The notes below the pieces were generated by a model, which saw nothing but the letters and a program-made list of their open reading frames with translations, had not been told where the DNA came from and did no database searches. A stretch of DNA of 64,000 nt, from positions 868,001 through 932,000 of the forward strand of contig NW_024881588.1 in the NCBI RefSeq assembly GCF_019059575.1, in the 5' to 3' direction. The first letter of the stretch is position 1; each line of letters begins with the position of its first letter. Below, in pieces: positions 1 through 64,000 of the stretch. This stretch comes from Amphibalanus amphitrite (Eukaryota > Arthropoda > Thecostraca > Balanomorpha > Balanidae). The translations under genes were made by a program, and so were the position numbers.

Positions 1-707
1 CATGTGTTGTTCGGACTACCCACTTTCTAATGTTCGGTAGCTGGCGAACAGTAAGTTTCTATGCCTTTATATGTATTTTTCTCAGCAGCTGGAAGACAAA
101 TGAGGTATTTTGTTAACATTGGCATTGCAATAATTTATTATTTGGCCTTATGTGGCAGGTGAAAAACCTGCTCATACAATAGTGTCATAGCTGAACACCT
201 GATAGGATGGAATGTGCTAACTTCAGTGCCGTGCCTCTCGAGGTCTAACGGACCTCTCATAAAAGATTTAGCCAACTACCATGTGTAATCTTTAATCTAG
301 AGTATGGGGCTACTTGCCCCAGGCCGTGGGGCGTTTTGCCCTGGGGTTGGGGCAAAATGCCCCATTTGCAGTTGCTTCACAAATCACTTCCTGGCTTGGA
401 GTCCAATCACAAGTGAATGAATTTGAGGGATGGAATTTAAAGTAAAATGTCCAAAGAACGCATTGAGCACAAATTTGGCCTTCCAGGTGATGTGGGACAA
501 AAGTTATGTAGCAAAATAAATTATCTGGGGCGTCTTGCCCCAGGCTACCCTACCATGGAAGAGGCCTTTTTTTAGAATGTTTTATTTTTCAGGCATCGTT
601 TGTACTCTAGAGGTGGCGGCGTGGAAAGTCTTTAATTGTACTTATCATGACATTTTCATTCGGTTTTGCTTTCGTGTAACAACTGAGGTGTCCATTTGCG
701 TTTTCAG
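1..707. other. Intron of the APPBP2-like gene with a GGGGC/GCCCC motif patch
   Basis: No coding exon could be supported here; the first recognisable exon of the downstream gene starts at 708 in mid-frame, so this is read as intron. Between about 303 and 365 and again at 527-550 the words GGGGC and GCCCC recur in both orientations (for example GGGGCAAAATGCCCC), suggesting the two ends of a small, decayed inverted-repeat element. No target duplication was found. A donor-like AACA/gtaagt occurs near 50 but the sequence before it matches nothing I recognise. Confidence 0.35.
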
Positions 708-3700
708 GGACATTCCTATGTGAAATGGGCTGGCATGAAGATGGTATGATCATTCTGGAGAAGACCTTCTCCGTCTTATGTAAAAATGTCTCCTGGCAGG
801 TGTCTGAAATGGCTCTGGATTGTGTTCATAGGTAAGGTAATGGGGGCATGTAGTGACAACTGTTATGTTCATCATTTGTCTTTGAGTAGGAACGGTCGAC
901 ATGTTGTGTTCGATTTCGTTGCGCTGTATAGGCACATTTTTGCTGAGTATTTTCCCTGAAGACCATGTGCACTTTCCAGTGAAGGTGTACATCCTGGTTC
1001 ATAGTTAGATACACGTTTTAATCATTTCTATCCAAACGTTTCATATTATTATTTTTTACTGTATAACTTGAATCTCCTTCGTTATCGTATTATGTGCATA
1101 ATTTTGCATGTCCTGTTAAAAGCGCTGTGCGAGTATATTCACACGTCGTCACCAAGCGTTAGTACATCACACCGCCCCTCCCTCCTCCCCCGCACATTGG
1201 CACCCCCTATCTGCCCCTCGCCCAGACAGCTGGCGGCGGAGACTGCTGTTGGTCGAGTGGGTGCCGCCGGGTGGAACGCCGGTCGTATGGCCTTCCTGAA
1301 CGGTGCGGGGCTGGGCCTCCGGTCTGGCCTGCAGTCGGCGGCGGCCGCGGCCCAGGCGCGGCTCGCTCTGCTCACCGAGAACTGGCCCGCGGTGAGTGGA
1401 GTGGACCCGCCAGCGTACGGCCACGTCCCCAGCGGGGTGCAGCTGAGGGATGACGCGGTAAACGTCAGCGGCGCCTAGAGCTCAGCAATGGACTGAGGCA
1501 GCTACTTGTAACAGATGTAGGTATTATATGCCGCAGCTGTTATTGCTGATTAGGAATGATGATTTCTAGCAAATAATTTTGCTATCGGTGTCTGGCATTG
1601 CGGTAATAGCTGCAGCGCCATATCTTTTCTGCTTTCTTCTCGTGAATTCTCTGATCTCCCTTCAATCATATTTCATTCCGAATCATCATCTTATGTCGAG
1701 CCAGCCCCGTCTCTGTGGAAGGTGCTTGTACACCATCTGAGGCTCACGCCGACTTCACCTTCAGGCGCTGCGGTGGCTGGTCGTCGCTCTGGACTCCGTG
1801 CCGGCGGCAGCGCCCGCTGACCTGGCTGCCGAGTTGCCCCGGCTGGTGGCTGAGCTGCTGCTGAGCTGCGGCTGCACGGCGCCGCTGGTGGAGCTGGCAC
1901 CGCAGGCTCTCAGCGCCTCCTATCGGCACTGGGGCCAGCTGCACCCGCAGACCCTGGCCGCTGCCCGCGTGCTCGGCGACTTCGCCCTGCTCTCGGGGTT
2001 CAGCGGCCGAGCAGATGATATCAGCCAGGTGAGGTATTCCGGAGTGGTGGATCAGCTACAGCTATGTCAGGATCTCCAGGCTTTGACTGCCTTGCCAATT
2101 GAACCCGATGTCCGGACGTGCCGTTTGATAATATTTTGCGTGGTCTTTATTGCTACATCTCATGGTTCCGCATCGACGTTATTGGGTAAAATTAACTTTT
2201 TCTAATGCTGCTGGCAATATGAGAAGAAAAGCTGAGTGCACTCCAACGTGTCAGGTGCACAAGGTAACATTTTCAAACTAAACACGATCCATATTTTAGT
2301 CGATAAATGTACCACAAAGTTACATGGAGACCAACAATCCATGTTTAGCCCCGTCTAACCATCAGTCTCTCCGTCCCTTCCGTCTGTGACCGGCCTCCCG
2401 TCTCCTCCCCCTTACTCAGATCTGCGGCCGGCTGGCGGAGCAGATGTATGCAGAGTCCAGCCCCCTGCGGCAGCGGCTGAGGCTGGACCGGCTGCTGCTC
2501 GAAATGAAACTGGCCGCCGCCGACCCGCCCGAGGACGGCTCTCACAGGTGAGACGGGACGCTCAGGGGCTAGTCATAACGGTCATAACTCTCACGGGAGA
2601 AACAGGCTCAGGGGAGAATTGAGATGGGACTATCACAATTCAGACGAGACTCTTCGATAGGACGTCTTGTCTCGAGGTTCCTTTCACGGGACGTGAGACG
2701 GAATTCTTATCGGTAACATTTGACGGGATCTCTTCCTAACTCCCGAGGCCCCGACACACACCCTCTTTCAAGCACGCTAACCACGGCCCCCTGCCCCGGT
2801 CAGCGGGCCCCAGACGGAGCGTCCTGCCACGCTACAGCTACCCAGCCACAGCTGCTGGACCATTGACCTGACCCTGGCCGACTGTCAGTGGGTGGACGAC
2901 CAGCTCCCGCTGCTGCTCAACTCGCTCAACGGCTTCAGTGAGGGTAGGTGGGCTGGGATAGTCCGGGAACTCCGAGCCCTCGTAGGCCGGACACTAGCTG
3001 ATCTGGCTGTCTGACAATGTGTAAACCATAAGGGATGCCTATATGATGTTGTGAAAGCTTCGGCTTGTGATATTTTATTGCTCTATTCTCTATTCTCCAG
3101 TGACCTGGCATGTAATTGCATGAGTAAATGTGTGCTTAATGCTATTCCAGTTCTGCCTGGTGCCCCTCCGCTCACCTCTCTCCTGTCCCTGACAGCGGCG
3201 CAGCTGGGCGTTCAGACTTACTCTCGTCTGCGCGAGACGGAGCGCCTGTGTGAAGAGCTGATCGGCCCGGCCAGTCTGCGGCTGAGCAGGGTACTGACCC
3301 AGCTGGCGCGGCTGCTACTTAACCTGGAGCTGGACCAGCTGCTGCCCAACACGGTCAGTACCGGGGCTAAAGCCGCTCAGCGGGAACCAGAGCCGTGGAC
3401 TCCACTGGTCACCGGAGTCATCATAGCCTCTACCCAGGAGCTAGACTATAGCCTGCACCGGGGACTGGACATAATCATAGCCGCTCAGCTCGGACTGGGC
3501 CCACAGCCTCTATGCCTCTACGGGGACCGAAGCCAGCATACATCAAGCTCCGCAGAAAAAAGAAACAGTGCATATCGAGAATAATATGTTTTCTCTCATC
3601 CGCTTTGTTCACACGTTGTTGTCTTTACACGTCCTTTCCGTCCCGTGCCGATCAATTTCCGTGCCGCGCCCACCTGTGTCCCAGATCTCGTGCGCGCCCG

Positions 3701-5324
3701 AGGCGGAGACGCTGCTGCGGCGGGCGCTGGACGTCCAGGCGCAGCTGGGAGTGCCGAGCGACCACCGCGACTCGCTGGTCACTCGGCTCACGCTCGCCAG
3801 CCTGCACACCTACTCGAGCACGCAGTACCTGCTGGAGGCTGAGCGACTGATGAAGGCCGCGCTGCGAGACTGCCGTGAGTGGGGGATAGGGGATCGGCAG
3901 CCTGGCCGGGGCTAGCAGAGGAGGCGAGGGACTGGCAGCTCGGCTGGGGCCAGGTCTGCAGAGGAGGCGAGGGACTGGCAGCTCGGCTGGGGCCAGGTCT
4001 GTAGAGGAGGCGAGGGACGGACAGCGAGTTGGTAACCCTCCGGTGGTGTGGGATACACCCAAACTAGTCTGGATAATAGTTTGATCTAGTGCTGCATGCT
4101 TTATCGGTATTACTTACGCTTTAGCGGTAGAAGAATGGCCCAATTAGGTAGTTTTTCATTGGTGTGAGGAGTTAGAAATGATTGTACATTTTGGGTACAC
4201 GCGTGACGCACGTTAGAAGTAGACCAGAATGGCGATGGCAGTCTGCCCTAAATGAGCCGAACAGACGAACCTTCTCGGTTGTTGGAAGTGCATCTAGTGT
4301 GCCAGTCCACTGATACACCCGGTATCGCTCAGGGTTCCAACGTCAGGACTTACACCCCAATCCCGCTGGTCAGCCACATATCCGTTAGATATCGTGGACT
4401 GGCGCTAATTTGACGCATTTTAACCGCTGGAGGGCGTGATGTGGCCGGTTAGGTCCTGACCGGCCGTGTAGGCTGCCTCCTTTTTAGGACAATCGCCGTG
4501 TGGCTCAAAGGAGGTCGAGCTGATAGTCATATGTTGGTAGGGATCGGGTGATTTATATTACGGCGGTGCGGGGCCTTGTAACCCTGACGATAGCGAAAGT
4601 TGCATTAATCAATTAGGTGAGACGTACAGAAGTCATGATGCAAACCGTGGAGCTTGGTGATGATTGAGGATGATACGAGATAATTATTACCAGTTTAGTT
4701 TTCTCCAAAAGCCGGCACTTATATGACGTTAAGCCGTCTTTGCACATATATTTGTGTCTGAAATTATCTTCGACGCAATGGTTTCAGTTAAAATGCTGAA
4801 GTTTTTCTACAGTTGACTTCCAGGCTATGCCTCATGCCTTTTTACTGCTAGTTTCTTTAGTCAGCAGCGCTAGAAACCGTAAGTAGCATCTGTAGTCGCT
4901 GCATGCAGTAGTGTTAGTCGGATTTAACACACCCACCTCCCCGCTCGGGCCCGTGGTAATAACGGCCCTGCCCGTACGTGTTCTGTGTGTGTGCGTCCCA
5001 GACGGCGGCGGTCACTGGCGGCACCTGGATCTGGCCGAGCACTGTCTGCGCGGCCTGTCGGCCATCTACGCGCGCCACGAGGACGCCCAGCGCGCCGCCG
5101 ACATGGACGACCTGCTGGAGACGGTGCAGGCTCTGCGGCGCCGGCTCGCCGCCCAGAGGCTGCCGCCCGAGGGACTGGCCGCCCTGCTGCCGCCGCGGCC
5201 CTGGAGCCAGCGCGAGATGAGGCACCAACTCATGGCGGCGCTCCGACGGGTGGCGACGGTGGTGCGGCCCGACAAACTGACAGTGGTGACGCCTCACGGA
5301 CTGACGGTGGTGACTCCTGAATGA
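708..5324 (+). CDS. APPBP2: APPBP2-like TPR protein (CUL2 substrate receptor), 3' eight exons
   Basis: Exons are 708-831, 1226-1391, 1765-2028, 2420-2547, 2804-2943, 3196-3353, 3685-3874 and 5002-5324 (stop TGA 5322-5324). Every junction is AG...GT and the phases agree throughout, giving about 497 residues. The order of conserved blocks follows vertebrate APPBP2: FLCEMGWHEDG matches the family's FL..AGW block, HPQTLAAARVLGDFALL matches HPKYSDTLLDYGFYLL, SLVTRLTLASLHTYSSTQYL matches the last TPR, and LRGLSAIYARHEDAQ matches the final helix. In the family this is a TPR protein that recognises C-terminal degrons for CUL2 ligases and also binds APP basolateral sorting signals. The human protein has 585 residues, so roughly the first 125 are coded upstream. 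The sequence is strongly diverged and alanine/leucine-rich, and the residue-level match is from memory, not alignment. Kinesin-light-chain relatives are the main alternative. Confidence 0.8.
3915..4018. repeat. 43-bp tandem repeat in the last intron of the APPBP2-like gene
   Basis: Two complete copies and one partial copy of a 43-bp unit start at 3915, 3958 and 4001; the first two are nearly identical. The rest of this intron (3875-5001) shows no other structure that I can name. Confidence 0.85.
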
Positions 5325-5371
5325 CTGACGGTGGCGACACATGAATGACTGACGGTGGTGCTGCCTGCACG
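5276..5371. repeat. 24-bp tandem repeat spanning the APPBP2-like stop codon
   Basis: Four 24-bp units start at 5276, 5300, 5324 and 5348, each opening ACTGACNGTGG. The first two encode LTVVTPHG and LTVVTPE; the stop codon at 5322-5324 lies inside the array, so the protein's C-terminus is set by where the array acquired a TGA. Confidence 0.8.
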
Positions 5372-7099
5372 GCAGCGGCCCAGTGTCGATGTGCAGGGTG
5401 GCTCCGATGGAGTGTGGCACATGTAACCAGTGAGCTTGATGGTGCCAACGCTGTACCTTTGCTTGTTCTATGATATTGAACTCCATAATAATGATGTGAT
5501 CTTGATCCACGTGAAAAATCTGTTAGCACAATGTGCAGCACCGTCCAATATCTGTGAACGCGCCAAACGTATCCAAGTTGGGAGGAACCCGGCCTCCGTA
5601 ACGCGTGGTGGCTCCGTTGTTATTTTATACAGACGGGTCGCAGGTTGTGATATCCATATGTGATCGCGTTTTTACTGGAGATGTGATGGCACATTCCGAT
5701 GTCACATACTGAGCTTGCTGTTAGATGTTTATAGAGATGTCTGTTGAGTGTAATGTGTAAGGATCGCGCCGATGGATATATACTGCGGGTATGAGTCGTC
5801 GCCATCTGTGATTTAGTTGTGAGATTCGCGCTGCCAATATTATGAGAATGGCACTATAGTGCCTGCTAGCCTGGATGCCGCGATGCGAGCCTGTGTTAGG
5901 ATTAGCGAGCCCTGCCAGCCAGCGGAGTTGCATGGCTACAGCCGCTATATTGTTGATTGCTAGGGAACTGTGTCAGTCATTCGTACTACGGTGACTGCAA
6001 TCAGCTCCTCTCGCGCTGCCTCCATTACGCCGGTACTCAGTTATCATTGCTGTGGTCTGGAATCGGGTACGGGATGTGGACCATGGTCCGGAGGGCGGAG
6101 TTTCCAGACCACACCGCTGCGCTGTGCCGAGCATGCTGTGCGCAGAGACCTGCTTAGTAAAAATGTGCTTTCGCTTTGTTGATTTATTTGCTTTATTGTT
6201 TGTTTAAGGTGAAGTCGAAGTGGCATATATTTACGTTCGTTCTTCGTAATATGTTTGCGCTGTTTGCCTATATACAATGTCTAATCAAGACTCGTTATTG
6301 GCCTTAGCCTTGATTAATAGCATACATAACATGAATCGTGTTATCTGTGTTAATATCTATGAATTGTGTTTCAAGCAGGTCGGAATAGATACGTGTTTAA
6401 TCGCATGATGCTCGTGAAACTTTTTTTTTTTTGCTATGCCATCCTTCTGCATCACTGCTACTCTTTTATCAAATCGGATTCTTATTGTTATTACCATATT
6501 CTTCTCTTTACAAGCTGCTGACTTATATTTCTTTGCATATAGTCTTTGTAAGACTTTCTCTTTGCTCCTTCCAGCTTCAATTAGCCTAATCTGCGTTGAC
6601 TGTAGTCTGTACTTGTAGCAAGTCTTCCTACCTTCGGAAAACAGACATTCTGTGAGGAATTGTAAGTTGTTGAATTTACTCTAAATAATTATAGGCATGT
6701 GTCTCATGTCTAGGGCTCGGATTTCGGAACACACCGGCCTTCTTGTGCACTCCTCCGTCCGCCGGAGCTACGGTCTTCGAACGACGAGTGAATGAGGATG
6801 CCGGTTGTCCCTTGTCTCGGCTGGAGCGCAGGTTCTGGTCTGTGATCGCTGTCCGACCAGTGCAGTGCGTGGGCTGGGCTATCTGTAAGAATCTTGAGCT
6901 GGGCCAGGCTGGGCTACGCCGGGCATTCGTCTTGGAGTCCTGGGGGCTGGGGCTGTCTGGGATGATGCACTTACGGCCTAGGAAGGCGCATTCTAAGCTT
7001 GGTTGGTGCGTTGGTTGGCTTTGGCGCCATATCCGGTGGATCAAGTGCTAACCGGAACTCTCACGCTGTTCCAAGCGGCCAGGCAGCGGCAACGCCAAG
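5325..7099. other. 3' untranslated and intergenic DNA
   Basis: Probable 3' UTR of the APPBP2-like gene followed by intergenic sequence. No canonical AATAAA close to the stop codon was seen, so the transcript end is unknown. The open frame at 6743-7051 has no recognisable motif and a frame open on both strands; it is not called as a gene. Confidence 0.4.
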
Positions 7100-7124
7100 T
7101 GCATTGCCCGGGAATCGAACCCGG
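7100..7124 (-). pseudogene. tRNA-Gly-like 3' fragment (T arm plus acceptor)
   Basis: Read on the minus strand this gives a T arm with the invariant GGTTCGATTCC and an acceptor strand ending CAATGCA, as in tRNA-Gly. No matching D arm, anticodon arm or 5' acceptor strand exists about 72 bases away, so it is a fragment. It contains a B-box-like Pol III element and could instead be the remnant of a tRNA-derived SINE head. Confidence 0.5.
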
Positions 7125-8137
7125 ATGGCTTATTCCTTGGCTTACCTATTCTAAGTTTCCATGACGCTTCATGTTTTGTATGTCTGATCCAGGTCTGCTG
7201 ATCCAGTCTGATCTAATCGGTTTAGGACGCGGGACGCGATGCCCAAATGTCTAACTGCTTATTCTGGAAACCGAAAGCCCACCGATCTTCTTTGGTGAAA
7301 TAGAGTTCTATGCCCTTGAGTGAGATGATGACATGTAGATCTACAGATCTGATAGGGACAGAAAACGTCTTGGTTGAGAACGAGTTGACATACATGCCAA
7401 TTTTCCAGTTGTGATATTGGATTGCAGCCATACAGTTGTCTATTTAAGTATTCACCATACTTTCCTTACCACCCAGTTCGCTGCTGTCATGCATATGAGA
7501 ACGTCAGCCGCGAGCGAACAATTTAGTAGCCGACAGTTTTCTGCTACGCGTTACAATTCTCGCGCATCTGGTTCAATTTATTTGTCAAGTCTTACCATTA
7601 TAGAGTTCAGTGAGTCTTACTCAAGTGTTAAAAGTCGAGGTTAGGGTGGTTTTGCGTTGAATTTTCAATTTATATTTGATTGTGCTGCGTTGCATTGGGT
7701 CTGTTTTGGTAAGTTGACTTGTTACTTCAACTTGCTATGATTTGAGTTAATGACAGCTTGTCTACAAGATGAAAAAGCATTGTCACTAAGATCAGTAAGA
7801 AGTGTCATATTCTCTGGCCGATTAATTGGGTTCTTATTTAATTTCATGCTAGAGACTTTTTGTTTTCACTCTAAAATAACGATAATATATTGAGCAATGT
7901 GCTGACCTATTTTGGACAGAACTAAAAAGATGGTCAAAGAGGTAAATTAACATGCTCCTTAAAACATCTGCAGTGCACACCCCAAACTCTTAATTTATGT
8001 ATTCTAGGTGGCCTGATGATTGTGCAATGCATGATGATATTGGTAATGCAATAAAAGTGACAAGAACTTGCATTTCTCTACTTTTAGTCAAAATATTTTG
8101 AAGGCACCAGCTCCAGTTTAAAAGTTTTGAGTTTTAA
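7125..8137. other. Intergenic, no feature seen
   Basis: AT-rich sequence without long open frames, repeats or RNA genes that I can identify, ending at the left target duplication of the transposon at 8142. Confidence 0.4.
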
Positions 8138-8141
8138 AGTT

Positions 8142-9662
8142 CAGTAGGCGGAACTATGGTCAAGCGTACCCATTTTCGGGAACGCATTTTCGTTCCCATG
8201 TTTGGGAACGATAAACCCAAATATGGGAACGCCATGTAGGCATTATTTAAAACAAGAAAAAGAACCGTTAAATGACGTCCAAAAAATATAAAACGATCGT
8301 GAACCGCCTGATCGTTGTCTCAATATTGTTGGGAAAGAGTTTGATATTGTAAGGCCCATCGTAGTTTCAAATCGTTCCCCTATTTCTAAAGCAGTCCATC
8401 ACCCGGGCCGCGAGCCCAAATTTGGGAACGCTCTCGTACACTGGCGCTGCAAGCGTTCCTTATTATGGGAACGGCGTACCCAAAATTGGGAACGATTTCA
8501 CCGACGCCTTTCAGGGGCTCTTTTCATTAACAAGCATCACGTCCAACGCCGCAAATTATTGGTAACGCAACAATCATCAGATGACCTTTCCGGCAAGACC
8601 GTTGCATGTTTCGCCCGGTCTTCTGCGCTTTTATTCCCGTCGATCTCGCAGCGGGCACGCCCCCCTCTGCAGGATTACGTAATCCACAACGCTCAGCGAT
8701 GTTCAACAAGGTCTTCCATACCTATATCCACCGTCCGCGCCGAGGGTGGAGACATGTCAAGCACCTGTCTGCTAATCACCGAGAGTTGACGAGCACAAGA
8801 AGTATCCAAAAATGGGAACGCTGAATATGTTACACCCTCAAAACACCTAGTCCCAATGAAAATCTAGTTTTTTCCTTTCTTAATGAGTGAAAGTGGCAAA
8901 AGGCCTGGTAGGATGGGCACGAGGAATGATCGAAATCAGCATAAAAATTATAAATAAGCCACACAGAGCGACCTATATCAGAGAAATTCCCCCCAAACGA
9001 TCATGCTTAGAAACGCCGAAGACAAAAACCACGCTCATGACGCTGCTTATAAAATAACGCTAAACAGCTAGCATCCAAATAAAATATGTCTTTCCGGGCT
9101 GATAAGATACAGCTGAATGATTTTAAACCACTGAAACTGAGTTTACAACAGTAGTTCGGTAAAATCACTGACGTTCCACGCGGTCGTGCGCCCCGACACC
9201 AAAAGTCAACAATATTACCTCGGGACTGTCCGCGTGTTCGCTTGCATATGTCAGCATCTGGTGTCGCTAGAATGAAACTTCATAACCAGGCGAAAATTAT
9301 TATACTTGACCTCAAAATGTAAAAAATGCTTCATTTTCCTTTAAATTGCATGTTAAATGTCGTATAACCCATATTTCCACCATTCTGTCATTTTTAAAAA
9401 ATCATTAAAAATATCATTCCACGGTCAATTTCCTTGTTCCACGGTCAGATTAAAGATAACTTTATGGAGATTTAGTAGATACTTAAATCAGCGTGCACTT
9501 TTTTGAGACGTGATGCACTTTTGAGTTTTAGTGGGCGAACGGCCGAAAAATTGCCTTCCGTTCTCATAAATGGGAACGCCCGTTCCCATATTTGGGAACT
9601 CCGTTCCCAAAAATGGGAACGTTCCTATATTTGGGTACTCATGACCATAGTTCCGCCTACTG
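8142..9662. mobile_element. Non-autonomous DNA transposon, GGGAACG family, copy 1
   Basis: The 1521-bp element is bounded by roughly 31-bp inverted repeats beginning CAGTAGGCGGAACTATGGTC, with about 29 of 31 positions matching. It is flanked by the direct 4-bp duplication AGTT (8138-8141 and 9663-9666). Both ends and several internal places carry copies of TGGGAACG and its complement CGTTCCCA, often as paired inverted half-sites a few bases apart; these look like subterminal binding sites. No transposase frame is present. A nearly identical copy lies at 59400-60917 with a different 4-bp duplication, which confirms both boundaries. The superfamily is uncertain: 4-bp duplications occur in Chapaev, Sola1, Ginger and some Academ elements, but the CAGTAGG ends do not let me choose. 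Confidence 0.9.
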
Positions 9663-9666
9663 AGTT

Positions 9667-10252
9667 ATTTTTCTTGTTGAATGCAGTATTTAAAATTGTT
9701 TGAACCTATTTCAAAATTGCGGCTTTGTTCCCAACTAATGTTTCTAACTTACTTCTTATATTCTTAAATATGACCTGAATCTGGTTCCAAAATACAAACT
9801 GCGAAGCGAAGTGAAATGACCATGGCATGAGTTTTTTACTTTGCAACACAAGTATGCCAAATTGGAAAGAAACTATTTTCTTTTGCTATACCTACAATTG
9901 TACACAATTTACATAATGAATTTCGGGAACGGGTCCATCTGGTTCCAACGCTGACTTAGACCGGGTCTGACCGGTTCCAGAAATGTGCCAGTCAGACCGG
10001 GTCCGGGTCCGGGTCCCAAAATTTTCCAGTTTTGCCACCTCTATTTCTAACCTAAGCCCTGTGGATATTGTTCACTTTAAAATGAAATAGTTGGCTTAAA
10101 CTATATCCTTTTGCTTGCATAAATATTGTGTTATTTCTTCATCATTTTCAGTTCTTTCAACATCCATTCTGGTGGTAGTCAACCTACAATTTTTAGGTAT
10201 CCATGCACCATTAGAATCTAACCTGGACTGGTTCCGCCCCACAGGTGCCAAT
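9667..10252. other. Upstream region of TBC1D20 with GGGTCC repeats
   Basis: Between about 9930 and 10022 the words GGGTC, GACCGGGTC and GGTTCC recur, including three consecutive GGGTCC copies. A good acceptor (cccacag) ends at 10244, eight bases before the TBC1D20 start codon, implying an upstream non-coding exon that I could not locate. Confidence 0.45.
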
Positions 10253-11647
10253 ATGACTGTTGTTACCTCAGACAGCAAAGAGCCAACAATCAGTGGGACT
10301 GTGGCATCTGCAGCACAACAGTCAAACACTGAAAACCATGAGCTGTCAGAGGGAAATACTGAAGTTGTGCAGAACAATGCCACTTCTGTCAGCCAAGAGG
10401 CAAACACAGATGTCACTAAATCACCTGACCTTCCAGACCAATCACTAGCTCCTCAAGTACCAAATGATGTGACCAAGTTGTCTGACAGTGATAACCCTAG
10501 CTCAGAGACTGCTGCTGGGGGTAAATATGAGGACCATGAAGCTGCTGATGATGATCAAGAAACTGAGGACCCTGACGCCGCCTGGAAGGAGCAGAAGCGC
10601 CGCCTGCTGTTGACGCACCTCTCTGCCGAGCCCCCGGACGTGGAGGCGCTCCGGGCGGGAGCTGTGTCGCGCGGCGGCCTGCTGGACGACGCGCTGCGCC
10701 GGCGCGTCTGGCCGCTGCTGCTGCGCGCCGACCGGCCGGTGGACTGTGCGCCGGACGGCGAGATACCCCTGCTGACCGAGCAGGAGGTGCGCGCCCACCC
10801 CTACCACCATCAGGTGGTGCTAGACGTGGAGCGAACCCTCAAACGGTTCCCGCCCGGCATCGAGGACTCGGTGCGGTTCGGCATGCAGGAGAGCCTGGTG
10901 ACGCTGATCGTGCGCTCGCTGGCCGCTCACCCGGAGCTGCACTACTACCAGGGCTACCACGACGTGGCCATCACCGTGCTGCTGGTCTGCGGCGAGCCGC
11001 TGGCGCTCGACGTCCTCTGCAAACTGGCCGGGCGCCACCTGAGTGTGTTCATGGCACCGAGCATGGACGAGACCCGTGACCTGCTGACGTACGTGCTGCC
11101 ACTGCTGGAGGCCCGCGACCCGCCTGTCTGCGAGTTCCTGCTGCGATCCGAGGCGATGGCCACGTTCGCGCTCTCGTGGCTCATCACGTGGTTCAGTCAC
11201 GTCCTTCCCGAGTTCTCGCTGATCACGCGTCTGTTTGACTACGTGCTGGCCACCAGCTGGCTGGCGCCCGTCTACCTGACGGCGGCTGTGGTGCTGCACC
11301 GGCGGGACGAGCTGCTGGCGGGCGAGTGTGACCTGGCGGCGGTGCACAGCCTGCTGGCCGACATCCCCGACCATCTGCCCTGGGAGGACCTCATGGAGAG
11401 CGCCACTCTGCTGCTGCGCGAGCTGCCGCCCGAGGCGCTCCGACCGCGGGTGGACGCGCTGAACCGCGCGCGCCGCCAGAGCGAGGAGGAGGAGCGCGAG
11501 CGGATGCGGCGCCGGCGGGCCGCGCTGCAGAGGCGGCGCATGGTCGAGTCATGGGTGCCGCCGCGCAACTGGACCGCTGTCGGACTGGCCATCAGTGTGG
11601 CGCTGCTGGCCGGCGCCGTCCACCTGTGGAGGGCCAAGATGGACTGA
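10253..11647 (+). CDS. TBC1D20: TBC1 domain family member 20 (Rab1/Rab18 GAP), membrane-anchored
   Basis: One uninterrupted frame of 464 residues. The ATG at 10253 is chosen because it directly follows an acceptor site at 10244 and has A at -3; the frame extends upstream, but only into what looks like intron. Residues 1-115 are acidic, Ser/Thr-rich and probably disordered, which makes the protein longer than the 403-residue human form. The TBC domain follows from about residue 142 (GLLDDALRRRVWPLLL). It holds the arginine finger in LDVERTLKRFPPGI (D191, R194) and the glutamine finger in HYYQGYHD (Q233), then SWLITWFSH at 308-316, all hallmarks of TBC1D20. A basic coiled segment (RRRRAALQRRR) precedes a C-terminal transmembrane helix at about 439-459, anchoring the GAP to the ER. 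In the family it stimulates GTP hydrolysis by Rab1 and acts with Rab18 in ER-Golgi traffic and lipid droplet biology. Confidence 0.93.
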   Translation: MTVVTSDSKEPTISGTVASAAQQSNTENHELSEGNTEVVQNNATSVSQEANTDVTKSPDLPDQSLAPQVPNDVTKLSDSDNPSSETAAGGKYEDHEAADDDQETEDPDAAWKEQKRRLLLTHLSAEPPDVEALRAGAVSRGGLLDDALRRRVWPLLLRADRPVDCAPDGEIPLLTEQEVRAHPYHHQVVLDVERTLKRFPPGIEDSVRFGMQESLVTLIVRSLAAHPELHYYQGYHDVAITVLLVCGEPLALDVLCKLAGRHLSVFMAPSMDETRDLLTYVLPLLEARDPPVCEFLLRSEAMATFALSWLITWFSHVLPEFSLITRLFDYVLATSWLAPVYLTAAVVLHRRDELLAGECDLAAVHSLLADIPDHLPWEDLMESATLLLRELPPEALRPRVDALNRARRQSEEEERERMRRRRAALQRRRMVESWVPPRNWTAVGLAISVALLAGAVHLWRAKMD

Positions 11648-13013
11648 CGGACCACTGGGCACGGCTGACCTGCAGTCGACTGTCCTGGGACGGCGGCCGT
11701 CCGACGGTGGATCCGTCAGCGGGCGGGGATGGTGAGTGGGGTACCCTACCGCCGTTAGTGGACCAGTGCCTAACGTTTCTGCCGTCTTGGGGGAAACGCA
11801 ACTTTTCTGCGAGTCGGATTCTCAAGAGCGTTGTCTTTGTCGTCGATCGCTTGGGGACTGTGGTTTAGAGGTGTTGGCTGTTGTAAGCATTCTGTGGGAC
11901 CTGTGATGGAGCAATGAGCATGCATTGTCTCGCTCCTATGTGTTGCATGGTATATGCTAGTGGAATTATCAAGTGCAATTCCTTATGCGAGCATTAAGAG
12001 GCGTAGTTGTCGAGGGCAAGCTTTCCGTAAGAGACCTACCTGCAAACGTTTCTAACAAGATTTTCAGTGTGTTGTTGTTTCTTTCGAATACGTTTATTTA
12101 AATTGAAAATTATTTCAGTTCTAGCTGTATTGTTCAGCTTAGACGTTTTCCTTTTAAGGAGAGTTCGGGCTTTCGTTGATAATTATTTGTCACTTGGTTT
12201 GCCTTATTGTGAAGGTACAAACAGCCAGTTCAGTTATGCTCACGTAGGTACCCTGTATACTCGTCATCAATCTCTGAGCTGCGACCAATGTGTTAGGGTC
12301 CTTGTGCAGTTTATACTTGCTCCCTTGAAGGGACACGTTTGTCATGACACCCTGTCCTGCTCTTCCGATGCGTACTTCCGTGAAGATGTAGGTATATTGC
12401 TTGGAGGAGATGTTGTTTTCCCGAGTTTTGCTTTGCGATTTAAATGTGTATCATCCAGCAGGGGAAATGTTAGCCAAATTATTACATGTGCTCTAGTCAA
12501 AGATACACACGACGCGACATCTTTTGGTTAGAATGGGTCCAGATTGTCGCTGTTATATATTTGGAGCCTGTTGAAGGTGAAATGTCTATATTGGGAGTCA
12601 TGATTCCTTGAAAATATATTGTATTTATGGACTGTCGTTTCATGTTTCATTGGGGCTCACGTGACCCTCGACAGCGACGTGTGATAGGCAGCTTATAGGC
12701 AGCTTCGTTTGCATGTTGTGCCGTACCTTGTGACATGGTTCAAAATTAGCACTAGCTGAACTGGATTGTGCTACATCTTGTCAGAGTCTTGCGAAACCTT
12801 AGATTTTAAAAAGGGCTCATATGCTTGATTATTGATATGTGAAATGTGTCAACAAACTTTCGGGACACCCTATAGGCGGCGTGCGGGGGCAGGCACGGGA
12901 GAATGTGGGATGAACGCTAAAAGTGGGGCTGGAAGTGGCGCATCGGCAGTTACAGTGGTGCGTTATATAACCTTGGAGCTACATTACATCCACAGCAACA
13001 CAGCGATATGTTC
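11648..13013 (+). other. Probable TBC1D20 3' UTR
   Basis: Sequence from the TBC1D20 stop to the first canonical polyadenylation signal at 13014. The 154-residue open frame at 12067-12531 has no recognisable domain and AT-rich codon use quite unlike the neighbouring gene, so it is treated as chance. Confidence 0.5.
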
Positions 13014-13019
13014 AATAAA
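13014..13019 (+). terminator. Polyadenylation signal AATAAA
   Basis: First canonical AATAAA downstream of TBC1D20, about 1.37 kb after the stop. Assignment to this gene is by position only. Confidence 0.45.
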
Positions 13020-13262
13020 ACCAGCTTACCTGAGGGAGATGTGCCCGCACAAGTAACTAAACGTCAAGTTGTCTGCATGTTAACTCATAAACGTCTTGGT
13101 CAGTCACTCACTTGACCATGTATTTTCTTGACACTGAAATTACCCGACAAAATTACCCTCCACTCAAAAACGCGTCAGTAATCATATGCCTCTCTATATT
13201 TGGAGCCCGTCGGTCTCGTGCTTCCATCACTATTCTGGGTCGTGGCATTGGATCCACTCCGT

Positions 13263-13374
13263 CACGTGATGGCACCACGGAGAGCCTAGCCAGGGCCGGG
13301 CCCAGTCACATGACTGCGACCGGGTGGCCTTGACGGGCGCCACGTGGTGGGGCCGCACGTGTTTGGTGCACGTG
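13263..13374. promoter_or_regulatory. Cluster of four CACGTG E-boxes
   Basis: Perfect CACGTG hexamers lie at 13263, 13341, 13356 and 13369, with a fifth 600 bp upstream at 12658. One is expected by chance about every 4 kb. The surrounding DNA (about 13250-13530) is GC-rich and looks like a promoter or enhancer island. Class B E-boxes bind bHLH factors such as Myc/Max, USF, MITF/TFE and Clock/Cycle; which gene it serves is unknown. Confidence 0.45.
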
Positions 13375-13551
13375 AGAGGGACACCCCGGGGTGCAGGCAG
13401 GCCCGCAGGTGGCTGGAGTCGGGACGGGCTCGTGGGGTCGGGCCGGTCGGTGTAAATGTGAGACGGGACCGGAGAAGGAGCGGGAGGGCAGGGTGCTCCG
13501 TGCTTCTGGTTCCTGGGTGTCGGCGTTGTTTCTTCAGATGGTTAACGGATC

Positions 13552-13790
13552 CCTGGCCCAATCTTACCAAATGCCGTGAATGCGCATTCACGGCATTTGG
13601 TAACATTCAGAACTATTCCACAAGTCATTTATTCATTCGTTCAGGCAACATTCATAATCATTAACGCTACCAAAATCATCGGACAAGAGTAGCTGGGTGT
13701 AAATAAAAAGGATATCTTTGATATCAGTGCCGTTAACTCCGGCCAGTGCTGCCAAATCCTATTTACGGCATTGTTAAGATTGGGCCCCTG
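13552..13790. mobile_element. 239-bp MITE with GGCCCAATCTTA ends and an internal palindrome
   Basis: The left end reads CTGGCCCAATCTTACCAAATG and the right end, on the other strand, CAGGGGCCCAATCTTAACAA, forming imperfect inverted ends of about 30 bp. The CAGGGGCC end resembles hAT-type MITEs. Positions 13564-13603 form a perfect 40-bp palindrome directly inside the left end. No clear target duplication could be read. Confidence 0.55.
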
Positions 13791-14225
13791 ATTCAGATAG
13801 GTGGTTTGGGATGCTACAGGACCGGCATACTTCCCAAATAGGTTATCTAGTTTCCAAAGATTCCTCGGATCTCGCTTCCTTGTAATGCATTGCTGCGCAA
13901 CTTAACGCTCGCCCGTATACGGGGGGGGGGGGGTCAAACGAACTCCCTTGGTTTTTCGCGAATGACTCGTGTAAAAAGCGGCCGATCACGACGAAACTTT
14001 CATTACCCTCGCGTTAATCAATTTTACACCCACCCTGAAAATTTCATCGCCCTGACCCAAAGGACCTTTGACCTGTGACCTACTTTTCGAGACCATGTTC
14101 GGTCGGAATCGCGATTCGGCGTATGTCGATCGCATTAGCCGCGCAGTCTTTTCGGCGTAGTTTTAAGCGTTCAAACACGTGATATGATGTTGCTCCCATG
14201 CATTAGGGTGGGTGTTAAGGTCACC

Positions 14226-15427
14226 TTAACCCGCGCCCGGCTGGGGGTCCTGGATTTCCACGCCCTGCTGGGGGGGGGGGGTGTTTGAACACCCCCCCTT
14301 CTAACTCGGCTCCTGGGCCACGTAGCGATACGCGGAAGGCGGCGTTCGAAAGAGCGTCAAAAATAATGAGGAAATCACTTCGGTCAATTTTTTGGTCAGG
14401 TCAAAGGTCAGGTCACCAGAGGTCATTGAAGGCAAATTTTCGCCGATTTCCAGGTCGAATGTCGAAAATTTCCAAGAAGCCAACGCATAACTCGGGAACC
14501 AATAGAGCTACAGCGCCGCGGAAAAGCGCATTCGATAGCCCTATTAACGCCCTTTCTGAATATTTTTCTCAGATTTGACCTAACGTCAACGGTTTTGCCT
14601 GCAGGGGGCAAAAACTGCAAAAATAGCCGATTTTTTCGGAAACAGTTTTTCTGCAATAACTTTTGACCCAAGCATTGTACGAGCTTACTTTTACCGGCAT
14701 CGTGTTCCTCTCGTCAAGACGCATCGAACGAACTATAATTTGACCTTGAAAGGTCAACTTGAAAATTTGACCTCAGGTCAAGGTCATGACCTGACCGGAA
14801 AGGGTCATGTTGCATATCAGTCGATCCGTATCGTCGAGCTGAACACATCTAAGGCGTTTTCATCGCTCTAGCATGCCTCTATCAAAAGTTATTTGCGAAA
14901 AACTGTTAGATACCATTCGTGACCTAAGATGACCTCAGGGCATAAGCAGGGGTCACAGACACCATTTTCATGTTCAGTGTGTCTAAACCACTTGTAATTC
15001 AGTGGTTGGGAGTGTTTATAATGTCTTTCGTCCAAAACAGGCGCATTTCAATTTTCTCCCATTGACTTATAATGGTGAGGTCGCAAAATTGACCTGACCT
15101 TAGGTCATCGATATCAAAATTCTGAGATATACATTTTGTACATGCTAATGCTCTTAGCAATCGCTGAAAGTTTCAAAGCGATCGGTCACTCGGTGTAGCT
15201 ATGACAGACATTGAAACTTTTTATGAGGTGAGGTCACTTCGAGTGACCTGGTGACCTGACCTTGAATGACCTTGGTCTGAAATTTTCACAACATGTGTAG
15301 AATTGATGTATGATAAGGTGTACCAAAAACGGCGGCGCTCCGCGCCGCCGTTTTTGAGATATTCGCGAAAAACCACAGGGGGGGGGGGGGTGTTCAAACA
15401 CCCCCCCCCCAGCAGGGCGCGGGTTAA
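14226..15427. mobile_element. Nested TTAA-flanked element with poly-G ends
   Basis: TTAA at 14226-14229 and 15424-15427 flanks inverted ends that read CCCGCGCCC, then (on both strands) CTGCTGGGGGGG and GTGTTTGAACACC. The left end also contains an extra 25-bp partial repeat. The paralogous copy at 40 kb reads straight through as CACCTTA-CGGTCAAGTCAGG at about 40531, matching the bases outside this insert, so the insert and its target site are directly visible. The interior is again rich in GGTCA words and contains a 33-bp hairpin at 15324-15356. Confidence 0.75.
15324..15356. repeat. GC-rich hairpin inside the nested element
   Basis: Two perfect 14-base arms (CAAAAACGGCGGCG and its complement) surround a 5-base loop. 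Its location in a transposon argues against a host terminator. Confidence 0.7.
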
Positions 15428-16002
15428 GCTCAGGTCAGGTCATTGACCTTTGGTGACGTCTGTTCACTTTCGAGTTTTACATGTTTTTAGGCTAGTCTTT
15501 TTTTTAGCTAAATTCGAATTTAGCAACCATTTGAACATTAACGAAGTACTATTGGTGCCTTCGTAACATGTTACGAAACTGTCAGAGACGGCTGATACCT
15601 TCTACGAATACCCGGCGGCCGGCAGGACACCTACTGGTTGACCTGACCTGACCTGACCTGACCCGACCTGGCCTAAATGCATGAAGACATCATCTGTGAT
15701 CAAAGCTAACATGATATTCGTGATCAGCACCCCGAAATACCTCATAGCAGCTACACTTTACGAAGTTCTAACAGGTCCCGATTTTTCCGACTTTTGGGTC
15801 ATTGGCCTGACCTGGAAGGTCAACCGATGACCTAGGACCTTAAAGTTGGGTATCGTCGGCTTCCTCTCGTCACGGGCAACACGCTCGTCTTTCTTTCCCG
15901 GGAAGCTCTAGCTCGATCAGGGGCGAAACGGCAAGGGGTGCCCCCCCCCCCCCCCCCTCCATACGTTCGCGGCTGGCAAAACACCAATACGGGCGAGGTT
16001 AA

Positions 16003-17770
16003 ATCAAGCTCCCCAAAATCAGATGTTAGTGAATTGTTCCGTGCGAAGAACACGCAAACTTTCAGTTTCGGACGCTACAACTGATGGGCTATTCTCTAAA
16101 AGGTCTTCTGGGTCCGCTAATGCTGCATTTGGTGTTATTTGGTGAATAGATTTGGTGACGTGTGATATTTGTAGTAGATCAGGATACTTGGTGAGTTGTA
16201 GGTGCCTAACCTTTTGACCATTGTTTCGCTTTATTTTGAAATAGATATTTCCATACTAATAAGTGATGGAAGATCATTATAATACCCATCTGTGATCTGA
16301 CGGCATTACAACTATAACCGTTGAAATCTAATTTCCATCGAGAAACTGAGACTCACGGAACCATCTCCGATCAGTGTGAGGCAAATGAATTGTACAGTTT
16401 TATTTTCAAAAATGTTGTTCAGCTTTCGAGACATATTACTTATTAGACATTTAAACGTTCTTATTCTGTTGCTTACCCGAGCTTCCTCGATTCTTTGGCT
16501 ATAGTGAAGCCTGCGTGACAAACTCGCTTAGCATATGATTTAGCTTCGGGAATCCATTCATTCAAAGCATTTGGAAGTGAAACGAAAAACACATGGCAAT
16601 AAAACTGATGAGATCTCGTCTTTAATTCATGATTGGCGTCTGGCCCTAGACAGAGACATCAGCAGCGGCCGTTTAAAACACACCCACTCTTCGCCGGCTC
16701 CCGGAACAAGCTTCTATTCACGAGGAACATAACAGAGCACCAGGGCCCGCGGCCGAATACCGGCGCCCGGCCAGCCGCAAAAACGGCCTCGATCATGAGG
16801 CGGCCATGCTGGAGGAGCGTGGTGCCGCCGCCGCCGCGTCCAGCGCCCGCGGCGGCTAGCCCGGCCACCGAGCGTGGCCGCGGGCTGCTGCCGCCGCGCT
16901 CCGAGCTGAGCTGAGGAGGCCGGCGCGGGCCGGGTCGGGCCGGGGCGCGCCAGGTCGGCTCGTCCTCTAGGTGCCCTTGCCGGGGGCTCGGTGCCGGGCC
17001 GGCCGGCCTCCCGTCGCGGCCGATCCATCTGCGCCGGCCGGCCGGCCGCATCAGGTGGCTGTTCGGGCCGGCGAGCGGCGCGCCAGAGTCCCAGTCTGCC
17101 CGTTTGGGTCGGGGCTGCCCTGTCGTAACTGACGGACGCGTCCGCAGGGCCGCGGCGTGTCGTAAATGTGCTGCTCGGCTGGCGGCTGGTATCGCTCATG
17201 GTGCACGCTGCTCGCGGTAATTGAGGCAGCTTGGGTGCCAACTGATAGGCTGCCAGCTGCACATATCAATCGTTCCTGTTGTGGCTATTGGTTGCAATGC
17301 CTGCTCCACGTTAATTTGATATTAGTTAAGGGTACCTATGTTACCTATTATTCCGGGTATCATCATCATGCAGGGCGATCTACATTTAGGCCTGAATGGC
17401 CAGGGTAATGTATAGGTTGTTTTGAACGGCGCTTATCCCTCTCCCCGGCCATTTTTCACCTCTCCATTGCACTTGGCTTCCTTACATACCTACGCACGTC
17501 ACGCTGAGAAGTGTGTTTTCTTGTAAATTATGATCTCGCGGCTGTTGTTTGAGGCGGGAAGCGCCCTTTGCCTCTGTTGGACTGACCTGAAAGAGAAGAT
17601 TCAGGAGCTGACACTTTTTGCTCTTGTTTTGACGTAAATATTAGTACAGTAGGTAAACAACAACGTAACTAAATCAGTTCCAGATAATAGAATAGCACCT
17701 TGATACGCACTGCATGATTGTATAACGACGGATGTCAATATGATAAAATCATATATTGTTAGATCTAAAC
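16003..17770. other. Intergenic with a GC-rich island at about 16630-17260
   Basis: The island has long open frames on both strands (182 codons on minus, 93 on plus), as expected for stop-poor GC-rich DNA. None contains a domain or splice pattern that I recognise. It may be a promoter island or first exon; AATAAA occurs at 16596 on the plus strand. Outside the island nothing was seen. Confidence 0.35.
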
Positions 17771-18011
17771 CAGGGCTGCGGAGTCGATGGATTTTCGGCG
17801 ACTCCGACTCCGGCTCCGACTCCGGCTTTCAAAAACCAGCTCCGACTCCGACTCCGACTCCGGGCAGAATTGTCGACTCCGACCGACTCTCGGTGACTCC
17901 GACTCCGACTCCGGCTCGGGTTTCTAAAATCGACTCCGACTCCGACTCCGACTCCGGTCATAACTGTCGACTCCGACCGACTCCGACTCCGACTCCGACT
18001 CCGCAGCCCTG
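17771..18011. mobile_element. 241-bp MITE made of GACTCC repeats
   Basis: The ends are perfect inverted repeats CAGGGCTGCGGAGTCG and CGACTCCG...CAGCCCTG, and the interior is mostly GACTCC or GGCTCC words in one orientation, interrupted by short spacers that themselves repeat (GTCGACTCCGACCGACTC twice). Flanks AGATCTAAAC and AATTCTAAAC agree at 8 of 10 positions and may be an aged target duplication. Elements with this end sequence are widespread in invertebrate genomes. Confidence 0.65.
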
Positions 18012-18755
18012 AATTCTAAACCGTCGCTCGCTCCATTCTCCCGGTTTTTCACTGCTTACTGGGATCACTTTGGCGCTTCACGACTTTGCCATTTGATGAA
18101 GTCAGTTGTAGAGTTAGAATGATTTGTAATAAAGGCGAATGTTAACCCTCTCCGCTTTTTTATACCGGCAATGGAAAACTAAATATAATGGAAACGTATC
18201 ACTCATAACTGAAAATGTGCGCACAGTTACCACCGTCGACAGTCATGACCCTGTAGTTAGGCGCCCCGGTGTCGTAACCTGTCCAGTGCCTGCGGCTGGC
18301 GTCCCGCAGGGCACCGTCCTATCTCCTCCCCTATCTTACCGTTTCACTATTCACCTACTGTGGGGTGGAATGTGTCACATGATTGGTCCGACGGCTTCTG
18401 ACGTCACGACTGGCTGATATCGAACCTGTTCCCTCCATAAAATGACGTCAGCTCTTTCACGAAGAGTTGGTCCGTTTTGAAACTGGTTCTCACAAGAAGA
18501 AAGGCGTTAAATCCCCCAGAGATTTTGTTCTTCTCCGACTACATTTACTAACGACGTCATTTATCATTATTGGATGCCGACAGTTTCTTCTGTCATTCAT
18601 ATTATGAGCCTGCTAAATCGGAAAGTAGCGATGAATGAGGTGATGAGTGTCACGCTAACCTGTGCTATCAAAGTGAATTTTGGGAGGTGCGTCTATATTT
18701 GGGCAACTGGGTTTTAGTAAAAGTAAAGGTAACATATTCGCGTACACTGTACAGT
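18012..18755. other. Intergenic, no gene supported
   Basis: Open frames here are short and lack motifs. Near 18735 the word ATTCGCGTACA precedes the transposon at 18756 and recurs on its far side. Confidence 0.35.
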
Positions 18756-19683
18756 GTAGGGGAAGCGGGGGGAGCACCGCCACCTTAAGCATTTCTGCTC
18801 ACCGAGCTGATATGCGTAGTAAAAACGAAGCTCTTTTGCATTCATGTGAAAGTAGGAATGTTTTCCTACATGTTGGCATAGTTTCCAGCGCTCCATTATA
18901 AAATTTCGCTACTTTACAGACATTGAAAACAAGTCCTGCATTTTCCGTCCTCCAAAAAATGTGCGGGTAGCACCGCCACTGATGGCGATGTTATCCACAG
19001 ATCGGCCTTACGGTGACAGCCACCCTTGGAAGCGTTACTGCTGTCTGAAAAAGTAACTCAAACTCATATAAGACACACAAGAGTTGGTTGTCAGTTTGTC
19101 ACAGATCAGACTGTTTGTTGCGGACAATATGCATACAAAGCATGACAAATTCACGTTTATTTCGAAACATCCAGTGAAGTTAAACGTGAGGTTAAACAGA
19201 CGACGTTTGCGGCCTAACTAAAGCTCTTCTCCGAGCTGAGTGAATCATCATTGCGGCTTTATCCATTTTGCCACCCCTTGGGGTAGCACCGCCGAGCATG
19301 GCGGTGTTACCCCACACACAGTCATGGACCGACCACGTCCAGACGGGAAAACAAGCCGGGACGCGATTCTTCTGTAATTCCTTTCTCAACGAAGAGCACT
19401 TCATGCCCTCAAATTTAACGTAAAAATCAAGGCATTTTGACTTCAAATGACCACTTACTTGCTGCTAAAACATGCCAAATGATTACAACGATGGTTTGAA
19501 ATTCACAAAATGGGCAATTGCGATCTCAAAATCAAATAAATCTTAGCGAAACCTACCTCACGCGGCGTCCCGTTTCCGTTCGGACACCGAAATGGCGGGT
19601 GTTTACATTTACAATTCAGAGTTTTGCCGATAGAGAGGATGGCGGTGTTTCCCACATGGCGGTGCTACCCCCGCTTCCCCTAC
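18756..19683. mobile_element. 928-bp inverted-repeat element with GGTAGCACCGCC words
   Basis: The ends share GTAGGGGAAGCGGGGG followed by AGCACCGCCA as inverted repeats. The same GGTAGCACCGCC word, paired with its complement GGCGGTGTTACC, recurs internally near 18965 and 19285 and at the right end (19640-19670), again as close inverted pairs. No transposase frame is present. No simple short target duplication was found, but ATTCGCGTACA occurs just outside both ends. Confidence 0.65.
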
Positions 19684-21520
19684 TCCATATAAGTAATTCG
19701 CGTACAGCGTACAGCAATCATAGGCGGCGGAACGGGAGGGCACCGGGGCACCGTGCCCCTTTGATTTTGGCATTTTTTTAACTGAAGGTGTTCCGCCGCT
19801 ACTGACAGCAATTCGCGTACAGCCCATGTGTGCTGTCGAGTATTATTGCAATTAATTGTATGAGGCTTGAGTTGTGGTAATGTCACAATTTATGTAGCCT
19901 TTCTGATGAAAATTGACGAATTTTGAAGCAGTGTGGAAACAAAGTTGTATAGTTTTCTCTCTATTCTGAAAAAAATGACAAGTTTTCATTGATTTAGGGC
20001 GCTGCAAGTTTTGTTTTTGTCCCAACTGCCCCGTTTGGATCCGAAAGCGTTCGTTTATTATTTGAGAAGCAAAATATCAATCGTCTTTCACCATACTGTG
20101 CTATCATTGGCGATTGGCTTTTTTAATTATTTCGTTCGTCTGTTTTAATCTGTCCCACAACTACAGTGTCTCTTAGTTATTTTAGTATTTGATAGCAAGA
20201 TCATTTATTTTATTTCTTACTTTCACACCACTGGCATATTTGTATCGTATTTCTGTCACCCAGAGGAGCCACTGACCGAGTGGCGGGGCCGGTCCCGTGA
20301 CAGGCCCGGCGTGACGGTCAGTTTTTCTCCCGAGATTCAGTTCGGAGAATCCGCCGGCGGACGAACCCTAATCGTAGCTGACTGGCTGAGAGCGGAATGG
20401 AGCGGCCAGAAGCGGCACACCTCGGCGAAACTGCGCCACAAAGGCCGCAGAACGGGGAGACGGGGAGGCGGCGGCGCCCTGAGAGATGACTGGAAATGGA
20501 CGCCACCGAACTGGGGATTTAACCGATTGATGCGGCCCCGTCCCACTCCTGGCTCAGAATAGATCTCTAAGAGGGAGCGCAGGGAGAAAATATTCGGTTC
20601 CACGAAAGCGAAGAGCCGGCGGGCCTTTTTGGGCCTGGCGGTTGCCTAATGGACAGTTGCGTGTATCACAGAAATGCGTTGGGCAATACTGGTGGGTACA
20701 CACTGACCTTGGCCAAAGCATCCACCCGTGTAATTGTGTAGACACGTCGGGGCACTTCTATTAGATGATTCAAATCTACGTGACCTTTATTGGTATTTCA
20801 GCCTTGAATAGTAATCTAGCCACATTTATCAGACCAAGTTCACAAGTGCGTGCCTAATGTGCGATCTGCTTGAATGTTTCTAAATGAAAAAGGAAGTAAT
20901 TGGAGCGTTTTCGTTAAAAACTGTCATCGCACTTTCAATATCAGCAATAATCACACGCAGATCTGTCCATCCCATGGTCCACATCGCCTCCTTCCCCATA
21001 CGGCGCGGCGCCGATATGTTTTACGAGTCTCCGCCCGGGGGACAGAAAGCGTGTCCGACGTTTTTTCTTCTCCTGTCGACGACCCCGGTCAGCGACCTGG
21101 TTTGTAACACTTTCACCAGTCGGTGGGCCGGGCACCGGCGACCGAGCCAGGAGTCCCGACGGATGGCGCGCGCAGGGACGGCTCCGTCACCGCTACCGCC
21201 GAGGACGACTGCCCTGACCTGCCCCAATGGTGGGGCCGTCACGATACGATCTCGGCCCGCCGCCGCCGCCGCAGCGGCAGCAGCAGCAGCAGTAGCAGCG
21301 GCGTGCGTGCGTATGCCCTCGGGGACGCGATTGGCACGGGTAGTATGAAGGGAGGCTGTGCGAGCCGATGGGACTGCAATTTTTTTCAAGTTCTTGGCAT
21401 GAGGCGTCGGGCTCAAATCATTTTAAAAAGCTTCTATGTATTTTTGTTAAGTAAAAAGTATTTTCACACGCCACTTTTCTATTTCCCGTCTCTGCACTAA
21501 TTATAAGGCCCCCGGCGTCC
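19684..21520. other. Intergenic with two GC-rich islands
   Basis: GC-rich patches at about 20260-20640 and 21000-21350 keep several frames open. The second includes a CGC/CAG triplet run near 21255-21305 that gives poly-Ala, poly-Ser or poly-Arg according to frame. Neither has a recognised domain or a convincing exon boundary pair; both could be promoter islands or first exons. Confidence 0.3.
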
Positions 21521-21529
21521 GGTTGAGTT

Positions 21530-22520
21530 TGGCGGCAGCATCTCGTCGAGGCGGCCTCTAGTGACTGCATTTGTGTCACATAACAATAACACCGGCGACT
21601 GCAACGTCGAATAGCTAGTATCATAGCTGATTTTTGAAAGGTAGAGTGTATCTTCGGTCCATTTTCTATGGTCGTCTGTTCTTCTACACCACGTATGATT
21701 CCCGACTGAAGAAACAGTAGAAGAAAACATTTATGAGGATAAGATGTTTGTTTTTATCGGATCCTGTGAATACATTAATCTGTTTTGCTGCTATGGTAAC
21801 GAGCACACTGCACAGTGCACTGTGCACAATAACACTGCACATTTACACATACCTATTAACATTTATCGTTATTATTTTTAGGACAATTAGTGATGTCAAA
21901 TAGGCCTATTTACCGTATAGCTTTAAGGCATGCCTTCATGAGCCCGGATGACGAATATTAGTATGTGGACAGTTGGAGGGAATACTGTGCCGGATGGCGT
22001 ATCAGAGACTGCGTCGCAGCATGGGCTCTAGCGGAGACTGCAGTGACGATGACACGATAGCACTACGAGCAGCACGGTGACGAAGGGCGGCGGGTCTCAG
22101 TGTAAAGGGCCGGTAATCCATTCAAAAATGCAGAAGTCGCACAAGAGACGCCTGTTTATCCTTCTGTCACTGATTGCTTCACAATCGGTGGACACTGAAG
22201 GCACGCTGGTATCGTTTTGTGGTGTCGCATTTAATACCTATTTCGCACGGTAGCAGTGATTCGATTTCCGCTCGCTCACCGTATTAGACGGGTTTTGTTC
22301 ATGCTACTGCAGGTTTGTGCTGAGATCACCATTTTCACCTAACGAGGTCTGGTCGACCTCACAGTCAACCATTGGAGCTGGTCGGGTTCGATCTCACAAG
22401 GAGCTGCCTGATACTCGCCATTGGGCGTCGCAGTCGCCGGTGTTATTGTTATGTGACACAACTGCAGTTACTGGAAGCTGCATCAGAAAGACAGCGCCGC
22501 CGTCTCGGTGCGAGGTGTTC
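21530..22520. mobile_element. Inverted-repeat structure with arms at about 21530-21640 and 22380-22510
   Basis: A core of about 31 bases ending CACCGGCGACTGC at 21572-21602 recurs exactly as its reverse complement at 22430-22460, and similarity extends for about 100 bases around it. This looks like the two arms of a DNA transposon or fold-back element of about 1 kb. Outer boundaries and target duplication were not resolved. Confidence 0.5.
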
Positions 22521-25021
22521 GCCTAAACAGCTCGGTATCCTCTCGTGGATATTTCTCGAGCCCTTCTGTCGGCTGGAACCAGGTCACTGGCGGTGGGATC
22601 AGTTTCACTGGGTCGCGCTGACGAGGCCGAAAGCGTCTGAAAGAAAAGGGGTGCCCTGACACCACGACCACAGCATGGACACAGGACATCTTTGGAAGCA
22701 ATGACTGACTTAGCACCAAACACTTTTCTTGACTCTGGTCTCATACGAATGTTTTATTAAATAATTTCTCTTGATGACGACCATCCTTTTTGTAAACGAC
22801 CTTATTCCCTTGTCTTAAACGTTTCTAGCTCGACAGTGAAACATATCACATGTGTCCACGAGGTTCATCCTTGATAAGATCTAAATACAAATGACAAGTA
22901 GTATAATTATTCCATAGTAGTCTCATCCTTACTAAATACTAAGCTGACTTAGCCCAGACGTCTAGGGTCGTTCGCTACTCCGGTAATCGGCTGGTAGCGT
23001 GATAAAGATAGTGATTTCGCCCTCATAATCATACCATTTTCTTTGTCATCTATTCGTATTCAATGAGATACTTCCTAATCCTAAATATCCTCCTCAATAT
23101 ACCTGCGAGAGCCCACGCGGAGTGACGCGCGTCAATATTCATATTTCCTAAACAGCCTCCGTCCAATCTGTCAGACTCGAATGAACCTGTTGTTAGGCGC
23201 TGGCGTTTACCAAGGTCAGGTGACCGCCAGGGGCGGGGGTCCCCCGGACGGTGGTGGCGGCGTTAAATCTCCAGCACAGCGGGAGGCACGCTCAAGGTCA
23301 ACCAAGGTCAATGGGAAATGTTCTGGAATGGATGGAGGCAGTGTGTCGGCAGCCTCCACTCCACTGAGAGGTGTTTTTCCGCTATCAGACATTGGTGAAT
23401 GATCCACCAGTCTCGTACGGAGGGCGCTCCTTACTGCGGTATGGGTCATTTGCTGCGCCCTATTCATCGGGTCGGAATGAGCGGCCTAAAGACGCCCAAA
23501 CGACTGCACGTTTTTATTAGTGGTGTGTAGTAATAGCCTCAATGGTGGTCGTATTGTTCGAAGTAGAACGATTGAAGGAGCGTGAACAATTTGAACGTTA
23601 TAGGTCAACATTCAGTGTTCAGATGCTGATAGCCGATTCGGAGGTTTTCAGGGACTGGTAAAGCTCACATATTTGATCGGTTCGTCTTGCTTGCGAGACG
23701 AATTGCAATGTTTTATGAGTTTGTTTTATGAGTTTTTACGATTTATGGGTTTGACCAGTGTTCCTGTTTTGTTTCTTCGTGAAAGTTTGTTGAAATTCAC
23801 TGCTCACCAGTTACCTACATACGTGTTGCGCTACAAAATTCCACCAATGCACAGTGGCCCTTTTTCAGAATTAGCACGCATAAATTCAAAATATTTTTTC
23901 TCTTCTTTTGAGTAAAAAGCAGTCTTATCGTGTGCAAAACATTCCAAACTATCCGATGGTGCTATTTTTACCTCCTAAAAAATAGTTATCTTTGGTAAAA
24001 CTGACCGCAAAATCGAAGTTTGTCGAGAGGCGCGCGGACACCACCGGCGGACCCTAAAAAGTAGAGTGAGATGAACATCAATTTGTAAGACTTTCGATGC
24101 AAAAATATTTGAAATGAGTGGCATGGCTGTGAAGCTGAGTTTACGTAGAAGCCCTAGAAACCACTATTTTCATTATATAAACTTAAATAGACCACTTTTG
24201 CCGAATATTGTGGACACAATAACAGGACAATTATTAACTGGAGATGGCGGCATACATATGAAGCTTTATGTTAAGTGGCACACTCTGGAACATGTCGTAT
24301 TATACATCGTTCGAATCGCCGATCTCTTCTGACCATGTCCACCAAAGGGCATCGCGCCATTTTGCGCCATTTTGCTTCTACGGTGGATAACGTGAGCCAG
24401 TTCAGTTCGCGAGCGGCTGTGGCTCCTGTTCGATACGACTAAGCTCATTGACCTGGCTCGAAGCTAGTGTCACCTGGTGTGCGCCTAGATGTGGCTTGAC
24501 TTTTGCCACAAGATGTGCTAATTGAAATTATACTAACGGTGGCTGGCAACAGCTGTAGATGCGGTCACGTGACGCCCTGGGGCGTCCTGGCGGTCAGTGC
24601 AGCGCGGTCGGCTGGCGGGCTCGCCACACTTGCGTTCGGAGCGGCCTGGCCGGCGGGCGAGCCGTACGAACGTGCGCCAAATCTTGGGCCGAGCGGCCTG
24701 TCGCTGTTGGGCCGAATATCCTTGGTCAGTTCGTTTCTTTTCTTCTCTTTGCATTGGCAGGGAATACGTCCTTGATCACGTGTTGATGTCTTGCACCACT
24801 TTCAGGTAATGTGGGAATTAATGCGTGCTAATTCTGAAAAAGGGCCACTGTGCAATGGTGGCATTTTTGTTATTGTTTGTCGCTTTCAATAGGCACCGAA
24901 GCTGTGGCGCCTCGCCATGCCTCTGGCGGTCACCATTTATATCCAGCAGCTGCCGCGTCACAGCACCACTGGCTAAAATAGGCCTCGATCACTCTTCCCG
25001 CGCAAAAACAATTACCATTGA
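22521..25021. other. Intergenic, no gene supported
   Basis: A GC-rich patch at about 24560-24740 holds overlapping open frames without recognisable domains. The remainder is AT-rich with no repeat or exon that I can support. Confidence 0.3.
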
Positions 25022-25027
25022 AGCCAA

Positions 25028-25531
25028 TTGAAGATGGCATTTCCCACCATGCGAGTCTCTAACTTCAAGGCACTCTATACCACGTATGTACGCCCGCACA
25101 TTGAGTACTGCATGCAGGCTGTTGGACCCTATCTCAGGAAAGATATAAAGGTTCTTAAATCAGTCCAGCGTCGTGCTACAAAAATGGTACGTGAGGTGCG
25201 CCACTTATCATACATGGAAAGACTCAAACACCTGAAGTTAATGAGCATAGAGGACCGGCTGAGAAGGGGAGACTTAATTTGGACTTACAAGCTGTTGTCA
25301 GGGAAAGTAGCTGTCGACTGCAACCAGTTTTTCAAACCCAGTGAAGAGGGCAGAACCAGGGGACACAGCCTAAAGCTGGAGAAGAGAAGATGTAGGATGC
25401 TATTACGGAGCAAGTACTTTGCAAATAGAGTAGTAGCAGATTGGAACCAGCTCCCCGAAGAGGTTGCAACAGCACCCACAGTCAATGGCTTCAAGAACGG
25501 CCTCGATCGCCTTTGGGCAACAGAGCAGTGA
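25028..25531 (+). mobile_element. 5'-truncated LINE: C-terminal end of the reverse transcriptase ORF
   Basis: A 167-codon frame carries the conserved C-terminal region of CR1/L2-like non-LTR ORFs: YTTYVRPHIEYC, then LKSVQRRATKMV, then FANRVVADWNQLPEEV with VNGFKNGLD near the end. The catalytic palm (FADD) is missing, so the copy is 5'-truncated as is usual for LINEs. The stop is followed by about 80 bases of 3' UTR and a short (CCTAAA)n tail at about 25602-25624, the expected 3' microsatellite of such elements. Confidence 0.85.
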
Positions 25532-26660
25532 CCATTAATATGTCCTATACATCCACGAAGTGGGCCCGAATTAGACCTAGTCTACTCCCCAGCCCACTAG
25601 ACACCTAAACCTAAACCTAAACCAAACTTCGCGCTCACACTCTCTCCTCGCCTTTTTCGACCAGCACCAACTGCGCAAGTGTCCTTGCGTGGATGCGTGT
25701 CTCGTCATCAGCATTCGGCACGGCCGTCCCTAAGCAGCTTGGCATTCTGCTCGCACCACGTGCGGCTAGAAAACACCGGCCACCACCCGGCCTGTATGGT
25801 AAAAACTGGCCCGACCCGGCCCGGCCCCCGACATCCCCGGGCCACCCGGCGGCGTCTGCGCTTGTGCGTAGAACGCGATAGATAATATACGCGTAGCGCG
25901 CTTATTTGGGTGCCTTCGGGGCCGCCAGCGAAGGACACTTCCTCAGTTTCTCAGCGGCAGATTGGTATTTTTGCCTCGGATACGGGGTAGGCGCGGTGCA
26001 CCCAGGCACCGGCGGGCTGGGTGCGTCCCCTCTAGTCAGCTGGGTGCGCCGGGGCACGCGCTGATTGGTGGCTGCCCGCCCGGCCGCGGTCCCTGGCGGC
26101 GACCCGGTCAACTGAGCCGGCTGCCGGCCGGGGCTCAGTGTTTCGGCGACCGGCGGAACGCGCGCAGTGGGGCCAGTCGCGGAACTGGGGACAGATAGGT
26201 GCCTCAGTGCTCGGGAAAGTGATAGTGACACTTAGCGAGGACATTGGCTAAGGTGAGAAATTCCACCGACTGACAAATAACTATCATTCATTATCTTTTT
26301 TTCGGATGATTTTGGATCTTTGGACTCGTCTCGCTTTTGTTTACGTTTAGAAAGCAGGCGTTTATTTTCTGTCTATGAAGGGCGAAACTATGAAATTTTC
26401 AGTTTTCACAAATGCCTGCAAACGTATGCCATGCATGCTCTCCTCATTGAAAAGGTTGCTATTCGCTCTAAGGTTTTGTCATCGATATCGCTTTTTCAGT
26501 TTTCATTTAGGCATGTGATGTGATTTTTTTCAGGCATGCTAAGATTTTATACATTGCGAGGGGTAGAAGTCCATAATGCAGCTTTTTTTATTGAAGGTGG
26601 CACACCTTCAATAAAAAAACAGCTGTACCTTTTGGAGGCTGATAAAACACGCGGGATCTA
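25532..26660. other. LINE 3' end, then a GC-rich island with a possible non-coding first exon
   Basis: After the LINE tail, about 25880-26250 is GC-rich and ends in a strong donor (GGCTAAG/gtgaga, exon end 26252). This could be a 5' UTR exon for the plus-strand gene whose start exon lies at 30722, but the link is inference. At 26579-26622 an A/T-rich hairpin (17-base arms, 3-base loop) lies just before the mariner element. Confidence 0.35.
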
Positions 26661-28017
26661 CAGGGTGTCCCATAAGTTCGTTCTCACATTATGCTTGCAT
26701 GTGAAACAGAGTACATTGCGTTTTGGTATATTTATGACCCCTCAATGTGCTCCCCATTTAATAGGCAAACACATGAATGCATGCTGCGGCATGCCAACCG
26801 GCATGTTTGGCTGCATAGCAGGCTTAAAGTTAACCCAGACTGACTTGACATGCGCCGTGAGCTCCTCGAGGCTGGAACAGCGCTACGCTTCGACGAGCCT
26901 CAACTTCAGCATAACCAACAAATCTTTATGAAATTTTGATCCGATGAGGTACCTGGCATGTGATCTTGCCACAAACGCCTGTCACAATCTCCTTGCACCG
27001 CTTTTAAGCTTTGCTTGACCTGTGCACTGATGCACTGTCTTGCCTGAAGATGGGCCTACGACCTCCCGGATGCCATTTTCTCCTCTATAAATGTGTTCAT
27101 ACTCGCGGTTCGAGTTCAGCTTGAGGGCTGAATTTCCTCCTAGATGTTCTTGGAAAAGCATTCTGCTTCCCAAAACTGTTTCTGGGTTGCCACTTGTAAC
27201 TTGATCAACTCCAGAACGCCTATAACCCCACAACACAGTGACCCTGGCCTTTTGCATAGGAACATAACGGGACGAAATGAAGGCCTCCTCCTTCGCCCTT
27301 ATGGGGTTGTTTTCGGGTTTGGACGGGTGTTTCATCTCGAACGTGGACTAGTTAGTCCAGATGACCTGGTTGATGTCATCAGCCCTCTAGTTTTGTTTAG
27401 CCTCAGGCATAACGAAACTCATGTTTGGCCATTTTAAGACGTTTTTGACTGTTTTGTGCCCTCCGGTAAGCAAAGCTTAAGTCACCTTGAGTTATGTACC
27501 CCGAAAGAACACTCTTAGACAGCTGGTAATCCATCCTGAAAAGTCTGTTTACCAACTTTCTAACCCTTTGACCTTTTTGATGGCCACTTTGGCGCCACAC
27601 AGTTTTGGCCACTTGGCTCATTCCTGAGGGCTGGCTAGAAAGAGGATAAACTTGCAGTGATTGACTCCCAACAAATCATCGGCGTCACTTGCTGACTGTG
27701 CGTCCAGTTAGCGATGGATATTAGCTACAGACTGGTAGGCCTCAATCACCCTCAATCGTCGCGAATGGTCACGTGCTGACTAAATACTGAGACGTACCCG
27801 TATCGGAGACCTCTATGTTGCGGCGTTAGCCGTCTCTGTAGGAAGCGGGCTCTCTAGCAAAAACTATTTTGTCTACAGAAATTAGCTACTGTGGAGCATA
27901 TTTCTACCAGCCATGGCAACCATGTAAGCTCAGTTACGAACCAATTTCAGCGTGCCTTTAAGCAAGAAAGCCTAAAAACGTAAAATTTAGGTGAGAACGA
28001 ACTTATGGGACACCCTG
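26661..28017 (-). mobile_element. Decayed Tc1/mariner transposon
   Basis: Perfect 27-bp inverted repeats begin CAGGGTGTCCCATAAGTTCG and are flanked by TA on both sides (26659-26660, 28018-28019), the mariner target duplication. The 1357-bp length is normal for a full element. Minus-strand fragments resemble a mariner helix-turn-helix region (a frame at 27403-27621 with VRKLVNRLF...GYITQGDLSFAYRRAQ) and a catalytic-region piece (FEMKHPSKPENNP near 27330), but stops and frameshifts break the reading frame. It is an inactive copy with well-preserved ends. Confidence 0.85.
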
Positions 28018-28817
28018 TAGTTCTGGCGGTTTGCGGATCACATGCGTACCTTCTATTGTTGGTATCGAAGCTGTCCTTTTTCTGATATTTGTTTAAGAAA
28101 GGCGTCTATTTGCGAATATGCTTATTTTTTCGGTTTACATGTTGGATTTCTAACCTTTTTCCGGCATAGCAAGATTAATTGTCTGCCAGTGATTGATTAT
28201 ATTTTCTTCTAAAAGAAAACAACCGACTGACTACTCCTATGAGATAAAATTGCTGCAACAATTGACTTTGCTGGATCCTGATGGGTTTAAATCTAACCAC
28301 GGTCCGCACGTAAAGCAGTGCTGCAGAGTGCAGGTGTTGCTTTTTCATGTTTTGCGACCTATCAAAGCCATTTATGAGGATTCACAATTCCCATCTGCCC
28401 GTTGCCCCTCGTTCCTAGATATCGGGCTTGCACAACCTCTGACATTCACTTTTCAGAAACCGCACCACTGTCCTTACTACCTTCCCTATATATTCCGTTC
28501 AAACTGTAGCAGATCTCTCATATAAGACGATGAAGTTGAATCGAATGGGTTAAAGTAATGGTTCGACCATCGTCTGTTGTCAAGTATATCGGAAAAGGTT
28601 CAGAAAACTTTGAACATAAGACAATGACGCGAAACATTCTCATAGTGTAGCGTAAGGTCGGAAGTTAAAAATGTGAAGAACTTGTTGTTCGTGTTCTTGG
28701 TTGTCCCGTGTCCGTGCTTGTGATGAACTGATACGTCACGCCTCATTTTGCGAAATAGCGGGATAAGTTACGTAACCTCTCACAAAGCACACATTCCATT
28801 AAAAACATGACGCATAT
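28018..28817. other. Intergenic, no feature seen
   Basis: Open frame 28193-28525 has no recognisable domain. Nothing else noted before the LINE fragment. Confidence 0.35.
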
Positions 28818-29918
28818 GTGCTCTGCATCCCAGTTCGTTTGCTTCATAACCTACTCACTGAACTGGAAAAACAAGGTACGCTGTTTTCCATGGTTATGTT
28901 TGATTTCAAGAAGGGCTTTGACCTTGTTGACCACACTATACTGATGCAGAAACTGATTTCGATGGGACTCAGGGCTGAATACACCAAGTGGGTCTCCTCC
29001 TTTCTATCAGACCGGCAACAGCGCGTAAAGATGCCGGATGGTTCCTTGAGTGGGTGGAAGAAAATAACATGTGGTACGCCCCAAGGAACATTGCTCGGGC
29101 CTATCGCATTTTTAGCCATGATTAATGATGCTGCAAGAAACACGCAAAAGAGATTGAAGTACGTTGATGATTTGACCATCTTTCAGTCGTGCTCAATCGA
29201 CAGTATAGATGAAACGAGCACCTTACAACTTGTGACAAACGACATACACCAATGGGCAAACAAAAACAAGATGGTTATCAACACCGATAAGTGTCATGTG
29301 ATGCACTTCTGCACAGCAAAGAAACCCATGATCTTACCGGACATCACGATAAATGGTGACAGCATACCAATCTGCAGTACAGCCAAACTTTTAGGTGTAA
29401 ATATATCAAATAATTTGACGTGGGAAGAACACGTCAAAAATGTTGTGGCGCGCGCATCTAAGGCTTTATATATGCTCTACATCTTGAGACGATACAAACC
29501 ACCTGAAGACCAATTGGTTAAAGTCTACACGACCTATATTAGACCGCTCTTAGAGTATTGTACACCAGTCTTCCATGCGGGTATTACTGCTTCTCAAGCT
29601 AAACAAATCGAGAGCGTGCAAAAACGGGCCTTAAAAATTATTGCAGGTTTTCAACATAGTTACCAGGATCTACTACAGAGGTTTGAAATGGATAGTCTTG
29701 CAGACAGGAGACAGAAGATGTCCCTCCGACAGGCGAGGCAATTGCTAAAAAATGAGGCTCACCGAGAAATGCTGCCACCTACGAGAGCAGATGTAAGCGG
29801 ACGGAACACTCGCAACATGGATATGCTGCAGCCCTTCTGCTGCAGTGCTCGCTTAAGAAAATCAGCAATCCCGTACATGACCTCACTCCTCAATGAAGAC
29901 ATGTGTATGGAACTGTAG
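28818..29918 (+). mobile_element. 5'-truncated LINE with an open reverse transcriptase frame
   Basis: A 366-codon frame begins inside the RT fingers and palm: VMFDFKKGFDLVDH (catalytic Asp), then GTPQGTLLGPIAF, then LKYVDDLTIF (YVDD box), KMVINTDKCHVM, and a thumb/C-terminal part with YIRPLLEYC and SVQKRALKII. There is no endonuclease domain, so about two thirds of the element is missing at the 5' end. The stop at 29916-29918 appears natural, followed by a 3' region with (TC)n at about 30003-30022. It belongs to the CR1/L2/Jockey group but differs clearly from the intact LINE at 34757 (GTPQG versus GVPQG, YVDD versus YADD). Confidence 0.88.
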
Positions 29919-30721
29919 AACGTGTTTGGTGTTTGCGCGCTTTGTACTGCATGGAACATGTGCTGTATGAGAGAATCCTCAAAGCCATGTACTGAAAATA
30001 TACCGTCTCTCTCTCTCTCTCTAGTACATGCCATTCCGCGTAGCTATAAACCCAGTCAGTTTCATTAGCACCTGCTTGCATTCACCCCGCTCCCCGAGTG
30101 TCCTGCGGCGCTGACGTTTCGCTCGGTCGAACATTAGCCCGCCGGGGAGTGTTGCCATGACAACCCGCTGCCGCTGGCCCGAATCTGAGGGCGCCGGCCG
30201 CGACTGTGACTGCGACTGGAGGCTGACTGCCGGCTCTCACGCGACAGTGGCCGCCCATTTCGTGCTCTCGTGCAGTAGCCGTGCAGCCTGAGGCGCCTCA
30301 TCAGCCAGTACTTGGTCTTGGGCGATCTCTGTAAACCCGGCCGGTGCAACATGCCGACTCTCAACGGCGCGCTGTCGGAACTGCAGATAGGATACATCGG
30401 GATAAGAATGTGGTTGGAAAAGTCGCCGAATGATAGATGATGACTATAGAAGTTTTTGTTTTCAACTCCGGCAATGCTTTTTTACTTGAGTAATTAAGTT
30501 CTTCCTGATCACTTCGGGGGTAGGCATTTACATTTTAAGATATTCAGCATTTCCTTTAATACTCATCTTGAATTAGTTTATCGTAATCGTAGGTCGCTAT
30601 TTCGCTATTATAATTGTTAAAGTTGAAACGATCTCTCTTAGCACGTATCTTGGACACCCGACTTTGCTTTGGACGTTGTCCTCTGGTTGGGCTGGCACGC
30701 ACCTCTCTCCTTTGCTTTCAG
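29919..30721. other. Intergenic or intron with a GC-rich patch at 30090-30370
   Basis: LINE 3' end with a TC dinucleotide run, then a GC-rich patch. An ATG at about 30350 opens only 29 codons. No exon is supported until the acceptor at 30721. Confidence 0.35.
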
Positions 30722-30828
30722 ACCAGACCAAGCGCAGCTGAGCTGATCCAACCATGGATGACGAAAAACTTCTGGAGAGCTCCGGAGCGAAGCGTCGCTC
30801 CTTCCGAAAGCAGAAATCGACAGAGGAG
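30722..30828 (+). CDS. Start exon of an unidentified gene
   Basis: A polypyrimidine tract and cag acceptor end at 30721. The exon holds a start codon at 30754 in an excellent Kozak context (CCAACCATGG), encodes 25 residues (MDDEKLLESSGAKRRSFRKQ then KSTEE) and ends in phase 0 at a strong donor GAG/gtaggt (30829). The peptide is acidic then basic and looks like a disordered N-terminus; I do not recognise the protein. The next exon was not found in the window and may lie beyond a long, transposon-filled intron. The upstream part of this exon is 5' UTR, so a separate first exon must exist. Confidence 0.55.
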
Positions 30829-33800
30829 GTAGGTCCGCAGGTTTTACCGCGGAGAAAGCTTCATAACCAGCGAGCATGGCCGTTGACTCATGCTGACCAC
30901 TATGACTAGTACACAACGGCTAATAACGCAATCTGAAAACAATGGGAAATACCGTTGTTCGGTGTAAGGAGCGCAGTGAGTTTTGCGGTGTTGTGATCTG
31001 CGCTGTTGTATAGACTCGGTCGCGGTTTCTGGTGTGATCGGTGCAGCTCGGGGGGTGTTCCCGTCGCTCGGTCAACCACCGCGCCGGTCAGGAGCCGGCT
31101 AAAACAGCACCGAGATTTCGCAGGACGGCAGTCAGACGGTAGTGCGCAGTCGCCGCTGATTGCCACTATTTGAACTTTTTGGAAATGCTCTATTCCGGGG
31201 CAAATAAGCTTTATGTTATCTTGCATGCATTCTCAGAGATGAACTTATGCAGAAATACTAGACAGCGTCGGAGTTGATGACGTCTCGTAGTTAAGTGGAA
31301 CAACGACCGCCTAGTATGCGGCCTACGGCGACTTGTTGCGGGGCCATTAGCTCGGGTCGTTATTTGGCGAGATCAGCGGCGGCACAATGATTACCCTCTC
31401 GCGTAAGTGGGCTGCGCCCGTGCAGATAGCCCCCGCCGGCGAAATACGTCATTCTGCACACAGCACCCATGATCACAGATAATGGGTTCTAGGGATGGGA
31501 TAATGCCTTTGAGAAAGCTGTAAACGGCACGGAGCTGATTGAATGTCTGTTATGCGTAACGAGCTACCGCATCATAGTTTTGAGGATGACGAATAGTGCG
31601 CATCCAAACCATTTATCACGACTGTTATAATATATGCTTAATGATCGGATGCCTACGACAGGCAAGAAGCTAACATCATTCCCATCTTGATTGAAAAACG
31701 CCGCTTCTTTCAAAGTTTCTGTAGGTTTCTTGTCGAATTCATATTTCCCGACTGTATTGGTGCCTTTTGACATCATTTCCCAGAAGCCATTAGACACACA
31801 GCCGTCTCAAGGTCGGGCGTGGGCGGCCTTGCTTTTTATCCAAGCCAGTGCCCCTGTCATTGAAAATACCTCCGGATTTGGCCTAGTTAGGCGGCCTTTT
31901 CAGACACCTGTCGTTACGAGACCAGTTCCACCTGACGGTCGTTTGTTTTGCCGTATCGGCCGCCGTCTCCACGATACTGTATGTATAAGTCGGAATGCAG
32001 CCCCGGCGGCGACGCGCGCTTCCCCGCGGTGTCACGCGGTGTTCTGTCTGCCCCGAGGCGGTGCCGTGCCCCAGAGCGGTACCTTGTGCAGCTGCAGACG
32101 GCGTAAGGTGGACGTCATATGGCGTTTACGGCCCCGATCGCCCGTCTGTGACTCGGCTGTCTGGTATGGCGGCGGGCTGACGCGCTCCGACCGTCCGGAA
32201 CGGGGCCGGCGCGGCCGCGGAGGCCGCCGCCGACCGCCGGAACAAAGTGTCCCGCCGACGGTCACGTGCTCGGAACAACGCGCCCACCGTGCGGCCAAGG
32301 CGTGTCACGTGATCGAACACAGCACAGCTGAGGCGGATGCTACAACAGGCCGTCAAATGCAGTGCAGCTGTAACCGCGCTTCACTAAGCCAGAGACGGTA
32401 AACCATACACTGCCAGTCAACTCACAATAGGGCTAATAACACCTCGCGTACCTGAAAAAGGCGCATTATCATGGGAAAGCCTCCGATTTTACAGAGCCGT
32501 TTGTGAACGGTATTCGTGCTCGGCTGTTTTCTCCGAGCTTCCAGTGTTTCCCGTGGTCCGTTTCGCGGTCCGATGCGCCGTGTGCGACCGACACCGGTCT
32601 ACCGGGAGATTATCTGCCACTCGCCACCGTACCGGACCTGACCTCGTGTCACGTGTCACGAGCGTGCCTCTAACGTCAACTGACGGCACGTGTCACGGTG
32701 ACGGCACGTGACTGGGATTAGTCGTCGGCAGTGACCGGCTCTCTGCACGTGAGGCGCGCTCGCCGGCCTGTTTGTTCACCATCAGCGAATTAGCGAAGTG
32801 CAACGTTTCTGCTTATCGTATACTTAGAAGACAATCACAGAAAGTACGTAATTGGGCGACATCAAAGATATAGATGTGTTAAATCAGCAAATAGAATTTA
32901 GGTCTGATTGGCTGCGAAATTTGCTAATTATTAACTAACTGCGGTGATACTACATTACTGAGGTGCATATTTGTGCAGATTTACTTTTATCAATGGTGGT
33001 AGTGTTTTATACCACCAGCTTCAGTAGATCGGTTCGTGGTCGACAATCTTGTCTAAAAATAGCCCAGCGCACTGGATTTGTTTTTCTTTGCAAGGCCTCA
33101 GCTCCCGGCTAAGTAGCTGGACGCGACACTTGATTGATGTGCGTGAGAGTCGCACTGTAATAAGGCGCGAAGCTCATCTCCTATTCATCGCAGTCGTTTC
33201 GGAATCCCCGCTGGGTAGCGCATTATTCCCAAACAACCTTGACTGCGGCAATATTCTCTTTTACTCTGAGTCGGCGATTCTGTTTTCCATTCGTTTTCGT
33301 TTTTCCTGCCCCGCGCTTGGTTCAGCTCCAGATGCTAGGCACTTTGCGCCGGCACCTTGACTAGTTGGTGGTTTGGGGCCGCGGCGGCGATGTGGCGGCA
33401 TGCAAACCACGGCACAAGATCAGCTCCGAAGCACCTCTGAAGGTCACGGGGGCGTCCGCTGCACGGCGCCGGTGCGCAGTGGTCGGTCCTTACTCAATGA
33501 CGGGACGGGAGGGGGAACATTTGTCCGGCCGGCCCGCCCCGCGCGTCAGGCCGGGTTGTTTGCGCGGCGTTTATCACGGCGGCATCTCGACATGAGTTAT
33601 TGCGATACCGCCACTGCTGGACAGAACGCGAAGAACGGACAGAACGTATGTGAAGTATGCAGGCGATGAGATAACGCCGAACGGTCTCCCGGTGCTCCGT
33701 AACGACCCTGTTTGTGACCGCCATGGGCGCACATACCGATCGTCTGGGGCGGACCGCGTGCTGATCACTCGGAGAGAGATGGGCCTGATCAGCGGCCAGC

Positions 33801-34439
33801 TAATGGACTAACAGTGCAGTACTCTCTTCCTCATATTGAACAGGTTTGTGGAACTGAAAAATGCCGTGGGAGTCGGAACATCGTGGAGGCTTGAAACGCC
33901 CTTTCAACTCCGTCGAAACCGCAATGCATTCTTTTAAAATCCTTACGGCGTCACATGAGCTATGAAGGTGAGGTGCGCAGTTTGTTCGTTTCAAAATGCC
34001 ACTTGCGGTATGTTTTCCTGGAAAAATCTGACACGCTTTCGATGGACGAGTTCAATGATCACTTAGTCGTGCGTAATTCGCGACAATATGATGTGCGATT
34101 TTATCATATCCCGGGAATAAATTAGATAATAAACTTCTCGATTGGTACAGGGGAAAGGTCCAGCGCATGTGCACTGTACCAGGTATAGCTATGTTGGCAG
34201 CAGGCCTTGTCGCTTCTGAACTTACTGAATTTGTTGAGTCACCCGGCCTCCTCGCTATTTAGCGCAGTGACGAATAGATGGATGTGCAGTGGTCTGAAAG
34301 ATGCCCAACAGACTGGAAATATGTGAGTGGTCCGGTGAGTCAGTCGGCGAAGGCTCAGGAGTGGGTCGTTAGGGTGCACAAACTAGTGTCCTGCGTTTCG
34401 AGTTTGCTATTTTATCGCAATTGATCGAGCGATCGTTTG
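30829..34439. other. Probable long intron with CpG-rich patches
   Basis: GC-rich islands at about 31950-32400 and 33380-33600 keep frames open in several phases, without domains. The 236-codon frame 31691-32401 shifts from AT-rich to GC-rich codons half way and has no motif, so it is rejected as a gene. The E-box cluster in this interval is listed separately. Confidence 0.35.
32263..32751. promoter_or_regulatory. Cluster of six CACGTG E-boxes
   Basis: Perfect CACGTG hexamers start at 32263, 32306, 32650, 32687, 32705 and 32746, several within TCACGTG or GGCACGTG. Six in under 500 bp is far above the roughly one per 4 kb chance rate. The region is CpG-rich, consistent with an intronic or alternative promoter or enhancer bound by bHLH factors (USF, MITF/TFE, Myc/Max, Clock). 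Function is inferred from density only. Confidence 0.45.
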
Positions 34440-34756
34440 TCATAGCGGGGAAATAGTGTGCCTTGTGCAAAAATGCAGGAGCACAGCTGGTGCTATCACC
34501 AGTCAGGAAATCATGGCCAACAAAGGCCACTTGGAGGCTCGCTATCCCAGCGCGGCTCGCTCCGCGGTACCTCCGTCCTTAACCCAGTTTTAAGTGTTTT
34601 TATCCCTTGTGTTGCCGCTGCGATCGTGTCTTACCTTTTCTGCAACATCGTGGATTCGACACCAGCACTCGAAGATCACAGGTATTTTACGGAAGAGACT
34701 TAAAACCGGATCTGACATTCACGCCGAGAGGTGCGCCGCACTGTATCACTCGCGCC

Positions 34757-37700
34757 ATGAATGTGTTACGGTCGGTGTTCCGTCAGCTGGCTAAGGGAGG
34801 GGTCACGCGCAGCCGGAGCGACACTGGCGTCATCTATGGAGCACCGCAGGAACCTCTAGTTCCGCGGCTGTCGCCAGAGCTTTCGCAGCTGAAATGGCTT
34901 GGACGGCGCGGCGGCCGCCGCTGCTGTCGGATGGGCGCCAGGCAAGACGTGCCGGCCCGTATCCCGGTGATCAGCGGCAGAAGACCTAAAGTGACCGTGA
35001 CCAGCGGTGGAGCGGCACTCCGAGACCGCTGCCTGCGCGAGATACAGCTAGTCCCTGCGGAGCGAGAGGCCGCCGGTGGCGCCCCCTCTGCCCAGCAGAA
35101 CCAGACCAGCGCCACCTCTGCCCAGCGGAACCAGACTAGCACCGAGTCTCTTGACGAGCGCCGCTCCGACTCCGGAACCGGCCGAGGGGTGAGAATCGGC
35201 CACATTAACGCCCAGTCGCTCGCCCCCAAGGTCGACGCCATCAACAGCCTCCTCGACTCAGAGCAGTTTGATATTCTCTGTGTCTCTGAATCGTGGCTGA
35301 CGCCTGACACTCTGTCACGTTTTATAGTGTTTCCAGGCTATGTCATGGTGAGACGCGACCGGGCCGAATCGACTGAAGGCCAGCGTGTCAGAGGTGGCGG
35401 GGTGGCGGTCATCCATAGGGAGGAGATACACTGCCAGGTGCTGTCGACGCCGGTGACCAGCCTGCTGGAGACGCTGTGGGTCTCAGTGTCGTGGCGCGGC
35501 GGCCGGCCGGCCATCATTGGAGTCGCATACCGGCCTCCGGCTGGCTCCGTCTCCCAGGCCGTAGACGAGCTCCAGGAGCAGCTGAGAGACGTCCTGGCCA
35601 GGGGCAAGCCGACCTACCTGCTGGGAGACCTCAACATCGACGTTCTGAACGCCCAGTCCTCCGACACCCGGCGCTACAAGACTGCTCTCTCGGAGCTGAA
35701 CGTGACCCAGCTGATCGACCGGCCGACCCATCTGCGGCCAAACCCATCGGCCCTGGATCACATCATCACTAACATCTCATCATCTCGCGCTGACGTCCTC
35801 ACCACACCTATCAGTGACCACCAGCCGATAGCAGTCGGCGCACCTATCGGCCGACTCCGGAAGCAGCCGACGGAGCGCACCACTCGGAACTGGGGCCGAA
35901 CAGACTGGGACGCTGTCTGCTTAGACCTGCTGCTGGCTGACTGGTCCAACTTCGACAGCAACGAGGACGTCAACAGCATGGTCGACATCTTCATGCAGAT
36001 ATGGTGGACAGTCATTGACCGTCACTGTCCGGCGCGCACCCGACGCGGCCGACGCAGAGGCTGTCCGTGGATAACCGACAACCACGAGCTGCGACAGGCC
36101 ATGCTGGAGCGTGACGAGGCGTACCAGGCGTGGCTGGACCTACACACTCCCGAGTCCCGCGAGGACTACTGCCGCCTGCGGAACTCCGTCAAGGCTCAGC
36201 TGGCTCAGGCGCGCAGGGAGTTCCTGGGGCGCCAGCTGCTGGCCTCTGACCGCAAGGAGTTCTGGTCCAGCCTCAGGAGGTTCTACCTGGCGCCCTCCGC
36301 TTCAGCACACTCGACTTCAGACAAGAGTGCAGCCGAGCAGCGGGCCCGCGCTGACCGATTCAACGAGTTCTTCGCGTCGGTGGGCTCTCGCATCGCGGCC
36401 GACTTGAATGATGACGTCACTGCGGGCCTAGCCCCGCGGCCGCCTATAGTAGTCTCAGCGGCGTTCCGGCTCCAGCCTGCGACCCTACCGGAGCTGGCGC
36501 GAGCTGTGAGGCGGATGAACTCGTCTGGGGCGGTGGGGCTGGACGGGGTGCCACTCGGTGCGGTGAAGCGCTGTTTTGATGTGATTGGCCCCCACCTGCT
36601 GCGACTTGTGAATGTGTCCCTAACCAAAGGTGTTTTCCCTGAGGCGTGGAAAACTGCCGAGGTGGTGCCGATCCTTAAGCCACGCGGTGATGTACACGAA
36701 CCATCTAGCCACAGACCGATCTCACTTTTATCTCACTTGTCAAAAGTTGTTGAAAAGGTTGTGTGTGACCAACTGTCGCGGTACCTATCGGACCACAACA
36801 TTTTATTTTACAACCAGTACGCCTACCGATCATGTCACAGCACGGAGGACGCCGTGCTCGACGCTGTCGAATGGATCAGCCAGAACTCAGAGCGGGGAGA
36901 GGTCTCCTCAGTCACGGCAGCTGACCTCAGCAAGGCCTTCGACAGCGTCGACCACGGCGTCCTCCTGCGCAAGCTGGAGTGGTACGGGATCGACCCGACC
37001 TGGTTTGGTAGTTATCTTGGCGGCCGCGGGCAGCTGGTCAGGGGCGGCAGAACAGTCCTGCCGGTCCCCTGCGGGGTTCCGCAGGGATCCATAGCCGGGC
37101 CGATCCTCTTCAGCCTGCTAACGAACGACCTGCACTGCCATCTACCGGACTGTCGGATGATCGCATATGCTGACGATGCCCAGCTGCTCGATCACTCGCG
37201 TCCTGACCCTCAAAATTTAGCATCACTAAAACAACGTGTCGAAAACTCCTTGGATGTCATGAAACACTGGTTTAGCTCAAATTCTCTTAAAATGAACCCT
37301 CAAAAGACCGACTTCATTCTCATCGGAACCCGCCAGACTCTCAGCAAGGTCGAAAACTTCCATATCTGCATAGCTGAGTCAGTCTTAAAACCGTCACCAA
37401 CCATCAAATTGTTGGGGGTGACTGTCGACTCGTGTTTGGCCTGGGACGCCAGCATCAGTCACATCGTCAGGAGGTGCAATGCCCTCCTCATATCCCTCTC
37501 CAAGTTCCGCCACCATTTTGACCAGGAAACGCTAAAGTTACTCATTGAGACCCACGTGTTCCCTCACATTCTGTACTGCATTTCGGTGTGGGGCGGAACC
37601 ACAAAAAATCAACTCACTCGGATCCAAAAACTCATCAACTTCAGTGCTCGGATCGTGACAGGCGTGCGGCGTCGGGAGAGGATCGGGCCGGCTCTGGCAT

Positions 37701-38008
37701 CCCTGGGCTGGCCCAGAGTGGAGCGGCTGGTGTGGGAGAGGGACCTACTGAAGGTGTGGAAGGCGCTCCACATACCAGCTTACCCTCTCTCCATCCGCCG
37801 CATGTTTGTGTCCCGCTCTGAGGTGTCTGGCCGGGTCACACGCTCTGTAGAAGCTGGCGCCCTGGAGCTGCAGAAGTGTAGGCTCTCTTCCACACAGAGA
37901 ACGTTTAGTTACCGCGCTGCTGCCGCGTGGAACCGGCTGCCGCCGGCCGTCAGGGAGCAGCCCACGCTGACCGCGTTTCGCCGCGCAGTGGCGGCCAGCG
38001 AAGCCTGA
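34757..38008 (+). CDS. Intact LINE ORF: apurinic endonuclease plus reverse transcriptase (CR1/Jockey group)
   Basis: The frame is open from 34607; the ATG at 34757 (context GCGCCATGA) gives 1083 residues. Numbering from the 34607 methionine, an APE-type endonuclease starts at about 197 (RIGHINAQSL) with E228 in SESW, D341/N343 in GDLNID and the SDH motif at 403-405. The RT follows at about 640-930: ADLSKAFDSVDH (D773), GVPQGSIAGPILF (from 823) and AYADD (D856, D857), then a thumb and a C-terminal YRAAAAWNRLPPAV block. All catalytic residues are present and there is no stop or frameshift, so the copy is young or active. No gag-like ORF1 is seen upstream, although the 5' end of the element was not defined. 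The stop is followed by about 60 bases of AT-rich 3' UTR, after which a MITE begins at about 38070. Confidence 0.92.
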   Translation: MNVLRSVFRQLAKGGVTRSRSDTGVIYGAPQEPLVPRLSPELSQLKWLGRRGGRRCCRMGARQDVPARIPVISGRRPKVTVTSGGAALRDRCLREIQLVPAEREAAGGAPSAQQNQTSATSAQRNQTSTESLDERRSDSGTGRGVRIGHINAQSLAPKVDAINSLLDSEQFDILCVSESWLTPDTLSRFIVFPGYVMVRRDRAESTEGQRVRGGGVAVIHREEIHCQVLSTPVTSLLETLWVSVSWRGGRPAIIGVAYRPPAGSVSQAVDELQEQLRDVLARGKPTYLLGDLNIDVLNAQSSDTRRYKTALSELNVTQLIDRPTHLRPNPSALDHIITNISSSRADVLTTPISDHQPIAVGAPIGRLRKQPTERTTRNWGRTDWDAVCLDLLLADWSNFDSNEDVNSMVDIFMQIWWTVIDRHCPARTRRGRRRGCPWITDNHELRQAMLERDEAYQAWLDLHTPESREDYCRLRNSVKAQLAQARREFLGRQLLASDRKEFWSSLRRFYLAPSASAHSTSDKSAAEQRARADRFNEFFASVGSRIAADLNDDVTAGLAPRPPIVVSAAFRLQPATLPELARAVRRMNSSGAVGLDGVPLGAVKRCFDVIGPHLLRLVNVSLTKGVFPEAWKTAEVVPILKPRGDVHEPSSHRPISLLSHLSKVVEKVVCDQLSRYLSDHNILFYNQYAYRSCHSTEDAVLDAVEWISQNSERGEVSSVTAADLSKAFDSVDHGVLLRKLEWYGIDPTWFGSYLGGRGQLVRGGRTVLPVPCGVPQGSIAGPILFSLLTNDLHCHLPDCRMIAYADDAQLLDHSRPDPQNLASLKQRVENSLDVMKHWFSSNSLKMNPQKTDFILIGTRQTLSKVENFHICIAESVLKPSPTIKLLGVTVDSCLAWDASISHIVRRCNALLISLSKFRHHFDQETLKLLIETHVFPHILYCISVWGGTTKNQLTRIQKLINFSARIVTGVRRRERIGPALASLGWPRVERLVWERDLLKVWKALHIPAYPLSIRRMFVSRSEVSGRVTRSVEAGALELQKCRLSSTQRTFSYRAAAAWNRLPPAVREQPTLTAFRRAVAASEA

Positions 38009-38069
38009 GATCTTGGGGTGCTGTGTTTTATTCCGGTTTTAGTGCAGTTAGTTGTCTTATTTTATCTGC

Positions 38070-38887
38070 CAGCACTGGCGGATCCAGGGGGGGGCCACCG
38101 GGGCCATGGCCCCCCCAAAAGCCTGAAAGGGGGGCCAACATATCTTTTGGCCCCCCCAAAACGCTTGGAGAAAAAATAATGTGAGAAGGTTGCGTAGTAG
38201 ATACCTACTAGAATCAGCAGCGTGATTCAATAGCGTAGAGAAAGTCAGGGGCGCGGTAACTGCTTTCAGACTGGGGGAGCACACCATAATAGAGATCAAC
38301 CTAGGGTCCCCCCAAATCTAGTTTTCTCACCGGTTTTAGGCCACTTATTTTTCATCCCTTGGCTTTTTCAACAAAAAAAAAAGAAACAGTTGCAAAAAAG
38401 GACGGTATTCCGTTTGAAAGTTGTGGGGGCACCGCCCCCACTGGCGGATTCAAGGGGGCCACCGGGGCCATGGGCCCAAAAAGCCTGAAAGAGGGGGCCA
38501 ACATATCTTTTGGCCCCCCAAAACGCTCGAAGAAAAATTAATGTGAGAAGGTTGTGTAGTAGATACTTACTAGAATCAGCAGCGTGATTCAATAGCGTAG
38601 AGAAACCCAGGGGCGCGGGAACTACTTTTAGACGGGGGGGGGGGGGGGGGGAGGTCACACCATGATAGAGATCAACCTAGGATCCCCCAAATATAGTTTT
38701 CTCGCCGGTTTTAGGCCACTTATTTTTCATCCCTTGGCTTTTTCAACAACAAAAAAAGAAAACATTTGCAAAAAGGAGCGGTATTCTGTCTGAAAGTTGT
38801 GGGGGCACCGCCCGCACGGCCCCAGAGTTGGGGGGGGGGGGGGGCAAGCTGCCACCACTGCCCCCTCCCCCGGTTCCCGCGCCTATG
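38070..38887. repeat. Tandem duplication of a two-MITE block (GGCGGATCCAG element plus hAT-like element)
   Basis: Both halves (38070-38439 and 38440-38887) run in the same order. First comes CTGGCGGAT(C/T)CAAG or CAGG with runs of GGCC, then GAATCAGCAGCGTGATTCAA, then a CAGGGGCGCGG hAT-like element. In the first half the hAT-like element (from 38246) is cut at 38439, where the second half starts. This indicates duplication of the composite block after the first element had been hit by the second. Confidence 0.7.
38608..38887. mobile_element. hAT-like MITE, copy 1
   Basis: Inverted ends are CAGGGGCGCGGGAAC and, on the other strand, CATAGGCGCGGGAAC, followed by G homopolymers. The 8 bp on the left, GAGAAACC (38600-38607), and on the right, GAGAAACT (38888-38895), agree at 7 of 8 positions, the target duplication length of hAT transposons. 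The 280-bp body has no coding capacity and matches the copy at 44733-45007. Confidence 0.8.
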
Positions 38888-39470
38888 GAGAAACTACCGG
38901 GTTTACTAGCTTCCTTCACAAAGTGTCGTCATGTCTTATCGTCACCCGAGAAGGTCTTATTGCATAAATATCGATTGAGCTGTCAAGTTAACAAACTTGC
39001 TGTGGCAGCCTGACCTGACATGACCCGGCAACTTTTCATTCACGGAATATGCGCAATAAATTTTTTAGGAAAACTCACTGAGTTTTCGTTGAAAAAAAAA
39101 ACTTGTTTTGTTTCGTAATTGTACAAGAAGCATATGAGGGACCTTTTTGTCCCTTTCTGCGAAACGGTAAAAGACTTATTTCGGTCACAGCTCAGGCCAA
39201 TCTCTAAGGGTCAGTCGGGTCACTTATTTCTTAAAAGGGTCCTTACGGCATCCAAGGACCAATTCCGGCTTTTGAGTGCGCCACATCAGCATTTGATGCT
39301 ACGACAGATGTCGAAATCTGAATATATGTTACAGGCCGTATGAAAATTCGGTCCGTTTGCAAAGGGCCTGGCCCAGTCAGGCCATATGAAACTACCTGAA
39401 AACACCGGCCGTTTGCAAACTATGACCTGAAATATCAGACCGTTTGAAAACGACCTAGTTAGTTTCGGCC

Positions 39471-39620
39471 TAGCGGATCCAGGGGGGCCACGGGGTCATG
39501 CCCCCAAGCCTGAAAGGGGAACAACTTATATTTTTTGTCCCCAAAAACACTTAAGAAAAATGAATGTGAGAAGGGCGTAGTAGGTAGAGAGAAAATACCG
39601 TATCATTAAAAATCTGTGAG
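39471..39620. repeat. Fragment of the GGCGGATCCAG element
   Basis: It starts GCGGATCCAGGGGGGCCAC and follows the element at 38070 through AAGCCTGAAAGGGG and the AATGTGAGAAGG segment, with many differences. It is an older copy. A further inverted piece lies at 41341-41487, where the end reads CTGGATCCGCCAGTG. Confidence 0.6.
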
Positions 39621-39723
39621 CTTGATAAAAGTGTTGGTCTTGTCTTCACCCAAGAAGTTCTTATTGCACACTTTAACCATGGATGAAAGAACCTTCATCC
39701 CCTGGTTCTCCTTCATCCATGCT

Positions 39724-40228
39724 TTAAAGGGACTATCCCACCTTCTAAAATGTTGTTAAAACCAGTTAAATTGTGCCCGACTTTATAGATTGGATGACCA
39801 GGAACACGGTTCTGGCATTTATTTTTCATTAAACATCTTAAGCTTCCCATATTCCAAACACAAACTTTCAAATATGTGACGTCACAGCCCAAAATTACCT
39901 CCTTCCCCAGGCCACATTACTGTCATAAAGCTGATTCTTTTTACTCTGTAGGCACCACAACAAAGTTCAGACCAGGTTTTAAGCGATTTGTCAACGAACA
40001 AACCCATTTAAATCAGAATGACTAAACGAGGTGACGTCACACTAACGGTCGCTCCATGTTGAAGATAGGGCCTTGTACAAGGCCCATTTTCAAATGAAGG
40101 GAACGAATTTCTTCAACACCAAGAGGCCGCGGGGGTTGCAACCTAGATAGATAGTGGTTTCTGAACCTCGCCGCAAACTTGGCTATCTCAACTCAAACCC
40201 CATGTTAAAGGTGGGATAGTCCCTTTAA
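39724..40228. mobile_element. TTAA MITE of T2/Kolobok type
   Basis: The ends are perfect 21-bp inverted repeats, TTAAAGGGACTATCCCACCT, including a TTAA at 39724 and at 40225. This TTAAAGGR end is the signature of T2-type MITEs mobilised by Kolobok transposases. The 505-bp body is non-coding. Its right TTAA is shared with the left end of the GGTCA-rich element that follows. Confidence 0.8.
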
Positions 40229-41195
40229 CTCTCGATCGACGTGTGAAGTTATCGTGTAAGGTATCATGAAGCCGATCGCGACGAAACTTTAGTACCCTCA
40301 TGGTGACAAAGTCTGAAAATTGCATGACCCTGACCCAAGTGAACTTTGACTTGTGGCCTATTTCTCGAGACTGTTTGGCCATGTTGGAGGCCATGTTTGG
40401 CCGGAATAGCGATTCGGCGTATGTCGGCTCACATTATCCGCGCTTTTATAGTCTTTTCGTGGTTTAAAACGCTCAAACATGTGATATGATGTTGCTCCCA
40501 CGCATTAGGGCGGATGCCAATGTCACCTTACGGTCAAGTCAGGTCATTGACCTTTGATAACCTCGGTGCACTTTTCCGAGTTTAACATGTTTCTAGGATA
40601 GTTTCGTTTAGCTGATTTTGAATTTAGCATTTTGCAACCATTTGAACATTTACGAAGTAGTTTTGATGCCTTCGTATCATGTTACGTAGCTGCCAGTGGT
40701 AGTGGACACCTGCTATACGGACGCCCATAAGTACTCCTACTGGTTGATCTGACCTGACCTGCCCCGACATGGTCTAAACGCATGAAGACATTATCTATGA
40801 TCCAAACTAACATGAAATTTGTGATCAGCACAAAAAAAACGTATTACAGCCTTACTTTAGGAGGTTCTGACAGGTCCTGATTTTCCCGTCTTTTGGGTCT
40901 GTGACCTGACCTGGGCGGTGTTTCACGGCACGCTGCCAGCCGCTGCCAGCGCTGATGGCACTTTTGGTTTCAATGGAGACATCAACAAGCCTATACCCAC
41001 AACACTACCGAAGGCTGACCTTAGCTCGCGGAATGCGCTGTCAGCACGACCGTGAAACACCGCCCTGGAAGGTCAACCAATGACCAAGGACCTTAAAATC
41101 GGGTATCATCGGCTTCGTCTCGTCACTCACGGGCAACACGCCTGTTTTTTTTCCGCGAGCTCTAGCTTAATCAGGGGCCGAACGGCAGGGGGTCC
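40225..41195. mobile_element. GGTCA-rich element, copy 2 (lacks the nested insertion of copy 1)
   Basis: The left end is TTAA-CTCTCGATCGACG, similar to copy 1 at 13902. Similarity continues through ATCGCGACGAAACTTTAGTA, the GATTCGGCGTATGTCG block and the TGACC-rich right part, to CAGGGGCCGAACGGCAGGGG at about 41190. The right terminus is lost. It reads through the site where copy 1 carries its 1.2-kb insert, but has its own insertion at 40914-41064. Confidence 0.75.
40914..41064. mobile_element. 151-bp MITE with 3-bp CTG duplication (Harbinger-like)
   Basis: Perfect 15-bp inverted ends GGCGGTGTTTCACGG are flanked by CTG on both sides (40911-40913, 41065-41067). Copy 1 of the host element reads uninterrupted at this point (GACCTGACCTGGAAGGTC, about 15805-15822), so insert and duplication are exact. 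A 3-bp CNG-type duplication and GGC ends fit PIF/Harbinger MITEs. Confidence 0.82.
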
Positions 41196-43388
41196 AACCG
41201 ACACCTCCCAGCCCGCGAAGGCTGCGCCACGCACCGACCCGGAGCGGGCTAATTGGTCGACAAAAGCAATTTGAAGTGTTTTCAAAGTAATATTTAGGCT
41301 CGGGTTGGGTGGGCTACCATTTCTATTTTTTTATTTTTAGTTAAAAAAAAATATCGTTTCAGGGCTGTGACGAAAAAATAAGTGGCCTAAATCCGATGAG
41401 AAAACAGGATTTGGGGGTACCCTAGGTTTGGTTACTTGCAGGAGTTGGCCCCCCCCCAAAACGCAAGTCTGGATCCGCCAGTGTCTGCCAGTGCCTATTG
41501 CCTTCTTGCATTTTACTGTATTGTGCATGACGCTGAATCCTGAAAAACCATGTTATGTGGATGGATTTTAGATCAATACATACATACATACTTGGATGAT
41601 GCAACAAACTGCGTTGCTGTGTTAGCTTCCTTGATATTACTGGATTACGCTTCGGTGTTTCACAAAATGCAAGACTGTGCTTTATTTGATGACGCAAAAA
41701 CAGAATGTTCTATTAATTGCAGATTAATGAAGTTCTATCAGAGTGTTCTCATTTAGTATCCGTTGAGACGGACGGGGTGTTACTTCTGCCCGTGAACGGC
41801 CGACGTTTCCAGTTATGATAGAATTGGAAACGTGGTAGAATGCATGTTGCCATGTGTGGTTCTTATTGTACACCTACTTGATGCGTGGGCGGCAGCCGAC
41901 ACAGCCCGTTTGCAGAAGTGCACAGTGTGAGGGCGGGTGGTCTGAAAAACCACATCTAACAATTAAAAATATCGGCACTATTTCACACGGTACTCGTTTC
42001 CACCGGCTAATGCGGTTTCACACGGTTCATGCCGCCTCTGCAAACGGATCATCTTACTGCGCCTCTCTGGTCAGGACGTGTCGGCATCATAGTTTGACTT
42101 ATCGCTCCAGCCAGGCATCACGAGTCCTTTCGGCGTTGATCTGTGTGTGTGTGTTCTGACTACTGCGCCGTTACGGTTGTTTCGTGCCGCGCGCACCGTT
42201 GGTCGTTCCGGCCTTCCCGGCTCCATGATGTGCATATTGCAGCGGCGCCTGACGGGTGTTAGACTGTGCCGCATTACACCCGGGAGCTGCGGCACAGTCT
42301 CCCCCTGACGTCTCGCCGAGATCAGTGCTTTGCTTTCTCCTGACGCTAACGCCCTGTGCTGAGAGCTCCGTTACTGACAGATTGGTTTGTGGAAATCGTT
42401 ATCGGATTTTTGTTGGAAATAGTTGCGCACTTGTTTTGACCGAATACATTTTACGCTAGAACAGTGGTAACTGGCAAGTTTGAGTTTGCCCAGGAGTTTC
42501 CTTTTTAATCCCTTTAACTATGGCATTTCATGCAAAGATTTTATCCAAATGGATAGTGAAAAATACACACGTATCCCTTTTATGATTTTGTACTCATTAA
42601 GTAATTAACGGTTCGGCCCACTTACCGATTTCATCTATAGCCTGTACCAAATGTGACCGCGCCTACCCGACCGCGAACCATTTTTGTCGGGAGAAAATAG
42701 CGAACCCGAAACGGCGCCCTAGCCACTGCCCGGCCAAGGGGACTGACTGCTGGCCTAGTTCGACCGGCCGGGCTAAATAATATGTTTGCATAGCTGAACA
42801 TTGAGCAATTTTGCAACGTCTGAATGAAGGTTTGGTTGCTATCACCTTTATATCACGAGAAGAGCATGCGTGTTTTTTACAGATACATACAAATTTATGT
42901 CCAACTCCTTAGAGATATCGGGTCAGCTGGTGACCTCTGAGGTCAGTTCACCTACTCGATGGTCGGGGTCTTGATTTTTTTTTTTTTTTTGTAAATGGCT
43001 TCGGCAAAAATAATCGCAAAGCGATGATATATTGTAACAATCGCGTGTGTCAAGTCCAGTAGCGTCGAATGATATACTTTTTGGGTATCGACCTCAGATA
43101 AGTGTCAAGTCAAAGCCAGTCAGATTGGGAAGCTAATCGACGGAGGACCTATTTGCGTGTACCTAATTCAATGTGGCAACTCATTTTGAATTCATTCTGT
43201 GCTTTTCCCAGTTTGCTAAATCAGACTGCGTCATTTGTGTGTGTGTTGATGAGGCGTTTGTTACAGAATAAAGTCAATTTTTTTTTCGATTGTTCTGTCA
43301 GAAGTTATTTTAAACGTTGATGATGGTTTTATGGATGGTTTGTGATCTGTTGATCATCGTTTGTCATGACTCTCCAAGCTACCGTCCG
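41196..43388. other. Intergenic with transposon fragments
   Basis: 41341-41487 is an inverted fragment mixing the GGCGGATCCAG element and the hAT-like MITE body. Around 42925-42975 a GGTCA-rich patch is followed by a 16-base T run, probably another relic of the GGTCA family. A short microsatellite (ACATACAT) is at 41578. No gene is supported. Confidence 0.4.
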
Positions 43389-44466
43389 TTTAAAGGTAGT
43401 GTGCCACCTTTGAAAGATTTCCCATTTTATTTTTCCTAGGATAAGAAGCTTCTGTTTTTACCTAATATCGCAAAAAAAATCAAAAATGGGCCTGGAATAG
43501 TGCCTTTTTCGCCTGAAAGTTTATCGGTTTTTCGATATGTATAACAACTGTAGTGGGCTGAACTGCAAACAGGCGTCGGCAACAATCGCGAATGCGGCGC
43601 ACATGTGACAATAAGCAAAGATCATTATAGAGTTACGACGTACGGGAATGAGTTATCAGCTGTCTAATCGTAGACAACACAATGTCGAGCCTTAAACTGT
43701 AAGCCTGTATTGGTATTGTTTCTTTTATTTGGCTGTCGAGCATTATTTATGGTTTGAAATATGATTTTATGTAAAATAATTGATATGAAAAAGCCGTCTC
43801 TTAAGTTATGACCCCATTTCACCACACGCAAGTGGCAGAAATGACAATGATCAGCTGACGCATTTTTCTTGGCCGAAGTCAGAGCGCGCGGCCCGACGCA
43901 CCACCACCGCACCACAACGTATGAGCAGAAGCCGCGCCCAAAGCCAGGGCCCCGGTAACGTGAGGTAGCCGAGTCGGGGCAGCGTGCGCTGACCCAAGCC
44001 GGGGCCGCAGCTTTGGGCGCGGTCTACCGCATCCCCGCGGGCAGCCCCGGGCTATCACATGACACCGGGAGGACGCGCGGCCCCGGCTTGGGTCAGCGCA
44101 CGCTGCCCCGACTCGGCTACCTCACGTTACCGGGGCCCTGGCTTTGGGCGCGGTCTACCGCACCACCTAACAGGCGTGTTCGAAACCGCAGGAGATGATG
44201 ATGAACGGGTTTATCGAAACTTGATTGGATGAGCATATCGGTAATAGCGATTTCAGTGTGCACTTATTGTTCATAGTGGTGTGAAATGTGGTTGGGGTAC
44301 GACCGACAACCCGTCTGGGCGAATTTCGCACTGGGGTACTCAAAATTTGAAGAATTTAAGACGTTTCCATGAGTTTTGAAGGTATGGATAAATTCTAAAA
44401 ATCCGGTTCTCCTTATCTGGGTCATTAACTCCATACGGTCCAGGAAAGCTGGCACACTACCTTTAA
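43389..44466. mobile_element. 1078-bp TTAA element with a large internal inverted repeat
   Basis: Both ends read TTAAAGGTAGTGTGCCA as inverted repeats, with TTAA at 43389 and 44463, placing it with the TTAAAGG (T2/Kolobok-type) MITEs although the end sequence differs from the copy at 39724. There is no coding capacity. It carries a 77-bp perfect inverted repeat, listed separately. Confidence 0.75.
43932..44153. repeat. Perfect 77-bp inverted repeat with 68-bp loop
   Basis: Arms 43932-44008 and 44077-44153 are exact reverse complements, GC-rich (for example CAGCGTGCGCTGACCCAAGC). The loop begins with a second copy of the sequence CTTTGGGCGCGGTCTACCGC that also follows the right arm, so a direct repeat is superimposed. 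Perfect arms in a decayed element imply recent formation or gene conversion. Confidence 0.9.
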
Positions 44467-44732
44467 AGCATTAAGCCTTCAGCTTATTAAGAAAATATCA
44501 TATTTTTTTCTTTTTATTCAGCGTTAGGGCTGAAACAGCTTCTTTTCTTTTTTGCTGGCTCCTGGATGAGGTTCCGGTCTATTGAGAGCATTTCAGGGTC
44601 ACTGGATGAGAGATTGAGTGATAAGATGGAGTGATAAGTGATAACATTGAGCTAGCCTGAGAAGACCACCGAGTGAAGCGTCTAAGTGGCTGAGCCGTGC
44701 CTTTTGGTCGGGAGTGTCCTGGTGACGCCACC

Positions 44733-45007
44733 CAGGGGCGCGGGAACTACTTTCAGACTGGGGGGGGGGGGGGGGCACACCATAATATAGATCAACCTAT
44801 GGTACCTCCAAAACTAGTTTTCTCACCGGTTTTAGGCCACTTATTTTTCATCCCTTGGCTTTTGCAACAAAAAAGAAAGCAATTGCATAAAAAGTGCGGT
44901 ATTCCGTCTCAAAGTTGTGGGGGAACCGCCCCCACGACCCCAGAGTTGGGGGGGGGGGGGGTAAGCTGCCCCCATCACCCCTCCCCCGGTTCGTTCCCGC
45001 GCCTATG
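44733..45007. mobile_element. hAT-like MITE, copy 2
   Basis: It has the same ends and body as 38608-38887 (CAGGGGCGCGGGAAC, a G run, a GGCCACTTATTTTTCATCCC segment, a second G run, CCCGCGCCTATG). Flanking 8-mers ACGCCACC (44725-44732) and GCGCCACC (45008-45015) agree at 7 of 8 positions. Two copies with independent 8-bp duplications make the family assignment firm. Confidence 0.82.
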
Positions 45008-45397
45008 GCGCCACCCAGCCGCTGAAACGGTCGCCCCAAAGTTGAAGTGAGGTGATGAAATCTGCACTCCCACTTCGAGCAGGTGGTCTGACTGTCAGCC
45101 CCGACAACAAAACGTGATAATGGGTGGAAATGTTTAGGCAGGACGGATAAATGTCTACTTTTGGACTCTGGTTCATTTCCACGTAACCATTTCATTTCAC
45201 GTCTCCTATGATCGCTCTCGGAGTCGGCTCTAACGCCGTATTGTTCCCTCGCAGTAGGACGGTACGCAACTACCTTGGATTTTATTTCCTTCAAAATAGC
45301 ATGCAAGGTTTAGCTTAATTCTTTTCGTTGGTCAGTTGGCTTTTCCATCATGTAGGTATATGTGGCCTCAGGACTTTGCGCTTCGGTCAGTGGTAAG

Positions 45398-47200
45398 GAT
45401 TACGTGACAAAAGATCGTAAGACAAAAGATCGTATGGAAAAAGATCGTACGAAAATGATCGTAAGATAAAGATCGTATGTTGTAAAAGATCGTATGGTAA
45501 AAAGATCGTAAGCAAAAGATCGTAAAGCAATTGATCGTATGCAAAAGATCGTACGAAAATGATCGTAAGATAAAGATCGTATGTTGTAAAAGATCGTACG
45601 ACAAAAAGATCGTAAGCAAAAGATCGTAAAGCAATCGATCGTATGAAAAAGATCGTAGGAAAATGATCGTAAGATAAATATCGTATGTCGCAAAAGATCG
45701 TACGACCAAGGATCGTAAGCAAAATATCGTAAAGCAATGAATCGTACAAAAAAGATCGTAGGAAAATGATCGTAAGATAAAGATCGTATGTTGTAAAAGA
45801 TCGTTCGACAAAAGATCGTAACGTTACGTTCGTAAAGTAAATAATCGTATTGAATAGTGTTGTTACGAGCGAGCGAGCGCAGCGAGCGAAGCGAAGTCTT
45901 TTGAATATAACGGGAAAATCTCAGTATGAGCGGCCCGGCCCGGCCTGTAACGCTTTTGAGAGGCTTATATCTCAGCAACCGCTGAACCGATTGGCCTGCG
46001 GTCTTTTTTTGCTGGGTAGCCCCATCCCTTCTTCCCCGTAATTGACTACTTTTGATACATCTCAGTGGCCGTCGTGGCACGTGCCACGTGAGAAGTCAAG
46101 GGTGTTCAAGCAGTTTTGCAAAAGTAATGATTTTGAGAGGCCCATATCTCAGCAGCGGCTTGAGCGATTGTCTTGCGGTAATTTTTATAGGGTAGCTGCA
46201 TCCCTTCTACCAAAGGTCGGATACCCTTGATCTATGTGAGTGACCCCCAATGCACGTGCAAAATACAAAAAGAAGAGGTGCCAAATTTGTTCCCATTTCA
46301 GCAACTCGGTAATTACTGGGGCGATTTCGAACCAATGATGGACAATTAACATCTTTAACCGGCCTATAACTAGGATTGGATTGACACTAGGATCCTATAA
46401 CTAGGAGAATTGCGACTTCGATAGTGATAACGCGATAAACATCTGTTGATGACTCGTAAAGCGATGACGATTCAATATGAAAATGTAACAGTGCGAAGGA
46501 AAAAGTATTTTTAACGCCGTTTACTTCAGCCGCTTAAGCAACATTTTAACCTTCCAGGCGGTGGGGGGTGGGGGGGGGGGGGGGGAACATGGGTTTAGTT
46601 GTGTTCACTTCAAATAGGTACATGAAAACGGCAGCACATACATTCATTTATTCGGCACATATACAGCGCGTTGCTTTTAGGTGTCATTGAGCCATCTAAG
46701 CTCTGAAATAACATCAATGTATGGTCGAGCTTACGACGGCCACTTACTACGCGAACACAGAAATTGATGAGCTTTGTAGGCGCTGGAGTTGGGCTGCACC
46801 ATGTGAATACCATATTTTGACTGTACGATCTTTATCTCATACGATAATTTGGCGTACGATCATTTTCCTTGACGATCTTTAGCGAATACGATCTTTTGTC
46901 CATACGAGCATTATGTCGTACGATCGTTATCCATTACGACTTTTTGGCATACGATCATTTTCCTTGACGATCTTTAGCGAATACGATCTTTTGTCCATAC
47001 GATCATTATGTCGTACGATCTTTATCCATTACGACTTTTTGGCATACGATCATTTTCCTTGACGATCTTTAGCGAATACGATCGTCCATACGAGCATTAT
47101 GTCGTACGATCTTTATCCATTACGATATTTTGCATACGATCAACTGCCTACGATCTTCTGCCATACGATCTTCTGCTTTACGATCTTTTGTCCGGTTACC
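45398..47200. mobile_element. Fold-back DNA transposon built from GATCGTA repeats
   Basis: The 1803-bp element is flanked by the exact 8-bp direct repeat GTGGTAAG (45390-45397, 47201-47208). The outermost 23 bases of the two ends agree at 19 positions as inverted repeats, with the inner 15 (GACAAAAGATCGTAA) identical. The left arm (to about 45850) holds about 29 ATCGTA words spaced 10-20 bp apart and organised in a higher-order unit of about 104 bp. The right arm (about 46825-47185) has the same word in reverse orientation with a unit of about 95 bp. The central part contains two diverged copies, about 180 bp apart, of a GAGAGGC..ATATCTCAGCA segment, a GAGCGAAGCGAAG patch at 45870-45900 and a G run at 46562. 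There is no transposase; the long arm frames are repeat artefacts. The architecture matches Foldback (Drosophila) and TU (sea urchin) elements. Confidence 0.85.
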
Positions 47201-47208
47201 GTGGTAAG

Positions 47209-48695
47209 CGCTGGCCGCTGGCACTTGATAAGGTTCACGCGCCGTCAGATGGCGCACAGGTCAGCCTTCCAGCCAGAGCCCCCACTGTCTGCGCGTATAC
47301 CGGCAAACTACAGTACAACCGAGGCACAGTAGATGGCAGCAGTTACTGGTGCCTGCGCCGGTGCCCCTGCTGGTGCCCGCTGTCGCAGCCTCAGGAGCAG
47401 TTTTGCATAATATGAACCTGTGGGCTGTGGTTCGTTACGTCATGTTTCCTAATCCAACCGGTTTGAATGCTAATGCTGGTGACGATAAGACAGTGTCGCG
47501 GTGCTACTGTCTCGATCTAAAGAAAAGTCTCCGATGCATCGCCACATCGGCGATCAGTTGGGGTAGGTTTGGCAGGTACCGTCCAATCGTCATAGCTAAA
47601 GCATTGATCAGTCGGGTCTCAAGAAGTCAAGAGGAACTTGGGAAGATCCAGAGAAGTGGCATTGAAAGCCGGAGCCTGCTAAGTCAATGGTCATGCTCGT
47701 TGTAAATGACACCTCTGACCAAGACCAGCCGAATCTGCTCGTGCCTGGTTCACTGATGATGATTTTATTTTCCCCGAACGTTTAACGTATGTATGTACAG
47801 GTACCATTGGTAGATAGTTTCTGGTGACACGTCTTCTCGGATCCAGTGTGGCCATCTCTCCCCAGTTGCTCTCCCCATGTTGGATGCCAATCTGCATTAA
47901 CGTAATATCGATCACCACTAGTTACAAATTCCCATTATCGATATATTTCTGGATGGAAAACAATAATACCTAACAATATCAAGGCTAATGAGTACCTGAA
48001 TAATAAATGGTCATGTTCTAAACGTGATGTTGACTTGCTGCCACTGGACCTGGTAAATTCGCCGGCTGATTGTCACGGGCTTGAGGAATGACTGCATTTA
48101 TTTGGAGAGTTATCCTGGCGGTGCCGACACAGCCTGTTTCTGGCTCATTCTGGCCATCCTCGTGTGTTTTCCCATTGTCATATATTAGAGGTCTCCAAGT
48201 TGACTTGATATTAGGTCACCGATAAAGAAATCCAAGAAAGGGTTTACACGAAATTCGATGCGACTATTACGATGCGAAATACGATACGATGCATATTGCA
48301 AGATACGATAAACGCTCAGGCTCATACATGTATTGTCGCCCTTCCTAATTCCTTTCTCAATCGGTGGGCTGAAGGTATGTTTGAAAGCTTGAATGGATCA
48401 TTTCCCCTAGCTTCATTTGTTGAAGCTAGGCGAGCATCTACTTTCTCATGGTGTGGGTCCACTTGACGCGACCTGGCAACCTGACCCGATTCACCTGGAG
48501 CTGAAGTTTGTGCAGACTGTGAGTTTAAGTTGTTTCCTTTAATTAAGGATTGTCTGAAACGTCAGTGCTTAGCGCCACCGTTTTTTTGGGGGGGGGATGT
48601 TCGTGTTTTGTGTGAGGGTATTTTTTCAAAAGTGAAAGTGTATTGCCATTAGTACTTCGTCCAACACTTTGGTGATTCATCTAATGTCGGTCAAA
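47209..48695. other. Intergenic, no gene supported
   Basis: A GC-rich patch at about 47200-47400 is open in two frames without domains. At 48244-48312 ACGAT and CGATGCGA words recur, a weak echo of the GATCGTA arrays. Nothing else noted. Confidence 0.35.
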
Positions 48696-49134
48696 TTAAA
48701 GGAAATAGTTCACTTTCCTGAAATTAGTATTTTGCTATGGATTTATGTTTTTTTATGCTCAAAATGATCAGAAAATAAAACAAAACGTTTTTGTAAAAAG
48801 GATTATTTTCTATATTTTAGTATAAGAAGAACTATATTCTATATAAAATAATGTTTGACGCGGAAGCTTATTACGCGTTGACCAATCATATTGCGTAGGA
48901 CAAACCCATCGGCTGTAAGCAGCATTCTGATTGGCTGACGATGACGTGACTGCATTCCTCAGCAAGGCACGCATTCCTCTGCAAGGCACTCTTTTCGGAA
49001 CGAAAAATGGAATATCTTCGTCTAGGGTGATCGTTGGGCCGTAAAAGCTTCTGATTTGTGCTAGTCTCAGCGCAAGCAACAAAACTGCTATTCCAGTTCC
49101 AAACCCCATGTTAAAAGTGAACTATTTCCTTTAA
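48696..49134. mobile_element. TTAA MITE with TTAAAGGAAATAG ends
   Basis: Perfect inverted ends TTAAAGGAAATAGTTCACTT (at least 21 bp) begin at TTAA 48696 and finish at TTAA 49131-49134. The 439-bp body is non-coding. The TTAAAGGR end again indicates T2/Kolobok type. Its right TTAA is also the left TTAA of the next MITE. Confidence 0.8.
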
Positions 49135-49606
49135 AGGGACCCTCCCACCTTCAAAAAAGTTAATGAATTGGCACGAAAGTGATGTCGCTCGGTTCAGAAA
49201 GAGCGAAAACGAATATCTACCAAATTTCATCGAAAAATATTCACCGGTTTTCAAGATATTAGACTTTTACTTTTGTTTACTTTTTGGGATATCCGCTGTT
49301 CCTAGCGACTTTATTTGAAAGTGCGGCATTTGTTGCGCGCAAAGCAGCATATACCACCGCGTGCTACCAAACGTTTTAGTAAAAGATTTAAAAATCGTTA
49401 GATCTCCGCTGACGTCACAAATTCTAAGGGGGCATACCAATGCACTAGCCCCTTAGAATCCGAAAACTGCAAGTTTGAAATTCCATATCTCCGAATTAAA
49501 GCATTTCTCGATGTTGTGAGTGCCCAAACCGGTATTTGCAGGCCATGGCCACCAATTTGGCTATCTCAACTCAAAACTAATGTTAAAGGTAGACTGTCAC
49601 CTTTTT
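49131..49606. mobile_element. TTAA MITE with TTAAAGGGACCCTCCCACC end
   Basis: The left end starts at the TTAA shared with the preceding element. The body carries the AATTGGC...GTGATG and CTATCTCAACTCAAAACTAA blocks also seen near 58700 and 62950. The right end (GTTAAAGGTAGACTGTCACC, to about 49606) is diverged and the final TTAA is lost. Confidence 0.65.
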
Positions 49607-50599
49607 TTCACTTACCGGTTTTCGTAAGAGGTGCCCGCCCTCACCACAGATGTCCAGTCCATTTTCCGTTATCCTCACCCTGTAACGCGCAATCGCCTCC
49701 CAAAGTTCCATTTGATGCCATCTTTTTCGCCGGTGAAAATGCTCATCACTACGATAGCATGTATGTCACTTTTCATTACATTTTGGCATCATAGAGATTC
49801 ATTGTTATTTTTCTTGAATGTTGTGACAAATTTCGTAATACCAATATTAATTTCAACAGCAAAGACGTACATTTAGCAAATTAATGTTGAAGGTTTCCTA
49901 GTATACTAGCATGAAGAAAGGCCGATCTCTTAGCATTGTGAAGGATTTCAGGGAAAGGAAAAACTTTGTCGATTTTAATTAAGAGCATTTTATACAAATT
50001 TTAAGGAAAAACTCGTCTAAAGGGTTTTATTTATCTTTTCTTATTCACACATATTCAATTCAAAGGCGATAAATTGTTAATTAGCAAATTTGTGGTAGAA
50101 GACAATGCTTTTTTTTACTTGAAGGGAAGTGGTAAAGGGAAGACCTGAGGTCCGATCTCTTCAACACTAGTGAAGGGAGCAGACCCTATGACAAAGGTAA
50201 GTGGTAAAGGATTTTTGGTTTGCTACCATGTTCTGCATGTTTCCACCTCTGTTTCAAACACGACGCGATAAAATTGAAGACTTTTTCGGGGCACGTGTCA
50301 AATGTATTGCTAATTCATAGGCGATGCTGAAAGTGGTTTCATCCTCATTTCTACGGTCTCTGTGCGCTAATATTTAATGGTTTTCATCGTGGTAAGTTGA
50401 TATACAACGGTGCCGGAATCTCTCAAGTAACAAGTAACGGGTGTGCACTCAGTTTTGGAAAAAGATCGATTATCTCTTTTTTGAACTTGAAGTTATAAAT
50501 ACAAATGCTGGCATAGTGAATACCTAATCATGCAATTGAGGATGAGCATGCCAAAATTCAAATTTATACAACTGACTTGGGGAAACTACCCATGCTGGA
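49607..50599. other. Intergenic, no feature seen
   Basis: AT-rich DNA without recognisable genes or repeats. The short frame at 49631-49876 has no motif. Confidence 0.35.
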
Positions 50600-51555
50600 A
50601 ACTGCCAGTCTGCAAGGTATGGCAATTTCGACAAGATCTGGTCGGTGCGGGCTTGTTCAGCTGTTGCGGCGTGGTGCGGATTTCGCTTGGTGTGCGGATT
50701 TAGTGGATCACAGTGCAGATTTGGCTTGGCGATGGACTTGACGGACAAGACGATATTGATGAGGCAAATCGAAAAACATTGCTGGAGCTTTTATGTGTAA
50801 TTCAGTGTCCCCTGGGTTTAAATGAGTGTGCAACTGCTGGTCATTTTTGGGTTCTGTGCGGATCTTTTACCCTCAGCCCACATTGGGGTGGATTTTCCGG
50901 TTTTGAAGGGTTGGTGCGGATTGTGAACTTGGGCTAGTGCCCTTCGTCGACATGCGAGCGATACTTTGCAGCATGGCTGCGCACGGCTGCAAAGTATGGC
51001 TTCAGCTTCAGCAATGTTTTTCAATTTTCCTCATATATCTTGTCTGGTCTGTCATGTCCATCAACAAGCAAATCTGCAATGTGCTACACCAGTGTCCCAA
51101 AATTAGGGATATTTTGGCTTGGGTGTTCGAGGGTAAAATTCCTCACTACAAAGAGGACTGAAAGTGGAAAATTGCTAGTCAGAAAGATACAAAGAAGAAT
51201 GAAAACATGATCACCATTTTCTATGTGAATGTTACAGGATGTGGGAGCTGCGATGATTTAATGGAATTTGAATGTAGGTACAAGCCAGCCAGCAAATGTA
51301 CATGCGGATGATCTTAGTTGTTAAAGTTGGGAGGGCAACTTGTCCTGGAAAATTAAAGGTGAGAGTGGACCAAGTGGACTATTCAATTTCACAAGGATTT
51401 CACTTTCCACCCAAATCTTGGGACACTGGGCTACACTAGATCTGCACCCTACCAGCCAAATCCGCACCACGCCGCATCAGATCAGCACCAGCTGAACAAG
51501 CCTGCACCGACAAGCTTTTGTCAAAATTGCAATGCTTTGCAGACTGGGAAACTAC
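50600..51555. mobile_element. DNA transposon with long (about 150 bp) imperfect inverted ends
   Basis: The left end (CCAGTCTGCAAGGTATGGCA onward) is matched by the complement of the right end (CCCAGTCTGCAAAGCATTGC) and the match continues through GGCTTGTTCAGCTG and GCGGCGTGGTGCGGATTT for about 150 bases. CAGTGTCCC words recur inside. There is no transposase. A shorter, diverged relative lies at 58158-58478. Target duplication was not resolved. Confidence 0.65.
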
Positions 51556-51719
51556 TAGGCGCAAATCCAAATATTGATCGACCAATAAACAGTTGAAGTG
51601 AGCAGGGCTATGACCAAACTAGGAATAAATAATTTAAATATGAATGCTTATAATTATAAATAGTTATAAAGAAATTAGTATTTGTCAATCACCATTCAGC
51701 GACCGTTGACCTGACTCAG

Positions 51720-51750
51720 TCTGAAAAACGTGGCAGCCACGTTTTTCAGA
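51720..51750. repeat. Perfect hairpin, 15-bp arms
   Basis: TCTGAAAAACGTGGC, one base, then its exact complement. No T run follows, and there is no bacterial context, so it is not a terminator; it is probably a transposon relic. Confidence 0.6.
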
Positions 51751-51839
51751 CATGCTGAAAGCTGTCATGCTGCACCTCTTAATATTAATTGTATAACAAC
51801 TTTAAATGACAAATACAGCTTTTCTTTTACAGCAGCAAC

Positions 51840-51928
51840 ATGGTAAACCGTTGTTGTGTCAAGACATGCAAGCAACACTTTGATTACAAGCCCCAACATA
51901 AGCAGGGTGCAAAATGGAAACTACACAG
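51840..51928 (+). CDS. Possible start exon of a THAP-like zinc-finger protein
   Basis: The exon follows a good acceptor (ttttacag ends at 51832) and ends at AG/gtatgt in phase 2. It starts at ATG 51840 and encodes 29 codons beginning MVNRCCVKTCKQHFDYK. An N-terminal M-x-x-x-CCV-x-x-C is how THAP (C2CH) domains begin, but the Ser/Phe pattern expected next is not obvious and no second exon was found. It may be a relic of a P-like transposase or host gene. Confidence 0.3.
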
Positions 51929-53078
51929 GTATGTGATCTCGCCACCGTCATTGCAGTATTTGAAATGCAGTATCATGAGGGTTATATTTTACCAGATAAA
52001 CGCCTTTTGGGCGAAGACCGAACGAGCGAGAGAACTGTAGCTTTTCTTGACAAGGGGTCCTCTGACTTCGGGAATTTTTCAGCTATCGACACAAAATTGG
52101 CACACTGCTAGAACTAGACACACTCTACAGTATGTTATGAAAATGAATGAACCGGGGTGCTTGGGACATTCACTTTGCACGTGCAATGAATTCATATCCT
52201 ATACTGTAGGTAGATTTCCATATCAATTTCACGTGCTTTCAATAATTCTTTAGACGTTTCAGTTCGTTACAGTCTCAAAAGGTCTCGGTTATCTTTCAGT
52301 CTACCCCCAAGACCTAACTTATTGTTTTTTCCCTGGCCCGGCATGCTCTCGGCACCATCCCTCCAATTCTGGCCCAAGGCAACGCACGAGCGCTGCCTGC
52401 ATCTAGTATTGAAAAGACTTCGCTTCGCTTGCTTGCTCGTAACAACCTATGTAGGCTGTTGCCATTTATTGTGGCACAAATGTAAATGCACAGAGAAACC
52501 ACCTGCTTTATTACCAAGAATTTGAGAAATCAAGCGATTACACCCCAAATCGCTTCCTCCAGCCGGAGGCTGTACCCTCGAAGGTAAGCGCGCTCCGTGG
52601 CCGAGAGAATTCCAGCGGTAGTGTTAGACGCGAAAGCAGCTGGTGCGGACGGCCATATTTTGCTCGAACGCGTAATCGCGTGCCGGTGGGGTGGTTCTAT
52701 TATTTGTCTGAGTGAGAGGCGGCTTACCCATGGGGCGGTATATGGTGCAGAGCTGGGCGCCACTGACAAAGAGAAGGACGCTTATAATGTGACACAATGT
52801 GTTCTAATGTTATAATATCTTTTTTCGGCATGGGCCAAGTGCATGTGACCTTGGGGTGGTGCGTCAGTCAATAGTATGGAGATGAGTGCCTGTGGGCTGT
52901 GACGTTATGACGTTGTGCGTTGTTTTGTAATTGTGCCGTCTTTTGATGGGGCGAAGGCTTGCAAATCCGCCCCATTGGAACAAAAAGACATTATTGGCAC
53001 GCCCCCCCCCCCCCCCCCAGCAGGGCACGGGTAAACACTCTGGTAGTTCACCAACCTCTCTCTGCACTGTGATTTCAG
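51929..53078. other. Intergenic or intron; poly-C end of a TTAA-type element at 53003-53035
   Basis: A C run followed by AGCAGGGCACGGGTAA at about 53003-53035 matches the right end of the nested TTAA element at 15400 and marks another relic. Around 52415-52445 the complement of the GAGCGAAGCGAAG patch of the 45.4-kb element occurs. Frame 52597-52815 has no domain. Confidence 0.35.
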
Positions 53079-53881
53079 AACCTTGGTACGTCACCTGCGA
53101 CGGCGACGTCACCTGCGAGTTCCGCGGAACCCCTGACGCCGTCACCAGCTGGACCATCCGCGGCACTGGACCATCCAGCGACGGCCGTGACGCCGTCACC
53201 AGCTGGACCATCCGTGGCACTGGACCATCCAGCGAAGGCCGTGACGCCGTCACCAGCTGGACCATCCGCGGCACTGGACCATCCAGCGACGGCCGTGACG
53301 CTGTCACCAGCTGGACCATCCGCGGCCCTGGACCATCCAGCGACGGCCGTGACGCCGTCACCAGCTGGACCATCCGCGGCCCTGGACCATCCAGCGACGG
53401 CCGTGACGCCGTCACCAGCTGGACCATCCGCGGCACTGGACCATCCAGCGACGGCCGTGACGCCGTCACCAGCTGGACCATCCGCGGCACTGGACCATCC
53501 AGCGACGGCCGTGACGCCGTCACCAGCTGGACCATCCGCGGCCCTGGACCATCCAGCGACGGCCGTGACGCCGTCACCAGCTGGACCATTCGCGGCACTG
53601 GACCATCCAGCGACGGCCGTGGCGTCGACTCTGCCAGTGCCGGAGACGACGGCGACGTCACCTGCGAGTTCCGCGGAACCCCTGACGCCGTCACCAGCTG
53701 GACCATCCGCGGCCCTGGACCATCCAGCGACGGCCGTGACGCCGTCACCAGCTGGACCATTCGCGGCACTGGACCATCCAGCGACGGCCGTGGCGTCGAC
53801 TCTGCCAGTGCCGGAGAGGTCGGCGACGTCACCTGCGCCGCTGGTGTCAACACCGCATGGACATCAGCTGCGAGCTGGTAA
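53079..53881 (+). CDS. Possible Ig-like exon containing a 54-bp minisatellite
   Basis: A polypyrimidine-cag acceptor ends at 53078. The frame read from codon 53081 gives PWYVTCDGDVTCEFRGTPDA, followed by the repeat DAVTSWTIRGTGPSSDGR. C-E-F-R-G-T-P then W twelve residues after the Cys resembles the B and C strands of an immunoglobulin domain. The GDVTCEFRGTP block occurs twice, separated by nine repeat copies, with GVDSASAG closing each series. In this frame codons are C-ending like real genes nearby. The frame stops at 53881, or could splice at gtaaac just before. No transmembrane or signal sequence is visible, and other frames and the minus strand are also open because the unit is a multiple of three, so coding status is uncertain. 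Confidence 0.35.
53135..53791. repeat. 54-bp minisatellite, 9 + 2 units
   Basis: Nine head-to-tail units start at 53135 and recur every 54 bp to 53620. A 63-bp spacer follows, then two more units at 53684-53791. Units begin GACGCCGTCACCAGCTGG and differ at only a few sites (for example GGCACT versus GGCCCT). The near identity indicates recent expansion or homogenisation. Confidence 0.95.
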
Positions 53882-53902
53882 ACGGCGGTGGAGTGGAAGC
53901 AG

Positions 53903-54409
53903 GTGAGAACTGGCAACCTGTTTATGACAAACTTTTCTTTTTTGCTTGAGGGGTGATTCTGGTGTCTTTCTGCTAGAATTATTCAAATTGGGCTTTATCT
54001 ATTATTTTGACCATGGACGTGCCTCAAGCATACTGCAGCAAAATTTTTACATTTATTCCCCCCAAAACCCCCCTAAATATTGACCTAGAGCAACCAAATT
54101 TGCGCAGGGGCGAGAACTCCAGGGGGCCCACCTACCTACCAAATTTGGTGTTTCTAGGTGCCATAGGAGCCAATCGCGAGGGGGGTCGCATCACCCCCCC
54201 CCCCCTGCCAGGCCGTGTTATGAAAAATGTCCTGCCAGGGCGAGGGTTAATGTAGGAGCTATGCACACATAAAGCATGTGTTGTTTACAGCATGGTACTT
54301 CGGCTGCAGGCTTGAAATGGAACAGACTTTAGTCTTATCTGCATGTGGTAGCTCGAGCAGAGGTATTACATCTGCTTACGTGTCCCGTAGCAGCATTTTA
54401 CACCTTGTC
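53903..54409. other. Intergenic or intron with a TTAA-element relic
   Basis: At 54181-54255 a C run and CTGCCAGGGCGAGGGTTAA resemble the right end of the nested TTAA element at 15427. A decayed left part with TTGACC words begins near 53990. Confidence 0.4.
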
Positions 54410-54680
54410 CTGCTCTCCCACAGAGCGCGCAAGCCACCAGCCAGCTGACTCAGAGCCCAGGGGGCGTTCGCCACCAACATCCGCACGGCGCAGCTGCAGA
54501 GGTGATTTCTGCCATGGAGCAGCATCCGCGGCTCCATGACATCATCCTTCCATCATTCTCCATCATCATTTCCGGAGCTCACCCGACGGCGGAGCTGGCG
54601 ACGCCCGCGCCCCGCCTGGCCGTCCAGCCTGCGCGCTCCGCCGCGCGCCGCGGGCCCGGCTCGCCGAGACGTCCGGCTTA
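54410..54680 (+). other. Possible coding exon, unidentified
   Basis: A polypyrimidine tract and cag acceptor end at about 54422. One frame then stays open to a TAG at about 54679 (SAQATSQLTQSPGGVRHQHP at its start, Arg/Ala/Pro-rich at its end). No domain is recognised and other frames are also open in this GC-rich DNA. Confidence 0.2.
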
Positions 54681-54717
54681 GGTCGGCGTTTGAGGCGCGG
54701 CGGGGGGCAACGTCTCT

Positions 54718-55560
54718 GTGCCCTGCTCCGGGTCCCCGCCGCCTGCGGTCTCTTCTGCTGCCGCCACTGAGGGGAACGGCTCTTCTTTGAAGACATCATC
54801 GGTCGACGGTGATGCTGGCGGGCCGGTGGCGGCGTGCCCCGTCGGCAGCGCGCCTGGGGAGGACGCTGGTGACGACGAATCTTCATCGCCGTCGGCACCG
54901 GTCGCGAGCGAGTCGCTGTTTAGTTGGCCTGCTACTGTGCCAAAAAGTGCGACTGTGGCCAGACTGGTATACGATTTGTCAGTGCTTACGCCCCTCTTGC
55001 CGTGCCGGCCGTGCTCTTTGCCGTCTATTGGGGATGCGTTAGAGTTATCGTTTTGGGGTTTATACCGGTATCAAGATTGATTTAAAAGATGGATTTCATC
55101 ACATTTCTCGCGCACGTTCCACACGTCCTTTTGGTGTTTTGTATGATGGTAAAACGTGCTTATACCTTTTCTCTGTTACCAATGGGCCCTATTAGGTACT
55201 GCATCTCCTGCATTATTAGGTAGAGATGCAGTACCATTATTAGGTACTGCATTATTAGGTACTGAAGGAGATGCAGTTAGGTACTGCAGATGCAGTACCT
55301 AACAGATGCTTTCAGTGAACTTGTAGAGTCGAGATTTAACGTCAGGTGTTTGGCGTATTTAGATGATTTTCTTTTCATGTCCAAGGACGCTGAATGGTAT
55401 CGCTGCGTTTCTGACTAGTGTTGGGTTGTGTATTAATTTCAATAAATGAGTTCTCGTTCCGTTGCATGTTTTTACGTTTCTTGGTGTGTCGATTGACTTT
55501 GGGCGTGATTCTGCGCGTGTTCAGGATAATGCCTTGTCTTGTCACTATTGCGGGATGGCC
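54718..55560 (+). pseudogene. Decayed DIRS-like reverse transcriptase
   Basis: RT motifs appear in order but in changing frames: RLVYDLSVLTPLL near 54960, then (about 55050) IKIDLKDGFHHI, then RPFGVLYDG. A 120-bp interruption follows at about 55185-55304. RT resumes with FSELVESRFNVRCLAYLDDF (YLDD box, about 55310-55375), then GLCINFN, a stop, and VFTFLGVSID. The spacing and the FLG.SID ending resemble DIRS/tyrosine-recombinase retroelements more than LINEs. Frameshifts, an internal stop and the insertion make it inactive. LTR retrotransposons of another class are the alternative. Confidence 0.6.
55185..55304. repeat. Palindromic TTAGGTACTGCA repeats interrupting the RT relic
   Basis: About six copies of TTAGGTACTGCA or its complement are packed in 120 bp, ending in a 28-bp palindrome (55276-55303; GTTAGGTACTGCA, two bases, complement). 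The RT reading resumes right after it, so it is an insertion or local expansion. Confidence 0.65.
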
Positions 55561-55713
55561 GTGGTCCAAGCACAGTCGCTGTGACAGACGGTTCGATTTG
55601 TCGACCAATCATGTTGCTTCGTTTTTGGCGCCTTGTGTGTTGTCCGGTCTGTCAAGACTCAGCTGGCTCAGTCTCGACTCTGGCTCTGGCTGGCTCAGTC
55701 TCAGTCTCATCAG

Positions 55714-55945
55714 AGAGCGAAAGGAGCTGCGCGCGCGGCTGCAGCAATTCATCGGCGGCGGCGCTGTGAACGCTGTGTCGGCGGCGCGCGAACAGGAGCT
55801 GATCGCGCTAAACGAGGACCGCCAGCAGCTTGTCCATCTGCAGCAGCTGGTGTTGCAGCTGATGGGCGGCCAGCAGCTGGCGGCGGTCGCTACCCCCCCC
55901 CCCCCCGCCGGTCCTGTGTGCGGGGACCGCCGCGCCCGGCAGTGA
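55714..55945 (+). CDS. Possible terminal exon with coiled coil, unidentified
   Basis: An acceptor (ctcatcag) ends at 55713. The frame from codon 55715 gives ERKELRARLQQFIGGG, then AAREQELIALNEDRQQLVHL and QQLVLQLMGGQQLAAV, an amphipathic helix-rich stretch, before a C-run-encoded proline patch and a stop at 55943-55945. The helical part could be the C-terminal oligomerisation segment of a DNA-binding or transposon-derived protein. No upstream exon was assigned. Confidence 0.3.
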
Positions 55946-56445
55946 TGGAGGGTACTATGGCGGTGTTACATTCCTAACTGTTGTCACATATCAACTGAGA
56001 ACCGTCCGGCCGGAGGCAGTTAACGCCGGCCGGCACCTACTCACCGTGGCCGTATTTTTTTATATGGAGAGAGGAGAGAGGAGAGAGAGGACATCAGGTT
56101 GTCAGAGAAATAAAGTGTATATTTATTATTTGAATCGAGCGAGTCGCGTGTTCCACGAGCGGGACTTGGAGCAAAAAGCTGGCATTGAGATACAACGAAC
56201 AGAACGTGGCGTCGAGCAGGAACGCCCCCGGCTATGTACACGGTGCTGCTGGGCGCGCGACCAACAAAACACGAGAATGCATCAACATCAAAGACACACG
56301 GTACATCAAAGCCCTCCGCGCCATCGCTGGGTCCGTCGGCACCGCTAGCGCTTCTACAAAACAAGCACGCACATAGAGACGCCATTTCCAAACGCACGCA
56401 TACACAGAACAAAAACGCACATGCACGTCCATTCGTTTCACTCAG

Positions 56446-57248
56446 TCACCCATGAACGGCTTGGGTTTCCGGACGGTCACCAGCCGGCGGGGCCGCGCCG
56501 CGGCAATAGGCGTGAGTCTCCTCGTTGAGCTTGCTGAGCGCGCTGCCACCGGAGGCGGACGGGGCGCCGCCGGCCGCGCCGTCCTTCGCGTCGCTCACCT
56601 CCACCTCGACCCCACTGTCGGAGTCCTCGGCGGCGGCGCGCCGGCGCAGCTGCTCGCAGATCTCCTCTGTGACGAAGGTGGCGCACTTGGGGTCGCGCAT
56701 CAGCGGCGTGAACTCGAGCTCTGGCCGGCCCTGGTGCAGGCTCCGTCAGCGGCCGCGGCTGCACCACGGCAGCGCGCGATGCTCGCACAGCTCGCACTCA
56801 CGCTCCACGGGAGCCGGCGCCGACTCCGGTCGCCGCCGCTTCACCGGCGTCGAGCTGGCCTGAGACGAGCCCTTTGCCGCACCGCCCGAGCCCGTGTGAG
56901 GGATGATTGTGAATTGTGATCTCGTTGTTGATTTTGATGGGCTGTCCGGTGGCGGCCGCCGCCGCAGCTGCCTTCCTACGGCCAAACGACTCCATAATCT
57001 TCTTGGCGACGACAGAGTGAGGGCTGTAGACGTCATTCTCGAACTGTTTGTATACATATGCGAATGTGGCCGTACAGACGGTGCACTTGTAGGGAAAGGT
57101 GCACCGGGTTCAGCATCACAAGGTGGTCCTTAAAGACGTGGTGCAGGAGCTTCCACTGGTACACCTGGCGCACACAGAGAAAACACGTCACCGGTAAATC
57201 CCAGTTTGAAGTGAAGGAAGATGTGCATGAAATCCTAGGACCAGACAA
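56446..57248 (-). pseudogene. C2H2 zinc-finger gene broken by three frame changes
   Basis: Read on the minus strand the pieces follow each other: VYQWKLLHHVFKDHLVMLNP (57164-57105, with CFLC just upstream completing a C2H2 finger if not intronic); then, in another frame, FPYKCTVCTATFAYVYKQFE, VVAKKIMESFGRRK and QPIKINNEITIHN; then, in a third frame, TGSGGAAKGSSQASSTPVKR and ECELCEHRALPWC; then PELEFTPLMRDPKCATFVTE running to the stop at 56446-56448. Each piece looks like real protein (Cys pairs, a KRRR nuclear signal, acidic C-terminus). The breaks lie near 57105, 56905 and 56740. The protein is unidentified; a nuclear DNA-binding role is inferred from the fingers. Assembly indels or very short introns are alternatives to true decay. 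Confidence 0.45.
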
Positions 57249-58157
57249 CTCGCAGGGGGGAAGTCCACAAATGACGCAACATCACTAGGTACAACCTCGT
57301 ATCGCACAGCAATGTAAAATCATTAATGGTACCTAATGGTCTCCCTAATAACCAGTGTACGTGTATCTCCAACCCGAGCCGCCTCCCACGATAAGATCAA
57401 GACTTGTGTCAAGACATGTGTCCTAAGTATTAAGTAATAAGTTCACCTGTATCAAGTTCACCTAGCACCACTTTTCTGAAAGAAAAGTGGTTCATGTTTT
57501 AGTGCCATCTTTCATTATAGAAAGACAATGATGTTGAATGTGTTTTCTGATGAACCACAAAGTGAAAATCAGTGATTTATGGGTGCATTGTATTTAAGAA
57601 TTCCTTTTGAATTATCATGAGCAGAGTTGAATACCTCCTTTTGCACTCTTTAGAAAATGAAGAGACTCACAAAATTAAAACATGATTAGAAAGAACACAT
57701 CCTTAGAAATGTTTTGTGTACTAACCATATTTTTTTCACAAAACATTTATAACTTCCACCAAACCACACAATGAGTCAGGTGAGATTATCTTACATTAGG
57801 TAAGGTTAGGTAAGGTTAGATTAGGTTGTATTATTTCTGCTTGTAGTGTACCTGACTTTTCAAGGTAGGTACATGATAATTTTAATTGCAATAATCACCT
57901 TAAAATATATATTGGCTAGCAACCTAGATAAAGGCTAGGCCACACATGGCAATTAAATAAATATTAACAATTGTTTCATACTTTCACATCGCATCGTAAG
58001 AAACATTCAGTTATTTACCTTTGGGGCTCGGGCTGGGCGGTGGGTGAAAAGTTGAGAATTCTTCTTGCCCCTCGACCACCTCCTCTCCTCACCCGTCCTC
58101 GTCCTCTCCCTCGCTCACCAGGCATCTTCACCTGGAAGGTAGGCATACAGAAATGGG
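57249..58157. other. Intergenic or intron, no feature supported
   Basis: AT-rich, with a short run of TTAGGTAAGG words near 57797-57825. No exon could be supported. Confidence 0.35.
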
Positions 58158-58478
58158 CCAGTCTGCAAAACGTGGCAGGTCTTGACAATATGTTGTCAGG
58201 GCACACACCACAGGTTGTGGCAGGTTTGAGGAATTTTGGGGCAGAAGCAAGGAAATCTGGGGCAGAAGTTGAAAGCTTGTCACAGCATTGATTCATTTCG
58301 CTTCTCATACTTATTAAATGATGCACTTCATCATTATATCATTTTCATCATATTCATGAGGGGCCCTCATGAAAGGAATTGGGTTGCCCAGGTCTCGGCA
58401 TTCCGCTTGGGGCAATGTTTTGACTGTCCCAAACATCTTGTCACGGATTGAGCTCCCTGCCACACTTTGAAGACTGGG
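58158..58478. mobile_element. Short relative of the long-inverted-end element at 50600
   Basis: The left end CCAGTCTGCAAAACGTGGCA and the complement of the right end CCAGTCTTCAAAGTGTGGCA are inverted repeats and match the ends of the 50600-51555 element. The internal 320 bp are mostly different, with one CTGTCCCA word conserved. Confidence 0.55.
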
Positions 58479-58699
58479 AAATTGGTGCTGGAATGGAAAC
58501 ACTATCAGATTCATGACAATTTTTCCAATACCATAGGTATTTGTTATTCAAATAGCACTTGTCTCAACTTAGTCTATCACTATTCATATAAACCTGGAAA
58601 TAGTCTAGCTTTTAATATCACATGCCAAAATACATGTATATATATACCTATCAGATGAATCAGAATTGGAATATTTTAAGATATAGATAACATAACTCA

Positions 58700-58880
58700 T
58701 TAAAGGGACCCTCCCACCTTCAAAAAAGTTAATGAATTGGCATAAAAGTGATGTAGCGTGAATCACAAAGAGCGAAAATGAACATCTACCAAATTTTACC
58801 GGAAAATATTCACCCGTTTTCGAGATATAAGACTTTTATTTTTGTTTACTTTTAGGGAAATCCGCTGTTTCTATGACGTC
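58700..58880. mobile_element. 5' part of a TTAA MITE (49131 family)
   Basis: TTAA at 58700 is followed by AGGGACCCTCCCACCTTCAA and then the same body as 49131 (GTTAATGAATTGGCA, CCGTTTTCGAGATAT). Similarity fades at about 58880. A deleted relative with a right end (TTAA at 62989) spans about 62823-62992, and two more right ends close at 63302 and 63321. Confidence 0.65.
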
Positions 58881-59004
58881 ACATAAAGGTTTTCTTTACG
58901 TCGGCATTTGGAAGCAATAGTTTGGTATCAAAGTGCGACAAATATTGCGCGAATGATGCGTTTATCTTATCAAGGTCAATATATGATGGCCAATAAAGGA
59001 TTCC

Positions 59005-59247
59005 AGGACAATTCTTATGGCATTTCTTCGTATCGCAATTCTTCGTCTGCAAATCTTCGTCAGGGCATTTATTCGTACCTATCGCATTACTTTGTCTCGC
59101 ACCAGGGTATATGAAAATCGGCTCGCATTTCTTCTTCAACGCAAATATATGCAAGAGTAAGCATTGAGGGACAAATAAATACACCGACGAAGATTTGTAG
59201 ACGAAGAAATGCGGACGAAAAATTGTGCTACGAAGAAATGTCATGCG
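59005..59247. mobile_element. Small fold-back element built from TTCTTCGT repeats
   Basis: The 243-bp element is flanked by AGGATTCC (58997-59004) and AGGATTCG (59248-59255), a 7-of-8 match. The left half carries TTCTTCGT or ATCTTCGT words about every 15 bp (GGCATTTCTTCGTATCGCAA, CAATTCTTCGTC). The right half carries the complements (GACGAAGAAATGCGGACGAA). The two halves align as imperfect inverted repeats. It has the same plan as the GATCGTA element at 45398 but with a different word. Confidence 0.65.
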
Positions 59248-59399
59248 AGGATTCGTTCGGGTACCATGACATTTATGTGATTTCAAAGTCAAGGTTCACA
59301 GCTGATCTGCTAAATCAAGCCAAGAATCCAAACTATCAAAAAACTATAAATATTTGTTTGTCTGTCACAGAGGTCTCAAGCAATATAAGGTTGACATAT

Positions 59400-60917
59400 C
59401 AGTAGGCGGAACTATGGTCAAGCGTACCCATTTTCGGGAACGCATTTTCGTTCCCATCTTTGGGAACGATAAACCCAAATATGGGAACGCCATGTAGGCA
59501 TTATTTAAAACAAGAAAAAGAACCGTTAAATGACGTCCAAAAAATATAAAACGATCGTGAACCGCCTGATATTTATCTCAATATTGTTGGGAAAGAGTTT
59601 GATATTGTAAGGCCCATCGTAGTTTCAAATCGTTCCCCTATTTCTAAAGCAGTCCATCATCCGGGCCGCGAGCCCAAATTTGGGAACGCTCTCGTACACT
59701 GGCGCTGCAAGCGTTCCTTATTATGGGAACGGCGTACCCAAAATTGGGAACGATTTCACCGACGGCTTTCAGGGACTCTTTTCATTAACAAGCATCACGT
59801 CCAACGCCGCAAATTATTGTTAACGCAACAATCTCAGATGACCTTTCCGGCAAGACCGTCGCATGTTTCGCCCGGTCTTCTGCGCTTTTATTCCCGTCGA
59901 TCTCGCAACGGGCACGCCCCCCTCTGCAGGATTACGTAATTCACAACGCTCAGCGATGTTCAACAAGGTCTTCCATACCTATATACACCGTCCGCGCCGA
60001 GGGTGGAGGCATGTAAAACACCTGTCTGTTTAACACTGATAGTTGATGAGCACAAGTAAGTATCCAAAAATGGGAACGCTGAAATGTTTCACTCTCAAAA
60101 CACCTAGTCCCAATGTAAATCTACTTTTTTCCTTTCTTAATGAGTGTAAGTGGCAAAAAGCCTGGTAGGATGGGCACGAGAAATGATCAAAATCAGCATA
60201 AAAATTATAAATAAGCCACACAGGGCGACCTGCATAAAAGAAATTCCCCAAAAACGATCGTGCTTAAAAATACCGAAGGCAAAAACCACGCTCATGACGC
60301 TCCTTAAAAGCAATGCTTAACAGCTAGCATCCAAATAAAATATGTCTTTCAGGGTTGATAAAATACAGCTGGATAATTTTCAACCGCTTAAACTGAGTTT
60401 ACAACAGTAGTTCGGTAAATTCACTCACGTTCCACGCGGTCGTCCGCCCCGACACCAAAAGTCAACAATATTACCTCCGGACCGTCCGCGTCTTCGCTTG
60501 CATTTGTCAGCATCTGGTGTCGATAGTATGAAAGTTCATAACCAGGCGAAAATTATTATACTTAACCTCAAACTAAAAAAATGCTTCGTTTTCCTTAAAA
60601 TTGCATGTTAAATGTCGTATAACCCATATTTTCAACATTTTGTCATTTTTAAAAAATCATTAAAAATATCATTCCACGGTCAATTTCCTTGTTCCACGGT
60701 CAGATTAAAGATAACTTTATGGAGATTTAGTAGATACTTCAATCAGCGTGCACTTTTTTGAGACGTGATGCACTTTTGAGTTTTAGTGGGCGAACGGCCG
60801 AAAAATTCCCTTCCGTTCTCATAAATGGGAACGCCCGTTCCCATATTTGGGAACTCCGTTCCCAAAAATGGGAACGTTCCTATATTTGGGTACTCATGAC
60901 CATAGTTCCGCCTACTG
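59400..60917. mobile_element. Non-autonomous DNA transposon, GGGAACG family, copy 2
   Basis: Same 1.5-kb sequence as 8142-9662, in the same orientation, with only scattered substitutions and small indels. The flanking direct repeat here is ATAT (59396-59399, 60918-60921), unlike AGTT at copy 1, so this is an independent insertion rather than a segmental duplication. High similarity indicates recent activity, with the transposase supplied from elsewhere. Confidence 0.9.
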
Positions 60918-60921
60918 ATAT

Positions 60922-62822
60922 GTTGGATCAAAAATCTACTGCCACAACTCACATCTCCTGCCTTAGTTTATCATTGTTGTTTTAACTTGCTTTCAAGAGA
61001 AACAGAAGCCAGTATCTGATATCACTTCAGATGATTGTTTCAAGATCTGAGTTCAAATGGAAATAAAAGCAAGATCAAGATGAAACAGGGATTATTGCTG
61101 TTAAAGTAGTTTGGCCATGATACAACAAGCACATAAATCATTAGCCAAATCAAATACTGGTTGGTTTGTCAAGATGTTTGTTGTCTGTCGTCTGTCGAGC
61201 TGCTATGAACACTGAACGCTCTCACTAGAGAGTAGTTTAAGTTGAATGGTAGTGAGCTGTAATTAGACAAAGCAGCTATTCAGTGCTCACATCAAGCCAG
61301 GCTAGGAAATGGCATCAACTGTGGTGGGAGGAAGCAGGTTCGGCAGCCCTATGTTGTAAACTTCTGTTATGTCTTGTGTTTGATCAACTGATGTTTTCTG
61401 CTCTGTTTTGTGCAGTGATAGTAGCAGGTAACTGCATGCTTGTCAAATTATGTGAATAAACGAATTCATAACATTGCATTTTTCTCTCCATGCAAGGAAC
61501 AAGTAAGATGTTGTAGAAAATGTAATAGAGGGCTGCATTGCTGATTTTGCACTTTATCAGAGCTTTATTTAGAATTGCTTTCCTGAAAGCTACACACAGG
61601 CCACAGTGCTGAAATTCACAATGTCATAGCTTTTGGCAGAAAAAAGAAAAGACTTACCTAGGTAAAATTGGCTGAAAGTATGGCAGAGCAGGTCTCGATG
61701 CGTATGCCCATCCGTGTGCTTGCCGAAGCCGAACTGACTGCAACACATTTAACTCTGACCCACCATGGTGGCTGGCATATCCTGAACTTTCACCACTCTA
61801 AACAAGACAACTTTCAGCCCTCAGCATTGTATTAAAACACTGTACAAAACACTCAAAATTTGTTTCAGTGCCATCCACGGACAACATCAGTCGCCATTCA
61901 CCAGGCCAGTAAAAACAGAATAGATAATAGCTTCAAACCCATGTAGTCAGAGTTACTAGGTCTGCACCTCAAAACAAAATCCAGGTGACATTCACCACGC
62001 CAGTAAAAAACAGGTACTTAGGTAACGTAACAGCTTCAAATCTGGTAACATGTTGGTCGGACTTTACACTACCATATTTACATGGAATAATATGATACCA
62101 AACAATAGTGCAACCATTCTGGACAACAAAAGTGTATGATAAAATTAATTTAGAATACTCTGGCAGCATGATTTACGAGCACAGGCAGGTGTTACCTACC
62201 AGCCTTCTCAATGCTCGTAAAACCAACATTGTAGTTTTGATTTTACCTTACATGATAACACACTTGGCTGCAATGGCACATTCAATTTAATACTGTGAAA
62301 AGACCAGTTATAACCACTTCACAAGCACAATTGCACCTCATGCCGACATCCTTTTCCAAAGACAGTCAGCAGCGTCTTTCGTCTAAACTGGAAGATAAAT
62401 CCCCTTTCAACTGTTAACATCAAAAATATTTCTTCATGGTGTGACTGTGATCTCCATATGGAAACCTTGCAGGGAAAGAATTAATGTCAATTGTCAGCTC
62501 TTCAAATTTCTTTGGACTTTAACTTGCAGTACCATATCCAGTTTGCTTTGATATTTTGTTTTTTATTCCATGTTGAAGTTGAACACCAAGCTCCAGATAT
62601 AGCAGGCAGCTTGATCATCTTCGGCCTTGGTATAATATCAGTCCAAGTTCCAGTGGTGGGTATCTTCTAATATTCAAATTAAAATGAAAAGCAATAGGCT
62701 TTCTCAGCGCCGACGACGGATTTCACGTTGATAAAAAAGGGAGCTCAAGGTCAGCAAAACTCGGGTTCAAGGAATGGCGGGCGTTGAAATGACTGCTGAC
62801 GTCATCAAAAAACCGCTAATGG
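60922..62822. other. Intergenic or intron
   Basis: AT-rich. One exon-like interval on the minus strand (61658-61737) is listed separately. Nothing else was supported. Confidence 0.3.
61658..61737 (-). CDS. Possible internal exon on the minus strand
   Basis: On the minus strand a gttgcag acceptor and a CTAG/gtaagt donor bound 80 bases. One frame reads QFGFGKHTDGHTHRDLLCHT then FSQFYL; a second frame is also open. It is positioned to be an upstream exon of the zinc-finger gene at 56.4-57.2 kb, but there is no sequence link. Confidence 0.25.
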
Positions 62823-64000
62823 TTAAGAGATAGGGACTAAGCTGGTCCCACCCTGCAAGTAAAGGGAAGAAATTTCTTGAACACCATAAAGCTGCGGGGG
62901 TTGCGACCAGGATAAATGGTGGTTTCTGAGCCTGGCCGCAAACTTGGCTATCTCAACTCAAAACTAATGTTAAGGTGGGATGGTCCCTTTAAAACAGGCA
63001 ATTCCAAAAGCGTAAACACGACATACATAACCAAAGCAAGGATCATTGTATATTTCAATTGTAACATGCGCGCCGTTTATGGCGACAAAACCCGCTTCCA
63101 TATCTTATGACCTTGAAGTCTAGTGATGTGTCAACATTGTCGCTAGACATTATCCGATTGATAATTTATGATAATCGATAATTTTTTTACGCGATTCACG
63201 TGATGATAGCTTGCCAGGTGAATTCTAAAATTTCGTTTTATCCAGGGAAAAAATCATGGGCCGATCTGAGAAAACTTTTTGAAGGTGGCAGTCTTCCTTT
63301 AAGGTGGGAGTGTCCCTTTAAGTAAGGTACCTTCTTAGCTTCCGCACCTGAAAAGTGCTGGTCGTCTGAGCTGGGTGTTCACATTCACATTGAAAAGCCT
63401 AATTCGAGGACGTATATTGTGCGACGCAATGTTTCTATTTACTTCTTATCGTTCGAGGAGCGTGCTCGTCGTTTGACGTAGACGTGCTCCGTCACTGACA
63501 TAATTGAGAAGCAGAAATGACTCGATTACACTGTTTGACGTGCAATGTGACGTGCACAATACGTCACCAATTGTCAGCACCAATCAACAAACGTCTCGGT
63601 AATAGCTGCGACCGGCGGCACGACATGCTAGTGATGCATCAAAATGCAACAATCCGGCTACAAGATGACGCAGGAAAGTGCTTTTGCATAAATATCTTTT
63701 ACATTTTCCTCTAGATTTCAATGTCAAAACCATGTTTGACACGCCAATTGAAGGCTGCCTGCATTTTTGTACAATCTGTCTTGAAAGTACGGTGTATTAG
63801 CGCAGCCTGATCCATCAAGCTCAACCGAAAGAAGGGCTGCTAAAATTGAGTCACCGAACCAATGGACATCCTCATCTATCCCCCAGGTCAATTGGTTTGG
63901 TGACTCTCAAATTTAGCAGCCCCTCCTCGGTCGGGCTTGATGGATCCACCGCACCGATGCGTGGTACTTTCAAGAGAGATTGTACTACTAAGTTACAAAC
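62823..64000. other. Transposon-rich right edge
   Basis: TTAA at 62823, 62989, 63299 and 63318 marks the ends of several overlapping TTAAAGG-type MITE relics (right ends reading GGTGGGA..GTCCCTTTAA). Between them is unremarkable AT-rich DNA. The terminal snapback repeat is listed separately. Confidence 0.45.
63769..63985. mobile_element. 217-bp snapback MITE
   Basis: Almost the whole sequence folds on itself: GTACAATCT..CTTGAAAGTAC, GATCCATCAAGC, GGGCTGCTAAA and GAGTCACC..ACCAAT all recur as complements in mirror order around about 63880. Several indels separate the arms. No target duplication was clear. Confidence 0.65.

Follow-up and report, generated by a model that had tools for sequence, protein, structure and literature searches.

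The DNA analyzed here, a window of 64,000 nucleotides from Amphibalanus amphitrite, contains a 1803-bp element (45398..47200, plus strand) whose arms are arrays of one short word, GATCGTA. The ends of the element are common to 43 further copies, and 19 of its 23 terminal bases are inverted. It lies between exact copies of the 8-bp target-site duplication GTGGTAAG (45390..45397 and 47201..47208). The left terminal motif is GATTACGTGAC (45398..45408, plus strand) and the right terminal motif reads GGTAACCGGAC on the minus strand (47190..47200); given that the two motifs are unlike, the ends are asymmetric.

The left arm (464 bp; 45398..45861, plus strand) holds 30 words that match GATCGTA with at most one mismatch, at a spacing of 14–17 bp, and the right arm (378 bp; 46823..47200, minus strand) holds 22 such words, spaced mostly 14–16 bp apart, with some word slots of its ladder degenerate in the window copy. 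The words are oppositely oriented in the two arms and number ∼52 per copy. Exact matches in the left arm amount to 28 for ATCGTA, 29 for TCGTA and 24 for GATCGTA; the corresponding reversed strings in the right arm (TACGAT, TACGA and TACGATC) occur 17, 22 and 15 times. Elsewhere in the window, only one such 7-mer was found (TACGATC at 21245). Tandem Repeats Finder (TRF) and word spacing resolved the left arm into 4.0 copies of a 104-bp higher-order unit of seven words each (45408..45821, plus strand), and TRF resolved the right arm into 3.4 copies of a 95-bp unit (46823..47142, minus strand). The features from which the original prediction had argued, namely an exact 8-bp duplication, inverted ends matching at 19 of 23 bases, about 29 copies of ATCGTA in one arm with reversed copies in the other and periods of about 104 and 95 bp, were thus confirmed.

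The core between the arms (45862..46822, plus strand) lacks a transposase frame. In L048/L049, L062 and L063 its place is taken by other sequence, which agrees with the window copy at no more than 117 of 930 core bases. A module of the core (approximately element positions 466–932) was also observed at L041 (6095–6950) and L045 (912–1394) with no GATCGTA arms nearby; the core therefore contains a repeat with an independent life.

The host genome comprises 807.6 Mb in 2644 contigs. Among the 40 candidates scored of 3327 in a DNA search of the host's own genome, full and partial copies were found, most with 91–98% identity. With up to three mismatches allowed, genome-wide counts were 163 for the left-end 24-mer and 204 for the right-end 25-mer, and neither occurred when read backwards as a control; 128 of these left ends and 100 of these right ends were listed. 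The family loci examined numbered 48, the window included, and both ends were present in all of them except L019, L021, L040 and L046. Given that L029/L030, L033/L034 and L048/L049 each have common flanks, the 44 two-ended copies correspond to 41 sites. An exact duplication was observed in 34 of the 44 copies, comprising 8 bp in 17, 9 bp in 15 and 10 bp in 2, and the remainder had either 9 bp with one mismatch (4 copies) or no duplication (6 copies). The element ends were identical irrespective of the length duplicated. The second copy with the same ends and a new duplication that had been sought was therefore found many times over, the 44 including the window copy, and the proposal of a Foldback-like mobile family held. 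At L043, the upstream flanking octamer GCCACTAA recurs 10 bases past the other end of the element, and this copy has a changed left terminal motif. The base preceding the left end was G or C in 96 of the 128 left ends listed (p = 2.5e-9, against the 49% G+C of the window).

The length of the duplication bears directly on the class of element. In the hAT and P superfamilies the duplication is fixed at 8 bp, and the TU elements of sea urchins, which have long arms of short repeats, likewise make an 8-bp duplication. Here, 9 or 10 bp was found in 17 of the 34 exact duplications, and a superfamily with a fixed 8-bp duplication was rejected on these grounds. The likeness to TU that had been drawn from a fixed 8-bp duplication was lost in the same way, whereas the long arms of short repeats, compared by description, remain TU-like. 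The 8–10-bp spread fits Mutator/Phantom better than a fixed 8 bp. In the available text of PMC6446971, duplications of 8–10 (8–11) bp are given for the Phantom group of Mutator-like elements (MULEs), and the 8, 9 or 10 bp found in 34 of the 44 copies of the GATCGTA family corresponds to that range. Long inverted arms of tandem repeats also place the family in the Foldback class.

Further evidence came from other transposons in this genome. L058, L065, L066 and L067 are Phantom-type transposons of 2117–2192 bp with foldback arms, flanked by duplications of 8, 9, 9 and 9 bp, respectively, as read by eye. Their arm word, ..GGTCTAGTG.. (CTAG), is repeated 8–10 times per arm at a spacing of 14–17 bp. 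Of these, L065 and L066 were scanned with Pfam, and in both a single open frame carries FLYWCH and MULE domains; L058 and L067 have shorter frames. In all four elements, CTAG starts 19, 34, 49 and 63 bases from both ends. In the GATCGTA family the words start 16, 31, 46 and 60 bases in from either terminus, which puts the C of GATC at 19, 34, 49 and 63, and the end layout, a terminal motif followed by words at 15/15/14 spacing, matches that of the local Phantom elements. When aligned without shift to the Phantom 5′ end, the right end of the family agreed at 30 of 72 terminal bases (best of 61 offsets; equaled in 1 of 10000 shuffles) and the left end at 25 of 72 (best of 61 offsets; 51 of 10000 shuffles). 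Agreement with the Phantom 3′ end was weak, at 23 of 72 (rank 4 of 61; 222 of 10000 shuffles) and 26 of 72 (rank 2; 49 of 10000 shuffles). From register and sequence together, the GATCGTA family and the local Phantom elements are read as sharing what would be a single end architecture in which the word has diverged. The CTAG elements otherwise differ from the GATCGTA element in having 8–10 words per arm, a length of ∼2.1–2.2 kb and a transposase frame.

The common register could also mean that the transposase of the local CTAG-word Phantom elements itself moves the GATCGTA family, with no lost partner involved. Open frames are available for this, and both register and duplication class are the same; the words (GATCGTA versus GGTCTAGTG) and the terminal motifs differ, however, and such cross-mobilization is considered unlikely.

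Between subfamilies, words have changed about half as fast as spacers, and after insertion the two have changed equally. Within the main family (36 copies, omitting L030, L034, L038, L049 and L059 and the subfamily sequences L048, L062 and L063), changes were found at 182 of 12781 word positions (1.42%) and 263 of 16735 spacer positions (1.57%; p = 0.31). In subfamily L062, by comparison, the values were 17/315 for words and 59/454 for spacers (p = 0.0005); in L063, 23/336 and 55/458 (p = 0.016); and in L048, of which the right arm gave no usable alignment, 3/70 and 10/96 (p = 0.24). Direct comparison of L063 with L062 gave 7/147 word and 23/171 spacer changes in the left arm (p = 0.011) and 13/154 and 24/214 in the right (p = 0.48). 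As the word mask was slid through 14 shifts from −6 to +7, the minimum rate fell at 0 (42/672 versus 112/891, ratio 0.50). The suggestion that the word is retained as a unit was supported. Because words were picked by their resemblance to GATCGTA, the change seen in them is somewhat too low, and the lineages compared are few and not independent. With these qualifications, the result speaks well, if not conclusively, for a role of the word in movement.

The same arrays could be merely homogenized tandem DNA, with unequal exchange or conversion, and not binding, preserving the word. Higher-order units are indeed present, and both gain and loss of whole units were observed, with the left arm longer by 104 and 102 bp in L033 and L034 (one insertion common to both) and the right arm shorter by 95 bp in L022 and L023. 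Homogenization nevertheless accounts poorly for the sharing of one word among units of an arm that have unlike spacers, for its sharing between arms built of 104- and 95-bp units, and for the slower change of words between subfamilies set against equal change after insertion, and it is judged improbable as the explanation of the word. With respect to the proposal that the arms grow by unequal exchange, the whole-unit changes speak for it, and the uniformity of most copies does not: the left arm measured 463–465 bp in 28 of 36 copies and the right arm 381–382 bp in 30 of 43. Such near-uniform lengths imply that most copies seen today descend from a source whose arms were already complete. The accompanying claim that the arms expanded separately stands, given that they are built of different units.

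A binding-site reading calls for a transposase, and MULE genes are present in the genome: a search with PF10551 that scored 150 of 204 candidates gave at least 111 hits. None of these hits was found by eye to lie inside an element starting at any of the 128 of 163 left ends listed, although a diverged partner could escape a comparison of this kind. As a positive control, the CTAG family was compared in the same way, and 11 of its 33 left ends had a MULE hit no more than 2.5 kb away. The nearest hit was at C327 (L059), where a FLYWCH..MULE gene lies ∼0.9 kb outside a complete 1161-bp GATCGTA element, with FLYWCH and MULE in two separate open stretches (2151–2816 and 4111–4458). Since these exons fall outside the complete element, C327 was rejected as an autonomous copy. 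The idea that inserts in longer or split copies are autonomous was also rejected. When the family loci, eight longer end pairs among them (L047–L050 and L061–L064), were searched by tblastn with one FLYWCH exon and the longest frame from each of 10 MULE loci (a MULE frame in all but L056), only L059 was matched. By eye, the insert frames resemble nested repeats, a reverse transcriptase and a mariner-like piece. The long relative predicted to encode a transposase between GATCGTA arms was thus not found in either the MULE or the tblastn search.

An alternative is that the Foldback element belongs to a different superfamily with 8–9-bp duplications, chiefly Merlin (IS1595-like), and that its arms converged on this layout. 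Merlin duplications are 8–9 bp, IS1595-type genes exist in the genome (21 hits to PF12762, with all 28 candidates scored), and the GATCGTA arms enclose no transposase seen so far. None of the 21 hits, however, was found by eye inside elements at the 128 of 163 left ends listed, the nearest (C235) lying 4 kb outside, and the word register agrees with that of the local Phantom elements; a Merlin origin is accordingly regarded as very improbable. Given that neither MULE nor IS1595-type hits were found inside, the family is non-autonomous within the reach of these searches, which covered MULE and IS1595-type transposases. Given also that a non-autonomous family may lack its own transposase, membership of Phantom remains inferred.

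Comparison with known systems indicates which parts of this design are new. In Galileo, a Drosophila transposon of the P superfamily, the duplication is 7 bp. The available text of PMC3688188 describes zinc finger footprints on three sites in the long Galileo arms; repeated transposase-binding sites in arms are the point of likeness, which rests here on putative sites and crosses superfamilies. Closer parallels are Muta1 and Muta5, Phantom elements of Aedes aegypti, for which the portion of PMC5225508 at hand gives an 8–10-bp terminal motif followed by 12–15-bp subterminal repeats ∼15 bp apart, and for Muta1 duplications of 8 or 9 bp and coding copies. The GATCGTA family resembles them in its terminal motif and ∼15-bp-spaced repeats, in 8–9-bp duplications and in non-autonomous derivatives with unlike interiors, the unlike cores of its own copies bringing those of Muta1 to mind. 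It differs in having 30 and 22 words per arm compared with nine repeats of another word, in the higher-order units of its arms, of which that portion of PMC5225508 makes no mention for Muta1/Muta5, and in that no coding copy was found in the searches run. Tm1 of root-knot nematodes, a Mutator/Foldback element with a Phantom-like transposase, comprises MITE-like and coding members (PMC3169594, as far as its available text goes). Like the present family, it has asymmetric end motifs (7 bp in Tm1) outside the inverted repeat and arms of a short motif (14 bp in Tm1); unlike it, Tm1 has 1–9 units of another motif per arm, 9-bp duplications and a coding member. Tetris of Drosophila virilis, according to the available part of PMC4079207, is also an apparently non-autonomous Foldback element with tandem-repeat arms, but its repeats are 220 bp long and occur as satellite DNA as well. 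The statement that no described family with this word is known stood in part: the word is not known from a described family, whereas the architecture of the ends is known from Muta1, Muta5 and Tm1. New by comparison are the word itself, its copy number (30 and 22 in the arms of the window copy), the higher-order arrangement and the word-versus-spacer evidence. Among the literature matches listed for GATCGTA and transposons, none was by title about an animal transposon, and the family may nevertheless have been published already.

Taken together, the GATCGTA family is probably a non-autonomous Foldback-type Mutator/MULE family, most likely of the Phantom (Muta) group, with words that would serve as transposase sites. 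In the mechanism proposed, a FLYWCH-MULE transposase encoded elsewhere would bind the GATCGTA words, from those at 16, 31, 46 and 60 (counted from either terminus) onward along the 14–17-bp ladder. It would pair the two arms and cut at the terminal motifs, and insertion would proceed through an 8–10-bp staggered cut. Whole 104- or 95-bp units are now and then gained or lost by the arms, presumably the way in which they grow, and the core is replaceable cargo. A more general reading, plausible but tentative and slightly less likely than not, is that the arms of Phantom elements act as a ruler. The transposase would need a site at 16/31/46/60 from each end; as its zinc finger changed, families would come to differ in the sequence of the site (GATCGTA, CTAG and perhaps TTCGT at 59025–59236) but not in this register. 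Selection on the word would then act in source elements only, and in the GATCGTA family an array of sites would have either expanded beyond its own transposase gene or persisted after that gene was lost.

Apart from the word evidence, the element is an ordinary passenger transposon. According to the available text of the 2013 Galileo paper (PMC3688188), a binding role for tandem repeats in Foldback and Phantom elements had at that time yet to be tested. One genome here offers a natural test, with a large non-autonomous family, subfamilies in which the word has resisted change and Phantom elements with an open frame; the latter provide a comparison pair in which another word stands at the same distances from the end as GATCGTA. 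The site number, spacing and letters of a Mutator-type transposase thereby become directly testable.

Other repeats were observed in the window, in which Rfam at gathering thresholds gave no match anywhere. Two arrays of 21-bp period with the common consensus unit CCGTTCCCATAAATGGGAACGC lie 51 kb apart (9558–9621 and 60813–60876), and 12 copies of a 54-bp unit form an array at 53134–53792 in which several frames are open. At 59025–59236 there is a short foldback-like pair of a third word, with TTCGT starting at 59025, 59040, 59054 and 59070 and reversed ACGAA at 59187, 59201, 59215 and 59230, a 14–16-bp ladder like that of the GATCGTA arms.
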